From assembly GCF_014925405.1 (NCBI RefSeq), contig NZ_AQHJ01000026.1:96010-160009 (forward strand): a stretch of DNA of 64,000 nucleotides, written 5' to 3'. Below the pieces are notes generated by a model. That model searched no databases. It had not been told where the DNA came from and saw only the letters and a list, made by a program, of their open reading frames with translations. Position numbers and translations under genes: made by a program. Source of the DNA: Pseudoalteromonas ulvae UL12. GTDB lineage: Bacteria > Pseudomonadota > Gammaproteobacteria > Enterobacterales > Alteromonadaceae. Shown here piece after piece: positions 1 through 64,000 of the stretch; positions within the stretch are counted from its first letter, which is position 1, and the number at the start of each line of letters is the position of its first letter.

Positions 1-307
1 CTGCTTGCATCACCTCAACTTTATCTGTTATCAGAGTTGGCATTAAGCCTGTGCTACCAAAACGACCATGCGCTTTGGCCATTTTATCTAAACACGCAGG
101 TGTCTGCTCAGCATTAAAAAATGCCCCACCGCCGCCGTTCACTTGAACATCGATAAACCCAGGCACAACCGTGCCAGTAAGCACAGGAGCCTCACCGATA
201 AATCCGTTTTCAATTGATTGAATTTTACCTGCAGCAATCGTTAGCGTAACGGAATCTAAAAATGATTCGCCATTAAAAAGACGCTCGACATGAAAGACCT
301 GATCCAT
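1..307 (-). CDS. nagA: N-acetylglucosamine-6-phosphate deacetylase, N-terminal part
   Basis: Deacetylates GlcNAc-6-phosphate to glucosamine-6-phosphate in the cytoplasm, the step after the kinase encoded just upstream. The visible N-terminal ~102 residues begin MDQVFHVERLFNGESF and contain PGFIDVQVNGGGGAFFN, the typical first metal-site strand of the amidohydrolase-fold NagA family. The gene runs off the left edge, so the remaining catalytic residues are not seen. The start is the ATG at 307 because an AAGGAG sequence lies 7 nt upstream; another ATG at 311 is out of frame. It follows nagK with a 14-nt gap, so the two are very likely one transcript. Confidence 0.92.
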   Translation of the reverse strand, partial: MDQVFHVERLFNGESFLDSVTLTIAAGKIQSIENGFIGEAPVLTGTVVPGFIDVQVNGGGGAFFNAEQTPACLDKMAKAHGRFGSTGLMPTLITDKVEVMQA

Positions 308-321
308 TCATTGCTCCTTGA

Positions 322-1215
322 TTAAACCAAAAATGATTTTTCAGCATAATAAACAGCGCCCATTTCTGGCGGCTGTTTCGGTGACTCGACTCGCGCTGCG
401 ATTTCAGGACGAAGCCAAGCTTGTAACGGCTCAGCTAATCCACCAATCATCGACAAACGAGGAGGATTTTTTTCTAATAGTTTTGCTGCTAAATCACTGA
501 TATATCCTGCGCCATCTTGAACAATCGCAATGGCAACGTCATCACCTGCGTTAGCACATTCAAACACTCTGCGCGCTAAAGTCGCATACACACTCGAAGG
601 TTTGCCTGCCATTTTTTCTGCAATCGCCATCGCATCTTCGGCCTGTAATTGTGCTTTAACCGCCTCTGTAATGGCTGATTTTGGGCCGAGATCATCTAAA
701 TCAAGTAGTGCCACTTTAACGGCTTCAAGCCCCATCCATGCACCACTGCCCTTATCACCTTGAGCAAACCCATGGCCACCTAAAATCGTGCTTTGGCCAT
801 CAACATAAGAAAAACCACACGAACCTGTGCCAGTAATAATCACCGCGCCATCTTCACCTTCGTGAGCACCGATGCATGCAGTGTGTAAATCTGTAGTGAG
901 ATACATTTTTTTAAATGGGTGATGCCACTCGATAATTTGCTTGTACAAACTGGGTAAATTAACCCCAGCCAAACCTAAACCAGCCACCATATTATTGACT
1001 TCGCTTAAGCTTAAGCCTGCATTTTCAATCGCCAATTGAGTTGACACCATTATTGATTCTAACGTGCGATCTAAACCATGTAGCGGATTTGCAGGTCCAC
1101 CAAGACCGGTGCCTAAAACACCTTGTTCGTGACTATAAATTGTCGCGCGACACTTAGTTCCACCACCATCAATACCTATGTATAACTGGTCTTTATTTGC
1201 ACTTGTTGCAACCAT
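322..1215 (-). CDS. nagK: N-acetylglucosamine kinase, BadF/BadG ATPase family
   Basis: Phosphorylates cytoplasmic GlcNAc to GlcNAc-6-phosphate. The 297-residue protein opens with the phosphate-1 motif YIGIDGGGTKCRA, has ITGTGSCGF near residue 127 (phosphate-2) and a C-terminal IGGLAEPL adenosine-type motif, as in BadF/BadG/BcrA/BcrD kinases. Shewanella uses this type of kinase instead of a PTS for GlcNAc (established knowledge), and adjacency to nagA supports the assignment. The ATG at 1215 is preferred over the TTG at 1218 because GAGG sits 7 nt upstream of it. A glucosamine kinase (GspK-like) is the main alternative. An 18-bp operator-like palindrome lies about 100 bp upstream. Confidence 0.85.
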   Translation of the reverse strand: MVATSANKDQLYIGIDGGGTKCRATIYSHEQGVLGTGLGGPANPLHGLDRTLESIMVSTQLAIENAGLSLSEVNNMVAGLGLAGVNLPSLYKQIIEWHHPFKKMYLTTDLHTACIGAHEGEDGAVIITGTGSCGFSYVDGQSTILGGHGFAQGDKGSGAWMGLEAVKVALLDLDDLGPKSAITEAVKAQLQAEDAMAIAEKMAGKPSSVYATLARRVFECANAGDDVAIAIVQDGAGYISDLAAKLLEKNPPRLSMIGGLAEPLQAWLRPEIAARVESPKQPPEMGAVYYAEKSFLV

Positions 1216-1218
1216 CAA

Positions 1219-1627
1219 ATGACCTCAATCTCTCTTGTTTTATTATCAGCTTCGGCTTTTTTTATGCTACCGAGTCTAATATCCCTCGACCCATTGTTGA
1301 TTTAATGTTACACAAATAATGACAGCGTTGTCATTAACTTTTTATAAAAAATCCAAAACAAATCAATACTCAATATTAACACTCTCATTTAAATAGAAAT
1401 TATCGATTTGAATTTATAGTCACCCACTCTGTGTACTCTGACTATAACACCGATACGCCCAACACCCAATGTTGGCATTTAGTCGTATCTCTTTATATAC
1501 AAATATCAAGGTTCACACGATGAATTAGCACAGCAAAAGCGTAAAAAGCCGCTACGCTTATAAAAGAACGAGTATTTTTATAACACAATGACGAACAATC
1601 AAAAATAGCTAAATTTTGGAGTGCTCA
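1219..1627. other. Intergenic region between nagK and the CBS gene
   Basis: This 409-bp AT-rich region separates two divergent genes. It contains the 18-bp palindrome at 1318-1335 and must hold the promoters of both genes. I see no open frame of gene-like quality and no other repeat. Confidence 0.6.
1318..1335. promoter_or_regulatory. Palindromic operator upstream of nagK, candidate NagR site
   Basis: AATGACAGCGTTGTCATT is an 18-bp palindrome broken only at two central positions. Its form, with a central CG and two TGTCATT arms, fits a LacI-family operator. It resembles what I recall for the LacI-type NagR regulator of GlcNAc genes in Alteromonadales. It lies 103 bp upstream of nagK, where a repressor would control the nagK-nagA operon. 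No regulator gene is in the window. Confidence 0.7.
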
Positions 1628-2059
1628 ATGGAATCTATCAAAGTGATTGATTATCTCAATAAACGGCCTGTCACTTTTAAAGCCTCTATGACCGTGGCAG
1701 AAGCAGCTGAACGCTTATTATTGTCGCATCAATCGGGTGGCCCAGTTTTAAACGATGACAAGCAAGTAATCGGCTTCCTTTCTGAACAAGACTGCATTAA
1801 ACGCATGCTACACGATACGTATCTCAGTGAATCGTATTTTACTGTCAAAGAAATAATGAGTACTCACACTCTCACCGTTAATACCGAGCATTCTATTTTT
1901 GAATTAGCTCAAGAAATGACTGAAAACAAACCTAAAATTTATCCTGTAGTCGATAAAGACAATCATTTACTCGGTACAATTGGTCGCACTGAAGTACTCA
2001 AAGCAATCGATATCCATCTGCATGCAATTTACGAAAAAGGTCATGGCCGATTTGTCTAG
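1628..2059 (+). CDS. CBS-domain pair protein
   Basis: A 143-residue cytoplasmic protein made almost only of two CBS motifs (about residues 8-60 and 75-130). The first contains GGPVLNDDKQVIGFLSEQD and the second YPVVDKDNHLLGTIGRTE, the usual hydrophobic-strand patterns of CBS domains that bind adenosine nucleotides. No effector domain is attached, so the role is probably as a stand-alone sensor; the partner is unknown. The ATG at 1628 is preferred to an upstream in-frame TTG at 1616 because GGAG lies 6 nt before it. Monocistronic: the next gene runs on the other strand and converges. Confidence 0.85.
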   Translation: MESIKVIDYLNKRPVTFKASMTVAEAAERLLLSHQSGGPVLNDDKQVIGFLSEQDCIKRMLHDTYLSESYFTVKEIMSTHTLTVNTEHSIFELAQEMTENKPKIYPVVDKDNHLLGTIGRTEVLKAIDIHLHAIYEKGHGRFV

Positions 2060-2092
2060 CAAACCTGAGCGTGAGTCATTGATGACTGTTGT

Positions 2093-2575
2093 TTATAATA
2101 GCAAGGTGTCATCAATGGCAATAAAACGTGCACTACTGCGGATCAACATATCAGAGGTGAGACTCGGCACCCCATACACATCGGTGGGTTTTTGAAATTT
2201 TTCACTAATTCGGTCCAATAACATTGCAAAATCTCCATCCCCTGAAACTAAAACTAACTTATCTACACTTTGTGCAATGTCCATCATATCGATAGTGATC
2301 CCCACATCCCAATCACCTTTAGCTGAGCCATCCGCACGCTGAATAAACGGTTTTAATTTAATTTCAAAGCCAATTGCTCGTAATATATTCTGAAACTGTT
2401 TTTGCTTTTCATCATCGCGCCCGATTGCATAAGCAAAGGCATGTTTCACCTCGTAACCATGGGTGACTTCTTGCCAAAACCGATTGTAATCAAAGTTTTG
2501 TTTATAGGCTTGACGGCAGGTGTAATAGACATTTTGTACATCGACAAAAATTGCGAGTGTGGGCGTTAATTGCAT
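2093..2575 (-). CDS. NYN-domain (LabA/DUF88-type) protein
   Basis: A 160-residue protein with the PIN-like NYN fold. The N-terminal AIFVDVQNVYYT carries the first acidic residue of the active site, WDVGITIDMM near residue 90 the second, and LVLVSGDGDFAMLL near residue 108 the third. Members are predicted metal-dependent RNases or RNA-processing factors (family knowledge). No extra domain is present and no neighbour hints at a substrate. The start at 2575 has no clear ribosome binding site, but the N-terminus aligns well with the fold. Convergent with the CBS gene, 33 bp apart. Confidence 0.85.
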   Translation of the reverse strand: MQLTPTLAIFVDVQNVYYTCRQAYKQNFDYNRFWQEVTHGYEVKHAFAYAIGRDDEKQKQFQNILRAIGFEIKLKPFIQRADGSAKGDWDVGITIDMMDIAQSVDKLVLVSGDGDFAMLLDRISEKFQKPTDVYGVPSLTSDMLIRSSARFIAIDDTLLL

Positions 2576-2683
2576 GAAATAGAAAAACTCGATAAAGCGT
2601 AATGACTTGAAGTGTAGCGGGTTTGTATCTCAAAAGACAATCAGTCGTGACAACCTAAATCATCACGACTGGGTACTTATTGC

Positions 2684-4713
2684 CTAAAATTGCCACGCAA
2701 GCGTGATACGCACATCTCTGCCCGCTTCTGCAATCCCAGTATCTATCGGCCCAAGGCTACCGTACGATGCATGATCAAAGTAATATTTATCAAACATGTT
2801 TTTTATAGCCGCGTTAACGGTAAAGGATTCATCAGAAAATGGATACCATTTCGCCTGTAAATCATGTACAGCATAACCTGGCTTTTCAGGCAGTTGGCTA
2901 TTGTCCCAGACATTAACCCCAGTTTCTGTGAGTCTAGAAACAATACGCGCCTGCCATGTCATTTCAAGATCGCTCATCGGTGAATAATGCAGTGCAGCAG
3001 TCCAGGTATCCCCTGACGTTGTCCCTATTGACCAATCTTGATCAGTTAAAGGCGAGCCGGTTAAATGTTCATTAATATGCGATTCCCACTTCGGCTGACT
3101 GCGACCAAACGCTAAGCTCGCTGAAAAAAGGTCAAAATGATAACGCGCACTTAAATTAAATCCGTCGTTTTTAATATCACCAACATTGGTTAAAATCGAG
3201 CTTTCAATCTGTTCATTATTTTTCGATGTTGACACAGCATCATCAATATAAGAAACAAACACATCACCAGTTAACACTAGCGCATCACCAATGTACTTAA
3301 AGCCAACCTCATAATTTTTGGCTATTTCTTCGCTTAAGTTCGCATCATTTTCATAATAACCTAATACAAACAACTCTTTCACTTTTTGCCCACGTAACGC
3401 TTGCGCAAATCCAGAATACAAAGACAAATTATCGTTAAACTGGTAGCTTACATTCAAGTTAGGACTAAAGCCATTTGAATCAAACTTAACGCCTCGATCA
3501 TCTTCAAGAGAATAATCATCAAATCGCACCCCATAACTAAGCTGTAATGCGTCTGTAAGTTGAAAATAATCTTGCGCATACAGTCCAATCACACTCCCTG
3601 ATTCTTTACCTTCTAAATCATAAACAGTCCCGATATCTTCTAATTTGGCGTCATCAGTTCGATAATCCAGACCAACAATGATTTTGTGTGCGTCAAGTTG
3701 CGCGGTATTTTTCAGATCAAATCCTGTTGATTCGAATACAGCATGGTAAATATTACGGGTACCATTCTCGCCTTCATGAGTATGCTCAATGTAGTTTTTT
3801 GTATCATACACATTCAGTGATACATCAAATAAAAGGTTCTCTTGTGGAGACCAATCATAATTTAAGGTGGTCGTTTCACGTTGTGATTGCTGCGGTACTG
3901 CTGGGTTTTTTCGGCTCGGGTGCCAATGTGCACGCAATAACCGAGTACCGTCATCTTGGCGCACGTCATGGCTAATTGAGATAGCTTGGCTTTGCGTCAG
4001 TTGGCCATTTAGTTTAGCAAATCCCACTTCTTGCTCTGAGGCGTGTAATCCAAGGTGTTGCCACGACCATCGGTCATGTCATCTGTATCGCGTTTTGCTA
4101 AGGTCAACAAACCAGTCCAATCTGTATTAAAGCGACCATAAAAAGTAGAGCTCGCTTTAAATCCTTCGCTATTGCTGTAATAGCCCAGTTTTACTAAAGC
4201 ACCAAAATTTTCATCCGCTTTGAGTAAGTCATCCGCTTGCTTGGTCGTAAACCGTAACGCTCCGCCCAATGCACCAGAACCTGAGGTCGCATCACCCGCG
4301 CCTGCGACGACATCCACTTGTTTAATCAATTCAGGTTCAAGTGCAAGTCGCCCTTGGTGGTGAAACAAATAGCCAGATTGGAGTGCACCATCAATCGAGA
4401 CATTCAACATGGTATCTTCAATACCACGGATATATATCTTTTGAGCGATAGGATTCGAGCCCCCGACAGACACTTCTGGCAGGCTGCGAAAGATATCGGC
4501 GAGATCATTTGCTTGAATTTTTTCTAAATTATTCTGATCCACAATCATATCGGCATCACTGACCACGCCATGTACTTCAATGACTTCCATTTTATTGCGA
4601 GCAGATCCCTTATCTTGAGCTGCTATGTGCGGCGATACGAAACCTAATGCCAGAGCGATAGCTGTTGTACAGAGTGTGGGAGTAAAACCGGATTGCATTG
4701 CATTGCATTGCAT
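2684..4713 (-). pseudogene. TonB-dependent outer-membrane receptor, disrupted by a frameshift
   Basis: The gene is in two overlapping frames: 4713-4009 encodes a signal peptide and plug domain (plug region includes KIYIRGIEDTMLNVSIDG and GAGDATSGSGALGG), and 4027-2684 encodes the rest of the beta-barrel, ending in RITLAWQF with a terminal Phe. Around 4038-4041 the first frame reads YTPQSKKWD and the second continues as EQEVGFAKLN; adding one base after the CCT codon would restore YTPSEQEVGFAKLN, so a single-base loss is the simplest reading. Together the parts give about 675 residues, normal for a receptor. A Fur-like box lies upstream and a two-component system adjoins, suggesting siderophore or haem uptake. 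It could be a real pseudogene, an off state or a sequencing error. Confidence 0.85.
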
Positions 4714-4719
4714 TGCATT
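4695..4719. repeat. Pentanucleotide repeat (GCATT)x5 at the receptor start codon
   Basis: Five perfect copies of GCATT (ATGCA units on the minus strand) overlap the receptor's start. Every unit supplies an ATG, at minus-strand positions 4718, 4713, 4708, 4703 and 4698. Only 4713 and 4698 are in frame. The AAAAAGG ribosome binding site ends at 4723, giving 9 nt of spacing to the in-frame ATG at 4713. Losing or gaining a unit changes that spacing. Confidence 0.9.
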
Positions 4720-4729
4720 TAACCTTTTT

Positions 4730-4748
4730 GATAATAGAAATAATTCTC
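4730..4748. promoter_or_regulatory. Fur-like box upstream of the receptor
   Basis: On the minus strand GAGAATTATTTCTATTATC matches the 19-bp Fur consensus GATAATGATAATCATTATC at 13 of 19 positions by eye. It lies about 17-35 bp upstream of the receptor start, so it would overlap the promoter and mediate iron repression. Confidence 0.55.
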
Positions 4749-4798
4749 AATTAGATTATCTTGTTAAGTGATTCAATTTGAAAGCGTTTTTACAATTG

Positions 4799-6163
4799 TT
4801 ACATTTCTTGCCGAGGCAAAGTGACACACACGGTTAAGCCTTGTTTGTTTTCGTTGTTTTTAAACGAAATCGCCCCATTTAAAAACGTCAATTGCCTCAT
4901 AGCCAACGTCATTCCTAATCCAAACCCTTTATGGTTTGTGGTTTGTTTTGCCCGATAAAAAGGCTTAGTGAGTTGAGCAAGTTCAGCTTCTGTGACCCCA
5001 CAGCCATCATCACAAATATCAATGGTGACACAATCGGTTATTTTTACTGAAATAGTGAGGCGCAATGTGGCAAAGCGAAGGCCATTACGGATCAAATTTT
5101 CGAGGGCTTGGCCAAGTGCACGGCTATTGCTGGTAATTAAACACTGATCTGGCGCCTCCACCTGTATCTCTTTTTCTGTAAATTCAAATCTGGCACTTTC
5201 GCACAGCACATCTAATAAATCGATTAAATCAAATACTTCGTCATTGCTTAGGATCTGCTGTTGTTCTGTATCTAACCAAGCTAACGTTAATGTATCTTCT
5301 GCTAGCTGGCGCATAATACTCACATCCATTTTTATGCGCTTTAACATTTCTTCTGGTTGAATATTATTGAGTGCGCAATCGACGGCAGTCTCTATTCGTG
5401 TGATAGGCGTTCGCACTTCATGTGATAAATCAGCGATAAAATCATCTTGTTTTACAATAGTGTGCTCTATTTGATTGGCCATATGATCAAACGAGGCCGC
5501 GAGCAATTGAAATTCTTTGTCAGTATTGGCCATTTCCTTACCAATTCTCAGTGATAGTTCTCCTTGACTAAATCGGGCGTGGAAATGATTAAGTTGCTGC
5601 AAAGGACGCATAACATACTGGTAAATAAAGAAAGTACACAAACTCAATAACAGCATAGGCAGTAAAAATTGCAGCGCTAAATAGGCCAATTGCCAATAGT
5701 TGCCCGGACGCATCCTAGCAGGGAGTTGAATTAAAAAATGAGTATCAGAGTCTGCAAAACGGATCCCCATGACGGGATTGTTCTCAAAATACAAATGGAT
5801 TTTCCAGCTCACGTCGCGCCCTAACGTGAAGGTATCGATATAATCTTGAGATAACGTTGAATTCGCTTTTAACATTAAAGCCGATTCAACAATCGCCACC
5901 CAGGTCGATTCTTGCTGCTCAATCTGCTCGATATACTTTGCCAGTGCGATGTCATCCCCTAAACGCCAAAGTGATTGCGCGTGGTGCGCATAATCAAGCA
6001 ACGTTTGCTGATGAGCATCATCAATGTAGCTCATTTGAGTTTGAGTATGATTTGCCAGTAAATCAATCACAAAAAATAATAATAACGAGCCTAATACGAC
6101 CACTAAACCCAGTTTATATAAAAATGACTGGCATACTTTGCGCGGCAGGTTAAGTATCGGCAT
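4799..6163 (-). CDS. Sensor histidine kinase of an iron-linked two-component system
   Basis: A 454-residue inner-membrane kinase. An N-terminal membrane segment (LGLVVVLGSLLLFFVIDLL), a periplasmic region of ~130 residues and a second membrane segment (LALQFLLPMLLLSLCTFFIYQYV) are followed by HAMP, HisKA with the H-box DLSHEVRTPITRIE, and the ATPase domain with N-box LENLIRNGLRF, G1 DICDDGCGV and G2 GFGLGM. The response regulator gene overlaps it upstream and a Fur-boxed receptor follows, an arrangement like PfeRS-PfeA of Pseudomonas. The ATG at 6163 is preferred (14-nt overlap, AAGG 11 nt upstream); an upstream ATG at 6184 has no ribosome binding site. Ligand unknown. Confidence 0.88.
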   Translation of the reverse strand: MPILNLPRKVCQSFLYKLGLVVVLGSLLLFFVIDLLANHTQTQMSYIDDAHQQTLLDYAHHAQSLWRLGDDIALAKYIEQIEQQESTWVAIVESALMLKANSTLSQDYIDTFTLGRDVSWKIHLYFENNPVMGIRFADSDTHFLIQLPARMRPGNYWQLAYLALQFLLPMLLLSLCTFFIYQYVMRPLQQLNHFHARFSQGELSLRIGKEMANTDKEFQLLAASFDHMANQIEHTIVKQDDFIADLSHEVRTPITRIETAVDCALNNIQPEEMLKRIKMDVSIMRQLAEDTLTLAWLDTEQQQILSNDEVFDLIDLLDVLCESARFEFTEKEIQVEAPDQCLITSNSRALGQALENLIRNGLRFATLRLTISVKITDCVTIDICDDGCGVTEAELAQLTKPFYRAKQTTNHKGFGLGMTLAMRQLTFLNGAISFKNNENKQGLTVCVTLPRQEM

Positions 6164-6833
6164 TAAAACAATAGCCTTTACCATGGAGGGTTGTAATGAA
6201 ATGAGCAGGCATGCCCACTTGCACGCATTTTTTTCTGACCCGACTTAAATGCATGTCTAAACTTCGGTCGTACTGGCTGTATTCTCGTTTGAGTACATGT
6301 TGGTATAAATACTGTTTACTGAGTGGAGATTTATTGTTTTTTACCAAGGTTTTTAACAGATTAAATTGAATTGGAGTCAATTCAATATGTTTTTGGCGAT
6401 ACTGTGCGAGCATCTGAGTGTCGTTAAAACAAATATCACTTTGCGCATTCCCATGAGCCTGAGGTAAAGGGGCGCTAGTGCGTCTCAAAATGGCATCAAT
6501 TCTTAGCAGCAATTCTTCAATATTAAATGGTTTTGATAAATAATCATCTGCGCCTAAACTCAAACCTTTAATACGGTGCTCTTCAGCACCAAATGCAGTG
6601 AGCATAATCACCGGGGTTTGCTGCGTTTTGCGCAATTGAGCTAATAATTCATAGCCCATCAATCGTGGCAACTTCACATCAAGTAAAATCAGATTAAAAA
6701 ATTGACGTTCTGCTACATGTAAGCCTTCTAAGCCATCGTGCTCACTATGGACAGAAAAACCTTTGTGGGCAAGTAAGGCACTGATTTGCTCATTCAGTGC
6801 CAGATCGTCTTCAATAATGAGTATGGAAGTCAT
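6150..6833 (-). CDS. OmpR/PhoB-family response regulator
   Basis: A 227-residue regulator with a receiver domain (acid pocket in ILIIEDDLALN, phosphoacceptor Asp in LILLDVKLPR near residue 52, the conserved Thr in VIMLTAFG and Lys in DYLSKPFN) and a C-terminal winged helix with the loop YDRSLDMHLSRVRKK. It overlaps the kinase and is the first gene of the pair. No obvious Shine-Dalgarno precedes the ATG; the sequence immediately upstream is a 14-bp tandem repeat. A strong Fur box is about 72 bp upstream, so the pair is probably iron repressed. Likely target: the adjacent receptor. Confidence 0.9.
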   Translation of the reverse strand: MTSILIIEDDLALNEQISALLAHKGFSVHSEHDGLEGLHVAERQFFNLILLDVKLPRLMGYELLAQLRKTQQTPVIMLTAFGAEEHRIKGLSLGADDYLSKPFNIEELLLRIDAILRRTSAPLPQAHGNAQSDICFNDTQMLAQYRQKHIELTPIQFNLLKTLVKNNKSPLSKQYLYQHVLKREYSQYDRSLDMHLSRVRKKCVQVGMPAHFITTLHGKGYCFNADT

Positions 6834-6836
6834 TGC

Positions 6837-6914
6837 AAATAATTAAATGAAAATAATTAAATGAAAATAATTAAATGAAAATAATTAAATGAAAATAATT
6901 AAATGAAAATAATT
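6837..6914. repeat. 14-bp tandem repeat (5.6 copies) in the response-regulator leader
   Basis: The unit AAATAATTAAATGA is repeated five times without mismatch from 6837 to 6906, then 8 bases of a sixth copy run into the Fur box. It fills the space between the Fur box and the regulator's start codon. Each unit reproduces the GAAAATAATT half of that Fur box. Confidence 0.92.
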
Positions 6915-6923
6915 CTCATTATA
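6905..6923. promoter_or_regulatory. Fur box upstream of the two-component system
   Basis: On the minus strand TATAATGAGAATTATTTTC matches the Fur consensus GATAATGATAATCATTATC at 15 of 19 positions by eye. It lies about 72 bp upstream of the response regulator and supports iron control of the regulator-kinase pair. Confidence 0.65.
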
Positions 6924-6941
6924 TTATTTTCGTACTCTCAA

Positions 6942-7080
6942 TTCTAGAGTGTTGATCTTTAAAGGTTGTTTTTACTGCGCATAATTGCTCATTTAGACAA
7001 AGTTAAGGCTTTGCAGTGCAATGTTGCTCCACAAAAAGCCGATAACGTAATCAAAATCAATAATCCCCCATCCCGAAGAG
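6942..7080. repeat. Degenerate copy of a MITE-like element
   Basis: The segment starting CTAGAGTGTTGATCTTTA and continuing AAGGTTGTTTTTACTGC closely resembles the left part of the element at 12355-12535, sharing AGGCTTTGCA and GCCGATAAC further on. No right terminal repeat is clear. The rest of this spacer, up to 7258, holds nothing I recognise. Confidence 0.55.
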
Positions 7081-7258
7081 TTCAAAAAACGGATGCTGCT
7101 TAGTTAAGTGACTTGTACTTAAATAACTTGTGCTTAAGTGTCTAAACGACAATTCACTCGCCGTGCTTCACCCGTTTTTTATCTCGAACAACATTCACCC
7201 AAAATAAACAAATCCGCGTCACTTATCGTCATTGTTGAGTTTAAGTGACGTAAACGTG

Positions 7259-9340
7259 TTAAAAACTGACGCTAAAGCCAATCGACGGTCGCATTTCAAA
7301 ATCATCCGTTTCTTCTTTGATAATCAAATCATTGACGCTCGAAACTTTTTGATAATCTAAGTCGATATGACTGGTATTGTCTTGACCATACACATTCATC
7401 ACTTCCAAAATCAACTGCGCATCGAGCCCAAAAAAGTCGGTATCACGCTCAAATCGGATGTCCAAGCGATGATAAACATCAAAGCGCTCAGAAAACGGTT
7501 CGCCATAAACAGGCAAATATCGCTCTGCATAATCAGGGTTTTCTTTGACACCCACAATGGGGGTGTAAGCTTGTCCACTACGAGCCGTAAAATTAAATCC
7601 GCCGTTCCATCGCTCATTAATTTGATAGTTAAACACCATGTTGACGACTAAGGGGGTATCGGCATAATAATCGCGGGTAATATTTTGCTGCAAATCAGTA
7701 CGTTCACTCTTGGCATAACTGATGGCAAACCAACCATACCAATTATCGGTTTTGTTCTTATTGATTAATAAGTCCACACCATACGCCTGCCCTTCTACTT
7801 GATTGCTATATAAAAGTTCAGAGTCCTGAAGCGCTAAGGGTAAGTTCTCCATCGTTTTATAATACCCTTCAATCGACCAACTCCAATCATCCGCGAGATG
7901 CTGAGAAAACCCCACAGTGGCATGATTGGCCCGCTGAGAATCCAATGTAGGATTCCCAATCCCAGGAGCTATCACATCTAAGTCTTGCATGCGGTTGTAT
8001 TGACCAAATTTGGCCGTGATCGTGCTGTCTTGAGTGACATAATAATTGAGCGAAATGCGCGGTAATAAAAAGGACTCATCAGTATATTTATTGGTTTGCC
8101 ATTGCAAACCGGCCTCTGATTGCCATCGCGGATGAAATTGCCACACATGACTCATCGCAATAAAATAATTATCAGTATCAAAAGTATCATGACCATTGAT
8201 TCGTTCACCGCGATTCAAATCACAATCAGGATCCAGTTCAGTACACACATATTGAAACATATCGTAAGAATACGTTGATTCACTATCAAAATAAGCGGCA
8301 TCAAATACAACCGAATGCGCCTGATCAATATGATAATTGACCCGCGCTTTATAGCTGATTTGCTGTGCTTTAGCTTGTTGAAAAAATCCATCGGTTAACG
8401 TTGCAACCTTGCCGTATTCTAGGCGTTCCGTTTCATTTAAGATCCCCACTCCTACTTTAGCACTGACGTGCTTGCTGGCATGATCCCAAATTAAACTTTG
8501 GCTGTTAAAGTTACGGTCAAAAACCGCATCTCCCTGATATTCAGGATTTTTTAAGGCAAGTTCTGCGCGTTGATTAAAATTAGCACCCGCTTTATCTTGT
8601 GCGCCAGTGAATGAAAAAATAACACTGTTTTGACTGTTCACATCCCACAAAAACTTACCTTGATAGTCGTTATCATCGGGTGCTGCATTAATGGTAATAC
8701 CGGTTAATTCACCATCCTCATCTTCAACTTCTTCTCCTTCATCAAAAAACAGCGGTAACGTGCTTTTTCGAGCTGAGAAATAAAAAGCGGTTGATTCACT
8801 CAATTGACCTTCGAGGAATACCCCAGCATTAAACATCGTAAAATCCAGCGTGGTTTTTATTGGTTGGTATTTTGGATTACGCAAATTAACGTCAAAAACG
8901 GCGCCAGTGGCGTTGCTATAACTAGTGCCATAACCTGCGGAGTAGAGTTTAAAGTCTTGAATTAAATGACGATTAAAAATCGACATCCCAAAATCATGAA
9001 AAATATAACCCGCAGGCATAAAATCCACTTCAAATAAATTATCACTTGGCGACGAACCGCGTACTGCAGGATCGCTCATCGAGCCACCCGCCGCGACTAC
9101 GCCAGGTAATGCAAATGCAGCTTGCAATGGATCGCCCATCGCACCTGGCATGGCCACCAGCTTTTGCGCATCTTCGGTGATTTCAGCCATAATCGAGCTA
9201 CGCCGATGAGTCACTTCAATCCGCTCAACCGACGTTACTTCATTTTTAGCATCCTGACTGACAGGAGTAGCCGCATATAAATATTGTGGGGATAAAGCTA
9301 AACAGGCAAAACCAAGAGGTGTACACGCAATCGCTCGCAT
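7259..9340 (-). CDS. TonB-dependent receptor, intact
   Basis: A 693-residue outer-membrane protein with a signal peptide (cleavage near YLYAATPV), a plug domain whose N-terminal VERIEVTHRR looks like the start of the plug, VRGSSPSDNLFEVDFMPAGY, and a 22-strand-type barrel ending in a terminal Phe (GFSVSF). It lacks an obvious TonB box beyond the VERIEVT segment and has no neighbours that name the substrate. The start at 9340 has AAAGGA 9 nt upstream. No Fur-like box is visible upstream, so the substrate may be a carbon source rather than iron; that is inference. Confidence 0.88.
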   Translation of the reverse strand: MRAIACTPLGFACLALSPQYLYAATPVSQDAKNEVTSVERIEVTHRRSSIMAEITEDAQKLVAMPGAMGDPLQAAFALPGVVAAGGSMSDPAVRGSSPSDNLFEVDFMPAGYIFHDFGMSIFNRHLIQDFKLYSAGYGTSYSNATGAVFDVNLRNPKYQPIKTTLDFTMFNAGVFLEGQLSESTAFYFSARKSTLPLFFDEGEEVEDEDGELTGITINAAPDDNDYQGKFLWDVNSQNSVIFSFTGAQDKAGANFNQRAELALKNPEYQGDAVFDRNFNSQSLIWDHASKHVSAKVGVGILNETERLEYGKVATLTDGFFQQAKAQQISYKARVNYHIDQAHSVVFDAAYFDSESTYSYDMFQYVCTELDPDCDLNRGERINGHDTFDTDNYFIAMSHVWQFHPRWQSEAGLQWQTNKYTDESFLLPRISLNYYVTQDSTITAKFGQYNRMQDLDVIAPGIGNPTLDSQRANHATVGFSQHLADDWSWSIEGYYKTMENLPLALQDSELLYSNQVEGQAYGVDLLINKNKTDNWYGWFAISYAKSERTDLQQNITRDYYADTPLVVNMVFNYQINERWNGGFNFTARSGQAYTPIVGVKENPDYAERYLPVYGEPFSERFDVYHRLDIRFERDTDFFGLDAQLILEVMNVYGQDNTSHIDLDYQKVSSVNDLIIKEETDDFEMRPSIGFSVSF

Positions 9341-9440
9341 GAGATAAAGTCCTTTATAGATTCATGAGTAGTTAAAACCAAACTATAAATACTTTGCTTG
9401 TATTAAACTGTGAGCGATTGTTCGAATATGTAGCGGTACT

Positions 9441-10841
9441 TTAAGCGACAGGTTCGACCGATTCAGCTGGCTTTGAATCATTGTCTTCCATTGCTTCGAT
9501 ATTAATTATTTCTGAACGATTGAGTGTAATTTTAAAACGTTGCGCTGTAATGGTTTCTTCTTTATCTGTTTGTGTCACAACTAAATTTATCTGATAGCGG
9601 CGTTCAACAGCTTGCTTTGAGATTTTTCGGTTTTCCGAGCTATAAAGCCGCCCTGCACCTTTTTTCAAATACCGCACAAACGGCGTTAAGTTAAAAGTGA
9701 TGGTTTCTTGAATTTCATCGTAACCGGGTAAAAATGCCCTCACCACCACTTTGCTATCACTGCGAAAATGCAGCAATTGCGCATCTTGTTTATTCTGTTG
9801 TCGGCGTTTTTGCAAAAGCGCATCCGCTTCGACGGGCAACTCTTTGGCTTTAATATATTCTAACCAAAGAGTTTGCACTATGGTGCGTCTTTTAGTGGCA
9901 CTATTCGTGAATACATTTTGCCACTTAGGCCGCCCACGTTGGATCCAACGCCAAATAAGCTGCGTCATATCATCTTTAAATATTTCACGTAGTCCATAAA
10001 TTAAGCCCAATAGCGCAACTAATAAAAAGGTCACTTCCGCAAAATTTGAGCGAGCATTAAGCACTAATGTCATTACAAAAGCCATCATCACAGCAGTAAC
10101 AATGCCTTTCACTAATCGCTTAAGATTATTATTAAGATTGCGCGTTTCTTTTTGAAAAACAACGCCAAATTCAATTAAACGCTGTAATAATCGCATTTTG
10201 TTGGTAATACGATTGGGATCAGATAACGTAATTAACGAATTATATTGGTTCGTTTCTCGGTATTGTTTTTCGGATTCGCAAAATTCAAACAGTGCCTCCC
10301 GCTGCGCCGAAAAGTCTGAACTTTTTGGCCCTCGAGATAATAATTTTAAAAATGATTGCTCAATGTGCCAACTTAAATAGTTATCAGCTGTTTCAAAAAA
10401 GGAACTGAGCTTTTTATCCGGTGGAGTATAACGACGTAATTTTTTTAATAACCCTTGAGTTTGCTCGCTGATTTCCATTGCCGCGCTAAAAAAAGGCTCC
10501 GGCTCTTTTATTTTCAGGGTTTGCTTGATATCAATCTCTAAGGCGATTTTAATTTGGTAACAAAACAGATTTAAATTAACGCGATAATCGCTTTGTTCAC
10601 CTTTTTGCTGACTGATAAACCGGCTTCGTACAAGAGGAAGGTGAAGTTGATCTGAATAATACGCACTGTGGGTCGAGATACTACTATGAAAATAATCTTG
10701 CTCTTCAAGGGTACTCGGATTGATGCCCATTTCCACCGGTAAAGAGAAATACAAATCAGTACGGATAAAGTCTTGCGGCAATAATTGGTGGCGCAATTTA
10801 AACGATAAATTTTCATCCTGACGAAGTTGAATTTTACTCAC
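9441..10841 (-). CDS. Uncharacterised protein with a central membrane segment pair
   Basis: I do not recognise this 466-residue protein. Two adjacent hydrophobic segments around residues 245-285 (TAVMMAFVMTLVL and FLLVALLGLIYGL) would anchor it in the inner membrane, with long soluble N-terminal and C-terminal parts. The N-terminal half is rich in charged and aromatic residues, and the C-terminal part contains IQRGRPKWQNVF and many basic residues. It stands alone between a receptor and a divergent small gene. The reading frame is long, uninterrupted and has codon use like its neighbours, so it is a real gene of unknown role. Confidence 0.75.
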   Translation of the reverse strand: MSKIQLRQDENLSFKLRHQLLPQDFIRTDLYFSLPVEMGINPSTLEEQDYFHSSISTHSAYYSDQLHLPLVRSRFISQQKGEQSDYRVNLNLFCYQIKIALEIDIKQTLKIKEPEPFFSAAMEISEQTQGLLKKLRRYTPPDKKLSSFFETADNYLSWHIEQSFLKLLSRGPKSSDFSAQREALFEFCESEKQYRETNQYNSLITLSDPNRITNKMRLLQRLIEFGVVFQKETRNLNNNLKRLVKGIVTAVMMAFVMTLVLNARSNFAEVTFLLVALLGLIYGLREIFKDDMTQLIWRWIQRGRPKWQNVFTNSATKRRTIVQTLWLEYIKAKELPVEADALLQKRRQQNKQDAQLLHFRSDSKVVVRAFLPGYDEIQETITFNLTPFVRYLKKGAGRLYSSENRKISKQAVERRYQINLVVTQTDKEETITAQRFKITLNRSEIINIEAMEDNDSKPAESVEPVA

Positions 10842-10984
10842 TAAAAATCGAATCTCTAAATATTACTTACTGAGATTATAGCCTAACAGACTGAATTTAT
10901 ATCTTTTTTTTAATAAAAATCAGCACTAAGATTTGATCGAGAACTTCTGTTATACTAATTGACCAACAAATAACCCGTAGCAAC

Positions 10985-11260
10985 ATGAATAAAAAACTCG
11001 ATAAATTATTAAAAACACATCAAAAGCTCATCCATTCTGAAAACCAGAAGGTCGTGTCTCATGTGCAACGTGCTAAAGATGATTGGATCCTCAATACCGT
11101 CATGATCGAAGGATGTGATGTCGCATTTAAATTTCAGCGTAAAAAGAAATACAAATCACTGGTTGGCGCTCAAGTAAACTTAACTTACTACCCTCAAACC
11201 GATACCGTGGCTGGCTTTGAAATCGAAGTTATGAAGGTAGTGCGAATTAAAATTGCTTAA
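10985..11260 (+). CDS. Small conserved hypothetical protein (91 aa)
   Basis: A basic, soluble 91-residue protein beginning MNKKLDKLLKTHQKLIHSEN, with no signal peptide or membrane segment. The middle section (DDWILNTVMIEGCDVAFKFQRKKKY) looks like beta-strands. I cannot name a family. It converges on the M14-family gene with a 6-bp gap. The frame is plausible because a promoter-like AT-rich spacer precedes it and the sequence has normal amino acid composition. Confidence 0.65.
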   Translation: MNKKLDKLLKTHQKLIHSENQKVVSHVQRAKDDWILNTVMIEGCDVAFKFQRKKKYKSLVGAQVNLTYYPQTDTVAGFEIEVMKVVRIKIA

Positions 11261-11266
11261 TGGCGA

Positions 11267-12268
11267 TTATTCAAAAATCTCGTGCATTATTTCAACATGC
11301 TCTGCCACTTCTTCCGTTTGTGAAAACATAGCAATATGCATCAGTGCATCGCCTTCTTGCACTAACGGAATATTTAAACGACCAATGACAATCCCTTCAT
11401 TTTTCGCTTTAATGGTTTCAACACGCTGACCATTTGGCTCATAAATTTTAGCTATGGCTTCGTCTTTCTGAACATGATCACCTAAGTTTTTCAACAAATG
11501 CACTATGCCACTTTCTGTTGCTCTAAGCCAAGAGCTGGTACTTGCAACAAAAGGGGCCACAGTATGCTTGCGGTTAACCTTACGTAACATGCCCAAATGA
11601 CGCATGACATCGAGTACCCCTCTTAGGCCGGCGCGAATACATAGCTCATCAAATCGCAATGCTTCACCTGCTTCATACAGTAAGATTTTAACCCCACTAT
11701 CGGCAGCAGCTTGGCGCAAAGATCCATCACGTAAGTTTGAATTTAATAACACAGGTACACCAAACGCTTCAGCCATCGCCAAGGTTTCTTCATCTTGAAG
11801 ATTGGCTCGCACTTGAGGCAAATTACTGCGATGAACCGCCCCTGTATGTAAATCAATGCCATAATCGCATTTTTCAACGATTTCTTTTAAAAATAAATTG
11901 GCCAGACGCCCTGCTAGTGAGCCTTTTTGAGAGCCCGGAAAACAGCGATTTAAATCACGGCGATCGGGTAAATAGCGGCTTTGATTAAGTACACCAAATA
12001 CATTCACCATAGGGACTAAAATCAAGGTGCCTTTGAGCGATTTTAATGCCTCTTGGCTTTGCAAACGTCTGATAATCTCGATGCCATTGAGCTCATCACC
12101 ATGAATCGCCGCGCTGATAAATAAATTGGGTCCAGCACGTTTACCACGGATCACCGTGACAGGAATCGACATATCGGTTCCTGTGTATAATTTTGCCACC
12201 GGGATATTGATTTGAGAACGGCTGCCAAGCGCAATCTCAGTTCCACAAAAGACAAATGATTTTGGCAC
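11267..12268 (-). CDS. Succinylglutamate desuccinylase/aspartoacylase-family (M14) enzyme
   Basis: A 333-residue zinc-dependent amidohydrolase of the AstE/ASPA group. The zinc ligands are visible in ISAAIHGDELNGIEII (His and Glu, near residues 55-58) and in YGIDLHTGAVHR (His near 148). The C-terminal ~90 residues form the barrel-sandwich domain typical of these proteins (VRATESG, AIAKIYEPNGQRVETIKAKN). Related genes often sit with rimK-type ligases in this order, but none is present here, so the acylated substrate is unknown. It is preceded by a 490-bp spacer with a MITE. Confidence 0.85.
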   Translation of the reverse strand: MPKSFVFCGTEIALGSRSQINIPVAKLYTGTDMSIPVTVIRGKRAGPNLFISAAIHGDELNGIEIIRRLQSQEALKSLKGTLILVPMVNVFGVLNQSRYLPDRRDLNRCFPGSQKGSLAGRLANLFLKEIVEKCDYGIDLHTGAVHRSNLPQVRANLQDEETLAMAEAFGVPVLLNSNLRDGSLRQAAADSGVKILLYEAGEALRFDELCIRAGLRGVLDVMRHLGMLRKVNRKHTVAPFVASTSSWLRATESGIVHLLKNLGDHVQKDEAIAKIYEPNGQRVETIKAKNEGIVIGRLNIPLVQEGDALMHIAMFSQTEEVAEHVEIMHEIFE

Positions 12269-12354
12269 AGTTTAATCACCTTAAAATAAAAAATCGCTTC
12301 ACCATTAAAGCAATCTCTACTGATATTATGTATAGATAATACTTTACGAATAAA

Positions 12355-12535
12355 CTAGGGTCTGTTGCTCTTTCAAGGTTGTTTTTACTGCAAATTGTTA
12401 CTCATTGAGACAAGTCAGAGGCTTTGCAATGTAGTTTTTCTACATAACAAGCCGATAACACAGTCAAAGTGAGTCACAAAGGCAGTTTGAAGAGTTCAGC
12501 TAAAAACGCCCTCAGAAAATAGCAACACACTCTAA
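12355..12535. repeat. MITE-like element, second copy
   Basis: The left end CTAGGGTCTGTTGCTCTTT and the right end, whose complement is TTAGAGTGTGTTGCTATTT, are imperfect terminal inverted repeats close to the 19-bp ends of the element at 22902. The ~180-bp interior resembles the 6942 copy. No open frame. It lies in the spacer upstream of the M14-family gene. The rest of the spacer to 12760 holds nothing I recognise. Confidence 0.65.
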
Positions 12536-12760
12536 TTACAGGACTTTTCAAATTAAGACAATCTTTTTAACAGCTTATATTCTGAAAAAGAAACTAGGCG
12601 GTATGATTTAACATCAGCAGGCTGAGACAGCCATTCAAGCAGTGGTTTTAGCAAAAAAGAAGGGGAATTTGCGTGTAAAACTCAAATTGCTCACACGCAA
12701 ATTCTTTACAATTATCAATAATAACGAGCAACTGTGGTGCTCTAATACTCATTAGGTTAT

Positions 12761-13600
12761 TTATTTAACCCCCAGCTCTCTTAATCGTTCGTCAAGATAA
12801 CTCTGCGCGGTGTAGCGCTCTGATAACACGACCTCAGGATGAGGGTGCAGAAATAATGGCAAAGAAATCCGTGATTTATCGCTCGCTTTACCGCTTGGAT
12901 TTATCACTCGATGGATTGTTGAAGGAAAATAACCACCTGACACTTCTTGCAACATATCTCCGATATTAATAATCAAATTACCAAAATCACAGGGAACATC
13001 TAACCAGCCACCGTCTTGGGTTTGGACTTGTAAACCCGGCTCATTAGCCGCAGGTAGCACTGTAAGTAAATTAATATCACCATGGGCTGCTGCACGAATC
13101 GCTCCCGGCTCCTCATCACCTGTCATTGGTGGGTAGTGTAAAATACGCAGTAATGTTTTTTCACTGTCAGCAATCATGTCTTTTAAATCAATGGAAAAAT
13201 GCTGGCTCACTTCGGCGGGAGAATTATCTTGTACCCAGCTGAGTAATTGCGCCGCAAATTCACTGGCTAATCGGTAGTACTCACGGATCTCTGCTTCTAA
13301 TTGTGCAGGCACACGCCCCTTCGGATACACATGATAATACTCTTTAATATCTTTGACTTGATGCCCCTTAGCCACTTCAGAAACAGACGGCGGAAAGTAA
13401 CCATCTTGAGTCTCTTTGCTAAATAAGAAATCATTTTTTTGCTCAGAATTAAAAAAAGCCTGCCAATTATTATAAATTGATTCAACAAGCTGTTGTGGGA
13501 TCGGATGATTTTTTAACACACCAAAACCAGTATTACGTAAAGATTCAACAAATTGCTGCGCAGCATCATCTGCAAGGTAGTCAACGGTAGGGAGTTGCAT
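12761..13600 (-). CDS. 2-oxoglutarate/Fe(II)-dependent oxygenase, isopenicillin N synthase family
   Basis: A 279-residue non-haem iron oxygenase. The iron ligands are seen in AAHGDINLLTVLP (His-x-Asp near residue 175) and in PSTIHRVINPSG (His near 230), with the 2OG-binding Arg-x-Ser in SRISLPLFLHPHPE. The N-terminal ~90 residues match the DIOX_N region (LRNTGFGVLKNHPIPQQLVE). Length is close to short bacterial members of the family. No pathway neighbours, so the substrate cannot be inferred. Confidence 0.85.
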   Translation of the reverse strand: MQLPTVDYLADDAAQQFVESLRNTGFGVLKNHPIPQQLVESIYNNWQAFFNSEQKNDFLFSKETQDGYFPPSVSEVAKGHQVKDIKEYYHVYPKGRVPAQLEAEIREYYRLASEFAAQLLSWVQDNSPAEVSQHFSIDLKDMIADSEKTLLRILHYPPMTGDEEPGAIRAAAHGDINLLTVLPAANEPGLQVQTQDGGWLDVPCDFGNLIINIGDMLQEVSGGYFPSTIHRVINPSGKASDKSRISLPLFLHPHPEVVLSERYTAQSYLDERLRELGVK

Positions 13601-14193
13601 GAGAGTTCCACCAAAAAATAAAAGCTAGTTTAAAAAGGTATCCAATAAATAACAAGCATACGACTGTTTGAAAAACAAGCAATTAAAACCCTGTATTTTC
13701 TCAACCAACTGATAAAGCTAAGTAAATAATGAAAATTTGATTTTAGTGCTTTTACTTAAAATTGATATAGATCATCTTTGCTTCATAAAAACAGACTCAC
13801 CAAAATGCTCTGCATTTATACAATCAACAATGTCATTTACAGCTTAAATAAGCCTAAAACTAACGGTGCAAAAAGCACCTATGACTTGAATAGTGCCATC
13901 TTAGGGTTAACCGATAAACCTCTCGGCTTTGGCTTCCTGCGTCGCCCTGCCCTCTAAAGCCATTTAGACGAAGTGCCCCCTGATATTTCAAAAGAGTGAA
14001 AAGCGTTAGGTAACGATAAGATCGTATTAAGAGAGCCTCTATATGTGTTTGCATACTGTTATTAAAAAAGCACCACGATTTAACAGCTAACCGACAGATG
14101 AAGTAGATGAATGTATTGATTGATTTGGATTTGACCGCTTGCGCGGTCAAAAAGATAAGTAATGCCTATTGACGAGAGATTGGTTCAGATGGG
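13601..14193. other. Non-coding spacer with a repeat-like block and a perfect hairpin
   Basis: Between the oxygenase and the protease I see no convincing gene. The block near 13855-14100 has the look of a dispersed repeat remnant, and a perfect 9-bp hairpin (TTTGACCGC, loop TTGC) lies at 14130-14151. The hairpin has no U-run on either side, so it is not a standard terminator. Confidence 0.45.
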
Positions 14194-14982
14194 TTAGCTA
14201 CCCAATACACCTAATATCCAGTCATGGTAATTTGACACCCTAACTTGATAAGCAGTAGTACCATACAAACCACCTTTAAAATCAGATATATCGCCATGCC
14301 CTAACTGCCAACTTGATAAACCTACAAGAAAAGGAACACCTTCTTGAAAGATAACAGAAGCACCACCGCTATCTCCTGAACCATGCATACCTTCAAGTGG
14401 TAATGCGTTTTCTGGTTCGTCAAAGTTAAATGATAACCAGTTACCTTTCGCACTTTCAACAATATTTTGAAACTGGTTCATCACACGAAGTGATTTAGTA
14501 TCTGGGTCTTCCCCAGTTAATCCGTTCCCAGTAGCTCCCCTACCATAGACTGTAATTGTTTTGTCTTTTTCACTTTTACCAGAATATATATTGATTGGTT
14601 CTACACCACTAACAGTTGAAGTTAATTTGATTAACGCTATATCACTTCTCGATTCGAAAAAATTCATTAGTGGCGCTAAATCACCTTTAAGTAAATCTTT
14701 ATTAGGTTGGGTGTAATCTGGATGTATATGAACGCTTTCAATTTCATACACTTTTGAACCAATTAATAAATCCTTACCAACATAATCATAAAATATAGTG
14801 TGTGCTACAGTTACAACCCATTGTGAATTTATTAATACTGCATGTCCTTCATGGGGCATATCTATTAGATATTCAGGCTTTTTATCAATGACATAATTTT
14901 CAGGGGGAACATCATGTCTCTTCACTACAGCATTGCTGCATGTAGAAAAGAAAATAATTGATATGATAAATAAAACTTTCAT
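14194..14982 (-). CDS. Secreted trypsin-like serine protease (S1 family)
   Basis: A 262-residue protease with a signal peptide (MKVLFIISIIFFSTCSNA). The catalytic triad is visible: His in WVVTVAHT near residue 60, Asp in RSDIALIKL near 115, and Ser in GSGDSGGASV near 205. No membrane anchor or C-terminal sorting domain. It stands alone in a 3-kb gene-poor, repeat-rich stretch and its codon choice looks more AT-rich than the core genes around, so it may be an acquired gene. Periplasmic or extracellular protein degradation is the likely role. Confidence 0.85.
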   Translation of the reverse strand: MKVLFIISIIFFSTCSNAVVKRHDVPPENYVIDKKPEYLIDMPHEGHAVLINSQWVVTVAHTIFYDYVGKDLLIGSKVYEIESVHIHPDYTQPNKDLLKGDLAPLMNFFESRSDIALIKLTSTVSGVEPINIYSGKSEKDKTITVYGRGATGNGLTGEDPDTKSLRVMNQFQNIVESAKGNWLSFNFDEPENALPLEGMHGSGDSGGASVIFQEGVPFLVGLSSWQLGHGDISDFKGGLYGTTAYQVRVSNYHDWILGVLGS

Positions 14983-15157
14983 ATTACGTCCATGTTCATT
15001 GATGGGTAGCTAACGAGCCTGTAGATTTACTCGTTTTCAAGTTATTTTAATTAGTCTTTGAACCATAACTGAGTTCCTATTTTGATTCAATCGTTTAGGC
15101 TGTTTTGAGGTGAGATTTTAAATCGGGGTTTTAGATTGGTTTTCTTGCGGTATCTGT

Positions 15158-15193
15158 GAGGTGTTGGAGGTGTTGGAGGTGTTGGAGGTGTTT
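15158..15193. repeat. 9-bp tandem repeat GAGGTGTTG, about 4 copies
   Basis: Three perfect copies of GAGGTGTTG followed by a fourth differing only in the last base. It is non-coding and lies upstream of the protease gene. Confidence 0.85.
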
Positions 15194-15356
15194 TCAAGAG
15201 TTTCCCCTGCTTAATAAAAATACATGACAGTTACAAATACCCCTTTGATTTTAAATCTTTTTCATTATGAAACAATACAAATCGGTATCGAAATTAGTGA
15301 TGGATTGAATGACTTCTGTTTAGAAATCATTGATTGAACAAATCACAAACAAACTC

Positions 15357-15385
15357 TGTCGCGACATAAAGTCGTTTAGACAAAC
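15357..15385 (-). repeat. REP-like palindrome R1
   Basis: Read on the minus strand as GTCTAAACGACTTTATGTCG followed by CGACA, this has a short imperfect palindrome related to the one at 16064-16095. The GTAG head of the others is replaced by GTCT, so the match is weaker. Confidence 0.45.
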
Positions 15386-15397
15386 AGCTTGCAAATA

Positions 15398-15624
15398 ACA
15401 CCGATGCCAACCTCCCCCGTGATCACGCCCGGGAAATAAACAATTGATGAGTCTTGCATTTCATGGATGAAATGCAAGGTGAAGCTTGGCCATGGATGGC
15501 CTATCTTCACTGTTGACGTTCACATCAATTGATTATTTGCAGGATTTAGCGTGATGTCGGGGCGCTGAGAGTGTCCAGAGAGGGGGTCAGCGGCAGCCCC
15601 TCTTTGGTCGCCAACGCGACAACG
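15398..15624. repeat. Structured ~225-bp repeat, copy A
   Basis: Begins ACACCGATGCCAAC and ends near CGCCAACGCGACAA. Copy B at 15758 is about 90% identical by eye. It contains nested inverted repeats: outer AATTGATG/CATCAATT arms, an inner hairpin GCATTTCATGGATGAAATGC, a second stem GTGAAG/CTTCAC enclosing GGCCAT/ATGGCC, and a GC-rich hairpin near 15575-15604. No open frame is conserved between the copies. Confidence 0.8.
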
Positions 15625-15694
15625 GGGTTAATTTGAAAAGCAGTTTTTTAATTTAAAAGCAGTTGTTTATTTGAAAACCGCTTTTAAATAACTT

Positions 15695-15717
15695 TCGGGC
15701 TAAAGCCCAACCTACAA
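15695..15717 (-). repeat. REP-like palindrome R2
   Basis: Minus strand: GTAGG followed by TTGGGCTTTAGCCCGA, an imperfect palindrome with a GTAG head as in REP sequences mobilised by RAYT transposases (family knowledge). Confidence 0.65.
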
Positions 15718-15718
15718 A

Positions 15719-15743
15719 AGCGGCCGAGGCTTGCACCTACAAC
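15719..15743 (-). repeat. REP-like palindrome R3
   Basis: Minus strand: TTGTAGGTGCAAGCCTCGG then CCGC. It sits back to back with R2 and has the same GTAGG head but a different palindrome. Confidence 0.5.
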
Positions 15744-15757
15744 CAATTTAAAAACAT

Positions 15758-15990
15758 ACACCGATGCCAACAATCTCCCCGTGATCACGCCCGTAAAATA
15801 AGCAATTGATGAGTCCGGCATTTCATGGATGAAATGCAAGGTGAAGCTTGGCCATGGATGGCCTATCTTCACCACTGACGCTCACATCAATTGATTATTT
15901 GCAGGATTTAGCGTGATGTCGGGGCGCGGAGAGTGTCCAGAGAGGGGGCAGCGCTAGCCCCTCTTTGGCTGTCGTCGCCAGCGCGACAAA
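15758..15990. repeat. Structured ~230-bp repeat, copy B
   Basis: Near-identical to copy A at 15398, with the same nested stems. In the GC-rich hairpin the loop sequences differ between copies while the AGAGGGG/CCCCTCT stem is kept. A short third fragment (CCGATGCCAA to TAAAACAGG) follows at 16125-16168. Confidence 0.8.
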
Positions 15991-16026
15991 GATGTTAATT
16001 TGCAAACGAGTAATCCAGTTAAATAG

Positions 16027-16052
16027 CCGTCGAGCTAAAGCTCAACCTACAA
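16027..16052 (-). repeat. REP-like palindrome R4
   Basis: Minus strand: GTAGGTTGAGCTTTAGCTCG then ACGGC. Compared with R2 the stem bases change from GGGC/GCCC to GAGC/GCTC, a compensated change that keeps the hairpin. Confidence 0.65.
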
Positions 16053-16063
16053 ATCACAAGTAC

Positions 16064-16095
16064 GGCCAATCGCGACATAAAGTCACTGCTACAAT
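16064..16095 (-). repeat. REP-like palindrome R5
   Basis: Minus strand: TTGTAGCAGTGACTTTATGT followed by CGCGATTGG. It has a GTAG head and the GACTTTATGTC imperfect palindrome also seen in R1. Confidence 0.5.
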
Positions 16096-16168
16096 TCGAA
16101 CATACGAACTTTTCTCAAAGCTCAAACCGATGCCAAAACCCCGTGCTCACGCCCTAATATAAAACAGG

Positions 16169-16656
16169 CTAAATCTTGATTTCTATACATCATCACCTTT
16201 GACTGAGCGTTTCTCGCTCTAACCAAATATCAAATATCTAATATCGATAGTTTCTCTCACCCATTAAACCGACCCCAACAGCACATTAATCACCTTTTCT
16301 AAACAAGCCTCACACGCCGTTAAACTGTTAACTCCATACGAACGGCAAGTTCTGCTCTCAACATATACTGAACGTGAATCGCAGACATATAATTTAGGCA
16401 ACTGGCATCTCACCACCTCTGACAGACACCCTTACAGATAAGCTATCTCTGTGCGATAATGTATAAGGATTGTGTGTTTTCCTATATTTTTTTCGAAGTT
16501 GAGTGTCATTAATTGCCCTACAATTATTTATACGCGCTTCACATAAAATGAATCCACGACTTTATACACACATGATCTCAAATACTAAAAAAAACGAAGA
16601 CAGCTAGAAACAAACAATGAGCTTAAGCTCATGAAAAATGAGAGCTTTGGAACGCA
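16169..16656. other. Non-coding spacer upstream of sbcB
   Basis: No gene-like frame. A small GAGCG/CGCTC hairpin occurs near 16205-16219. The sbcB promoter must lie here, but I cannot pick a convincing one. Confidence 0.4.
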
Positions 16657-18108
16657 ATGACAACCACAGAATACAGCAGCGATACACCAAGTATCTTTTG
16701 GCACGACTATGAGACCTTTGGTGCCAACCCTCAAAAAGACCGTCCGAGTCAATTTGCAGGCGTGCGCACAGATTTAGATCTAAACATTATTGGTGAGCCA
16801 CTGATTATTTATTGCAAGCCGGCTCCAGATTACTTACCCCATCCGCAAGCGTGTTTAATCACCGGGATCACCCCTCAGCATGCACAAAAACATGGTTTGA
16901 TTGAAGCCGAGTTTATCGCCAAAATTCACCATGAATTCGCCAAGCCAAATACATGTGTGGCTGGTTATAATAGTATTCGCTTTGATGATGAAGTCAGTCG
17001 TTATGCATTTTACCGCAATTTTTATGATCCGTATGCTCGAGAATGGCAACACGGCAATAGCCGCTGGGACATTATTGACTTAGTGCGAGCCTGTTATGCT
17101 CTGCGCCCTGAAGGGATTAATTGGCCTCGAAAAGAAGATGGTAGCCCAAGTTTTAAATTAGAAGAGCTCACCAAAGCCAACGGCATTGAGCATGCCGCTG
17201 CGCACGATGCCTTATCGGATGTCACAGCAACTATCGCTTTGGCCAAGCTTATTAAAGATACGCAGCCAAAACTGTATGATTTTTTCTTTAAGTTGCGCTT
17301 TAAAAAGGCCGTGGCTGATTTATTTGATATTTTCAATATGGTGCCGCTGGTTCATACCTCATCAAAAATTCCAGCAAGCCAAGGTTGTACAACTTGGATT
17401 GCGCCCATGGCGTTTCATCCAGTCAATAAAAATGCAGTGATTTGTTTCAACCTCACCCATGATCCCAGCCCACTGCTTGAATTAACCGCTGACGAAATCC
17501 GCGGCAAACTCTACACTAAACGCAGTGAGTTAGCTGAAGGTGAACAACCGATAGGCTTAAAACTCGTGCACCTCAATAAATGCCCGATTGTCGCCCCCGC
17601 AAAAACCCTGTTGCCAGAAAACGCGGCTAATATTGGCATCGATCGCGAGCAATGTTTAAAACACTTGGCTGTACTCAAAGCACACCCTGAACTGCGCGAA
17701 AAAGTCACCGAGGTATTTCAATCACAACAAGACTTTACAGGCAGCGATAATTGCGATTACCAGCTCTATAGCGGCTTTACTTCCAATGCTGATAAACATA
17801 AGTTTGATATTATCCGTGAAGCGCAGCCGCAAAATCTAGCCACCTTAGGCCTTGAGTTTGAAGACAAAAAATTCGACACTTTATTATTTCGTTATCGCGC
17901 GCGTAACTACCCCGAAACTCTGTCACCGCAAGAAATTGAACAATGGCGAAAATACTGTCAGAACAAACTGATGCATGGCGAAGACAGTCCATCAATTGAT
18001 GCCCAAGAATTCATGATGAACCTCGAAAACTTGGTCCATGAAAACGAAGGCAATGAACGCAACATGAGTATTCTAAAAGCCCTCTATCACTACGCACAAA
18101 ATTTATAA
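16657..18108 (+). CDS. sbcB: Exodeoxyribonuclease I
   Basis: A 483-residue 3'-5' single-strand DNA exonuclease acting in recombination and mismatch repair. The DnaQ-fold exonuclease I motif appears as FWHDYETFGANPQKDRPSQF (acidic Asp and Glu near residues 15-17), Exo II as CVAGYNSIRFDDEVSRYAFYR, and Exo III as HAAAHDALSDVTATIALAK. The C-terminal SH3-like and helical extension is present and the length matches E. coli ExoI. Start ATG at 16657 has GGA 5 nt upstream. A bidirectional terminator follows. Confidence 0.96.
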   Translation: MTTTEYSSDTPSIFWHDYETFGANPQKDRPSQFAGVRTDLDLNIIGEPLIIYCKPAPDYLPHPQACLITGITPQHAQKHGLIEAEFIAKIHHEFAKPNTCVAGYNSIRFDDEVSRYAFYRNFYDPYAREWQHGNSRWDIIDLVRACYALRPEGINWPRKEDGSPSFKLEELTKANGIEHAAAHDALSDVTATIALAKLIKDTQPKLYDFFFKLRFKKAVADLFDIFNMVPLVHTSSKIPASQGCTTWIAPMAFHPVNKNAVICFNLTHDPSPLLELTADEIRGKLYTKRSELAEGEQPIGLKLVHLNKCPIVAPAKTLLPENAANIGIDREQCLKHLAVLKAHPELREKVTEVFQSQQDFTGSDNCDYQLYSGFTSNADKHKFDIIREAQPQNLATLGLEFEDKKFDTLLFRYRARNYPETLSPQEIEQWRKYCQNKLMHGEDSPSIDAQEFMMNLENLVHENEGNERNMSILKALYHYAQNL

Positions 18109-18133
18109 CTGTGAACTCTCAGCAAGAAAAACT

Positions 18134-18160
18134 AAAAAGGTGCTGTCGGCACCTTTTTTA
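18134..18160. terminator. Bidirectional terminator between sbcB and the convergent dehydrogenase
   Basis: AAAAAGGTGC, loop TGTC, GCACC-type arm then a T-run: a GGTGC/GCACC stem with A's on one side and T's on the other, so it can end both convergent transcripts. Confidence 0.85.
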
Positions 18161-18184
18161 ATCTCTCACGCTTACTTATTACAC

Positions 18185-19066
18185 TTATTTATCGCGGTTG
18201 CGCTCTAAACGAGACAATAAGCTTGAGGTATCGTGGCGATTGCCACCCATGGCTTGCACATCCGCATAAAATTGGTCAACTAATGCCGTAACGGGTAACG
18301 CCGCGCCATTGTTGCGGGCTTCACTTAGGGCGATGCCTAAATCTTTTCGCATCCAATCAACAGCAAAACCAAAATCGTATTCCCCTGCCCACATGGTTTT
18401 ATGGCGGTTTTCCATTTGCCACGAACCGGCCGCGCCTTTAGCGATAGTGTCCATGACTTTTTCACCATCAAGGCCCGCAGAGCGGGCAAAATGCAATCCT
18501 TCAGCTAACCCCTGAACAACCCCTGCAATGCAAATTTGATTGACCATTTTACACAACTGCCCAGCACCAACAGGCCCTAACAATTGGCTAAAACGAGCGT
18601 AAGCCGCCATGACAGGTTGAGCACGATTAAACAGCGCCTCATCGCCTCCGCACATAATGGTCAACACGCCATTTTCAGCCCCGGCTTGCCCGCCAGATAC
18701 TGGCGCATCCATAAATTGTACTTCATTTAACTTTGCAGCAGCGGCGACTTCTTTAGCAACATCCGCTGACGTGGTCGTATGATCGACCAGCGCAGCACCG
18801 GCCGCCATGGTCGACAACACACCATCGTTGCCGAGTGTGACTGCACGTAAATCATCATCATTTCCCACACAGATAAACACAAAATCAGCACCGGATGCGG
18901 CAAGTGCTGGGGTTTTTGCCACACTGCCGGGATATTGCTCGGCCCATTGCAGCGCCTTTTCTATAGTACGGTTATACACCGTGACTTTATACCCAGCTTT
19001 GGTTAAATGACCCGCCATAGGAAACCCCATAACGCCTAAGCCAATAAAGGCAACATTGATTGACAT
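18185..19066 (-). CDS. NAD(P)-dependent beta-hydroxyacid dehydrogenase
   Basis: A 293-residue enzyme of the 3-hydroxyisobutyrate/tartronate-semialdehyde reductase family. The Rossmann motif is FIGLGVMGFPMAGHL at the N-terminus. The substrate-binding signature is FMDAPVSGGQAGAENGVLTI near residue 115, and the catalytic Lys is in GQLCKMVNQI near residue 170. The exact acid substrate (3-hydroxyisobutyrate, tartronate semialdehyde or succinic semialdehyde) cannot be told from sequence. Divergent from the peroxidase gene, 90 bp apart. Confidence 0.88.
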   Translation of the reverse strand: MSINVAFIGLGVMGFPMAGHLTKAGYKVTVYNRTIEKALQWAEQYPGSVAKTPALAASGADFVFICVGNDDDLRAVTLGNDGVLSTMAAGAALVDHTTTSADVAKEVAAAAKLNEVQFMDAPVSGGQAGAENGVLTIMCGGDEALFNRAQPVMAAYARFSQLLGPVGAGQLCKMVNQICIAGVVQGLAEGLHFARSAGLDGEKVMDTIAKGAAGSWQMENRHKTMWAGEYDFGFAVDWMRKDLGIALSEARNNGAALPVTALVDQFYADVQAMGGNRHDTSSLLSRLERNRDK

Positions 19067-19156
19067 AATTTTGTCCTATTTGCTTGCTAAACTCTGATAA
19101 TTAACATGATTATAAGGAGAACTCATTCGTTTTCCTACCCATTAAAAGGAAACCTA

Positions 19157-19636
19157 ATGGCGTCTATTTTTGATTTTAGTGCCCCGCTTGCCAACGGTGA
19201 GCTGCTTGAACTTGCACAATTTCAAGGCCAACCGCTATTGATAGTCAATACTGCGAGTAAATGCGAGTTAACACCGCAATATGTCGCACTCGAGCAACTC
19301 TACCAAAAATACAAAGCGCAAGGCTTTCATGTACTGGCGTTCCCGTGTAATCAATTTGAAAACAAAGAACCGGCGCAAAATGATGAAATAAAACAGTTTT
19401 GTGAGCTACAATTCGGTATCAGCTTCCCGATATTCTCAAAAGTCGCTGTCAATGGCCCAGATGCGCTTCCGTTGTTTAACTTTCTTAAAACAAACTCTCG
19501 CGGCTTAATGCATGCTCGGGCAATTAAATGGAACTTTACCAAGTTTTTAATTAACCGCGCTGGTCAAGTCGAAGCTCGGTACGCCCCTCGTACTAAGCCA
19601 GATGCTATCAGTGCCGTAATAGAGAGCATTTTATAA
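19157..19636 (+). CDS. Glutathione peroxidase family protein
   Basis: A 159-residue thiol peroxidase with a thioredoxin fold. The active Cys is in VNTASKCELTPQY near residue 36, the Gln region in AFPCNQFENKEP near 70, and the Trp in IKWNFTKFL near 125. Such bacterial enzymes usually use thioredoxin or glutathione to reduce hydroperoxides. The ATG at 19157 is preferred to an upstream one at 19106 because AAAAGGA lies 7 nt before it and the protein then begins at the conserved MASIFDFSA. ldhA starts 1 nt after its stop, so the two are cotranscribed. Confidence 0.88.
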   Translation: MASIFDFSAPLANGELLELAQFQGQPLLIVNTASKCELTPQYVALEQLYQKYKAQGFHVLAFPCNQFENKEPAQNDEIKQFCELQFGISFPIFSKVAVNGPDALPLFNFLKTNSRGLMHARAIKWNFTKFLINRAGQVEARYAPRTKPDAISAVIESIL

Positions 19637-19637
19637 G

Positions 19638-20615
19638 ATGAACATTGCGTTTTTTAGTGCCCAAAAATACGAACAACCTTTTTTTAATGCCCACAATCTG
19701 GCAAACCATACCTTACGTTTTTTTTCTGAACCATTAAACACATTAACGGCTAAATTAGCCGAAGATTGCCAAGTTGTCTGCGCCTTTGTTAACGATGATC
19801 TCAGCGCTGAGGTATTAGCAACATTAAGTGCACTCAATGTTAAGCTTGTGACCTTACGTTGTGCAGGGTTTAACAATGTTGACCTCGCGGCCGCCAATTC
19901 TTTGGGTCTGCCAATCACTCGCGTGCCGGCCTACAGCCCAGAAGCCGTGGCAGAGCATTGTATCGCGCTCATGCTGACCTTGAGCCGAAAAACTCATAAA
20001 GCTTACAACCGAGTCAAAGAAGGTAATTTTGACCTGAATGGCTTATTAGGATTTAACTTGCACAACAAAACAGTGGGTGTAATTGGCACAGGTAAAATTG
20101 GCCAAGCACTGTGCCGTATTTTAAGTGGCTTTGGCGCCAACGTTTTAGCTTATGATCCCGCTCCTAGTATCGAGACTCTAAACTATGTCCCTTTGGATAT
20201 GCTATTAACACAAAGCGATATCATCAGCTTACATTGCCCTCTTACGCCTGAGACTCATCATTTAATCGATGATGCCGCGTATGAAAAAATGAAAAAAGGC
20301 GTGATGCTGATTAATACTAGCCGCGGAGCCTTAGTGGACACTCGTGCCACTATTGCGGCACTCAAAAGCAAAACCTTAGGTTACTTAGGTTTAGATGTGT
20401 ACGAGCAAGAGTCAGAATTATTCTTTAAAGACATGAGTGAAGAAATTATTCAAGATGATGAGTTTCAGCGCTTGCTGACCTTTCCAAATGTCCTTATCAC
20501 TGGCCATCAAGGTTTTTTTACTCAAGAGGCACTACAAGAAATTGCTCATATCACTCATCAAAACATCGAACAATTAGTGCAAAACCAACCCTTTACCAAT
20601 CAAGTTTTGCCCTAA
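19638..20615 (+). CDS. ldhA: D-lactate dehydrogenase (2-hydroxyacid dehydrogenase)
   Basis: A 325-residue NADH-dependent fermentative enzyme reducing pyruvate to D-lactate. The substrate site is in LRCAGFNNVDL near residue 76, the NAD-binding motif is VGVIGTGKIGQA near 148, and the catalytic Arg, Glu and His are in INTSRGALVDT, LDVYEQES and ITGHQGFFT. The LRCAGFNNVDL form is typical of fermentative LdhA rather than PdxB or SerA. It follows the peroxidase gene by 1 nt. Confidence 0.9.
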   Translation: MNIAFFSAQKYEQPFFNAHNLANHTLRFFSEPLNTLTAKLAEDCQVVCAFVNDDLSAEVLATLSALNVKLVTLRCAGFNNVDLAAANSLGLPITRVPAYSPEAVAEHCIALMLTLSRKTHKAYNRVKEGNFDLNGLLGFNLHNKTVGVIGTGKIGQALCRILSGFGANVLAYDPAPSIETLNYVPLDMLLTQSDIISLHCPLTPETHHLIDDAAYEKMKKGVMLINTSRGALVDTRATIAALKSKTLGYLGLDVYEQESELFFKDMSEEIIQDDEFQRLLTFPNVLITGHQGFFTQEALQEIAHITHQNIEQLVQNQPFTNQVLP

Positions 20616-20641
20616 CATCTAGCCTCTAGCCTCTAGCCAAT

Positions 20642-20684
20642 AAAAAAGCCGCTTAAGTCATCACAACTTGAGCGGCTTTTTCTT
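20642..20684. terminator. Bidirectional terminator, ldhA and symporter gene
   Basis: AAAAAAGCCGCT, then an imperfect TAAGT/ACTTG continuation, then AGCGGCTTTTTCTT. A's and T's flank the stem, so it can serve both convergent genes. Confidence 0.85.
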
Positions 20685-20694
20685 AACTTTTATG

Positions 20695-22017
20695 CTAACC
20701 AAACGCGACGTTTAAAAAGACCGCGGTCATTAAAACAGGGCAAACAAACCGTACATACTGGGCAAACCAATAATGAAAACCGCTGGTCACTTCGCGTAAT
20801 TGATTACCACGACGCCACAACCAGCCCACAGTAATAAAGTAAAACAGCCCCATTAACGGCAATTGATACTGTGTAAATAACTGAATGACTAGGCCAAATA
20901 ACCATTCAAAATTTAAAATAATTAAGCTAGAACACGCAAAAATGACTAAGGTCACTAACCAAGTGGCTTTACTACGACTGACTTGATGATTTTCAACTAA
21001 AAACGCAACCGGAATTTCTGTCGAAGAAATAGTCGAAGTAATAGAAGCTATCGACATCAACACAAAAAAGAAAAACCCAACCAATAACCCTATTTGGCCC
21101 ATAGTTGCAAACAACTCAGGTAAGACAGCAAAAATTAAGCGCCCTTCACCAATGAGCTTACCATCTTGAAACACTTCCACACCTTGTTGTTGAGCAACAA
21201 AAATAGCCGGAATAATCAACAATCCAGCTAAAAATGCCACACTGGTATCGAGCAGTGCCACCGATAAAGCAAGCTTAGGTAAGTTTTCATTAGGCTTTAA
21301 ATACGAGCCATAAATCATCATACAACCAACCCCAAGCGACAAAGAGAAAAACGCTTGTCCCATGGCTGCAATAATTAAATCAGGATCGCGAATTTGCGAA
21401 AAATCAGGCACCAAATATGCCGAAAACCCAGCCATCGCCCCTTCTAATGTGCCGATATACACAATCAATCCAACCAGCAACAGCAACAACATGGGCATTA
21501 AGCGGCGAGACCAAGTTTCAATGCCTGATTTCACCCCTTGTAGAATAATTAAGGCGGTAAAGAATAAAATCACGGGAGTAAAAATAAAGTTCCGCAGCAT
21601 AGTATCGCTGTTTAGAAACTCAGCAAGGGCTTGCCAACCAAAAAATGTCGCAATGGGCTCAATACTGTAAGCAATCATCCAACCTGCGACTATCGAATAA
21701 AAACTCAGCATGACGATGGCACCACTTAACCCTATGTACCCCGCAGCCGCGCCCATTTTCGCGCTTTGCTCTGCACAGGCTTTTTTAAGTGCAACGACTG
21801 GGTTTGCTTGTGCACTGTGACCTAAATACAACTCAGTATATAAAGCCGGTAAAGCCAACAAAAAGATAACAATAAAATACACCAGTAAAAATGCACCACC
21901 GCCGTGATTGGCCGCTTGTGTTGGAAAACCCCAAATATTACCTAGCCCGACCGCTGCCCCGGCTGCAGCTAAAACAAAACCTAATCGGCTTTGAAAGCCA
22001 TCTCTTAGTTGTGCCAT
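20695..22017 (-). CDS. Sodium-dependent transporter, SNF (NSS) family
   Basis: A 440-residue inner-membrane symporter with about 11 membrane helices. The N-terminus RLGFVLAAAGAAVGLGNIWG is the unwound TM1 sodium/substrate-binding signature of the family, followed by FPTQAANHGGGAFLLVYF. Bacterial members move amino acids with sodium. The substrate is not predictable here. Convergent with ldhA across a shared terminator; upstream is a divergent gene. Confidence 0.9.
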   Translation of the reverse strand: MAQLRDGFQSRLGFVLAAAGAAVGLGNIWGFPTQAANHGGGAFLLVYFIVIFLLALPALYTELYLGHSAQANPVVALKKACAEQSAKMGAAAGYIGLSGAIVMLSFYSIVAGWMIAYSIEPIATFFGWQALAEFLNSDTMLRNFIFTPVILFFTALIILQGVKSGIETWSRRLMPMLLLLLVGLIVYIGTLEGAMAGFSAYLVPDFSQIRDPDLIIAAMGQAFFSLSLGVGCMMIYGSYLKPNENLPKLALSVALLDTSVAFLAGLLIIPAIFVAQQQGVEVFQDGKLIGEGRLIFAVLPELFATMGQIGLLVGFFFFVLMSIASITSTISSTEIPVAFLVENHQVSRSKATWLVTLVIFACSSLIILNFEWLFGLVIQLFTQYQLPLMGLFYFITVGWLWRRGNQLREVTSGFHYWFAQYVRFVCPVLMTAVFLNVAFG

Positions 22018-22146
22018 TTTCCGCTCATCTTTTGTTATTTTGCGCTATTAAACCATATTGAACGCGCTTCATATAGCTAAAACAGTACCAAGGATCACTT
22101 ACTTAGGTATAATTCATAACCAATTGAACTTAATTGCTGAGTTTTT

Positions 22147-22896
22147 ATGCCAATTGACTATTTTGCCAACACTCTGACCATTCAACATGGCACTGAAGAT
22201 GACTTTAGCTTGTCAGAAAAACAGCTGGCTGTTTGGTTATGTGATGGCTCAAATGCCGATCTACAAACACTCAATCTTAAGCAAATTCTTCATCCAGATG
22301 AACATTGCATCTTAGCGCAGCGTAAAAAACAGCAAGCTCAGCAAGAATATTGCATCAGCCGAATGATTATCAAACGTGTATTGGTGAGCACCTTTGGCGC
22401 AAACGCCACCGAGTTTGCTAGCCGCTTTGATGCTGAGCAAAGACAATTACAGCTTTGGCATCATGACCAACTTTTACCCGTTTCGGTGAGTTTATCCCAT
22501 TCGAACGGCTTTGTGGCTGTGGCAATGAGCCTTGGCAACCACGCATTTGGCCTTGATTTAGAGCGCACCAATAAACCCCGCGCTTTTTTAAAACTCGCCA
22601 AGCACTTTTATCATCCAGACGAAGTCGAACTAATTGAACAAAGTGCAGCTAATGAGCAACAAGCTGCCTGTTTTTATCGGATTTGGACGCTTAAAGAAGC
22701 ACTCGCCAAGACACTCAAAAAGCCCATTGCACAATTGCTACGCCCTAACGTATTCGAACTCATTCAATCCAATCAGTTACATAGCCAGAGCACGCAAATC
22801 AACCAGTTTGATTTAAGTTTGATCTGTGCTTCGCCTCTCGAATTTAAACACATCCAAGCCTCTACACTCAATGAAAAGAGTTTGTCAATAAATTGA
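22147..22896 (+). CDS. 4'-phosphopantetheinyl transferase (Sfp type)
   Basis: A 249-residue enzyme that loads the phosphopantetheine arm of coenzyme A onto carrier proteins. The magnesium-binding motif is FGLDLERTNK near residue 138 and the second signature is WTLKEALAKTLKK near 180. The Sfp-like length suggests secondary-metabolite or polyunsaturated-lipid synthases as clients, but none is in the window. Monocistronic; a MITE follows 5 bp after its stop codon. Confidence 0.88.
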   Translation: MPIDYFANTLTIQHGTEDDFSLSEKQLAVWLCDGSNADLQTLNLKQILHPDEHCILAQRKKQQAQQEYCISRMIIKRVLVSTFGANATEFASRFDAEQRQLQLWHHDQLLPVSVSLSHSNGFVAVAMSLGNHAFGLDLERTNKPRAFLKLAKHFYHPDEVELIEQSAANEQQAACFYRIWTLKEALAKTLKKPIAQLLRPNVFELIQSNQLHSQSTQINQFDLSLICASPLEFKHIQASTLNEKSLSIN

Positions 22897-22901
22897 TTTA
22901 A

Positions 22902-23170
22902 TTAGGGTCTGTTGACCTTTCAGGGTTAAATTTGCAGCAGTCTGTTTGGTATTTAGGCAAGGCAGCACCTATGTGGTGTGGTGTTCCCCATAAATAGGTG
23001 ATAACGCAGCATCAATGCCAAACAGGCGCTGCCCTTCGGGTTCTGCCCAGGAGCGAATTACTCTTTGTTGCTCGGTTTTGACTTAGCCCGCTAGGTTACA
23101 AACCTCACGCCGCGATTAAATCGCTCCTAGTTTGAACAAATTTTAATCCGCAAAGGTCAACAGACCCTAA
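22902..23170. mobile_element. MITE with 19-bp perfect terminal inverted repeats
   Basis: The left end TTAGGGTCTGTTGACCTTT (22902-22920) is exactly repeated in inverted form at 23152-23170. The ends read TA-GGG and CCC-TA, compatible with a TA target as used by IS630/Tc1-type elements. The 269-bp interior has no transposase and contains AGGAGCGA-type inverted segments. Related degenerate copies lie at 6942 and 12355. The spacer 22897-23287 otherwise holds only the lysC terminator. Confidence 0.85.
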
Positions 23171-23243
23171 CAGTTCCCTCTTCTTTCACAAATATCTACC
23201 ATTCACTATTTAACGAAAAATCACTAAATAAATAATCCGACAC

Positions 23244-23270
23244 AAAAAACGAGCCTGTTGGCTCGTTTTT
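23244..23270 (-). terminator. Intrinsic terminator of lysC
   Basis: Minus strand AAAAACGAGCC, loop AACA, GGCTCGTTTTTT, placed 18 bp after the lysC stop. Confidence 0.85.
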
Positions 23271-23287
23271 ACATTCTGATGCTTTAA

Positions 23288-24631
23288 TTATGCTTCAAGT
23301 AATCGACGGTGAATCGATTGCACCACAGCATCTGATTCTGTCTGTTCAACCAAAAAGCACAAATTATGTTTGCTCGCACCGTGGCAAATCATCCGAATAT
23401 TAAAATCAGCTAACACTTGCATCAGGTTCATTTCGTGCTGGCGTAATTGAATTTCAGAGCCAACTAAAGCAACTAGAGTTAAGTTGTTTTCAACCGTGAC
23501 ATGACAAAACTCACTTAAACGCTCTAGACACGCCTGATCAAGTTCTGGGCGACTGGCATTGGGCGCATTATCTAACGTCAACGCCACGCTGATTTCTGAG
23601 GTAGTAACGAGATCTACCGAAATGTTCGACTCAGATAAAATCGTAAACACTCGTGCTAAAAAGCCACTGGCGAGCAGCATTTCTGGGCTTTTTAACGTCA
23701 AGAGTATTTGGTTTTTACGCTGAGTAACCGCGCGAATGCCCGGATGCTGCGATTTTTCTTTTTCAATCCAAGTGCCTCCTTGATGAGGCTCACGGCTTGA
23801 ACCGACAAATACACTAATTCCAGCGCGGCTGGCCGGTAAAATAGTGGCAGGGTGTAAGACTTTTGCACCAAACGTGGCCATTTCGGCTGCTTCATCAAAG
23901 CTTAGTTTTGCGATTGGGCGGGCTTTTTCACATAAACGCGGATCGGTACTGAAAATCCCCACCACATCGGTCCAAATATGGACACTTTTTGCCGAAACCG
24001 CTTCGGCCAGTAATGCTGCACTGTAATCTGAGCCACCGCGCCCAAGAGTGGTTGTTCGGCCATGCTGATCAGAGCCAATAAAACCTTGTGTCACTATCAC
24101 CGCATCATCCAGTAAGGGTACTAAGTGAGCCTCAGCAGCTTGTTTGGTCGCAGCAACATTGGGAGAGGCTTTACCAAAATGGGCGTCGGTTTTTAATACT
24201 GTACGTACATCAAAGCGCTGTGCATTCACCCCAACGTCACGCAATACTTGGCTGAATAAACACGATGATAAACGCTCACCAAAACTAAGTAATTCGTCGT
24301 TATGTTGTTCGCTGGTACTGATAATTGCAGCACAACGCTCAAATTCCGCCAAAGTTTGCGAAAACACTGTGGCTAAATCAGCTTCAAGGGTTAAATGCGC
24401 CAAAATATTATTTTGAATAGCCAACACACCATCAATATGAGATTGGCGCTCATCGGCAGAAATATTGTTTTGGCTTAACGCCACTAAGTGATTGGTGACA
24501 CCCGCACTGGCACTAACAGCCACCAGGCGAACATGATTATCGTCATGGATAATTTGCGCACAGCGCTGCATTGCAGGGTAATCGGCTAAACTTGTGCCAC
24601 CAAACTTGGCAACAACATAAGATGAATTCAT
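23288..24631 (-). CDS. lysC: Lysine-sensitive aspartokinase III
   Basis: A 447-residue enzyme phosphorylating aspartate, the first step to lysine, methionine and threonine. The kinase signature VAKFGGTSLADYPAM is at the N-terminus, the TLGRGGSDYSAALLAEA nucleotide site near residue 197, and two ACT domains follow from about residue 305 (LTLKSPEMLLASGFLARVF). Monofunctional with no homoserine dehydrogenase. The upstream lysine riboswitch confirms lysine control. The start at 24631 has AAGGAGA 5 nt upstream. Confidence 0.95.
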   Translation of the reverse strand: MNSSYVVAKFGGTSLADYPAMQRCAQIIHDDNHVRLVAVSASAGVTNHLVALSQNNISADERQSHIDGVLAIQNNILAHLTLEADLATVFSQTLAEFERCAAIISTSEQHNDELLSFGERLSSCLFSQVLRDVGVNAQRFDVRTVLKTDAHFGKASPNVAATKQAAEAHLVPLLDDAVIVTQGFIGSDQHGRTTTLGRGGSDYSAALLAEAVSAKSVHIWTDVVGIFSTDPRLCEKARPIAKLSFDEAAEMATFGAKVLHPATILPASRAGISVFVGSSREPHQGGTWIEKEKSQHPGIRAVTQRKNQILLTLKSPEMLLASGFLARVFTILSESNISVDLVTTSEISVALTLDNAPNASRPELDQACLERLSEFCHVTVENNLTLVALVGSEIQLRQHEMNLMQVLADFNIRMICHGASKHNLCFLVEQTESDAVVQSIHRRLLEA

Positions 24632-24635
24632 TGGG

Positions 24636-24679
24636 TCTCCTTATTTATTAGCAAGGCTAATAAATGCTACTCAAGGAGA
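24636..24679 (-). promoter_or_regulatory. SD-sequestering hairpin, expression platform of the lysC riboswitch
   Basis: On the RNA strand TCTCCTT (24679-24673) is exactly complementary to the ribosome binding site AAGGAGA (24642-24636). Between them ATTTATTAGC pairs perfectly with GCTAATAAAT around a CTT loop. Together they form a 17-bp interrupted helix, with a 7-nt bulge, that hides the ribosome binding site. This points to control at translation. Confidence 0.75.
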
Positions 24680-24723
24680 ACTGCACGGCAAGGGTACTGA
24701 AGGTAATCGATGTAATCCACTGC

Positions 24724-24888
24724 CAGAAGCTCTCCACCATTAATTGGTGACAGTTCAGAGGATTCAGCCTCTAAAACCGAGAAAATAACACTGCGGTGTG
24801 CATTTTCCCTCGGCGAAGGTCCCCCTCGATACATAGTCACTAGACACCGCGTCCTCATATGTACTACCTGGCCTTCGCACCTCTTCTG
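24724..24888 (-). promoter_or_regulatory. Lysine riboswitch (L box) aptamer
   Basis: The minus strand carries the L-box landmarks in order: AGAGGTGCGAAGG, GAGGGGGACCTTCGCCGAGG, ACTGTCACC and GGTGGAGAGCTTCTGGCA. P1 is formed by CAGAAG (24888-24883) and CTTCTG (24729-24724). It lies 93 nt upstream of lysC, in the same direction. Confidence 0.95.
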
Positions 24889-24911
24889 AATTACCTGTCT
24901 AAAACAGGCAA

Positions 24912-24939
24912 TAAAAACCCCACTCGAAAGCGGGGTTTT
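24912..24939 (-). terminator. Intrinsic terminator of nhaD
   Basis: Minus strand AAAACCCCGC, loop TTTCGA, GTGGGGTTTTTATT, 63 bp after the nhaD stop. The lysC promoter's predicted start lies inside its 5' arm. Confidence 0.8.
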
Positions 24940-24940
24940 A

Positions 24941-24969
24941 AATCTAACGTTTAGACGTCTAGCTGTCAA
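24941..24969 (-). promoter_or_regulatory. Candidate lysC promoter
   Basis: Minus strand TTGACA (24969-24964), a 17-bp spacer and TAGATT (24946-24941). The -35 is perfect and the -10 matches 4 of 6. The expected start, near 24934, falls in the 5' arm of the nhaD terminator. Confidence 0.6.
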
Positions 24970-25001
24970 TCATTAATTTATTTGACAACAGGGCTGCCCA
25001 C

Positions 25002-26255
25002 TTACATTGTCATCATAAAGCCCGCAAAGTACGAACCGACATAACCAATGGTGTAAGCAATAAGCAAGTAGACACTCTGGCGTAAATAACTCACAAAGGT
25101 CAGCTCTTTGACTTTACTCATTGCAATAATACCTGCCGCAGAGCCGATAATGAGCATCGAGCCGCCTACGCCAGTGGCATACGTAAAGGTCAACCATTGA
25201 CGTGCATCCATTGCAATATCAGCTTTGAGCAACGCCGCTGTCAGGGGCACATTATCAACAGCTGCCGACAGTAAACCCATAATGTAATTGGCATATTCTG
25301 GGGCTAAAATTTCATACAGATGGGTAAATTGTTTCAAAACCCCCACTTCTTTCATCGCGCCAACGAGCAATAAAACTCCTACGAAAAACAGCAAGGTGTC
25401 GTATTCAATTTCACGAATATAATCGATGATTTTTTTGTTGACGTCTTTTTTGCGCATTAAAAATTGTGCGACTAAAAACATTAAGCTTAAACCGAACAAA
25501 AATGTTAATAATGGCGGTACAGAATACAAAACGCTGAGCGCCAAGGTACCAAAAATAGTCGAAAGAAAAATAACTGCGATGGTGATATCGGTTTTTTCTA
25601 CCCGGCGGTTGGCTTGCTCTTCAAACACTACCGTGCCATTCATCCCTACAGATAACATCCCAGCAAGTGCAATCACACTGACAACCGCTGGCGCAATCAA
25701 TAACAATAAATGACCTATGGTGACTTTATCGGCTAAGAAAATCATCAAAGTGGTGACATCACCTGTAATCAATGATACTCCGCCAGAGTTAACCGCAAAA
25801 ATAATTAAGGTGGTGTATTTGATGAGCTTTTTACCATCTAACTTCAGCGACATCACCACAGCTAACGAAATAAGTGTGGCAGTAACATTGTCAGAAATCG
25901 ACGAGAACAAAAAGGCAAAGCCGCCGACCAAAAACATCAGCTTGCGTTCACTGATTTGTTTGGGCATCACTCTTTGTACTAAATTTTGAATAAACCCTTT
26001 GGAGTTTAAGTACGCAACAAAGGTCATCGCAGCCATTAAAAAGAGCCATAAAGTGGCTATCTCTAAGATGTTGTGATCTAGCTCATGTTGTATAGTTTCA
26101 GGGCTTTGGCCATGAATTGGGAAGATAAAAGCGATTATCCAACATAAAGTACCAAAAAAAAGCGTGGTTTTGGCCTTGTTTACATGGATAATATCCTCTA
26201 TAACGATAAGCACAAACGCGAGTGCAATTAGCGACAGAATGATACCGGTAACCAT
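25002..26255 (-). CDS. nhaD: Na+/H+ antiporter NhaD
   Basis: A 417-residue inner-membrane antiporter of the NhaD/ArsB superfamily with about 12 helices, exporting sodium for protons. Family features are FSSISDNVTATLISLAVV near residue 110, NSGGVSLITGDVTTLMIF near 155 and LSAAVDNVPLTAALL near 330, which contain the conserved Asp and Asn residues. Sodium export suits a marine bacterium. It is upstream of lysC on the same strand but separated by a terminator. Confidence 0.92.
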   Translation of the reverse strand: MVTGIILSLIALAFVLIVIEDIIHVNKAKTTLFFGTLCWIIAFIFPIHGQSPETIQHELDHNILEIATLWLFLMAAMTFVAYLNSKGFIQNLVQRVMPKQISERKLMFLVGGFAFLFSSISDNVTATLISLAVVMSLKLDGKKLIKYTTLIIFAVNSGGVSLITGDVTTLMIFLADKVTIGHLLLLIAPAVVSVIALAGMLSVGMNGTVVFEEQANRRVEKTDITIAVIFLSTIFGTLALSVLYSVPPLLTFLFGLSLMFLVAQFLMRKKDVNKKIIDYIREIEYDTLLFFVGVLLLVGAMKEVGVLKQFTHLYEILAPEYANYIMGLLSAAVDNVPLTAALLKADIAMDARQWLTFTYATGVGGSMLIIGSAAGIIAMSKVKELTFVSYLRQSVYLLIAYTIGYVGSYFAGFMMTM

Positions 26256-26415
26256 TTTTCGTTAACAACCTTTAATAGAAAAGTAAAATATTTGCGTTAC
26301 AATCAAGCGGCGCGTAGTCTAGCACTTAAAAGTACATAAAACTACCGGAGTGTACCGACGATTTTAGTCGTGGTAACTCAAATCAGAATAGATATTAATC
26401 AAGCAGTGGATAGTT

Positions 26416-27678
26416 ATGATCCCACCGAAAAAAATACTCAATATTTTGTCTGAACATTGGCCTCTAATTGAGACCTTGATCACCCGTTTTAACATGGCCG
26501 ATTTCAACATCCACGATGTGCAAACCATTTTAAAAGCAAAATACCCAAGCTGGACAGGCGAAAAAGTTTTTAAAGAAGCCAACCGCCTGCTCACACACGA
26601 TATTGTTATTCCGCTCGCCAAATCATCTCAGCTCGAGCTCAATCGTTCGATCGCAGAATTTGCTCAATACTTATTACAAGAAGAAAATTTAGGTATTGCT
26701 GAAGAAGTGCACGTGCTGGTGCGTGATTTAGCCCGTTTAGGCCAGCGTTTAACTCAAGCAGGCCAAGATGAAGACATTGATGAGTTGCGCCGTTATGCCC
26801 GTATTATGGATGAACGGGTGCGAAAAATTGTTAAACTTTTTTACCACAACGAAAATGCAATTTTAAACATCGTTGAACAAGCCAAAGCGGATGAATCACA
26901 CCGTTCGTTGGCCAAACGCTACCAAGCAGTGATTGAAGCCTTTGATCAATACATCGAACCCATGCTCGAAATGATTGATATCGGCGGGGAATTCAAAGCC
27001 TGTTTTACCACCATCGAAACTCACATCAGCGATTTACTTGAGCAAATTAGCCTCTCGGGTAAATTATTTAGTGAAAAACGTCAACTTGAACAATTACGTA
27101 CCCGAATTTTAGATATGCACCTCAGTGGCCGCGAAAGCTTGCGCAAAAGTGCCGATATGCTGATGCCACTGCGGGAAGAGCTGCGCCGCAATACGTTATT
27201 AACGCGACAAGTCGCAAAAGTGCTTGGGGTGATCCGTAAACAAGGGGTCGATGCCACATTAAGCCACAGCCAACCTCATATCACTTCAGATCTACAAAAG
27301 TTTTCTCTCGGTCAAGCTCATCAAATGGTCGCCTACATGGCTCACATTGCACAATTTGAGCAAGAGGAATACCAATTGCCCGATCAATCTCATGTGCCGG
27401 CCTTTATCAACCCGAATATTCCCGAGTACAACGCGGTCAAAACTCGCTTTAATGCGCAGCTGGCTTTATCCAGTGACAACGCACAACCGCACAATATTAT
27501 CAATTGGCTCGACACCACCTATCCGGCTCTTGAAGCCGATGAAATGCTTTTTCTGTATCAGAAATTAGCTAATGACGATCAGTTACACGTCGCCCACAGT
27601 GACGACGCAACCATTATTACTCTTGCCGATACGCAATTTAAACTTCACCCGTATCAGGCCACTTTAAAAACTAACTAA
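26416..27678 (+). CDS. mksF: Condensin kleisin-like subunit, MksF/MukF type
   Basis: A 420-residue, mostly helical protein and the first gene of a three-gene operon. An N-terminal winged-helix-like region (~1-60, TILKAKYPSWTGEKVFKEAN) is followed by long helices (ARLGQRLTQAGQDEDIDELR, LRKSADMLMPLREELRR), as in kleisin partners of SMC-like ATPases. The assignment rests mainly on context: the next gene is a small MukE/MksE-sized protein and the third an SMC-like ATPase. It ends 1 nt before the next start. Role: bridging the two ATPase heads in chromosome organisation. Confidence 0.7.
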   Translation: MIPPKKILNILSEHWPLIETLITRFNMADFNIHDVQTILKAKYPSWTGEKVFKEANRLLTHDIVIPLAKSSQLELNRSIAEFAQYLLQEENLGIAEEVHVLVRDLARLGQRLTQAGQDEDIDELRRYARIMDERVRKIVKLFYHNENAILNIVEQAKADESHRSLAKRYQAVIEAFDQYIEPMLEMIDIGGEFKACFTTIETHISDLLEQISLSGKLFSEKRQLEQLRTRILDMHLSGRESLRKSADMLMPLREELRRNTLLTRQVAKVLGVIRKQGVDATLSHSQPHITSDLQKFSLGQAHQMVAYMAHIAQFEQEEYQLPDQSHVPAFINPNIPEYNAVKTRFNAQLALSSDNAQPHNIINWLDTTYPALEADEMLFLYQKLANDDQLHVAHSDDATIITLADTQFKLHPYQATLKTN

Positions 27679-27679
27679 T

Positions 27680-28222
27680 ATGACACAGATAAATTTAGCT
27701 GAACTTACTGAGCTACAAACCATTAATAAAAAACTCGTCAGTGGTTACCATATCAGTGAACAAGATGTGCAACTTTGGCAACAACTCGACCATTATCACG
27801 AGCAATATACTGCGCTATTTGAGGCGCTGGGCCATCAACTAATCAAAGACGGCCGAGGGTTTTATTACCTCGAGATCGAAGACAGCACCCCAAACATGGG
27901 CAAAATATCCCGAGCCTTTGCCTTAACTACCTATGTGTTGGTCGAACATTTCGCCAATCAAGGTAAAGATCCCCTGCGCGCCCTCTTCGAACACGTCTGC
28001 GATTTAGAGCTGATGCAAACGTTAGTGCAAAACAATAAACATTTGTTTGACCAACTCGAAATTTTTTCAGGCTCAGACTTACGTAAAGATGTGTTTATGC
28101 GTATGAACCGTTTTGGTTTAGCCAAAGAAGTAGAACAAGGTTTTGTAGTACAAAGCCCCATTTATCGCTACCTTGATGCGCTTATGGAAATTAATCATAT
28201 TGATGAGGAGGAGCAACAATAA
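27680..28222 (+). CDS. mksE: Condensin accessory subunit, MksE/MukE type
   Basis: A 180-residue winged-helix-like protein whose stop codon overlaps the start of the ATPase gene by one base. It contains LGHQLIKDGRGFYYLEIED, a pattern like the DNA-binding winged helix of MukE/MksE proteins, and acidic ends. Size and position between the kleisin and the ATPase are as in mukFEB and mksFEB operons. Translational coupling with its neighbours suggests a fixed stoichiometry. Confidence 0.7.
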   Translation: MTQINLAELTELQTINKKLVSGYHISEQDVQLWQQLDHYHEQYTALFEALGHQLIKDGRGFYYLEIEDSTPNMGKISRAFALTTYVLVEHFANQGKDPLRALFEHVCDLELMQTLVQNNKHLFDQLEIFSGSDLRKDVFMRMNRFGLAKEVEQGFVVQSPIYRYLDALMEINHIDEEEQQ

Positions 28223-31005
28223 TGGAACAATTATTCGGCTTAACCAAATTAGCCCTTCTCAACACCGCAGGCTATGCCAAGTGTGTGATCCCACTTGATA
28301 AAAGTAGCTCAATCTGCGCGCCGAACAACACCGGTAAAAGTTCGGTGATTAATGCCTTACAGTTTCCACTAATTAATGATTTGCGCCTTACAGAGTGGGA
28401 TGGCCATGATTTAGAAGAAACCAGAAAATTCTATTTTAGTTCAGATCAATCCTATATTTTACTCGAAGCAGAGCTGCCTCATGGGCCGGTGGTGATAGGT
28501 GTGGCGGGCCTTGGAAAAATAGCTGGGTTTGCCCATCAGTTTTTTTGTTACAACGGTAAACTGAATATTACTGACTACACCCAAGGTAAAACCATCGTTA
28601 AATACACGCAGTTATTTAATCATTTAAAGTCACTCAGTTTTTCACCGTTTGAATTAAAAGCCCAAGAACTCAATGCATTACTAACAGGTGGCGCGAGCCC
28701 GTTCGACAGTGAAATCAGTCTTAAAATGATTCCACTTAACAATGTACAAGACTCGGCGATTTACAAAGAAATTTTCCGTAAGATCTTAAACTTACACAAG
28801 CTCGGTGCCCCCGATGTTAAGCGCTTTATGTTACGTGTTTTTGAGCGTCATATGTCTAACTCTAAGGTCGACTTTTATGAAGTTTGGCGCCGCGCATTTG
28901 ATAAAGTCAATCGTTCACGGCGTGAACTCAAAGCTCTCGAATCCATGCAAGAGCCCATCAGCGCCCTTGAAGCAATGCTTGAAAATCAAAGTGTGCTAAA
29001 AGGAAAACTCGCTACGCACGCACCAAAAATCGATCAAGCTCTGGTGGATTTTGAGCAATACCAGCAAGCTCAACTCGATGAGCTTGAGCATAACCTCGCC
29101 GAAATCGAAACTGAAAAACACGACTTTGAGCAAAAGCAAAATTTATATGTGCAGCAGTTACGGGACATAGAACGTAAATCAGCCCAGCTTGAGCAATGGT
29201 TTAACCAATTCAATGCCTTGTCTCATGAATTTGAGTTAGCCGATGAAAGTACTTTAAAAACCAATTTAGCCAATTTAAGACAACAATATGATCAGTTGTC
29301 TCATTCGATTACCAGTGCGCAAGGGCAAAGTCTGCATACCTTAGATTTTCGAATCAAAGAAACCGAAAAACAAATCAAAAGCCTGAAGTTACAACTCAAA
29401 AATCTTGAATACAATTTATTTACTCGCATGCGAGAAGAGCTGTCACTGAAAGAAGTCGAAGAAATATCCCGTATTTTTAATCCTGATTTATTTAGTTTGG
29501 CTACAGGCAGCCAAGGGGATGTCACCATTGATGACGAGCAAGCCTTTGGTGAGTTTTTGACGGTATTATCAGATGCAGTCAAAGGCGGTGTTTTAACGCT
29601 TCCAGGCGCGAACATCAAACTAAAAAAACTGCCCGCTCTGCACATGCAAACTGGCGATGATAAACAGCATATTCAAGCGCAGCTTGAAGCATTAAAAACG
29701 GCCCTAGTTGATTTTGCTCGCCAACGAGACGTTGCGGCCAATGTCGCTGGTAAACAAGCCGAAAAAGAAGCGCTTTATCAAGAGCTCATGGGAATTGAAA
29801 GTGCACTAGAGCGCTTTGCTACCTACCACACTATGCTGCAAAGTGAAGCCGCACAGGCGATGCTACAAGAGCAACTAACAGCCGAGCAAGAACAAGTGGC
29901 CGACTTACTACAAGAAGTACAACGAGATGCAGCAGGCATTACTGATCGCCGTTCAATTGTAAAAAGTAAAAAAGATCAACTCCAGCGCCAAGCCGACCGC
30001 TTGCGCCAAGTGAAATCGGAGCGTATTGATCACACTCTCGATTACTACTCAGGTAAGGTCACACCTTATTTAATCGATATCATGATCGATTTTGATAATT
30101 TAGCTGATTTAGTGCATCGTTTTAATAAAGATTGCCAAGAGCTGCGCAATTTTGACATCAATGTGCGCAATACTTACCTGCACATTTATAATGCGGGCAT
30201 TGCAAAATTTGACAACGAACCTGACGAGCTAACCAAATACCAAAAATTAATCGCGGCCTTTCATAATCTTGATAATGAGCGCGAAGCGGTAGAGCGCCAA
30301 GCTCGGGTAGCACTCACTGAAGTCGCCGCCACCATAAAAGGCCTGCGAGAAGATCTCGACCGTTTACGCCGAGAAATGAATAGTTTCAATAAAGGCATTA
30401 GCCAGCATCAGATCTCAAATCTTCAAGCGTTTAAAATCAATGTGCTGCCTCGTAAACAGTTAATTGAGAGTATCGATACCATTATTGGTGCTGCTAACCT
30501 TTACGAACAAGGCGATACCCTTGATTTGCTGTCAAGTGAACCTGCCGATGAAAAAGTCGTCAATGCAGCCAAAGATCATTTAATTCAGTTTGCCAGCGAC
30601 AAAGCTGGGCTCACACTCGCAGATTTGTTTGATATTCGTTTTGAAGTGGTCAATCGTGCAGGCGATATTGATCATTTTGATAAAATAGATTCTGCTGGCT
30701 CAAATGGTACCCGTATCACGATTAAACTCTTGTGCGGCATGCTCTTTATCCGTTATCTATTATCGGATCAGGAACAAAATCGCTACCGCATTCCGATTTA
30801 TATTGATGAAGCGGCTGACATCGATCCACAAAATCAAAAAGCCATTATTGAAACAGCGCTGAGCTTTGGTTTTGTGCCCATTTTTGCTTCAGTGAAACCT
30901 CAAATCAGCTGTGATTACATTGTGCCGATCCGTACCGTTGAACAAGGAGCTCAAAACTGGGTGGATGAAAAGGATTGGATTGAAGTACAACACCCCAAGA
31001 ATTAA
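28222..31005 (+). CDS. mksB: SMC-like condensin ATPase, MksB type
   Basis: A 927-residue ABC-type ATPase with long coiled coils. Walker A is ICAPNNTGKSSVINAL near residue 35, the head continues to ~230, coiled coils run about 235-400 and 480-760 with a central hinge-like segment (~410-480), the signature-like region is SAGSNGTRITIKLLCG near 835, and Walker B is IPIYIDEAADIDPQNQK near 860. It is far shorter than MukB (about 1480), in line with MksB. No JetD/MksG nuclease gene follows, so this looks like a chromosome-organising complex rather than a plasmid-defence Wadjet system (inference). Confidence 0.78.
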   Translation: MEQLFGLTKLALLNTAGYAKCVIPLDKSSSICAPNNTGKSSVINALQFPLINDLRLTEWDGHDLEETRKFYFSSDQSYILLEAELPHGPVVIGVAGLGKIAGFAHQFFCYNGKLNITDYTQGKTIVKYTQLFNHLKSLSFSPFELKAQELNALLTGGASPFDSEISLKMIPLNNVQDSAIYKEIFRKILNLHKLGAPDVKRFMLRVFERHMSNSKVDFYEVWRRAFDKVNRSRRELKALESMQEPISALEAMLENQSVLKGKLATHAPKIDQALVDFEQYQQAQLDELEHNLAEIETEKHDFEQKQNLYVQQLRDIERKSAQLEQWFNQFNALSHEFELADESTLKTNLANLRQQYDQLSHSITSAQGQSLHTLDFRIKETEKQIKSLKLQLKNLEYNLFTRMREELSLKEVEEISRIFNPDLFSLATGSQGDVTIDDEQAFGEFLTVLSDAVKGGVLTLPGANIKLKKLPALHMQTGDDKQHIQAQLEALKTALVDFARQRDVAANVAGKQAEKEALYQELMGIESALERFATYHTMLQSEAAQAMLQEQLTAEQEQVADLLQEVQRDAAGITDRRSIVKSKKDQLQRQADRLRQVKSERIDHTLDYYSGKVTPYLIDIMIDFDNLADLVHRFNKDCQELRNFDINVRNTYLHIYNAGIAKFDNEPDELTKYQKLIAAFHNLDNEREAVERQARVALTEVAATIKGLREDLDRLRREMNSFNKGISQHQISNLQAFKINVLPRKQLIESIDTIIGAANLYEQGDTLDLLSSEPADEKVVNAAKDHLIQFASDKAGLTLADLFDIRFEVVNRAGDIDHFDKIDSAGSNGTRITIKLLCGMLFIRYLLSDQEQNRYRIPIYIDEAADIDPQNQKAIIETALSFGFVPIFASVKPQISCDYIVPIRTVEQGAQNWVDEKDWIEVQHPKN

Positions 31006-31045
31006 ACAACGAACCGTTAAATACAGCACCGCTGAACATGGCACT

Positions 31046-31106
31046 GTTAAACAGGGAGCTGTTTAACAAAGCAAACCATCCAGAATATTCGGATTGTTTG
31101 CTTTGT
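31046..31106. other. Two strong tandem hairpins after mksB
   Basis: GTTAAACAG, loop GGAG, CTGTTTAAC (31046-31067) is a perfect 9-bp hairpin. It abuts ACAAAGCAAAC...GTTTGCTTTGT (31066-31106), an 11+4-bp stem with one mismatch. Neither has a clear U-run. They probably end or stabilise the mks transcript. Confidence 0.6.
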
Positions 31107-31149
31107 ATCTCGCACATATCACCACCGAAATTAGATCTTTAAAACACCT

Positions 31150-31178
31150 ATAAAAAAGCCCCGCATTAAGCGAGGCTC
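31150..31178 (-). terminator. Intrinsic terminator of the ompA-like gene
   Basis: Minus strand AGCCTCGC, loop TTAAT, GCGGGGCT then TTTTTTATAGG, with one mismatch in the stem. It lies 22 bp after the stop. Confidence 0.75.
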
Positions 31179-31199
31179 TTAAAGTCGTTAATCATCGAC

Positions 31200-32267
31200 T
31201 TATTTATTAAATTCTGCAATTTCGATACTAACGCGGCGGTTTTTAAAACGCTCACTTAGAATCGTATTATCACCAAATTTTTCTGTTTCACCGACAGGCT
31301 TGATGCTCAGTTGTGACTCAGATACACCTTGACTGATAAGGTAAGCTGCAACTGCATTAGCACGGCGAAGTGCTAGCTTTTCATTATATTCGTTAGAGCC
31401 TAAGCTATCTGTAAAGCCCATTAAGGCTGCATTTGCTTGTGGGTAGTTAACAAGGTGCGCCGCAACTTGTGCTAACTCAGCCGTTACTTTTACTTCTGAC
31501 TTATCAAAATCAAATAATGCGTGTGCTTGAACTGCTTCAACAACCACAGGTGCAACAACAACTGGCTCTGCGACAACTTCTTCGACGACCGTTTCTTCTA
31601 CGATTGCTTCTTCAACTACTGGTGCAGATTTAACCGGTGCTGATGCTTGGTTTTTACCAAAGCGATACACTAAACCTAGTGTAGTCAGGTGACCATGATC
31701 GCCAGCGAATTCTCTGTCGCCTAAGTCGTGGATAAAGTTATATTCAGCACGTGCTTGCAAGCTTGGTGTAAAGTCATAGCTTAAACCTAGGCCAAATAAA
31801 CCAGCCCAGCCTTTATCGTCAAATGAACCGGCAATGCTGCGTTCTTCACCGTCATAATACATAGCACCTAATTTAGTGAAAATATTGACATGTTCAGTAA
31901 CTGGAAGATTAACCACACCAGCAAGCTCATAACCACGCATACTAGTAACGGCTTTATTTTGCATCGTATTTAGCAATGAAGTGGTGCTGTAGTCACCTAA
32001 ATCAGTATAACCAAACTCTAATGCGAGGTTTTGCGTGAATTCATAACCTGAAAACACACTCCAAGCGCTATCACTGCTATCGCAGCTAATGAAAGCCGGA
32101 TTACATAAATCATCTTGACGTTTGCGGCCAAACTCACCACCGATATACCAATCTTTAAAATTAAACCCTTCCTCATTGTTTGCGTCAGCAGCAAATACTG
32201 ACGAAGAGAAAAGACAAGTACTTAAGACAGAGGTCGCTAGTGTCAACGCGGTCGATAATTTAGACAT
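31200..32267 (-). CDS. OmpA-family outer-membrane protein
   Basis: A 355-residue protein with a signal peptide (MSKLSTALTLATSVLSTCLF, cleaved near VFAAD), an eight-strand OmpA-like barrel (about 30-205, e.g. WYIGGEFGRKRQDDL and ARAEYNFIHDLGDREF), a Val/Glu/Pro-rich linker (~215-245) and a C-terminal peptidoglycan-binding OmpA domain (FDFDKSEVKVTAE, GFTDSLGSNEYNEKLALRRA). It anchors the outer membrane to the cell wall. The ATG at 32267 is preferred over one 30 codons upstream because the signal peptide then starts correctly. Confidence 0.92.
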   Translation of the reverse strand: MSKLSTALTLATSVLSTCLFSSSVFAADANNEEGFNFKDWYIGGEFGRKRQDDLCNPAFISCDSSDSAWSVFSGYEFTQNLALEFGYTDLGDYSTTSLLNTMQNKAVTSMRGYELAGVVNLPVTEHVNIFTKLGAMYYDGEERSIAGSFDDKGWAGLFGLGLSYDFTPSLQARAEYNFIHDLGDREFAGDHGHLTTLGLVYRFGKNQASAPVKSAPVVEEAIVEETVVEEVVAEPVVVAPVVVEAVQAHALFDFDKSEVKVTAELAQVAAHLVNYPQANAALMGFTDSLGSNEYNEKLALRRANAVAAYLISQGVSESQLSIKPVGETEKFGDNTILSERFKNRRVSIEIAEFNK

Positions 32268-32508
32268 GAATAAATAATCCCTGTAGGAGGTAAAAGTAAT
32301 GCTTATTTCCGATGGCTGCATTTTAGAGAAACCAAATGACAATAACAAGGCAATCACTAAAATAAATCAATGAATTAACATCAAGTTAGATGTTTAATTT
32401 TTAATCACCACGAAAATAATTGATTTTTCCTCGGCTAGACGCGCTCGCTTGTTCCTATTTCTACTTTAAGATAGACTCGAGGCTTAGAAATTCCAAGGAG
32501 AGGACACA

Positions 32509-33564
32509 ATGAAAAAGCTTATATTTTGCTTTGATGGCACCTGTAACCACCCTGCCGATAACGAGGATTATGTCTCAGATACCAGCATTACCAATATTGT
32601 TAAATTACATTTACTGTTAGCTGGCGATTTAAACAATCCGAGCGCCGCAAATGAGCAACCGCAAACCAGTTTTTATTATTCGGGCGTTGGCACCTATGGC
32701 TCTTGGTTAAGCAGAGCCTTTAACTCAGTGTTTGCACCTGAATTTGCAGACGTAAAAACCATCTTGGCACAAGCGCAGCAAGACCTCGCATTATATGCAG
32801 AACAAGATGTCGAAGTGTTCATCTTTGGTTTTAGCCGAGGCGCAGCGTTAGCGAGACGATTTGCCGCGTCTATATCTCACCATGTCGCGTTTTTGGGCGT
32901 GTTCGATACTGTTGCAGCCATCGGACTCACCGATCTTAATGCGACGACTCGCCCTGCCAGCGATGTGGTGTTCGAAAATGGCTCATTAAGTGATAACGTG
33001 CGCCATGCTGTCCACCTTGTTGCATTAGATGAACGACGCCTCGCTTTTCAGCCTACTTTATTTAATCAATCAGAAAATGTACTTGAGGTGTGGTTTGCCG
33101 GGGCGCATTCTGACATCGGTGGTGGGTTTTGGTTCGATGGCCTCTCAGACATCACCCTTTCATTTATGATGCAACAAGCCTATCTCGCTGGCTTGGAGTT
33201 TTTACAACCCAACGATATCGACTTTAGCCAGTTAAATGATGATCATGGGCTGTCTATCGGTGCAGACGATATTGATATTGTGCCTTTGATTGATGGTGTA
33301 CTTCATGATTTGCAACGCTCTCAAAAGATGGCGCGTCAAACATTAGCACCGCGCCAACTCTGTGTGCATAACAATGATCTTCCTGCGACTGATCTAATCC
33401 CTATCATTCATCACAGTGTGCTCGAACGCATCAATTCGGTCACCGCTTATCGACCAGTATCACTTCGCAATCAAACGTATCAAATTTATTTGCCCAGCGG
33501 CGAGTTATCTGATGTCAAAACGGGGATTGCCGATTTGCGTTTGCCTCGAAACAATCAGTGTTGA
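32509..33564 (+). CDS. DUF2235 alpha/beta-hydrolase protein
   Basis: A 351-residue soluble protein of the DUF2235 family. The start FCFDGTCNHPADNEDYVS and the nucleophile elbow FIFGFSRGAALARRFA near residue 105 (Gly-x-Ser-x-Gly) are characteristic, and an Asp and His follow in FAGAHSDIGGGFW. Some T6SS phospholipase effectors (Tle1) share this domain, but no secretion, VgrG or immunity gene is nearby. Its role here is unknown. The start has AAGGAGAGGA upstream, a strong ribosome binding site. Confidence 0.85.
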   Translation: MKKLIFCFDGTCNHPADNEDYVSDTSITNIVKLHLLLAGDLNNPSAANEQPQTSFYYSGVGTYGSWLSRAFNSVFAPEFADVKTILAQAQQDLALYAEQDVEVFIFGFSRGAALARRFAASISHHVAFLGVFDTVAAIGLTDLNATTRPASDVVFENGSLSDNVRHAVHLVALDERRLAFQPTLFNQSENVLEVWFAGAHSDIGGGFWFDGLSDITLSFMMQQAYLAGLEFLQPNDIDFSQLNDDHGLSIGADDIDIVPLIDGVLHDLQRSQKMARQTLAPRQLCVHNNDLPATDLIPIIHHSVLERINSVTAYRPVSLRNQTYQIYLPSGELSDVKTGIADLRLPRNNQC

Positions 33565-33615
33565 ACATAGAGAACCAACTGAGTTAACAAGCGGCGCCTA
33601 TTCAAATGTCAGAGC

Positions 33616-33652
33616 AAAAAAAAGCGTGTATCAAAAATACACGCCTTTTTTA
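33616..33652. terminator. Bidirectional terminator, DUF2235 gene and pyrC
   Basis: AAAAAAAAGCGTGTAT, loop CAAAA, ATACACGCCTTTTTTAA: a perfect GCGTGTAT/ATACACGC stem with A and T runs on both sides. Confidence 0.88.
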
Positions 33653-33673
33653 AGCTTACAATTAAGGTGACTG

Positions 33674-34702
33674 TTACTTAACTTGCCACTCAATTGTTTC
33701 GCCAGCACGAATAGGAACCACTTTATCGCCTCCTAGCGGATAAAACTCGGGCACATTCCAACTGGCTTTTTCTAATGTAATGGTATCTGAGTTGCGCGGT
33801 AAATTATAAAAATCAGGGCCATTATGGCTGGCAAACGCTTCGAGTTTATCTAATGCCCCTGCCAGTTCAAACGCTTCAGCGTAAAGTTCAATGGCCGCAT
33901 GTGCTGTGTATGAACCTGCACAACCACAAGCCGCTTCTTTTTTGTCTTTCATATGTGGAGCCGAATCAGTGCCTAAAAAGAACTTTTTAGAGCCACTCGT
34001 TGCAGCTTTCACTAATGCATCTTGGTGAATATTGCGTTTTAAAATCGGTAAGCAGTAAAAGTGTGGACGGATCCCACCGGCTAACATGTGATTACGGTTA
34101 TACAATAAATGATGTGCCGTGATGGTCGCAGCAATATTGTCTCCAGCTTCATTTACAAACGCCACCGCGTCGGCCGTGGTGATATGCTCAAGCACAACTT
34201 TTAATGTTGGGAAGTCACTCACTAGCTTTTTGAGCTTAGTTTCAATAAAGATTTTCTCACGGTCAAAAATATCAATACTTGAATCAGTCACTTCGCCATG
34301 CACAAGCAATAACATGCCCACTTCTTCCATTGCAGCAAACACAGGTGCCATATTTTCAATAGAAGTCACGCCCGAGTCTGAATTGGTGGTTGCACCAGCA
34401 GGGTAAAGCTTGGCTGCAAACACGTGTCCTGTTGCATGGGCTTTTTTGATTTCTTCTGGGCTTGTTTTATCTGTTAAATACAACACCATTAACGGTTTGA
34501 AGTTGCCTTGCGGCTGCTGGGCTAAAATTCGTTCACGGTAAGCAAGTGCCAGTTCAGTATTGGTCACTGGAGGGACAAGATTTGGCATGATAATCGCTCT
34601 GCCCATGTAGCGGCTGACATCGCGAACCGTATCATTAAGTTGTTCGCCATCTCTTAAATGAATGTGCCAATCATCAGGGCGGGTAATCGTAATACTTGTC
34701 AT
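33674..34702 (-). CDS. pyrC: Dihydroorotase
   Basis: A 342-residue zinc amidohydrolase cyclising carbamoyl-aspartate to dihydroorotate in pyrimidine synthesis. Metal ligands appear in [12 protein letters not shown] near residue 14, the carboxylated Lys in [15 protein letters not shown] near 100, further His in LEHITTADA and [13 protein letters not shown], and the Asp in FLGTDSAPH. The ATG at 34702 is chosen because the protein then begins [16 protein letters not shown] like its relatives and GGAA lies 9-10 nt upstream. Monocistronic. Confidence 0.94.
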
Positions 34703-34902
34703 TGCTTTATTTTCCATTGCGAAATTTAGACGATCATATTCATAGACGGCTAACCTGTAAAGTGGATTACTCAATTAGCTTTCAAATTTCGGATTTTTAA
34801 CCTGTGCGGCCTCGCAACGGGGCCGATTGTCTAATTTGAGTCGTCAAACACCACTTTTTATAGTACCTTTTCAATTACTGACGTGTTCTTTTGGCTTTTT
34901 TC

Positions 34903-37296
34903 ATGCATAAAAAACCCATCGTTTCTGCCGCGATATCAAACGACTTGCCCGAGCTACAGCAAAAAAGCCAGCAATTAAGTATTATCAATCGTTTTTCGCT
35001 ATCGCTGATAGAAATCAATGAACTCGATGAGCTTTTTCATTATGTCACCACCGAAGTGGTCAGCCAATTAGGCTTTGTCGACTGCGTTATTTATTTGTGT
35101 GATTACTCACGTCAAGTATTGACGCAAGTAGCGGCAAGAGGTGATAAATCGGCCGATGAAGACTACATTATCGCGCAGCAGCAAATTCCGCTTAATGCGG
35201 GGATCACAGGCTATGTTGCAAAAACAGGTCTGCCCTTATTGATTGATGATGTCTCCAATGATCCGCGTTATTTAGCCGACTCTCGCCCTGCATTGTCTGA
35301 GTTATGTGTTCCGCTAATCTACAATCATCAGGTCTTAGGTGTAATTGATTGTGAGCACCCACTTACACATTATTTTACAGATGAGCACTTAGAAATTTTG
35401 ACTACAGTGGCATCTATGCTCAGTGCAAAAATCAACCAGTGCCACACTCTGATTGATTTGAAGCAAACTGTGCAACAGCTCAATCAAGCGCAAACTCTCG
35501 AAAAAGGCATGCTACAAATAGCCAGCCTCACATACGAATCTGCAGACGTTGATCTTTTTTATCAAGACTTGCACCACATCGTTAAGTCGCTCATTAATGC
35601 ACAAAACTTGTTTATTGCCCTATATGAGAAAAAAACCGGTATTTTAGAAATTCCTTATATTGTTGAAGCAGGCGTGCGCAATACTGCACAAAAACGCTTC
35701 AATACTAAGCAATTTAGCAACACGGCCTCTGTGTATTTGATCAAATCCAATCGTTCCATGTTGCTCAATCAAGCGGATTACCTCTCTCATATTGAGCAAG
35801 GGCATTTCGAACTGGTTGGCGGATTGCCCCACTCGTGGCTTGGGGTGCCATTTGAAGTCAACAATGCCTACAACGGCATTGTGGTGGTACAAAGTTATGA
35901 TGAGCAATATCAATATACCCAGCACGATTTAGATATTCTCACCTACATTAGTCGACAAATTAGCTTAGCTATTAACCGAGAGCTCGCCCGACAAAGCTTA
36001 GAGCACAAAGTGATGCATGATGAATTAACTGGCCTGGCTAATCGTGCTTTATTAATCGATCGGTTTAATCAAGCGATTAGTCGGTTTTCAAGGCAGTCTA
36101 ATCACAGTATGCACGCATTACTTTACTTAGACTTTGATCGATTCAAGATAATCAATGATACCCTTGGTCACCAAGTGGGTGATAAATTTTTAATCGAAAT
36201 ATGCGCCATTATTCAAAGCTGTATCCGACAAATAGATACCTTAGCCCGATTAGGGGGTGATGAATTCGCTATTTTAGTTGAAGATATTCAATCAACCCAT
36301 GAAGTTGAAAGCTTAGTGAAACGCATTCAAAAAGCGCTTGAAGATCCCATCGAGATTGATGGTAATTTGCTACAAGGTTCAACCAGTATCGGCGTTGCAT
36401 TTGCGTGCCATGAAACTGATGTCGCGTACAAAATTTTACAGCGCGCTGATGCGGCGATGTACGAAGCTAAGTCATTAGGCCGAGGTCAAGTACAATTTTT
36501 TAGTGAATCGATGCGGCAAAAACTCAAAGGCGCAGCATTGCTCGAAACCGATATCCAACGCGCCATTCAACACAACGAATTTGAGCTCTACTATCAGCCC
36601 ATTTTTCGAATCGCCGATGGCAGTGTAGCAGCGTTTGAAGCGCTCGTGCGCTGGCATCACCCAGATAAAGGTTTTGTCACTCCTGATAGTTTTATACCTG
36701 TTGCTGAAGATAGCGGTTTGATTATGCAGCTGGACTTACACCTCCTCGAACAAGCTGCCAAACAGTTGCAGTGCTGGCAAAAGACGATAAAGACTCCGTT
36801 TAGGATCACTGTTAATGTTTCTTCACGGCATTTTGCTAATCTCGATTTTGTGAGTTTTATTGATAATTTGTATCAAAGTTATCAACTTAAACCCGGTAGT
36901 TTATGTATCGAGATCACCGAGTCAGGCTTAATCGCAAATTTAAGCTTAGCAACAAAAATTATCGAAGGGTTAGCACCACATCAAGTCAAACTCTGTTTGG
37001 ATGATTTTGGCACTGGTTATTCGGCATTGGGTTATTTACACCAACTCCCGATCCACGTACTCAAGATTGATAAAAGCTTTATCGATAATTTAAAAGATGG
37101 CAAAAACAATCCATTAGTCGAAGCAATACTGACATTGGCAGTATCGCTCGAACTGGATGTGGTTGCAGAGGGAATAGAGCAACAAAGCCAATTAGATGTG
37201 CTGAAGCAAACCAACTGTGATTACGGACAAGGCTTCTTAGTTGCCAAACCCATGCCTGCAGCGGAAGCCATTTTATATCTTAACGAGCACAAATAG
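34903..37296 (+). CDS. GAF-GGDEF-EAL cyclic-di-GMP protein
   Basis: A 797-residue cytoplasmic protein (no membrane segment). Two GAF-type sensor regions (about 25-180 and 205-355) precede a diguanylate cyclase domain with an intact LARLGGDEFAILVED and an inhibitory I-site RQID five residues before it, then an EAL phosphodiesterase domain with FEALVRWHHP, NVSSRHF, ITESGL, LDDFGTGYSAL, KIDKSFI and VVAEGIE. All key residues of both enzyme domains are visible, so it could both make and break cyclic-di-GMP. The ATG at 34903 or a TTG 12 nt upstream may be the start; neither has a clear ribosome binding site. Confidence 0.92.
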   Translation: MHKKPIVSAAISNDLPELQQKSQQLSIINRFSLSLIEINELDELFHYVTTEVVSQLGFVDCVIYLCDYSRQVLTQVAARGDKSADEDYIIAQQQIPLNAGITGYVAKTGLPLLIDDVSNDPRYLADSRPALSELCVPLIYNHQVLGVIDCEHPLTHYFTDEHLEILTTVASMLSAKINQCHTLIDLKQTVQQLNQAQTLEKGMLQIASLTYESADVDLFYQDLHHIVKSLINAQNLFIALYEKKTGILEIPYIVEAGVRNTAQKRFNTKQFSNTASVYLIKSNRSMLLNQADYLSHIEQGHFELVGGLPHSWLGVPFEVNNAYNGIVVVQSYDEQYQYTQHDLDILTYISRQISLAINRELARQSLEHKVMHDELTGLANRALLIDRFNQAISRFSRQSNHSMHALLYLDFDRFKIINDTLGHQVGDKFLIEICAIIQSCIRQIDTLARLGGDEFAILVEDIQSTHEVESLVKRIQKALEDPIEIDGNLLQGSTSIGVAFACHETDVAYKILQRADAAMYEAKSLGRGQVQFFSESMRQKLKGAALLETDIQRAIQHNEFELYYQPIFRIADGSVAAFEALVRWHHPDKGFVTPDSFIPVAEDSGLIMQLDLHLLEQAAKQLQCWQKTIKTPFRITVNVSSRHFANLDFVSFIDNLYQSYQLKPGSLCIEITESGLIANLSLATKIIEGLAPHQVKLCLDDFGTGYSALGYLHQLPIHVLKIDKSFIDNLKDGKNNPLVEAILTLAVSLELDVVAEGIEQQSQLDVLKQTNCDYGQGFLVAKPMPAAEAILYLNEHK

Positions 37297-37311
37297 GTAA
37301 ACAGCAGGCAC

Positions 37312-37339
37312 AAAAAAAGCGACTGACGTCGCTTTTTTC
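37312..37339 (+). terminator. Terminator of the GGDEF-EAL gene
   Basis: AAAAAAAGCGAC, loop TGAC, GTCGCTTTTTTCA, 16 bp after the stop. It may also end the tRNA-Ser transcript on the other strand. Confidence 0.88.
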
Positions 37340-37345
37340 AAATAA

Positions 37346-37433
37346 TGGCGGTGAGGGAGGGATTCGAACCCTCGATACGTTTCCGTATACACACTTTCCA
37401 GGCGTGCTCCTTCGGCCACTCGGACACCTCACC
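37346..37433 (-). tRNA. tRNA-Ser (GGA anticodon)
   Basis: The minus strand gives an 88-nt cloverleaf starting GGTGAGGTGTCCGAGTGG, with anticodon loop CTGGAAA (anticodon GGA), a long class II variable arm, GGTTCGAATCC T arm and an encoded CCA. Confidence 0.95.
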
Positions 37434-37591
37434 TCGCTTACACTGATATTATTTATTCAGTATGTTGTAAAGAAACACTTTACTGCATTGAGCGCCAATG
37501 CGCTGCGTATAGTATTCAATCGTGTTAAACGCTGCAAGGCTTTTCTGCCAATTGGCGTTTAACTGATGATTAATTAGACGCTTAGACTATT

Positions 37592-38644
37592 TTAGCCATT
37601 TTTAGCTAAGGTGATAGTGGCTGCAAAATCTAACATGCGATTGAGCGAACGTAGTGCCCCTTCACGTAAGTCCATATCAACAAACACTTCTCGGCCTTGC
37701 GGCTGTGTTAATGCTTCTTCAATCGCTTTGAGGCCATTCATCGCCATCCAAGGACAATGCGCACATGTTTTACACGTTGCGCCTTCACCAGCGGTAGGAG
37801 CAGCAAAGAACTCTTTATCTGGGCATAGTTGCTGCATTTTATAAAAAATACCGCGATCAGTGGCCACGATGAACTTTTGGTTATCCATTGTTTGCGCGGC
37901 TTTTATTAGCTGGCTTGTTGAGCCGACTGCATCGGCTAAATCAACAATCTCTTGCGGTGACTCAGGATGAACGAGCACACCCGCATCTGGATGAAGCGCT
38001 TTCATATCTTTGAGCGCTTTGGTTTTGAATTCATCATGAACAATGCATGCGCCATTCCACATGATCATGTCAGCGCCCGTATTTTTTTGGATATAGGCAC
38101 CTAAATGTTTGTCAGGTCCCCAAATGATTTTCTCACCTAGTTCATCCAAATGCTCCACTATTTCGAGGGCGCAGCTTGACGTCACGATCCAATCTGCACG
38201 CGCTTTAACGGCAGTTGACGTATTGGCATACACCACCACTTTACGGTCTGGGTGTTGATCACAAAAAGCGGAAAACTCTTCGATTGGACATCCCACATCA
38301 AGTGAGCAAGTTGCTTCAAGTGTTGGCATCACAACTGTTTTTTCAGGAGTGAGTATTTTGGCTGTTTCACCCATAAAGCGCACACCGGCCACAACAATTG
38401 TTTTAGCAGGGTGCTTGCTACCAAAGCGTGCCATTTCAAGTGAGTCTGCTACGCAACCACCGGTTTCTTCAGCTAAGGCTTGAATTTCAGGATCGGTATA
38501 GTAATGAGCAACAAGTACTGCATTTTTATCTATCAGTAATTGCTTGATACGCGCTTTATAAGCCGCTTTTTCATCTTCATTTAAAGGCATTGGTTTAGGA
38601 GGAAAAATATAATCCTCAGGCATAATCTGTTCAGCTAGACTCAT
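37592..38644 (-). CDS. nadA: Quinolinate synthase A
   Basis: A 350-residue [4Fe-4S] enzyme condensing iminoaspartate with dihydroxyacetone phosphate in NAD synthesis. Cluster-binding cysteines and context are visible in [29 protein letters not shown] and [36 protein letters not shown] is the substrate-site region near residue 37. The ATG at 38644 is preferred over a GTG 21 nt upstream on length. A weak promoter with TATAAT lies upstream; no terminator separates it clearly from the tRNA-Lys array on the same strand. Confidence 0.95.
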
Positions 38645-38767
38645 TTTCTCGACCACAAAGTCCACATTAAAAATTGCTGCGAATTATACGTAAAACTGAG
38701 TGTAAAAGACAGTATTGTGGCAAAAGTATGAATAATGATTGAAAATCAAATAGAAGCTATTTAGGAG

Positions 38768-38843
38768 TGGTGGGTCATGATGGACTTGAACCATCGACCA
38801 ATGGATTAAAAGTCCACTGCTCTACCAACTGAGCTAATGACCC
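38768..38843 (-). tRNA. tRNA-Lys (UUU), array copy 1 (promoter-distal)
   Basis: Minus strand: 76 nt, GGGTCATTAGCTCAGTTGG start, anticodon loop CTTTTAA (anticodon TTT), GGTTCAAGTCC T arm and an encoded CCA. It is the last gene transcribed and faces nadA. Confidence 0.97.
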
Positions 38844-38912
38844 GCTCGATTGTTTCTATTTATATCCCGATGAAAGCGTTCGGCTGCTTAGTTAAATACG
38901 TAACTAAAAACG

Positions 38913-38988
38913 TGGTGGGTCATGATGGACTTGAACCATCGACCAATGGATTAAAAGTCCACTGCTCTACCAACTGAGCTAATGACCC
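38913..38988 (-). tRNA. tRNA-Lys (UUU), array copy 2
   Basis: Identical to copy 1, including the encoded CCA. The right-hand spacer has the CGATTG and CGGCTGC forms. Confidence 0.97.
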
Positions 38989-39057
38989 GCTCGATTGTTT
39001 CTATTTATATCCCGATGAAAGCGTTCGGCTGCTTAGTTAAATACGTAACTAAAAACG

Positions 39058-39133
39058 TGGTGGGTCATGATGGACTTGAACCATCGACCAATGGATTAAA
39101 AGTCCACTGCTCTACCAACTGAGCTAATGACCC
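39058..39133 (-). tRNA. tRNA-Lys (UUU), array copy 3
   Basis: Identical tRNA; spacer as in copy 2. Confidence 0.97.
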
Positions 39134-39202
39134 GCTCGATTGTTTCTATTTATATCCCGATGAAAGCGTTCGGCTGCTTAGTTAAATACGTAACTAAAAA
39201 CG

Positions 39203-39278
39203 TGGTGGGTCATGATGGACTTGAACCATCGACCAATGGATTAAAAGTCCACTGCTCTACCAACTGAGCTAATGACCC
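39203..39278 (-). tRNA. tRNA-Lys (UUU), array copy 4
   Basis: Identical tRNA; spacer as in copy 2. Confidence 0.97.
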
Positions 39279-39347
39279 GCTCGATTGTTTCTATTTATAT
39301 CCCGATGAAAGCGTTCGGCTGCTTAGTTAAATACGTAACTAAAAACG

Positions 39348-39423
39348 TGGTGGGTCATGATGGACTTGAACCATCGACCAATGGATTAAAAGTCCACTGC
39401 TCTACCAACTGAGCTAATGACCC
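39348..39423 (-). tRNA. tRNA-Lys (UUU), array copy 5
   Basis: Identical tRNA. The right-hand spacer has two private changes (TTTCTGTTTATAT and GTTAAGTACG). Confidence 0.97.
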
Positions 39424-39492
39424 GCTCGATTGTTTCTGTTTATATCCCGATGAAAGCGTTCGGCTGCTTAGTTAAGTACGTAACTAAAAACG

Positions 39493-39568
39493 TGGTGGGT
39501 CATGATGGACTTGAACCATCGACCAATGGATTAAAAGTCCACTGCTCTACCAACTGAGCTAATGACCC
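39493..39568 (-). tRNA. tRNA-Lys (UUU), array copy 6
   Basis: Identical tRNA. The spacer mixes the two types: CGACTG with CGGCTGC. Confidence 0.97.
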
Positions 39569-39637
39569 GCTCGACTGTTTCTATTTATATCCCGATGAAA
39601 GCGTTCGGCTGCTTAGTTAAATACGTAACTAAAAACG

Positions 39638-39713
39638 TGGTGGGTCATGATGGACTTGAACCATCGACCAATGGATTAAAAGTCCACTGCTCTACCAACT
39701 GAGCTAATGACCC
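39638..39713 (-). tRNA. tRNA-Lys (UUU), array copy 7
   Basis: Identical tRNA. The spacer mixes CGATTG with CGGTTGC. Confidence 0.97.
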
Positions 39714-39782
39714 GCTCGATTGTTTCTATTTATATCCCGATGAAAGCGTTCGGTTGCTTAGTTAAATACGTAACTAAAAACG

Positions 39783-39858
39783 TGGTGGGTCATGATGGAC
39801 TTGAACCATCGACCAATGGATTAAAAGTCCACTGCTCTACCAACTGAGCTAATGACCC
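39783..39858 (-). tRNA. tRNA-Lys (UUU), array copy 8
   Basis: Identical tRNA. The spacer is the most divergent (GCACTCGGTTTCTTAG). Confidence 0.97.
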
Positions 39859-39927
39859 GCTCGATTGTTTCTATTTATATCCCGATGAAAGCACTCGGTT
39901 TCTTAGTTAAATACGTAACTAAAAACG

Positions 39928-40003
39928 TGGTGGGTCATGATGGACTTGAACCATCGACCAATGGATTAAAAGTCCACTGCTCTACCAACTGAGCTAATGA
40001 CCC
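39928..40003 (-). tRNA. tRNA-Lys (UUU), array copy 9
   Basis: Identical tRNA; first of the uniform right-hand type (CGACTG, CGGTTGC). Confidence 0.97.
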
Positions 40004-40072
40004 GCTCGACTGTTTCTATTTATATCCCGATGAAAGCGTTCGGTTGCTTAGTTAAATACGTAACTAAAAACG

Positions 40073-40148
40073 TGGTGGGTCATGATGGACTTGAACCATC
40101 GACCAATGGATTAAAAGTCCACTGCTCTACCAACTGAGCTAATGACCC
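40073..40148 (-). tRNA. tRNA-Lys (UUU), array copy 10
   Basis: Identical tRNA and right-type spacer. Confidence 0.97.
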
Positions 40149-40217
40149 GCTCGACTGTTTCTATTTATATCCCGATGAAAGCGTTCGGTTGCTTAGTTAA
40201 ATACGTAACTAAAAACG

Positions 40218-40293
40218 TGGTGGGTCATGATGGACTTGAACCATCGACCAATGGATTAAAAGTCCACTGCTCTACCAACTGAGCTAATGACCC
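40218..40293 (-). tRNA. tRNA-Lys (UUU), array copy 11
   Basis: Identical tRNA and right-type spacer. Confidence 0.97.
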
Positions 40294-40362
40294 GCTCGAC
40301 TGTTTCTATTTATATCCCGATGAAAGCGTTCGGTTGCTTAGTTAAATACGTAACTAAAAACG

Positions 40363-40438
40363 TGGTGGGTCATGATGGACTTGAACCATCGACCAATGGA
40401 TTAAAAGTCCACTGCTCTACCAACTGAGCTAATGACCC
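40363..40438 (-). tRNA. tRNA-Lys (UUU), array copy 12
   Basis: Identical tRNA and right-type spacer. Confidence 0.97.
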
Positions 40439-40507
40439 GCTCGACTGTTTCTATTTATATCCCGATGAAAGCGTTCGGTTGCTTAGTTAAATACGTAACT
40501 AAAAACG

Positions 40508-40583
40508 TGGTGGGTCATGATGGACTTGAACCATCGACCAATGGATTAAAAGTCCACTGCTCTACCAACTGAGCTAATGACCC
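40508..40583 (-). tRNA. tRNA-Lys (UUU), array copy 13
   Basis: Identical tRNA and right-type spacer. Confidence 0.97.
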
Positions 40584-40652
40584 GCTCGACTGTTTCTATT
40601 TATATCCCGATGAAAGCGTTCGGTTGCTTAGTTAAATACGTAACTAAAAACG

Positions 40653-40728
40653 TGGTGGGTCATGATGGACTTGAACCATCGACCAATGGATTAAAAGTCC
40701 ACTGCTCTACCAACTGAGCTAATGACCC
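40653..40728 (-). tRNA. tRNA-Lys (UUU), array copy 14
   Basis: Identical tRNA and right-type spacer. Confidence 0.97.
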
Positions 40729-40797
40729 GCTCGACTGTTTCTATTTATATCCCGATGAAAGCGTTCGGTTGCTTAGTTAAATACGTAACTAAAAACG

Positions 40798-40873
40798 TGG
40801 TGGGTCATGATGGACTTGAACCATCGACCAATGGATTAAAAGTCCACTGCTCTACCAACTGAGCTAATGACCC
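40798..40873 (-). tRNA. tRNA-Lys (UUU), array copy 15
   Basis: Identical tRNA and right-type spacer. Confidence 0.97.
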
Positions 40874-40942
40874 GCTCGACTGTTTCTATTTATATCCCGA
40901 TGAAAGCGTTCGGTTGCTTAGTTAAATACGTAACTAAAAACG

Positions 40943-41018
40943 TGGTGGGTCATGATGGACTTGAACCATCGACCAATGGATTAAAAGTCCACTGCTCTAC
41001 CAACTGAGCTAATGACCC
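40943..41018 (-). tRNA. tRNA-Lys (UUU), array copy 16 (promoter-proximal)
   Basis: Identical tRNA. Its upstream flank keeps CGACTGTTTCTATTTA and then diverges into the promoter region. Confidence 0.97.
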
Positions 41019-41100
41019 GCTCGACTGTTTCTATTTAAATTTAAGTTTATTAAGCCTTAAACTGACACAGTCATTCGTTAGGTAACTAACTAGCGGCTGC

Positions 41101-41136
41101 GGGCGCTTATAATACTTATTTAAATATTGAGTGCAA
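41101..41136 (-). promoter_or_regulatory. Stable-RNA-type promoter of the tRNA-Lys array
   Basis: Minus strand TTGCAC (41136-41131), 16-bp spacer, TATTAT (41114-41109), then a GC-rich discriminator starting AAGCGCCCGC. GC-rich discriminators mark stringently controlled rRNA and tRNA promoters (established knowledge). It lies about 90 bp upstream of copy 16. Confidence 0.65.
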
Positions 41137-41221
41137 CCTAAAAATCCATTTTTCTTTAGTTTTTACACTTGGTTGACTAATTTTAGACCGCTTTAACTAA
41201 AAAGCAGTCTAAAATTGCTTT

Positions 41222-41971
41222 TTACAGTTTTGCTATCCGATCAATTGCGAGTTTTGCTGCCGTTGAATCAGGGTATTGTTCGATTAAACTTTGCAGAATT
41301 TTTTTCGCTTCAGGAATGTTATTTTGCTTTTGATGGACAGTTGCCAGCTTCAACATCGCATCTGGGCGCTTATTTGAATTAGGGAACTGTTCAACAACAG
41401 CGGCAAAATGAGTTTTAGCCGTATCGTCATCACTTTTCATTGATAATAATTGGCCTAACCAATAATGCGCATTGGGCACATACACTGAATCTGGGTATTG
41501 ACCCAGAAATGCTTGGAACTGCGGAATCGCTTGCTCATAGCGTTTATCTTGCATGATCATCTGAACGGCACGGTCATACGCATCATTTTCAGACAAATTA
41601 CTACTAATGGGTGATGCTGCGCTATCCACTGCCTCTGGTGAGACACTAGTCGGCTGACTGTATGCACTAGAGACCCGTTCTTCAATCTCTTGATACAGCT
41701 CACGCTGACGCTGTAGCATTTTCTCTATTTTATAGCCTTGCTCTTCAGTAGTGCCACGTAACTGGTTCACTTCATCTTGCAAGATTTGAAATTGTTGTTG
41801 TAACTCAACTTGTAATAAGTTGCGTGATTTAATCATGTTTTCCAGAGCGGCTAAGCGTGTTTCAATATCGCTTGGACTATTTGCAATATCAGAAACAGGA
41901 GCGGGAGCAGCCCAAACTTGGGTGCTCCCGCTCAAAAGAATAGCCGCCAAAATAATTTTTGGCTTCATCAT
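41222..41971 (-). CDS. cpoB: Cell division coordinator CpoB (YbgF)
   Basis: A 249-residue periplasmic protein with a signal peptide (cleavage near VWAAPAP), an N-terminal coiled coil (~35-95, LLQVELQQQFQILQDEVNQL) and C-terminal TPR repeats (~125-249, NAHYWLGQLL, DAMLKLATVH). It links the Tol-Pal system to peptidoglycan synthesis at the septum. It is the last gene of the tol-pal cluster, 14 bp after pal, as is usual. Confidence 0.93.
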   Translation of the reverse strand: MMKPKIILAAILLSGSTQVWAAPAPVSDIANSPSDIETRLAALENMIKSRNLLQVELQQQFQILQDEVNQLRGTTEEQGYKIEKMLQRQRELYQEIEERVSSAYSQPTSVSPEAVDSAASPISSNLSENDAYDRAVQMIMQDKRYEQAIPQFQAFLGQYPDSVYVPNAHYWLGQLLSMKSDDDTAKTHFAAVVEQFPNSNKRPDAMLKLATVHQKQNNIPEAKKILQSLIEQYPDSTAAKLAIDRIAKL

Positions 41972-41985
41972 CGCTTTCTTATCTA

Positions 41986-42519
41986 TTAGTAAACTAAAAC
42001 CGCACGACGGTTTTTAGCGAATGCATCTTCTGTGCGAGATTTAACGAGTGGTTTTTCTTCACCGTAACTAACAACTGAAATTTGGCTTGCTGACACACCT
42101 AAACTTTGTAGGTAAGTTGCAACCGCGTCACCACGACGCTCACCAAGCGCAATATTGTACTCTGGTGTGCCACGCTCATCGGCATGACCTTCGATCAGTA
42201 CTTTAACTGATGAGTTATTTACTAAGAAATCAGCATGAGCTTGAAGTAACTCAGCATACTGACCACTCACTGTTGCTTTGTCAAAATCGAAGTAAATGAT
42301 TTGCTCTTGACGAAGCGCTTCATATTTTTCACGTAATTTCTCTTCAGCTGTTTTCTCACGCGCAATTGTTTCAACTTGAACATTTTCTGTTTGTTCGACT
42401 TGATTTGTTTGCTCTTGCTGTACAGCACCTTCATCAACATTTGATGATGAGCTACACGCTGCTAATGTCATTACTGGCACTGCAATTAGCAGACCTTTTA
42501 AAATTTTATTAAGTTGCAT
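41986..42519 (-). CDS. pal: Peptidoglycan-associated lipoprotein
   Basis: A 177-residue outer-membrane lipoprotein. The lipobox is VMTLAACSSSSN with the acylated Cys near residue 22. The C-terminal OmpA-like domain has IIYFDFDKATVSGQY and IEGHADERGTPEYNIALGER, which contact meso-diaminopimelate. It interacts with TolB and peptidoglycan to hold the outer membrane during division. Placed after tolB with a 42-bp gap. Confidence 0.96.
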   Translation of the reverse strand: MQLNKILKGLLIAVPVMTLAACSSSSNVDEGAVQQEQTNQVEQTENVQVETIAREKTAEEKLREKYEALRQEQIIYFDFDKATVSGQYAELLQAHADFLVNNSSVKVLIEGHADERGTPEYNIALGERRGDAVATYLQSLGVSASQISVVSYGEEKPLVKSRTEDAFAKNRRAVLVY

Positions 42520-42561
42520 TGAGTTAGATTCCTTTATTAAAAATGAAACCAGTACCTATTA

Positions 42562-43917
42562 TTATAAAAATGGCGACCAAGCTGGTGCTTTAACCTGTCC
42601 GTTTGCAACAGGAAGACGCGCTTTAAAACGTCCATCCATTGAAACAAGAGCCAGGACCTGCTTATTATCGTGTAAAGTACTATAAATTATCATCGAGCCA
42701 TTTGGTGCTATGCTCGGTGATTCATCCAGTCGAGTTCGCGTGAGTACTTGAAAATCGCCTGTCTTGAGTTCTTTTTTCGCAATATGGTAACGACCCTGAG
42801 TACGATTTACCATAATTAGGTCTTTTCCATCAGGCGTTATTGAACCTGCAAGGTTCATATCACCATTAAAAGTCAACCTACGCGTTTTTCCAGTAGCTAA
42901 ATTTACGCTATAAATCTGAGCATTACCACCCCTTTCGGATGTAAAAACAATTTCCTGACTGTTTGGGTGCCAACTAGGTTCTGTGTCAATGCTACGATGG
43001 CGAGTAACGCGTCTCTCTTGACGAGTTTTGAGATCCATCACATAAACTTCAGTCGCTCCGCCTTTATCTTTAGACAAAACTAACGCTAATTTTTTGCCAT
43101 CAGGCGAAAATCTCGGGGCTCCATTGATACCACGGTGAGAAGTAAGACGCTCACGTTTACCAGTATAAATATCTTGGATATAAATTTGGCTTTGACGATT
43201 TTCAAAGGTCACATACGCTAACTTCGTACCATCTGGTGACCAATCTGGCGACATAAGAGGCTCTTTTGAGCGCAATAATACTTGTTCATTGTAACCATCA
43301 TAATCAGCGACAACTAATTGATAAGGCATTGGTTCGTCATCTCGGACAATCACATAGGCAACTTTAGTTAAAAACGCACCACGCTCACCGGTCAATGACT
43401 CATAAACAACATCACTGATTCGATGACCATAACGACGAAAGCTATCTCCTGTAATGACAGTTTGACGTGCATCTAACACATGATCTTGGTTATTCACTAA
43501 CTTTCCGTTAGTTAACATTTGTGTTTGACCACCGGTTAATTGACCGCGCAACACATCAATTAACTCATAACTAATCAAATAACGATCGCCACTTTGTTGC
43601 TCAACCGTACCAACAACGACCGCTTCAATCCCTTCGGCAGCCCAAGCACCATAATCCACTTCACTATCTTTTGATGGACGCTGGGGCATATTAATAGCAG
43701 CGATAGGATTAAATTTTCCACTTCTGCGTAAATCCGCGGCAACCACCTCAGAGATACGGCTTGGCATTTCTCCAGTACCAATGTACTTAAAAGGCACAAC
43801 ACCAATCGGCCTTGCGGAATTAACACCTTCAGTAATGAAAATTTCAAGTGCGGCAAACGCCTGTAAACTTGAAAACAGTAACGCAAAAACTGCGACATTC
43901 TTTAAACGGTTAAACAT
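42562..43917 (-). CDS. tolB: Tol-Pal translocation protein TolB
   Basis: A 451-residue periplasmic protein. A signal peptide ([15 protein letters not shown], the mature start that carries the TolA-binding N-terminus) is followed by an N-terminal D1 domain and a six-blade beta-propeller with WD-like repeats such as [33 protein letters not shown] and [17 protein letters not shown]. It docks Pal and TolA. It starts 8 bp after tolA. Confidence 0.96.
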
Positions 43918-43925
43918 ACGACCTC

Positions 43926-44861
43926 TTATAGCTCAGGTTTAAATGTTAAATTAATATTTTTAAGCTGCTCAAATACATCTTTATCTTTTGAAACGGGTAA
44001 CGTGTCAGCCATGCGAATAGCGCGAATGACCGCTTCGCAAACCAATTTATCACCACCAAGCGACTCAACTTTCGTGACAAATCCTGATGATGCAAGACGG
44101 ATATTGACCTTACACTGTTTGCCTTTCATTTTCTCATCTTGCAATAAATTTTGCTGAATACGCGCTTGGATCATTGCTTGGTACTTTTCAACTTCAGTTA
44201 ATACTTGCTGTTGGCGCGCTCGATTACGTGCAGCCTGCTCTTGTGCCAATTGCTCTTGCATCATTTGCTCTTGCTGCGCTTGTAACCGTTTTCGCTCAGC
44301 TTCTGCTTTGGCTGCTTGTTCTTTCGCTACGCGTTCAGCCTCAGCTTTTTTCAGCGCTTCTTCTTGCTTTCTACGCTCAGCGAGGGCATTTTTAGCCGCC
44401 TGCTCAGATTGTTTTTTTGCTTCCTCGGCTTCTTTAGCTTTACGTTGTTCAGATTGTTGTTTTTTCTTCGCATCAGCCGCTGCTTTGTCGGCTTTTTGCT
44501 TTTCTAACTCTTTTTGCTTACGCTGTTGCTCAAGCTTTTTAATGCGACGCGCTTCCGCTTCGCGTTGTTTTTTTGCATCACTCGCACGCTTTTCAAGATC
44601 GCTGATCCGCTTTTGCTCTTGACGTTTTTGTTCTGCATCTTTATTTTTTAACTCTTCAATGCGTTTTGCAACCGCTTGCTGATCAACTGAAATTGCTTCA
44701 ACAGCTTGCTTATTATCAGGAGTTACAGGTGAATTTAATTGCACCTCTAAAACACGAGGCTCAGGTGCAGGGAAACTCGCACTTAATACTAAGACCACGA
44801 CAATAGCCACATGCAACACAGAAGATTTTGCGAGTGATGGGAGTACTTCTTTAAAAACCAC
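43926..44861 (-). CDS. tolA: Cell envelope protein TolA
   Basis: A 311-residue inner-membrane protein with one N-terminal helix ([17 protein letters not shown]), a very long Lys/Ala/Glu/Gln-rich helical domain (~60-215) and a C-terminal globular domain (~220-311, [20 protein letters not shown]) that binds TolB and Pal. It is shorter than E. coli TolA (421), mainly in the helical domain. It lies 2 bp after tolR in the operon. Confidence 0.94.
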
Positions 44862-44863
44862 GT

Positions 44864-45289
44864 TTACTCCTCGAATGATTCAGTCATTAAGCCCACAGAC
44901 GGCACACCTGCTTTTTTCAAAAAATCCATTAATAATAAAACTTCTTGATACGATACTCGGCCATCACCTTTGAGCATTACAGGTGTTTTTGGATCTTTAT
45001 CCAACGCAAGTTTGACTTGCGCCGCAATATCGATGGCATCCATCGGAGTTTCAGGGTCAATCCCAATACTGGCAAAATACTGACCTTGTGCATTGATAGA
45101 AACCACAATCGGTGGCGAGCCATCGCTCTCTACAAGCTCTGACTGCTCCATTTTTGGTAATTCAACTTTAACACCATGTGTAATCAAAGGGGCTGTCGCC
45201 ATAAAAATAATCAACAAAACTAGCATCACATCAATATATGGTACGACGTTAATTTCCGACACTGGGCGGCGTTTTTTACGGTGGTACAT
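44864..45289 (-). CDS. tolR: Tol-Pal proton-channel subunit TolR
   Basis: A 141-residue ExbD-family protein with one transmembrane helix (VPYIDVMLVLLIIFMATAPL) carrying the conserved proton-transfer Asp, and a periplasmic domain ending with GVPSVGLMTE. With TolQ it powers TolA from the proton motive force. Its start overlaps the tolQ stop by one base, so the two are translationally coupled. Confidence 0.96.
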   Translation of the reverse strand: MYHRKKRRPVSEINVVPYIDVMLVLLIIFMATAPLITHGVKVELPKMEQSELVESDGSPPIVVSINAQGQYFASIGIDPETPMDAIDIAAQVKLALDKDPKTPVMLKGDGRVSYQEVLLLMDFLKKAGVPSVGLMTESFEE

Positions 45290-45969
45290 TACGCTTTCGC
45301 CTCATTTTGCGCAACAGCTTGACGGTGTAAGATATTTGAGAACTCTTCCATAAAATTTCCGTAGCTTGATTCAAGTTTTTCTACTTTATGAGCAAAACGG
45401 TTGTACGCAATAACAGCTGGGATTGCTGCAAATAAACCAATGGCGGTTGCGATAAGTGCTTCAGCGATACCAGGTGCCACCATTTGTAATGTTGCTTGCT
45501 TGACTTGGCCAAGTGCAATAAAGGCATTCATGATCCCCCAAACAGTCCCAAATAATCCGATATAGGGGCTAATTGAGCCAACAGTCGCTAAAAAAGACAG
45601 ACTCGACTCTAATTTTTCGATTTCACGTGATAGTGCAACTCGCATTGCTCGGTGAGTACCGTCCATTATTGTCCCAGCAGCTGTCAGATTGCTTTTAGAT
45701 AAACGGGCAAACTCTTTGAATCCAGAACAGAATAAAGACTCCAACCCATCAGGAGTTTGCGCACGAGCAGAAAGTTCAGTGTAAATTTTGCTTAAGTCAG
45801 TGCCTGACCAGAATTTATCTTCAAACTTTTTTGCTTGAATTTGGGCATGCTTCAATGCTTTATGGCGCTGGAAAATCATGGTCCACGAAATCACTGACAT
45901 CGCCACTAACATCAACATCACTAACTGAACTAAAAAACTGGCCTTTAAAATTAAATCGATAAATGACAT
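45289..45969 (-). CDS. tolQ: Tol-Pal proton-channel subunit TolQ
   Basis: A 226-residue ExbB-family protein with three membrane helices ([60 protein letters not shown]). The conserved [10 protein letters not shown] segment lines the proton path. The ATG at 45969 is preferred (GGGA 6 nt upstream), although a GTG at 45981 with GGAG before it is possible. First gene of the cluster here: the usual ybgC thioesterase gene is absent upstream. Confidence 0.95.
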
Positions 45970-46440
45970 TTCTGATCCCACTACTTTATTCTCCAAATAT
46001 GTGTAGTTTTCTTTGTTAATTGGCTACTTAGTTATAATGAATGCGATAAAGTTCAACAGGAATGAATTAAATTCGCCAGCCTTTTTGTGCGCTCTAGTGT
46101 AACTAGCGAATGAGGTGCTGACAATGGCTTACAAGACGAATGACGCTTTTTTGACTGAAATTACAGTGACTTTTTTGTTATCGATTTAAGTTATCATAAA
46201 TATTTAGAAAAACATCATAAAACACGAACTTTATGCACATTAAATGAATAAGCGACCAAAACCACAGCCTTATCGATTATTCACAATACTAAATCTAATT
46301 AGGCTGTGGCTTTTTATAATAAGATTTATCTATAAAAATCAGCACCATTGAAGCGAAGTGATTAAATATTAATCAACAATAAACAAAATAAAAAAACACT
46401 CACATAAAAAAAACTAATGTCAAAATTAAATTTTTCTAGT
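45970..46440. other. AT-rich spacer upstream of tolQ
   Basis: No gene-like frame. A 9-bp inverted repeat CCACAGCCT/AGGCTGTGG with a 30-nt loop spans 46262-46309 and is followed by TTTTTATAA on the plus strand. The tolQ promoter must lie here. Confidence 0.45.
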
Positions 46441-46469
46441 TTGATTACGGTCACGACCATCTGTATTAT
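46441..46469 (+). promoter_or_regulatory. Candidate promoter of a small RNA
   Basis: TTGATT (46441-46446), a 17-bp spacer, TATTAT (46464-46469). It is about 130 bp upstream of a strong terminator in the same direction, with no coding frame between. Confidence 0.45.
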
Positions 46470-46475
46470 CCGCCT

Positions 46476-46626
46476 TGTACTGAACGAACACTTGTTCTTA
46501 AACAGTTACTAGTAAAGTGATTCTGATTTTTCATTTTACTCTACATTAAACGTCAGACATTTAATGTTCCCTGGATACTTCCTTCAACTTGTTGTTTTGC
46601 CCGCATTATTATGCGGGCTTTTTTTT
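46476..46626 (+). ncRNA. Candidate intergenic small RNA (~150 nt)
   Basis: The plus strand has a promoter-like pair, then an unfolded segment, a CATTAAA/TTTAATG hairpin with a 9-nt loop near 46543-46565, and a perfect 8-bp GCCCGCAT/ATGCGGGC terminator followed by eight T's. Both flanking genes run on the other strand, so this terminator cannot belong to them. I cannot assign it to a named family. Confidence 0.4.
46599..46626 (+). terminator. Strong plus-strand terminator with no upstream gene
   Basis: GCCCGCAT, loop TATT, ATGCGGGC, then TTTTTTTT. The minus strand lacks a U-run, so it acts only on plus-strand transcripts. Confidence 0.85.
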
Positions 46627-46687
46627 GCCTATCATTTTTGCATAAAAAAAAGCCGTTAAAAACGACTCTTTTCACTGTTTGATAATA

Positions 46688-47692
46688 TTACTCTGATTTT
46701 GATAAACCAAAGTGGGCGAAAGCACGATCAGATACAATGCGCCCACGTGGTGTTCGCTGAATAAAGCCCTGTTGGATTAAATAAGGCTCGAGTACATCCT
46801 CTATTGTCTCGCGCTCTTCCCCGATTGCTGCGGCAATGTTATCAAGCCCAACGGGACCACCCATAAACTTTTCGATAATTGCTAAGAGATATTTACGATC
46901 CATAAAATCAAAACCGTGCTTGTCTACATCAACCATGTCAAGTGCCAAGCTCGCGACTTCTTGATTGACATCACCATCGGCTTTTACTTGTGCATAATCA
47001 CGGACACGACGCAATAACCGGTTAGCAATACGCGGTGTCCCACGTGATCGCTTTGCGATCTCTATAGCGCCTTCTTCATCCATTTTTAAATTCAAATATT
47101 GAGCAGAGCGTTTAACAATACTGGATAAATCAGCCACTGAGTAAAACTCTAAACGCTGGACAATACCAAAACGATCACGAAGAGGCGATGTGAGTGAACC
47201 AGCACGCGTTGTTGCACCAATCAGGGTAAAAGGCGGTAAGTCGAGTTTAATTGACCGTGCAGCTGGGCCTTCACCAATCATGATATCCAATTGATAATCT
47301 TCCATGGCTGGATACAGTATTTCTTCAATGTGAGGGCTGAGCCGATGGATTTCATCAATAAACAACACATCATGAGGCTCTAAGTTTGTCAACATCGCGG
47401 CTAAATCGCCCGCTTTTTCGAGCACAGGACCTGAAGTCGTTTTAATGCTCACACCTAACTCATTGGCAACAATGTTGGCTAAGGTGGTTTTACCTAATCC
47501 TGGAGGGCCAAATATTAACAAGTGATCAAGCGCCTCTTCCCGAGAATTAGCTGCTTGAATAAAAATCTCCATTTGACCTTTTACATGAGGTTGACCGGTG
47601 TAGTCCGCCAACATTTTAGGGCGTATCGCCCTATCAATGGTATCTTCATTGGCTAATTCACTGGGAGCAATTAAACGATCAGCTTCTATCAT
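46688..47692 (-). CDS. ruvB: Holliday junction ATP-dependent helicase RuvB
   Basis: A 334-residue AAA+ motor for branch migration. Walker A is [18 protein letters not shown] near residue 60, Walker [13 protein letters not shown] near 110, sensor-1 [11 protein letters not shown] near 155 and the C-terminal winged helix [17 protein letters not shown]. The N-terminus [10 protein letters not shown] matches the family start. It follows ruvA by 18 bp. Confidence 0.97.
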
Positions 47693-47710
47693 GGGATTCT
47701 CTTGTTCAGT

Positions 47711-48328
47711 TTACAGCATCGATTTCAATGCTTCGCGGATCAGAACCTCTGAGGTTTTGCCCGGTGCACGCAACGCTTTGACAGTCTTTTCTGCTTGAGC
47801 TTGTTTATACCCTAAGGCAACCAGAGCTGCAATGGCATCATCCTGTGCATTATCTTGACTTGCTGGGGTTGATTGCATTTCTAGCACCAGCTCTTTACTC
47901 GAGTCACTGAAAAGATCCATGCCCCAATCTTTAAGACGATCTTTCATTTCAAGGACAAGTCGCTCAGCTGTTTTTTTACCAACACCCGGTAATTTCACTA
48001 AGGTTGTGGCATCTTCATTAAGTACACATTGCACAAATTGCTCTGCAGACATGCCTGATAAAATAGCCAAACCGAGTTTAGGCCCGACCCCATTGGCTTT
48101 TAACAGCTCACGAAACAACGCTCGTTCGGACTTATGGTTGAAGCCAAATAATAACTGCGCATCCTCACGTACAACAAAGTGGGTATATAAGGTTGCTTGT
48201 TCACCTTCTTTGGGTAAGTGATAAAAACACGTCATAGGTAAACTGATTTCATACCCTACACCGTTTACATCAAGTAGAATTTGCGGTGGCTGTTTTTCAA
48301 TTAGTAGCCCGCTTAATCGTCCAATCAT
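47711..48328 (-). CDS. ruvA: Holliday junction protein RuvA
   Basis: A 205-residue tetrameric junction-binding protein. An OB fold ([20 protein letters not shown]), two helix-hairpin-helix motifs ([18 protein letters not shown] and [19 protein letters not shown]) and a C-terminal RuvB-contact domain ([19 protein letters not shown]) are all present. It follows ruvC by 7 bp. Confidence 0.97.
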
Positions 48329-48335
48329 TATTGTG

Positions 48336-48857
48336 TTACCTTAATCTGCCACGTACTGTTTTTTTCGCTTTTCCGGCAAGTTTTATTAAATTTTGTTCCG
48401 AGTGGCCATGACACATCGCGATTGCCAGCGCATCGGCGGCATCAGCTTGTGGCATACTAGGCAAAGCAAGCAAAGTTTTAACCATATGCTGCACTTGTTT
48501 TTTATCCGCACCACCGTTACCCACAACCGCTTGCTTTACTTGCCGTGCTGAATATTCGCTAACCATCAAATCACTCATGGTTGCAGCGACAATTGCAGCC
48601 CCACGAGCCTGGCCTAATTTTAACGCTGAATCAGGATTATGAGCCATAAACACTTGTTCAATTGCAAATGTATCAGGCTGGTATTGCTCGATAATTTGGC
48701 TCACACCCAAAAAAATCATCTTGAGTCGTTCTGCTAAAGGTTTTTCACCTAAACGAATACAACCACTGGCAACATACGTATATTTTGCGCCTTGAAACTC
48801 AACTAGACCATAACCAGTTAAACGAGAACCGGGATCGATCCCTAATATAATGGCCAA
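48336..48857 (-). CDS. ruvC: Crossover junction endonuclease RuvC
   Basis: A 173-residue resolvase of the RNase H fold. Catalytic acids are in [29 protein letters not shown] and [17 protein letters not shown] start at 48857 is preferred over an ATG at 48869: GAGG lies 6 nt before the TTG and the protein then begins [11 protein letters not shown] like E. coli RuvC, while the ATG has no ribosome binding site. First gene of ruvCAB; the yebC gene often found upstream is missing. Confidence 0.95.
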
Positions 48858-48952
48858 ACAGTGCCTCATAGCATTGTGATTTTATGTTGCCATCATGCCT
48901 GACAACTGTATAAATTACCAGTGCATTTTAAGTTTACTGAGTTTTTATAGTG

Positions 48953-48981
48953 ATAAAAAAAGCGGCCATTGGCCGCTTTTA
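48953..48981 (-). terminator. Intrinsic terminator of aspS
   Basis: Minus strand AAAAGCGGCCA, then TGGCCGCTTTTTTT, a perfect GCGGCCA/TGGCCGC stem, about 14 bp after the aspS stop. Confidence 0.88.
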
Positions 48982-48994
48982 GCAATGAGTATTT

Positions 48995-50758
48995 TTACTC
49001 TTTTTCTTTCACTGCAATGGCCAGCTCAGTTAACGAGTCTGGATTCGCTTTGCTTGGTGCATTCGTTAATAAACAACTGGCTTGTGTTGTTTTAGGGAAT
49101 GCAATGACATCGCGGATATTCTCAGTGCCACATAACAACATCACAAGGCGATCTAATCCAAATGCTAATCCAGCATGTGGCGGCGTACCATATTTTAGAG
49201 CATCCAGTAAGAAGCCAAACTTATCTTGTTGTTCTTTCGCATCAATACCTAAAATACGAAATGCTGCTTCTTGCATATCACCATTATAAATACGAACCGA
49301 ACCACCACCGACTTCATAACCATTGAGCACCATGTCATAGGCATCTGAAATCGCACCGGCTGGGGCGGCTTCTAATTCAGCGGCTGAAATCCCTTTTGGT
49401 GCCGTAAATGGATGGTGAACAGCATGTAATGTGCCTTCGTCATCTTCTTCAAACATTGGGAAATCAACAACCCAAAGTGGCGCCCACGCATTTAAATCGG
49501 TTAATTCAAGGTCTAAACCTATCTTCAAACGCAAGGCTCCCATTGCTTCGTTCACAACATTTTTCTTATCTGCGCCGAATAAAATGATGTCACCGGCTTT
49601 GGCTTGTGTGCGTACAAGCAGCTGTTCGATAATCTCTACTGATAGAAATTTAGCAACAGGTGATTGCACACCTTCAGCACCTTGTGCCGGATCGTTGATT
49701 TTCATCCAAGCTAAGCCTTTTGCACCATAGATGCCGATAAACTTAGTGTAATCATCAAGTTGTTTGCGCGAAAGCACAGCTCCACCCGGAACTGTTAAAA
49801 CAGCAACACGCCCTTTCTCGTCATTTGCTGGGCCTGAAAAGACATTAAATTCAACGTCTTTCATTAAGTCAGCAACGTCTATCAGTTCCATTGGATTACG
49901 TAAATCAGGTTTGTCTGAACCAAAACGAGTCATCGCTTCTGCATACGGCATCACAGGGAAGTCGCCAAGATCGACTTCAAGTAACGATTGCCACATATCA
50001 CGGACGAGTTTTTCTGTTACCTCACGCACTTGATTTGATGTCATGAACGAGGTTTCAATATCTATCTGAGTAAATTCAGGTTGGCGATCAGCGCGTAAAT
50101 CTTCATCGCGGAAACATTTAACAATTTGGTAGTAGCGATCAAAACCAGACATCATCAACAATTGCTTAAATAACTGCGGTGATTGCGGTAATGCGTAAAA
50201 ACTGCCTTTATGAACACGGCTTGGCACAAGGTAATCGCGTGCGCCTTCTGGCGTGGCTTTTGTTAATACCGGCGTTTCAATATCTAAAAAGCCCTGTTCA
50301 TCTAAGAAACGACGCACAAAACTACTTGCTTTTGCACGAAGCTTAATGCGATCACTCATTTCTAAACGACGTAGGTCTAAATAGCGATATTTTAAACGCA
50401 TTTCCTCAGAGTTTTGCTGATTGAAATCAAGTGGTAACGGCTCAGAACGATTAATAATTTCAAGTCCTTGGCCTAAAATTTCAACTTCACCTGTGGCCAT
50501 ATCGCTATTGATTTGGCTTTGTGGACGTGCGCGCACAATACCAGTTACTTTGACACAAAATTCATTACGTAATTGATTGGCAATATCCATTAAGCCCGCA
50601 ACTTCAGGGTCAAACACAACTTGGACTAACCCTTCACGGTCACGTAAATCGATAAAAATAAGGCCACCTAAGTCGCGGCGTTTGTTGATCCAACCACAAA
50701 GCTCAACCGTTTGTTCTACATGTGTATTATTTAGCTGTCCGCAATATATAGAGCGCAT
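48995..50758 (-). CDS. aspS: Aspartyl-tRNA synthetase
   Basis: A 587-residue class II synthetase charging tRNA-Asp; multiple tRNA-Asp genes lie at the right edge of this window. The N-terminal OB fold binds the anticodon ([20 protein letters not shown]). Motif 2 is [19 protein letters not shown], motif 3 [13 protein letters not shown], and the bacterial GAD insertion lies at ~290-410. Start ATG at 50758 has CAGGA 6 nt upstream. Confidence 0.97.
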
Positions 50759-50990
50759 ATTTATCCTGTGTATGTCACCTCAAGCCTAAATTTTTGGCGA
50801 GGAAACTCGATTCATTTAACAAATTAATCGCCAATTATATAAAAATCACAGTTAATGTCATCACGGGATGTACAATCTCACCAATTATTTTTAATCACTG
50901 CGGTTTTTTGATAGCCAAGGGACAGATTCATCGCCTAGCAGTGACGCCTTTGTTATTATTTCCATTTATTTGTTCTGTGAGTAAATTGTT

Positions 50991-51839
50991 ATGCTTTATC
51001 TAGGCTGTCCACAATGGGGCTCGGCACACTGGCGAGGTCGATTTTTCAGTGCTGATTGTAAAAATGCCGACATGCTGCATCAATACAGCCAAATATTTAA
51101 TTCCGTTGAGGGGAATACAAGTTTTTATGCTGATCCTAGCCCTGAAACCTTAACCCGCTGGCTCGATGCCGTTGGCCCTGATTTTCGTTTTACCTTTAAA
51201 GTGCCAAAGCGAATTTCTCATGAGTCGGCCTTGCAGCATATTGACGCAGATTTTGCGAAATGGTGTCACTTATTCAGCCCGTTATTTGCACAAATTGGCA
51301 GTGTCATGCTACAACTGCCCAGTCAGTTTTCTCCTTATCATTTGCCTTTGCTCGAAAATTTTTTGCAGCAAGTACCTGAGCAGTTGCAACTCAGTGTGGA
51401 AGTCCGGCACTTAGATTTTTTCAAAAAAGATGATAATGAAAAATACCTCAATCAATTGCTTATGCAGCATAACGTTGATCGTGTGATGATGGACACTCGC
51501 CCGCTATTTAATGAAGCCGCCACAACCGCCGCGATTATTGATGCACAGCAAAAGAAGCCCCGAGTGCCACTGCATGTCATTAGTACGGCCAACACTCCGA
51601 TTATCCGCTTTGTCGGCTGCAGTGAACTGGAAAATAATCGTGCTTTTTATCGCCCTTGGTTGAGCAAAATTAAACTCTGGCTCGATGAAGGTAAGTCACC
51701 GTATGTTTTTTTTCATACCGCTGACAATCACGATTCCCCCTTACTGGCCAGACAATTTATGCGCGATCTGCAGCAATCTCACCCTGTTTTGGAGCCTTTT
51801 CCGGCCGAAAAACAAATGCAGCAAAACAGTCTTTTTTAG
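50991..51839 (+). CDS. DUF72 family protein (YecE-like)
   Basis: A 282-residue TIM-barrel-like protein of unknown function. Characteristic segments are LGCPQWGSAHWRGRFF at the start, YSQIFNSVEGNTSFYADPSP near residue 35, FRFTFKVPKRISHE near 68 and LSVEVRHLDFF near 130. In many gammaproteobacteria yecE sits beside aspS, as here, which is established context but not a function. No ribosome binding site of good quality precedes the ATG. Confidence 0.88.
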   Translation: MLYLGCPQWGSAHWRGRFFSADCKNADMLHQYSQIFNSVEGNTSFYADPSPETLTRWLDAVGPDFRFTFKVPKRISHESALQHIDADFAKWCHLFSPLFAQIGSVMLQLPSQFSPYHLPLLENFLQQVPEQLQLSVEVRHLDFFKKDDNEKYLNQLLMQHNVDRVMMDTRPLFNEAATTAAIIDAQQKKPRVPLHVISTANTPIIRFVGCSELENNRAFYRPWLSKIKLWLDEGKSPYVFFHTADNHDSPLLARQFMRDLQQSHPVLEPFPAEKQMQQNSLF

Positions 51840-51894
51840 CGCTACTTTTGAGACTAGATTTGGTAAACTTTCATTTTAATAAGGGGCAAAATGA

Positions 51895-52404
51895 ATGAGT
51901 GAAAAGCAGTACTTTTTAGGTTATCCACCGGCTATTCAGCAGCAAGTTAGTCAACTGATCACACAAGGAAAGCTAAAGCATTATTTGTTAAATAAGTACC
52001 CAAGCCCCCATCAGATTATTTCTGATAAAGCATTGTTTCACTATACAAATGAGCTAAAGCAGCGCTATTTAAAAAATACACCTGTGATTAATAAAGCACT
52101 GTATAAAAAACAAAAAGATCTGGTCAAAAATGCCTTAGGAACCCACACCTTCAGCAGTAAAAATCATGGCGGTAAACTCAAAAGTAGCCATGAAATAGCC
52201 ATCGCAATGCAGCTAAAAAATGCACCTGAGCCGTTATTAAAAGTTTTAGTGGTGCATGAATTAGCCCACTTTAAAGAAAAAGATCATAACAAAGCATTTT
52301 ATAATTTATGTGAGCATATGCTGCCTGAATATCATCAACTGGAGCTTGATTTACGTTTGTTTATCTACCAATGTGAGTTTTTTGAAGGGTTATATGAAAA
52401 GTAA
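51895..52404 (+). CDS. YgjP-like metallopeptidase-domain protein
   Basis: A 169-residue protein with a zincin motif VVHELAHFKEKDHNKAFY near residue 119 (His-Glu-x-x-His with a third His four residues on) and a preceding region that matches the YgjP-like DUF45 pattern only loosely. The substrate is unknown. An AAGGGG sequence lies 8 nt upstream of the ATG. It stands 55 bp after the DUF72 gene on the same strand and may be cotranscribed. Confidence 0.75.
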   Translation: MSEKQYFLGYPPAIQQQVSQLITQGKLKHYLLNKYPSPHQIISDKALFHYTNELKQRYLKNTPVINKALYKKQKDLVKNALGTHTFSSKNHGGKLKSSHEIAIAMQLKNAPEPLLKVLVVHELAHFKEKDHNKAFYNLCEHMLPEYHQLELDLRLFIYQCEFFEGLYEK

Positions 52405-52433
52405 GGCGCATCCTGCGCCCAAAACATCGATAT

Positions 52434-53114
52434 TTACAGTCCTAAATCAGCCATAAAATCATCATCGAGATCTGTTGGCTCAGCCGCTTTAGCAGATTTA
52501 CTTTCTTGCTGTTTTTTTGTTGCTGCAATAATGGTATCGGGATCTTCATCTTCTACGATGTCAAAATCATGCAGTTTAATGAACTCGGTTTTATCCATCG
52601 CCAGTTCAAGATAAAAAATATTTTGATTGCCTGTTGTAAACGTCACTCGCCGTGCTTGAGGACGATCCATATTGGTATCAACGGAGATTTGTACTTGTTT
52701 ATTAATCGCCATCATTTTTGGCTGATTTTGAGTAATAGAGGTGTGTAATTGCGAACGTACTTTCCCAGTAAAATCACCTACAATCTGATTCATGAGCTCT
52801 CCCATAACATTAGAGACATCATCCGATAAATGGCTATGGGCGATTTCAGATTCTGGCATTCCCATATTGCGCATATAATCACCATAAATCTCCATCGCAG
52901 CTTGTGATGTAAAGTTAGTAATCACCAACCCGGTAAATCCTCCATCAAACAACACAAAACAGCCAATATCTGGGCGCATACAGGTTCGTGTTATTTTTTG
53001 CACCATTGCTGAGTAACCAATTTCATTGCCACTGGCTGATGATAAAACTTCCGTCACGGAATTACATAATGTCGATAAGATTGCTTCTGTGCTAATTACT
53101 TTATTTTTCGTCAT
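52434..53114 (-). CDS. DUF3334 family protein, CheX-like
   Basis: A 226-residue cytoplasmic protein conserved in marine gammaproteobacteria as DUF3334. The segment SNVMGELMNQIVGDFTGKV near residue 108 has the Asn-x3-Glu-x2-Asn pattern of CheC/CheX phosphatases, and the beta-rich surroundings fit the same fold. A signalling phosphatase role is inference. An acidic tail (DLDDDFMADLGL) ends the protein. The ATG at 53114 or a GTG at 53123 may start it. Confidence 0.75.
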   Translation of the reverse strand: MTKNKVISTEAILSTLCNSVTEVLSSASGNEIGYSAMVQKITRTCMRPDIGCFVLFDGGFTGLVITNFTSQAAMEIYGDYMRNMGMPESEIAHSHLSDDVSNVMGELMNQIVGDFTGKVRSQLHTSITQNQPKMMAINKQVQISVDTNMDRPQARRVTFTTGNQNIFYLELAMDKTEFIKLHDFDIVEDEDPDTIIAATKKQQESKSAKAAEPTDLDDDFMADLGL

Positions 53115-53178
53115 TTTTTTCACTCTTAGAAAGACTTATCCTTAGTATAGAAGTGATAAATATTTTTGCCGAACTTAA

Positions 53179-53982
<804 letters not shown>

Positions 53983-53992
53983 AAGAGACAAT

Positions 53993-54961
53993 ATGAACAA
54001 TTGGTTTAATCAATTTTACGGCCAAATTGCCGAAACGCAGCTGAGTGCTTGGCTAGAAACCTTGCCTGCTCAATTAGCTCATTGGCAAAAAGAAGCCGCT
54101 CACGGTGATTTACCTAAATGGCAAAAAGCACTGAAAAATTTGCCCGTATCCACCACTTCGCATATCAATATTACTTCTAAAGTCGAATTTGGTTTCGAAG
54201 ATGAGCTCTCTGATGGCCAAAAAAAGCAAATGGTACATCTACTCAAAGGCTTAATGCCGTGGAGAAAAGGGCCGTTTACACTTCATGGTGTTGAAATTGA
54301 TACCGAATGGCGCAGCGATTGGAAATGGGATCGATTAGTTGAGCATATCTCCCCTTTACAGGATAAAACGGTACTCGATATCGGCTGTGGTTCAGGTTAC
54401 CATTTATGGCGCATGCGCGGCGCAGGGGCAAAATTTGTTGTTGGTATTGACCCTTCTGACTTGTTTTTATGTCAATTCCAAGCAATCAAGCACTATAACC
54501 CTGATCCAAATGTCCATTTACTCCCCTTAGGAGTCGAGGCCTTACCAGAATTAAAAGCCTTTGATACCGTGTTTTCTATGGGCGTATTATATCATCGTCG
54601 CTCGCCCATTGATTTCTTAGCTCAGCTTAAAGCCCAGCTCAAACCAGGAGGTGAGTTAGTCCTAGAAACATTGGTCATCGAAGGGGATGAACAAGCCGTT
54701 CTGATGCCTACTGACCGTTATGCGAAAATGCGTAATGTTTGGTATATCCCAAGCTGTGATGCACTTAAATTATGGATGGAACGCGTTGGCTTTAAAGATA
54801 TCAAAGTAGTGAATAAAGATGTCACTTCACTAGACGAGCAACGTAAAACATCATGGATGCCCACTGAGTCTTTAAGTGATTTCCTTGATCCTCTCGATCC
54901 AACTAAAACCATCGAAGGGTATCCCGCGCCACTGCGTGCAATTTTTATTGCAACTGTTTAA
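53993..54961 (+). CDS. cmoB: tRNA U34 carboxymethyltransferase CmoB
   Basis: A 322-residue methyltransferase-fold enzyme that transfers the carboxymethyl group of carboxy-SAM to 5-hydroxyuridine at tRNA position 34, forming cmo5U. The cofactor site is [19 protein letters not shown] near residue 127 and [20 protein letters not shown] near 193 is diagnostic. It acts right after CmoA and shares its operon. A clear terminator follows. Confidence 0.96.
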
Positions 54962-54990
54962 GTAAAATAGGGTTTCTTGGTGCAGTTATA

Positions 54991-55017
54991 AGGTCATACG
55001 CTGGTATGACCTTTTTC
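54991..55017 (+). terminator. Terminator of cmoAB
   Basis: AGGTCATAC, loop GCTG, GTATGACCT, then TTTTCGTTTT, a perfect 9-bp stem, 29 bp after the stop. Confidence 0.9.
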
Positions 55018-55161
55018 GTTTTATGACACATTTATTAAAAGCCAACCCGATTGAGGGAAATTCCCCGATTACCTCCCGTTTAGTCCTAGCCGCACCCGCG
55101 AATTTCATGTAAAATGCGCCAGTTTTCTATGCAACCCACATGCAACTGTTAAGGAAATTCT

Positions 55162-56211
55162 GTGAGCGAACAAAAACAGTCTCTAAGTTATAAAGACGCC
55201 GGTGTCGATATCGATGCAGGCAACGCACTGGTTGAACGCATTAAAGGCGTTGTAAAAAAAACCAGACGTCCTGAAGTTATGGGCGGAATTGGTGGTTTTG
55301 GCGCGCTTTGTCAATTACCAACTGGTTATAAAGAACCCGTACTCGTAGCCGGCACTGATGGTGTTGGTACTAAACTTCGTCTTGCAATTGACCTTAAAAA
55401 GCACGATACCGTCGGTATTGATCTTGTTGCTATGTGTGTCAACGACCTCATCGTTCAAGGTGCAGAACCACTGTTTTTCCTTGATTATTATGCGACGGGC
55501 AAACTTGATGTCGATACTGCTGCAGATGTTGTGACAGGTATTGGCGCAGGTTGTGAGCTTTCAAACTGTGCATTAATCGGTGGTGAAACTGCTGAAATGC
55601 CAGGTATGTACGAAGGCGAAGACTATGACATGGCTGGTTTCTGTGTTGGTGTTGTTGAAAAATCAAAAATTATCGACGGTACAAAAGTCGCAGCGGGCGA
55701 TCAAATCATTGCGTTAGCATCTAGTGGCCCTCACTCGAATGGCTACTCATTAGTGCGTAAAGTACTTGAAGTTTCAGGCGCTGATACTAATGCCGAGTTT
55801 GAAGGTAAAACGCTAGGTGAACACCTATTAACGCCAACTCGTATTTATGTTAAACCCGTCTTAGAGCTTCTAAAGCAAGTTGATGCGCACGCATTGTCAC
55901 ACATCACAGGTGGTGGCTTCTGGGAAAATATCCCGCGTGTACTTCCTGAATCAGCAAAAGCTGTTATCAAGGGCGATAGCTGGCAATGGCCTGCTGTTTT
56001 CAACTGGTTACAAGAAAACGGTAACATCGAAACTCACGAAATGTATCGCACATTTAACTGTGGTGTCGGTATGATCATCGTTGTTCCGGCTGCAGATGTT
56101 GAGAAGAGCTTAGACATCCTCAAAGCTGCTGGCGAAAATGCATGGCATATTGGTGAAATCCAAGATGCAGCCGCTGGCGAAGAGCAAGTTGAAATCACGA
56201 GCGCTAAATAA
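55162..56211 (+). CDS. purM: Phosphoribosylformylglycinamidine cyclo-ligase
   Basis: A 349-residue enzyme (AIR synthase) closing the imidazole ring in purine synthesis. The ATP-grasp-like PurM fold shows [19 protein letters not shown] at the start, [16 protein letters not shown] near residue 63, [11 protein letters not shown] near 140 and [17 protein letters not shown] near 245. The start is GTG at 55162, with AAGGAA 6 nt upstream. purN begins at the next base after the stop. Confidence 0.97.
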
Positions 56212-56856
56212 ATGAACCGCACTCGGATTGTGGTGTTAATTTCGGGCAGTGGCTCGAATTTACAAGCCATCATCGACGCGGTTCAAGCGGGTGATATCCA
56301 AGCCGATATTTGCGCTGTGATCAGTAACAGACCCAATGTGTTGGGTCTGGAACGTGCAGAAAAAGCAGGCATCACAACCGTGACTCTTGATCATAAAGAA
56401 TTTGAGTCTCGGGATGCATATGATGCCGCTTTGATGAATAAAATTGAGAGTTTTACACCAGATTTGGTTGTATTAGCTGGTTTTATGCGTATTCTAACCC
56501 CAAGCTTAGTGCAAAAATTTAAAGGAAAAATGTTGAACATTCATCCTTCTTTGTTGCCTAAGTATCAAGGTCTGAATACCCATCAAAGAGCGATTGATGC
56601 AGGTGACAGCGTTCACGGTGTAAGTGTGCATTTTGTGACAGAAGAATTAGATGGCGGTCCTGTCATAGTACAAGCCAAAGTTGATATCCTTCCAAATGAT
56701 ACAGCCGATACACTCGCGCAACGCGTTCATCAACAAGAGCATATTATTTATCCTTTGGTGGTCAAGTGGTTCAGTGAACAACGACTAACTATGGAAGCAC
56801 ATTATGCTGTTCTTGATAACAAAGAACTTCCTTCTGAAGGCGCGCAATACAATTAA
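56212..56856 (+). CDS. purN: Phosphoribosylglycinamide formyltransferase
   Basis: A 214-residue enzyme transferring formyl from 10-formyl-THF to GAR. Motifs: VVLISGSGSNLQAIIDAV at the start, GFMRILTPSLVQKF near residue 85, the catalytic Asn-His-Asp set in NIHPSLLPKYQGLNTHQ and GVSVHFVTEELDGGPVIVQ. It follows purM with no gap, a common gammaproteobacterial pair, and its end overlaps the next gene by 53 bp. Confidence 0.97.
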   Translation: MNRTRIVVLISGSGSNLQAIIDAVQAGDIQADICAVISNRPNVLGLERAEKAGITTVTLDHKEFESRDAYDAALMNKIESFTPDLVVLAGFMRILTPSLVQKFKGKMLNIHPSLLPKYQGLNTHQRAIDAGDSVHGVSVHFVTEELDGGPVIVQAKVDILPNDTADTLAQRVHQQEHIIYPLVVKWFSEQRLTMEAHYAVLDNKELPSEGAQYN

Positions 56857-57562
56857 AAACAATCAAAGTGCTCTTTCTCTACTGTTGAGCGCTTTGATTA
56901 TTTCCCCCTCTTTTGCAACTCAATTAAGCCAATATTCTGCTGAATACGATGTATTACGTAAAGGCGAGCGTTACGGCAGTGCAACTCGCACACTTACACA
57001 ACGTGATGATGGCCACTACGAAATTCGTTATAAAAGCGATATTAGCTGGATGGTTTTTTCTGATAAACGTACCGAGTCATCAGTATTCTCTTATTTAGAA
57101 GGTCAAATCACCCCTATCAATTATCGCATGCTCCGTGAAGGCACAGGCCGGGACAAAGACTATCAACTGTTTTTTGATACCGATAAAAAACAAGTGATCA
57201 GCAATCAAGAGAAGTTCCCCCTTAAAATTGAATGGGATGATCATTGGCAAGATGGGATCTCATATCAAGTACAGATGCGCCAAGAACTCAAGCAAGGTAA
57301 AGAAGAGTTTGATTACGAGCTAGTCGATAAAAAAGGCAATGTTCGTCATTATAAATTTAAGGTGCTCGGCAAAGAAACCATCACATTACCGATTGGCAAT
57401 GTCGAAGCGATTAAAATCGAACGCGTTTACGATAATGACAAACGCCAAGCCATCGCTTGGCTCTGCCCTGAAATGGACTATTTATTGGTAAGAATGTGGA
57501 AAGGTGAAAAAAATGTTGAACAGTTCGATGTTCAACTGAAATCATTTAACCCCAAACAGTAA
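56804..57562 (+). CDS. DUF3108 domain protein, exported
   Basis: A 252-residue periplasmic-type protein with an N-terminal signal peptide (ALSLLLSALIISPSFATQ) and the DUF3108 pattern YSAEYDVLRKGERYGSATRTL and WLCPEMDYLLVRMW. Function is unknown, but it commonly follows purMN (family context). The ATG at 56804 lies inside purN; GGAAG sits 6-7 nt upstream, so translation is probably coupled to purN. Confidence 0.85.
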   Translation: MLFLITKNFLLKARNTIKNNQSALSLLLSALIISPSFATQLSQYSAEYDVLRKGERYGSATRTLTQRDDGHYEIRYKSDISWMVFSDKRTESSVFSYLEGQITPINYRMLREGTGRDKDYQLFFDTDKKQVISNQEKFPLKIEWDDHWQDGISYQVQMRQELKQGKEEFDYELVDKKGNVRHYKFKVLGKETITLPIGNVEAIKIERVYDNDKRQAIAWLCPEMDYLLVRMWKGEKNVEQFDVQLKSFNPKQ

Positions 57563-57573
57563 TCATCAACTTA

Positions 57574-57600
57574 TAAACGTCTCCTCTGGAGACGTTTTCT
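57574..57600. terminator. Bidirectional terminator of the purMN operon and the amidotransferase gene
   Basis: AAACGTCTCC, loop TCT, GGAGACGTTTTCTT, a perfect GTCTCC/GGAGAC stem 11 bp after the DUF3108 stop. It just touches the end of the convergent gene. Confidence 0.82.
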
Positions 57601-58364
57601 TATTGAATTTCACCCAGCTTAAAAATCACTGACTCACCAGGTGCCATTTGATGCCATTGCTCATCGTTCGTAAGCGGACGAGTGGCGATTACGGTGACAA
57701 TGTCATTGGGAGTCGTTTCTTTTTGAAAGTCGACAATCAAATCAGCATCAATTAACGTCGCTTTTCCAAACGGCGCTCGACGAGTGATCCAATGCAAGTT
57801 ATTCGTACAATATGCTAAAACATACACGCCATCGGTTAATAACATATTAAACACCCCTTTTTCTCTGAGTGTATGGGCTAACTTAGCGATATATCGAAAA
57901 ACCGTCAGCATGCTGTTTGGTTTATTTGGGTATTTTTCTCGCACTTTATCAAGCAACCAACAAAACGCAAGTTCAGAGTCTGTGTTGCCAACCGGCCGAT
58001 AAAACTCGGGTTTTAAGTCTTGATAGTTAGAAAGTTGGCCATTATGAGCATAGGTTATTTCTTTACCCCATAACTCTCGTGTAAAGGGATGAGTGTTCTC
58101 AAGACACGTACGCCCTCGATTGCCTTGACGAATGTGACTGATCACAGAGCAGCTTTTGATTGGGTAGGCCCTGACTAACTTGGCTATTTCTGACTCACAA
58201 CTGGGTAGTGGGTCTTTAAAAGTACGACAGCCTTTGCCTTCATAAAAAGTAATCCCCCAGCCATCACGATGCGGGCCTGTATTACCGCCACGCTCTAATA
58301 AGCCAGAAAAACTGAAACATATATCTGTCGGCACATTTGCAGACATGCCAAGTAACTCACACAT
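57600..58364 (-). CDS. Class II glutamine amidotransferase (YafJ-like)
   Basis: A 254-residue Ntn-hydrolase. The ATG at 58364 is chosen because the protein then begins MCELLGMSANVPTDICFSF, placing the catalytic Cys at position 2 as required after Met removal. The glutamine-binding site is HIRQGNRGRTCLENTHPF and AHNGQLSNYQDLK, with NTDSELAFCWLLD further on. No synthase domain is attached. The acceptor substrate is unknown. Its 3' end meets the DUF3108 terminator. Confidence 0.88.
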   Translation of the reverse strand: MCELLGMSANVPTDICFSFSGLLERGGNTGPHRDGWGITFYEGKGCRTFKDPLPSCESEIAKLVRAYPIKSCSVISHIRQGNRGRTCLENTHPFTRELWGKEITYAHNGQLSNYQDLKPEFYRPVGNTDSELAFCWLLDKVREKYPNKPNSMLTVFRYIAKLAHTLREKGVFNMLLTDGVYVLAYCTNNLHWITRRAPFGKATLIDADLIVDFQKETTPNDIVTVIATRPLTNDEQWHQMAPGESVIFKLGEIQ

Positions 58365-58495
58365 AAAACAAAACTCATACAACTCGAACTTATTGGCAGT
58401 TTACTCAAGCCATTAAAAATAGCAATTTCAGCACTATGAATTATTATAAATTTCACTACTTGCAACCAATTTCACAACACGCTACTCTTACACAG

Positions 58496-58512
58496 TAGTG
58501 GTCAGACCTCTA
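58496..58512. promoter_or_regulatory. Candidate FadR operator upstream of fadE
   Basis: TAGTGGTCAGACCTCTA contains the TGGTCNGACC core of the FadR consensus AGCTGGTCCGACCTGTT without mismatch. It lies 16 bp before the fadE start, so binding of the acyl-CoA-responsive repressor would block transcription. Confidence 0.65.
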
Positions 58513-58527
58513 ATAAGGAAAATAAAC

Positions 58528-60975
58528 ATGACAATTATCTTGGTAGCCAGCTTGCTAACATTTTTAGCAATCGCCAGTTATCACCGTGCAAACTGGCATA
58601 CTTGTGTAGGTATAAGTATCGCGTTTATGTTGATAGGCAGTATCCTCGGTGCATTTTCAACGTTCAGTTGGTTGATATTTTTGGCAATTGTACTTCCGCT
58701 GTCTGTAACAAGTTTACGCCAGCAATACATTATAAAACCTATTTTTGCGGCATTTAAAAAAGTGACGCCAACCATGAGTGAAACAGAAAAATCTGCTATC
58801 GATGCCGGAACAACTTGGTGGGAAGCGGATTTATTTTGTGGTGATCCTGATTGGAATAAACTCCACAAATACCCAGTTCCTCGTTTGAACACTGAAGAGC
58901 AAGCGTTTATGGATGGTCCAGTTGAGACTGTGTGTAGCATGCTCGATGACTGGGAAGCGACTCATGAACTAACCGATTTACCACAAGATGTTTGGCAATA
59001 TTTAAAAGACAATAAGTTTTTTGCCATGATCATCAAAAAAGAATACGGTGGTCTTGAGTTTTCAGCATTTGCACAATCATGTGTGTTACAAAAGCTGACC
59101 AGTAAATCAACCCTACTTTCATCAATCGTCGGTGTTCCTAACTCGTTAGGTCCAGGTGAGCTATTACAGCACTATGGAACGAAAGAGCAAAAAGATCATT
59201 ACTTACCTCGCTTAGCCAGTGGACTAGAAATCCCTTGTTTTGCCCTTACCTCTCCTGAAGCAGGCTCTGACGCGAGTAGCATTCCTGACTATGGTGTGGT
59301 CTGCAAAGGAATGTGGCAAGGTGAAGAAGTACTCGGTTTGAATTTAACATGGAACAAGCGTTATATCACCCTTGCTCCTGTTGCGACAGTACTAGGCTTA
59401 GCGTTTAAACTGCGCGACCCTGATGGCTTGCTTGGAAACAATAAAGAGCCTGGGATCACGTGCGCCCTTATCCCTACGGATACGCCTGGAGTTGAGATTG
59501 GCCGTCGTCACTTCCCACTCAATGTGCCATTTCAAAATGGTCCAACCAAAGGTGAGAATGTATTTGTGCCTATCGACTACATCATTGGTGGTCCAAAAAT
59601 GGCCGGCCAAGGTTGGAGAATGTTGGTTGAATGTCTTTCTGTTGGTCGTGCGATCACTCTGCCATCTAATTCAGCCGGTGGTGTAAAAGCAATTGCACTA
59701 GCGAGTGGCTCGTATAGTCGTATTCGTCGCCAGTTCCGTTTACCGATTGGCCAAATGGAAGGTGTTGAAGAGTCTTTGGCTAAATTAGCCGGTTATGCGT
59801 ATAGCTCTGATGCCGCTGTGAGCATGTCAACTGGTGCTGTCGATTTAGGTGAGAAACCTTCGGTTGTCTCTGCAATTATTAAGTATCACTTGACTGAGCA
59901 AATGCGTGATTCAACTATGCATGCTATGGACATTCATGGTGGTAAAGGGATCATGCTTGGGCCAAACAATTATCTTGGTCGCGGTTATCAAGGTGCGCCT
60001 ATTGCAATTACTGTAGAAGGGGCCAATATCCTCACCCGTAACATGATCATTTATGGTCAAGGTGCAATCCGTTGCCATCCGTTTGTATTAGATGAGCTTG
60101 CATCATGTTCTATTGAAGATAAAGAAGAGGCCCTACGTGCCTTCGATACCGCATTAATGGGTCATATCGGTTACACCATCTCAAGCTTTGTCCGCACATT
60201 CTGGTTAGGATTAACCGGCGCTAAATTTGCAAAAACACCGTTTAAAGATGAAACCGCTGAGTTTTACCAAACAGCGTCTCGCTTTAGTGCTTCGTTAGCA
60301 CTTATGTCAGACATTTGTATGGCGGTATTTGGTGGCTCATTAAAACGTAAAGAGCGGATATCTGCTCGTTTAGGTGATTTACTCAGTTATCTTTATTTAG
60401 TCTCAGCAACACTTAAGCGTTATAACGATGAAGGTCGCAAAAAAGAAGACTTCGCACTGGTACAGTGGAGCTGTCAAGAGCATCTCTATCACTGCCAACG
60501 CGCATTGGCGGACTTAATTAATAACATGCCTTTTGCACCGTTACGTGCATTGTTAAAGGTTATTTTATTCCCTTGGGGCCGTCCCGTTCGCAAACCAACG
60601 GATACATTAGAACATAAAGTTGCACACTTATTACAAGTTCCAAGTGCAACACGTGATCGCCTAGCCAATCATATTTATCTCACTAATGAACCGAATAACT
60701 TAATCGGACGTCAGGAACAGACACTAAAGGATATTTTAGCTGTTGAGCCTATCTTTGATAAAATCTGCTTAGCTAAAGGTCAAAAACTGCCATTCTTTGC
60801 TTTAGATAAAGTCGCAGCAATGGGTCTTGAACTAAATGTGATCAATGAAAAAGAAGCTGACATGCTGATTAAGGCAGAAGTCGCTCGATTACAAGTCATT
60901 GATGTTGATGACTTTGATCCTGAAGATCTTAAAGCTGGTGCAGCACGCAGCAGTAAAAAGAGTAAAGCGGCTTAA
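58528..60975 (+). CDS. fadE: Acyl-CoA dehydrogenase FadE
   Basis: An 815-residue membrane-associated flavoenzyme doing the first step of fatty acid beta-oxidation; E. coli FadE is 814. Two N-terminal hydrophobic segments (~1-50) precede the dehydrogenase domain with [20 protein letters not shown] near residue 250, [16 protein letters not shown] near 280 and [20 protein letters not shown] near 475. A C-terminal DUF1974-type extension follows from about 535. The ATG at 58528 is chosen because AAGGA lies 8 nt before it. Probably controlled by the FadR-like site upstream. Confidence 0.95.
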
Positions 60976-62045
60976 ATAAATAAGCCTCCAACCAGATATA
61001 TTCCCCAAACCAGAGCGATGTGCTCTGGTTTTTTTTCTGCAAAATATAAACACATGATACTGATCCACCATAAAATGATGGCAAGATAACCCTGACCAAA
61101 CACAACAAATATAGCGATAGTCAGTAAAGTACAGCCAACGACACTACTCAATAAGCGCATGCGTTTAAATGGCCAAGCTTGATTAAGTGAAAGCAAAAAT
61201 AACTCGTAGTCTTTGGCTATCTTCTTGACCTCAATATGCAGTGTAAGTAATAACAGCAAGGTTAAAAAGCCAGAGAAATAACCCGCCAAATAAATCATAT
61301 CAGCTCGTTCAGTCGCCAACACACACATCGCAGAAAAAATCACCAGAATACACGCCATACGCCAAAGCAATATCTGATAATGATGAAGATAAAAGCTCAG
61401 CCATAGCCGTCTTTGATCTGTGACTGAAAAGCGACTTTGCCAACTAATAGGTGGTATAAACAGACATAACAGCGTGATAAAGCACCAACTCACCATAATA
61501 GCGAATAAGCTTAATTCAGACCAATACACACTCGATATCGCAGCGAGGAAACAGAAAATCACACTTTGTTGCATCCGATACAAAGATAAAAAACCAAGTA
61601 AGAGCTGTAAAACAATAAAGAGAATAAACGGGCTGTTTTGCTTAATTTGTGCGGCGTTCATCGACAATAATACAAACAGCGAACACCAAATAAATACATG
61701 TGACAGTAGTAAATTACGTGCATCAGCGAGCCATAACCACCAAGAGTTTTGGGCTAAACTGCGTTGAAAACTACGCTGTTTTGTATTTAATAGTGCATGA
61801 TTAAGCGCATAAAAATAAAGCGTTTGACCTGCCAAAAAACACCACGCCACCCATGCTTGGACGACCTCGCCTCCTTGCGCTTTAATGACTTTGCCTAAAC
61901 TCATAAAAATCAGCAAAACAATGCCAGGCAGTGCACTGGCCAACAGCATAAATAAAAAGCCTAACAATTGCTTTAATTGCTGCGATAACAGACTGATTTC
62001 ATATCGAAAGGCTTGGCTACGATAACGATAAAACGCGCTAAACAT
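60972..62045 (-). CDS. ABC-type transporter permease-like membrane protein
   Basis: A 357-residue inner-membrane protein with about 8-10 hydrophobic segments, including [23 protein letters not shown] and [16 protein letters not shown], and few charged regions between. It has no recognised family but overlaps the adjoining ATPase gene by 8 bp (ATGTTTAG), the usual arrangement for two-gene ABC exporters. The ATG at 62045 is preferred for this overlap. Its 3' end overlaps fadE by 4 bp and contains the fadE terminator in antisense. Substrate unknown. Confidence 0.7.
61007..61036 (+). terminator. fadE terminator embedded in the convergent permease gene
   Basis: AAACCAGAGC, loop GATGT, GCTCTGGTTTTTTTTC, 32 bp after the fadE stop. 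It lies inside the last codons of the permease gene on the opposite strand. Confidence 0.85.
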
Positions 62046-62622
62046 TATCAAGAGCCTGTAATTCAAATCCAATGCCTACAAAGGGGTCGGGTTCATGGCA
62101 AGTAATGATCACCTGACCTTTTCTCTTCGTCAGTAAGGTTAATAAAAATTGCAGGCTTGTTTCATCCAAGGCAGCACTAGGCTCATCTAACAAGGTTAAA
62201 GGGACATCACGAGCTAATGCTGTGATCAATTGTAATTTTTTTAAACTGCCCGAAGATAAATCGCCAACCTGAGTATTTAATTGAATATCAAAAGACAGCC
62301 CTGTAATAAGCGCTACAGGCCAAGGCAATTGCCAGCAGGCACACACCAGCTCTATGACTTGCTTTGCAGTCAGAAACTCAGGGAATTGAATTTTATCCGA
62401 CGCCAAAGCCACCTGTTGATTTGCATTTTTTAGTTGTTGGCCAAAAAGCTCAAGACTGCCAGATTGAGCCTTAATTAGCCCTGCAATAATGGCAAATAAA
62501 GTGGTCTTCCCTCGCCCATTGGCTGCAACTAAGCATGTCCTCGTCGATGCAAGACACACAGAATAGTTTTGAAACAGGGGTTTATTATTAAAATGATGAT
62601 TTAAACCTGTTATGGCTAACAT
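62038..62622 (-). CDS. ABC transporter ATP-binding protein
   Basis: A 194-residue nucleotide-binding subunit. Walker A is VAANGRGKTTLFAIIAGL near residue 35 (the second Gly-Ser position is altered to GRGKTT), the signature is LSSGSLKKLQLITALARD near 124 and Walker B LTLLDEPSAALDE near 145, followed by the switch His in IITCHEPDP. Small size and a partner of ~360 residues recall CcmA-like or simple export systems. First gene of the pair; no substrate clue. Confidence 0.85.
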   Translation of the reverse strand: MLAITGLNHHFNNKPLFQNYSVCLASTRTCLVAANGRGKTTLFAIIAGLIKAQSGSLELFGQQLKNANQQVALASDKIQFPEFLTAKQVIELVCACWQLPWPVALITGLSFDIQLNTQVGDLSSGSLKKLQLITALARDVPLTLLDEPSAALDETSLQFLLTLLTKRKGQVIITCHEPDPFVGIGFELQALDNV

Positions 62623-62746
62623 AATACACCGATTAAGTTTTTCGTCATGATATCAACCAATCAACGAAACCTACACCATTTCAATAATCATTGAACACTT
62701 TCAAGCACCCAAATGAGGACATTAACTGAATAGTTACGTCATGAAA
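62623..62746. other. Short spacer upstream of the ABC genes
   Basis: A 124-bp spacer holding the presumed promoter of the ABC pair. I see nothing else in it. Confidence 0.35.
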
Positions 62747-63354
62747 TTTTAGGATTTTAGGATTTTAGGATTTTAGGATTTTAGGATTTTAGGATTTTAG
62801 GATTTTAGGATTTTAGGATTTTAGGATTTTAGGATTTTAGGATTTTAGGATTTTAGGATTTTAGGATTTTAGGATTTTAGGATTTTAGGATTTTAGGATT
62901 TTAGGATTTTAGGATTTTAGGATTTTAGGATTTTAGGATTTTAGGATTTTAGGATTTTAGGATTTTAGGATTTTAGGATTTTAGGATTTTAGGATTTTAG
63001 GATTTTAGGATTTTAGGATTTTAGGATTTTAGGATTTTAGGATTTTAGGATTTTAGGATTTTAGGATTTTAGGATTTTAGGATTTTAGGATTTTAGGATT
63101 TTAGGATTTTAGGATTTTAGGATTTTAGGATTTTAGGATTTTAGGATTTTAGGATTTTAGGATTTTAGGATTTTAGGATTTTAGGATTTTAGGATTTTAG
63201 GATTTTAGGATTTTAGGATTTTAGGATTTTAGGATTTTAGGATTTTAGGATTTTAGGATTTTAGGATTTTAGGATTTTAGGATTTTAGGATTTTAGGATT
63301 TTAGGATTTTAGGATTTTAGGATTTTAGGATTTTAGGATTTTAGGATTTTAGGA
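62747..63354. repeat. 76 perfect tandem copies of TTTTAGGA (8 bp)
   Basis: The unit TTTTAGGA is repeated 76 times with no mismatch that I can find, 608 bp in all. Every reading frame in both directions has a stop, so it is not coding. It lies directly downstream of the tRNA-Asp array and upstream of the ABC genes. Confidence 0.97.
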
Positions 63355-63381
63355 TAAATCTGAGAGACTTGATAAATCAAG

Positions 63382-63458
63382 TGGCGGAGTGGACGGGACT
63401 CGAACCCGCGACCCCCGGCGTGACAGGCCGGTATTCTAACCAACTGAACTACCACTCC
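63382..63458 (-). tRNA. tRNA-Asp (GUC), array copy 1 (promoter-distal)
   Basis: Minus strand: 77 nt starting GGAGTGGTAGTTCAGTTGG, anticodon loop CTGTCAC (GTC), GGTTCGAGTCC T arm and an encoded CCA. The trailer contains ACTTGAT/ATCAAGT, which can form a hairpin or pair with ATCAAG in the leader. Confidence 0.96.
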
Positions 63459-63491
63459 GCAGTGGTATATAACTTGATGCTTAATATCTGT

Positions 63492-63568
63492 TGGCGGAGT
63501 GGACGGGACTCGAACCCGCGACCCCCGGCGTGACAGGCCGGTATTCTAACCAACTGAACTACCACTCC
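63492..63568 (-). tRNA. tRNA-Asp (GUC), array copy 2
   Basis: Same tRNA and encoded CCA. Flanking arms TTAATATCT (leader) and AGATATTAA (trailer) are complementary over 9 bp. Confidence 0.96.
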
Positions 63569-63595
63569 GCAGAGATATTAATGCTATTTACTTGT

Positions 63596-63672
63596 TGGCG
63601 GAGTGGACGGGACTCGAACCCGCGACCCCCGGCGTGACAGGCCGGTATTCTAACCAACTGAACTACCACTCC
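63596..63672 (-). tRNA. tRNA-Asp (GUC), array copy 3
   Basis: Same tRNA. Flanking arms ATTTACTT and AAGTAAAT are complementary over 8 bp, with a sequence different from the other copies. Confidence 0.96.
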
Positions 63673-63703
63673 GCTGTAAGTAAATCTGTTGAATATTGCA
63701 TGT

Positions 63704-63780
63704 TGGCGGAGTGGACGGGACTCGAACCCGCGACCCCCGGCGTGACAGGCCGGTATTCTAACCAACTGAACTACCACTCC
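63704..63780 (-). tRNA. tRNA-Asp (GUC), array copy 4
   Basis: Same tRNA. The leader GTTGAATAACGCAT pairs with the trailer ATGCAATATTCAAC except at two central positions. Confidence 0.96.
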
Positions 63781-63818
63781 GCATAATGCGTTATTCAACT
63801 TATTAAATTATATTCTGT

Positions 63819-63895
63819 TGGCGGAGTGGACGGGACTCGAACCCGCGACCCCCGGCGTGACAGGCCGGTATTCTAACCAACTGAACTACCACTCC
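63819..63895 (-). tRNA. tRNA-Asp (GUC), array copy 5
   Basis: Same tRNA. Flanking arms TTATATTC and GAATATAA are complementary over 8 bp. Confidence 0.96.
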
Positions 63896-63942
63896 ACAAA
63901 GGAATATAACTCAATAAAGTGCCTTTCGGCGATGTAAGTATT

Positions 63943-64000
63943 TGGCGGAGTGGACGGGACTCGAACCCGCGACCCCCGGCGTGACAGGCCGGTATTCTAA
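63943..64000 (-). tRNA. tRNA-Asp (GUC), array copy 6, cut by the window edge
   Basis: The 3' part of the same tRNA, with encoded CCA, T arm and anticodon region; the 5' part lies beyond the window. Confidence 0.9.

Follow-up and report, generated by a model that had tools for sequence, protein, structure and literature searches.

Several described systems share a feature with the tandem tRNA arrays treated here. In the precursors of 16S and 23S rRNA, complementary leader and trailer sequences close a stable RNA domain within a polycistronic transcript (available text of PMC10250234). Pre-tRNAs in which the leader pairs with the trailer or with the RCCA end are likewise comparable, as leader and 3' sequence together prolong the acceptor stem. 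A tRNA-like leader-trailer interaction has reportedly been found in MALAT1, to judge from the title of one paper. Pairing between leader and RCCA inhibits RNase P in E. coli (accessible part of PMC9433436), and the leaders of Tetrahymena are said to have evolved against leader/trailer pairing (accessible part of PMC9705548). Tandem tRNAs are known from E. coli polycistronic operons such as valU, lysT, valVW, metT, and argQZYV, in which RNase E and RNase P carry out the processing (PMC11143913, in the portion available); RNase P specificity is the subject of a related paper (PMC10731613, also available in part). Finally, tandem identical Spinach aptamers fold less well, and inter-aptamer misfolding has been suggested (available sections of PMC4661537), a case in which repeated structured RNA folds worse within one transcript.

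The arrays described below differ from these systems in several respects. Unlike the pre-rRNA stalks of RNase III processing, their leader-trailer helices, here called clamps, flank tRNAs, measure 6-16 bp, and are different for each identical copy. Unlike leader/RCCA pairing, the helix begins past the CCA, is private to one copy, and is tied to tandem identity. The tandem Spinach arrays are synthetic, whereas in the natural tRNA arrays most copies have a closing helix of their own. A search covering mainly freely accessible papers turned up no earlier account of tandem tRNA arrays whose copies each have their own leader-trailer helix, which is weak evidence of novelty.

The window, the whole 64,000-nucleotide stretch of DNA that was analyzed, corresponds to positions 96010-160009 of contig C25 in the 4.74 Mb genome of Pseudoalteromonas ulvae UL12, where tRNA genes are abundant (157 matches). 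According to ARAGORN, the minus strand carries five complete tRNA-Asp(GUC) genes at 63382-63895; they are letter-identical to one another, in agreement with the earlier note, which had called them essentially identical. A sixth copy is incomplete and reaches the end of both window and contig, and another copy opens the next contig, C26. Contig edges also fall within or near tRNA arrays elsewhere (C25 end/C26 start, C32 end/C33 start, C29 end, C21 end); true copy numbers may therefore be higher. The spacers of the window array are 27-38 nt long; in the RNA sense, each begins with the trailer of the copy before it and ends with the leader of the copy after it. A copy-specific leader-trailer helix of 8-16 bp lies just outside the acceptor stem in four of the five complete copies and in the copy on C26. 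The features of the array, in window coordinates, are:

63382..63458, minus strand: tRNA-Asp(GUC), the 3'-most and last transcribed copy, without a tight clamp (ARAGORN and stem score)
63368..63381, minus strand: trailer of copy 63382, with a self-complementary CUUGA...UCAAG hairpin; its first 6 nt also match the leader at 63473-63478 (sequence and fold)
63473..63478, minus strand: leader strand AUCAAG, weak distant pairing of copy 63382, beyond the tight geometry (sequence)
63492..63568, minus strand: tRNA-Asp(GUC) (ARAGORN)
63573..63581, minus strand: clamp 5' strand (leader) of copy 63492, UUAAUAUCU (sequence, score, fold)
63481..63489, minus strand: clamp 3' strand (trailer) of copy 63492, AGAUAUUAA (sequence, score, fold)
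63596..63672, minus strand: tRNA-Asp(GUC) (ARAGORN)
63678..63685, minus strand: clamp 5' strand of copy 63596, AUUUACUU (sequence, score, fold)
63586..63593, minus strand: clamp 3' strand of copy 63596, AAGUAAAU (sequence, score, fold)
63704..63780, minus strand: tRNA-Asp(GUC) (ARAGORN)
63786..63799, minus strand: clamp 5' strand of copy 63704, GUUGAAUA-ac-GCAU (sequence, score, fold)
63688..63701, minus strand: clamp 3' strand of copy 63704, AUGC-aa-UAUUCAAC (sequence, score, fold)
63819..63895, minus strand: tRNA-Asp(GUC), first complete copy of the window (ARAGORN)
63902..63917, minus strand: clamp 5' strand of copy 63819, UUAUUGAGUUAUAUUC, 16 bp including two G.U pairs (sequence, score, fold)
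63800..63815, minus strand: clamp 3' strand of copy 63819, GAAUAUAAUUUAAUAA (sequence, score, fold)
63943..64000, minus strand: tRNA-Asp(GUC) cut by the window and contig end, its leader outside the contig (sequence)

The complementary pairs that had been pointed out beforehand are all present: TTAATATCT/AGATATTAA, ATTTACTT/AAGTAAAT, GTTGAATA-(2)-GCAT with its complement, and TTATATTC/GAATATAA. In the minimum-energy fold of the five-copy precursor, four copies form closed tRNA-plus-clamp domains, the last copy is non-native, and the TTATATTC/GAATATAA pair grows to 16 bp with two G.U pairs. The z-score of this fold, -7.05, comes mostly from the tRNAs themselves and is therefore of no use as evidence for the clamps. 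We scored stems in a tight geometry (within 9 nt of +1 and 4 nt of the CCA), with a cut-off of 6 throughout except in the array tally, where it was 5. The four clamped window copies and the C26 copy score 7-13, while all 30 mismatched leader/trailer pairs of the six copies (C26 included) score at most 4.5, and the true assignment is the single best among 720 permutations. The claim that every complete copy is flanked by complementary leader and trailer thus stands for four of the five; the exception is copy 63382-63458 (score 3.5), the last transcribed, which had been offered as an example (copy 1) for its ATCAAG/CTTGAT pairing. This is its only pairing, and we treat the copy as unclamped because in the same geometry the pairing lies 14 nt off on the leader side and the trailer could form a hairpin of its own.

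The pattern extends well beyond the window. A scan of contigs for tandem tRNA-Asp genes yielded at least 119 loci, which are a sample; among the matches listed, 184 of 346 distinct tRNA-Asp flank pairs (53%) reach a stem score of 6, compared with 49 of 1163 (4.2%) when trailers are swapped within arrays. For 365 Asp pairs among the matches listed, the RNAduplex energy is -8.45 kcal/mol for own partners and -5.53 kcal/mol for within-array swaps (p 2e-31). When no geometry limit is imposed, 173 of 227 stems of at least 7 bp, among the matches listed, start 0-3 nt past the CCA; the tight geometry was chosen after this unrestricted Asp result, so it is post hoc for the Asp loci, and was then applied unchanged to Val, Asn, E. 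coli, and the other genomes. A geometry-limited score was adopted because RNAduplex energies over 30-nt flanks are noisy (12 of 108 tRNAs of the window's own genome at p<0.05). Before counting, we dropped flank pairs that were letter-identical at the junctions, flanks containing N, and flanks below a minimum length that varied from 8 to 14 nt between analyses, and kinship in the counts was handled solely by this removal of identical junctions, with no further phylogenetic correction. The score misses clamps with a trailer gap above 4 nt, such as that of copy 3 in the P. luteoviolacea arrays, which is visible yet counted as unclamped in the array tally.

By genus, with labels grouped by hand from record titles, clamped own pairs among the matches listed number 81 of 118 in Pseudoalteromonas, 27 of 35 in Alteromonas, 11 of 18 in Thalassotalea, 15 of 30 in the Idiomarina group, and 5 of 14 in Massilia; the signal in Rheinheimera is weak (own 8/33, swapped 8/96). 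A second sample from the order, which partly overlaps the Asp scan (at least 4 loci common to both), gives 54/109 for own and 17/393 for swapped pairs. Arrays of two further tRNA species in the window's genus behave similarly, with 53/90 (59%) for tRNA-Asn and 41/73 (56%) for tRNA-Val(UAC), against 6-7% of swaps. Smaller hetero groups of this genus lie between 0/7 (Gly) and 3/6 (Tyr) or 4/9 (Ala). Among the remaining tRNAs fetched from the window's genome, 22 of 92 distinct pairs have such a stem, compared with 5% swapped. Stems were found in 3 of 34 E. coli K-12 units from 13 regions (16 of 50 ARAGORN units having been dropped for flanks below 10 nt), compared with 4.4% swapped; these operons thus differ from the present arrays in showing no clear enrichment. 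No stem scoring 6 was found in the tRNA-Glu(UUC) arrays of L015, L223, and L241, which have spacers of ~90-160 nt.

A precursor helix that extends the acceptor stem, with its sequence changed and its pairing kept, as the earlier note had proposed, has good support in Pseudoalteromonas, Alteromonas, and related genera and in three tRNA species. Chance pairing of AT-rich spacers, as an explanation of the whole, has a negligible probability in our estimation: stems of such score occur in about 4-7% of swapped pairs, but true pairs reach 53-59%, and the true assignment in the window is the best of 720 permutations. It was rejected by the within-array swaps, the permutation, and the shuffles.

Clamps are commonly 6-12 bp long, start past the CCA, leave a small internal loop next to the acceptor stem, and have a G+C content of 26%. 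Among the matches listed, Asp stems range from 6 to 16 bp, with 104 of 184 at 7-9 bp and 8 bp the commonest length (40/184). Complementary flanks enclose one mature RNA and the leader pairs 3' of position 72; the long, near-continuous helix of the pre-rRNA type is not seen at these lengths. Asp leaders end in GC in 148 of 346 cases among the matches listed and could pair with G73 C74; by the accessible part of PMC9433436, a GC at -2/-1 might slow RNase P.

Two kinds of evidence bear on the level at which the pairing is maintained. In the Asp clamps among the matches listed, G.U pairs outnumber A.C oppositions 45 to 16, while swapped pairs contain 24 and 32, respectively (Fisher p 0.0008); the homo arrays of the genus tRNA survey add 23 and 9, for 68 and 25 when pooled with Asp. 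This bias is not built in, because the stem score weighs G.U and A.C alike. Where both sides have changed between nearest relatives, among the matches listed, 34 positions are still paired and 13 broken, a comparison in which some pairs are reciprocal and counted twice (halved, p 0.0007 against random pairing). One-sided changes, again among the matches listed, break the pairing in 128 cases and keep it in 56, and the helix therefore tolerates mismatches. The excess of G.U over A.C and the two-sided changes that mostly remain paired imply that selection acts on the RNA, and on these comparative grounds we consider the leader-trailer helix almost certainly an RNA-level, selected feature. A register-free swap test was used instead of column-wise covariation for Asn because the register of the helix slides between clades.

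The co-occurrence of tandem copies and inverted repeats could also be read as a set of DNA-level palindromes devoid of RNA function, be they terminal inverted repeats, cruciform-prone sites, or remnants of the hairpin-mediated duplication that the earlier note had raised as an alternative. We regard this as very improbable. The strand-symmetric complementarity of a DNA inverted repeat or mobile-element end (G.U equal to A.C) is not observed (68 and 25 pooled), a G.U excess being unexpected for a DNA palindrome, and relatives show compensatory changes. Moreover, of the likeliest new duplicates, internal copies between near-identical spacers, 2 of 14 are clamped (2 of 7 for Asp, Val, and Asn only), compared with 186 of 280 other copies. 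Hairpin-mediated duplication was rejected on this last comparison together with the preference for G.U over A.C.

Duplication of a gene with one spacer places a copy between two equal spacers, and such a copy is therefore clamped only if the spacer is self-complementary; the rarity of clamps between near-identical spacers accordingly implies that duplication as such leaves a copy unclamped. Diverged arrays have clamps again, and the homogenized tRNA-Pro, tRNA-Arg, and inner initiator tRNA-Met arrays of the window's genome are without them. The window also contains sixteen tandem tRNA-Lys genes (38767-41037) with a period of 145 bp, 99% alike and with near-identical spacers. Fifteen of these sixteen copies have a leader-trailer score of 6.5, and the fold model predicts the array to be exchanged; tRNA-Asn of the same genome scores 8 in seven copies. 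In both cases the pairing is ambiguous, because equal spacers make the same pairing a spacer hairpin. Negative design was not detected: cross-pairing within arrays (4.2% at score 6, 10.4% at score 5) is not clearly rarer than between genera (4.0% and 11.6%, respectively), and drift therefore suffices to account for the differences among clamps.

The presence of a clamp varies with what lies downstream. In the DISCRIMINATING test, for which Asp, Val, and Asn arrays were deliberately sought and the window's tRNA-Lys array was left out, clamps occur in 151 of 223 copies (68%) whose next tRNA has the same acceptor stem, compared with 25 of 97 (26%) with a different one; the figures are 22 of 112 without a downstream neighbor and 15 of 85 for isolated genes. 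With spacers of 14-45 nt only, they are 139/198 and 20/72 for same and different acceptors. Three genomes picked for their tRNA-Asp arrays, counted over the fetched tRNA regions (a subset of their tRNAs), give 30/53 for same, 15/64 for different, 5/42 for none downstream, and 8/64 for isolated genes (same against different, p 0.0003). The dependence on an identical downstream neighbor that marks an anti-exchange clamp is thus found. Clamps are also commoner at shorter spacers (45/54 at 25 nt or less, 115/165 at 26-45 nt, 26/61 at 46-125 nt). By position, at the cut-off of 6 and with first and last labels possibly wrong where a locus ends within an array, clamped copies number 74/103 first, 119/176 internal, and 20/104 last for Asp (among the matches listed), and 13/25, 44/50, and 6/31 for Asn; the Val copies (10/14, 22/47, and 10/15) go against a last-copy rule. 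Of 37 arrays, 8 are clamped throughout at the cut-off of 5 and 17 lack a single clamp (25 in all), which in 11 of these 17 is that of the last copy. Comparison of these genomes thus shows that the clamps are real and specific to each copy, that compensatory change preserves them at the RNA level, and that they are concentrated upstream of same-acceptor neighbors.

A processing stalk, presenting the pre-tRNA to RNase III within the helix or to RNase E at a single-stranded junction, with its sequence left to drift, might account for this pattern. It would share its topology with the pre-16S and pre-23S helices (PMC10250234, in the text available) and would agree with the clamps beside different tRNAs (25/97), the G+C content of 26%, the mostly clampless Asp and Asn copies at the 3' end of arrays, where no further copy follows, and the lack of visible within-array negative design. 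A role in processing should, however, ignore the identity of the downstream tRNA, yet the counts of 151/223 and 25/97 differ strongly, also at spacers of 14-45 nt. RNase III requires roughly two helical turns, and stems of 6-16 bp interrupted by an internal loop are small for it. We consider the stalk unlikely. Less probable still is a general protective helix, which would shield leader and trailer from exonucleases or mispairing in any polycistronic tRNA transcript. The above-chance pairing in hetero clusters (25/97) and in the other tRNAs of the window's genome (22/92, compared with 5%) is what such a helix would predict, but hetero clusters, isolated genes, and last copies are clamped far less despite an equal need, and the E. 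coli operons sampled lack a clear enrichment (3/34, compared with 4.4% swapped).

Folding models suggest another role. Arrays were tested if they had at least four copies and distinct spacers of 14-50 nt; 24 of 31 arrays passed in the first test, 24 of 30 in the four-copy test, and 20 of 30 in the energy-set test, while clamp removal was modeled in 8 of 30 arrays and a length series in 4. A lone tRNA-Asp has a native fraction of 0.96-0.99 in the model. In four identical copies with random spacers (24 arrays), this fraction falls to 0.03, and the 3' acceptor strand is paired with the next copy at 0.64. Four copies with identical clamps reach 0.07, and with distinct clamps 0.99 (24 arrays). Natural arrays reach 0.73, compared with 0.29 for natural spacers in the wrong order (24 arrays); with up to five copies, natural spacers give 0.72, permuted trailers 0.10, and shuffled spacers 0.07, the natural value being higher in 24 of 24. 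The mean ordering is unchanged under the Turner 1999, Andronescu 2007, and Turner 2004 parameters (20 arrays), and under these three energy sets natural arrays do better than either shuffled spacers or the wrong order, in 19-20 of 20 cases each. A clamp of 6 bp yields 0.58 and one of 8 bp is sufficient (0.99). Removing one clamp lowers that copy to 0.54-0.81, with the least loss at both array ends, and removing two lowers those two copies to about 0.1.

On the strength of these models, we lean toward the view that the clamps lock each pre-tRNA to itself, against exchange between identical neighbors. Where a clamp is missing, the 3' acceptor strand of copy i would reach across the spacer to pair with the 5' strand of copy i+1, which is identical to that of copy i, and a private leader-trailer helix would hold each copy in its own fold. 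One clamp common to all copies would be useless because each spacer would then form its own hairpin; the clamps would thus have to differ, and one unclamped copy per array would be tolerated. With the copies correctly folded, RNase E and RNase P would be able to separate and mature them, and maturation would remove the clamp along with leader and trailer. A more specific version, an 'orthogonal barcode', starts from the expectation that identical tRNAs in tandem would exchange acceptor strands; selection would therefore have equipped almost every copy with a closing helix of its own, evolved anew after each duplication. We hold this version tentatively, at close to an even chance. Self-locking of each copy accounts better for the pattern than does the suggestion, made in the earlier note, that the helix is probably for processing, because the clamp depends on the acceptor stem of the next tRNA and, in the folding model, works only when copies differ.

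Several observations temper this reading. Copies with different neighbors are clamped in 26% of cases, above the ~5% expected by chance, which speaks against an anti-exchange role, as do the missing negative design within arrays, the mostly clamped last Val copies (10/15), the one-sided changes that break pairing, and the weak signal in Rheinheimera. The model predicts a non-native fold (<0.5) for seven of eight tandem arrays of E. coli K-12, with Leu already so as a single copy, although unclamped tandem tRNA arrays work in this species; exchange is therefore not lethal, and the hazard is at most a cost. Unclamped homo arrays predicted to be exchanged also occur in clamp-bearing genomes (Pro and Arg in that of the window; Gly, Arg, and Ser in G002). 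Tertiary structure, modification, proteins, and co-transcriptional order, all of which are expected to favor the native fold, have no place in the models, which fail even for some single tRNAs, such as tRNA-Val of L015 (0.06). Upon clamp loss in the model, the last copy retains 0.78 and the first 0.81; the last copy is no more tolerant, and the model therefore does not explain why it is without a clamp. A terminator or the end of transcription may lie behind the absence. A consensus scan of 62600-64000 for intrinsic terminators (a G+C-rich hairpin followed by a T run) found none between the tRNA-Asp copies.

If the clamps do lock each copy to itself, a run of identical structured RNAs could be transcribed together with each still folding as itself, and the growth of arrays would be constrained, since duplication would leave a copy with no matching clamp, which would have to be rebuilt. 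The rule that distinct helices work and identical ones fail would hold equally for engineered arrays, whether of tRNAs, aptamers, or guide RNAs. The binding of multimeric pre-tRNAs by RNase P is termed an open question in a 2024 review (PMC11143913, portion available), and a folding layer that separates identical neighbors would bear on it.

Immediately downstream of the tRNA-Asp array, at 62746-63355, lies a 610 bp perfect ATTTTAGG repeat of 76 units; an exact search of the genome with four units of ATTTTAGG returned this region as the sole match. Beyond it, a DUF6136 protein adjoining an ABC transporter ATP-binding protein is encoded at 60972-62622 (minus strand), and an acyl-CoA dehydrogenase at 58498-60975. 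Other RNA elements of the window include a lysine riboswitch at 24719-24893 (minus strand) and two matches to the TwoAYGGAY RNA motif (Rfam RF01731) at 15420-15552 and 15786-15909 (plus strand).
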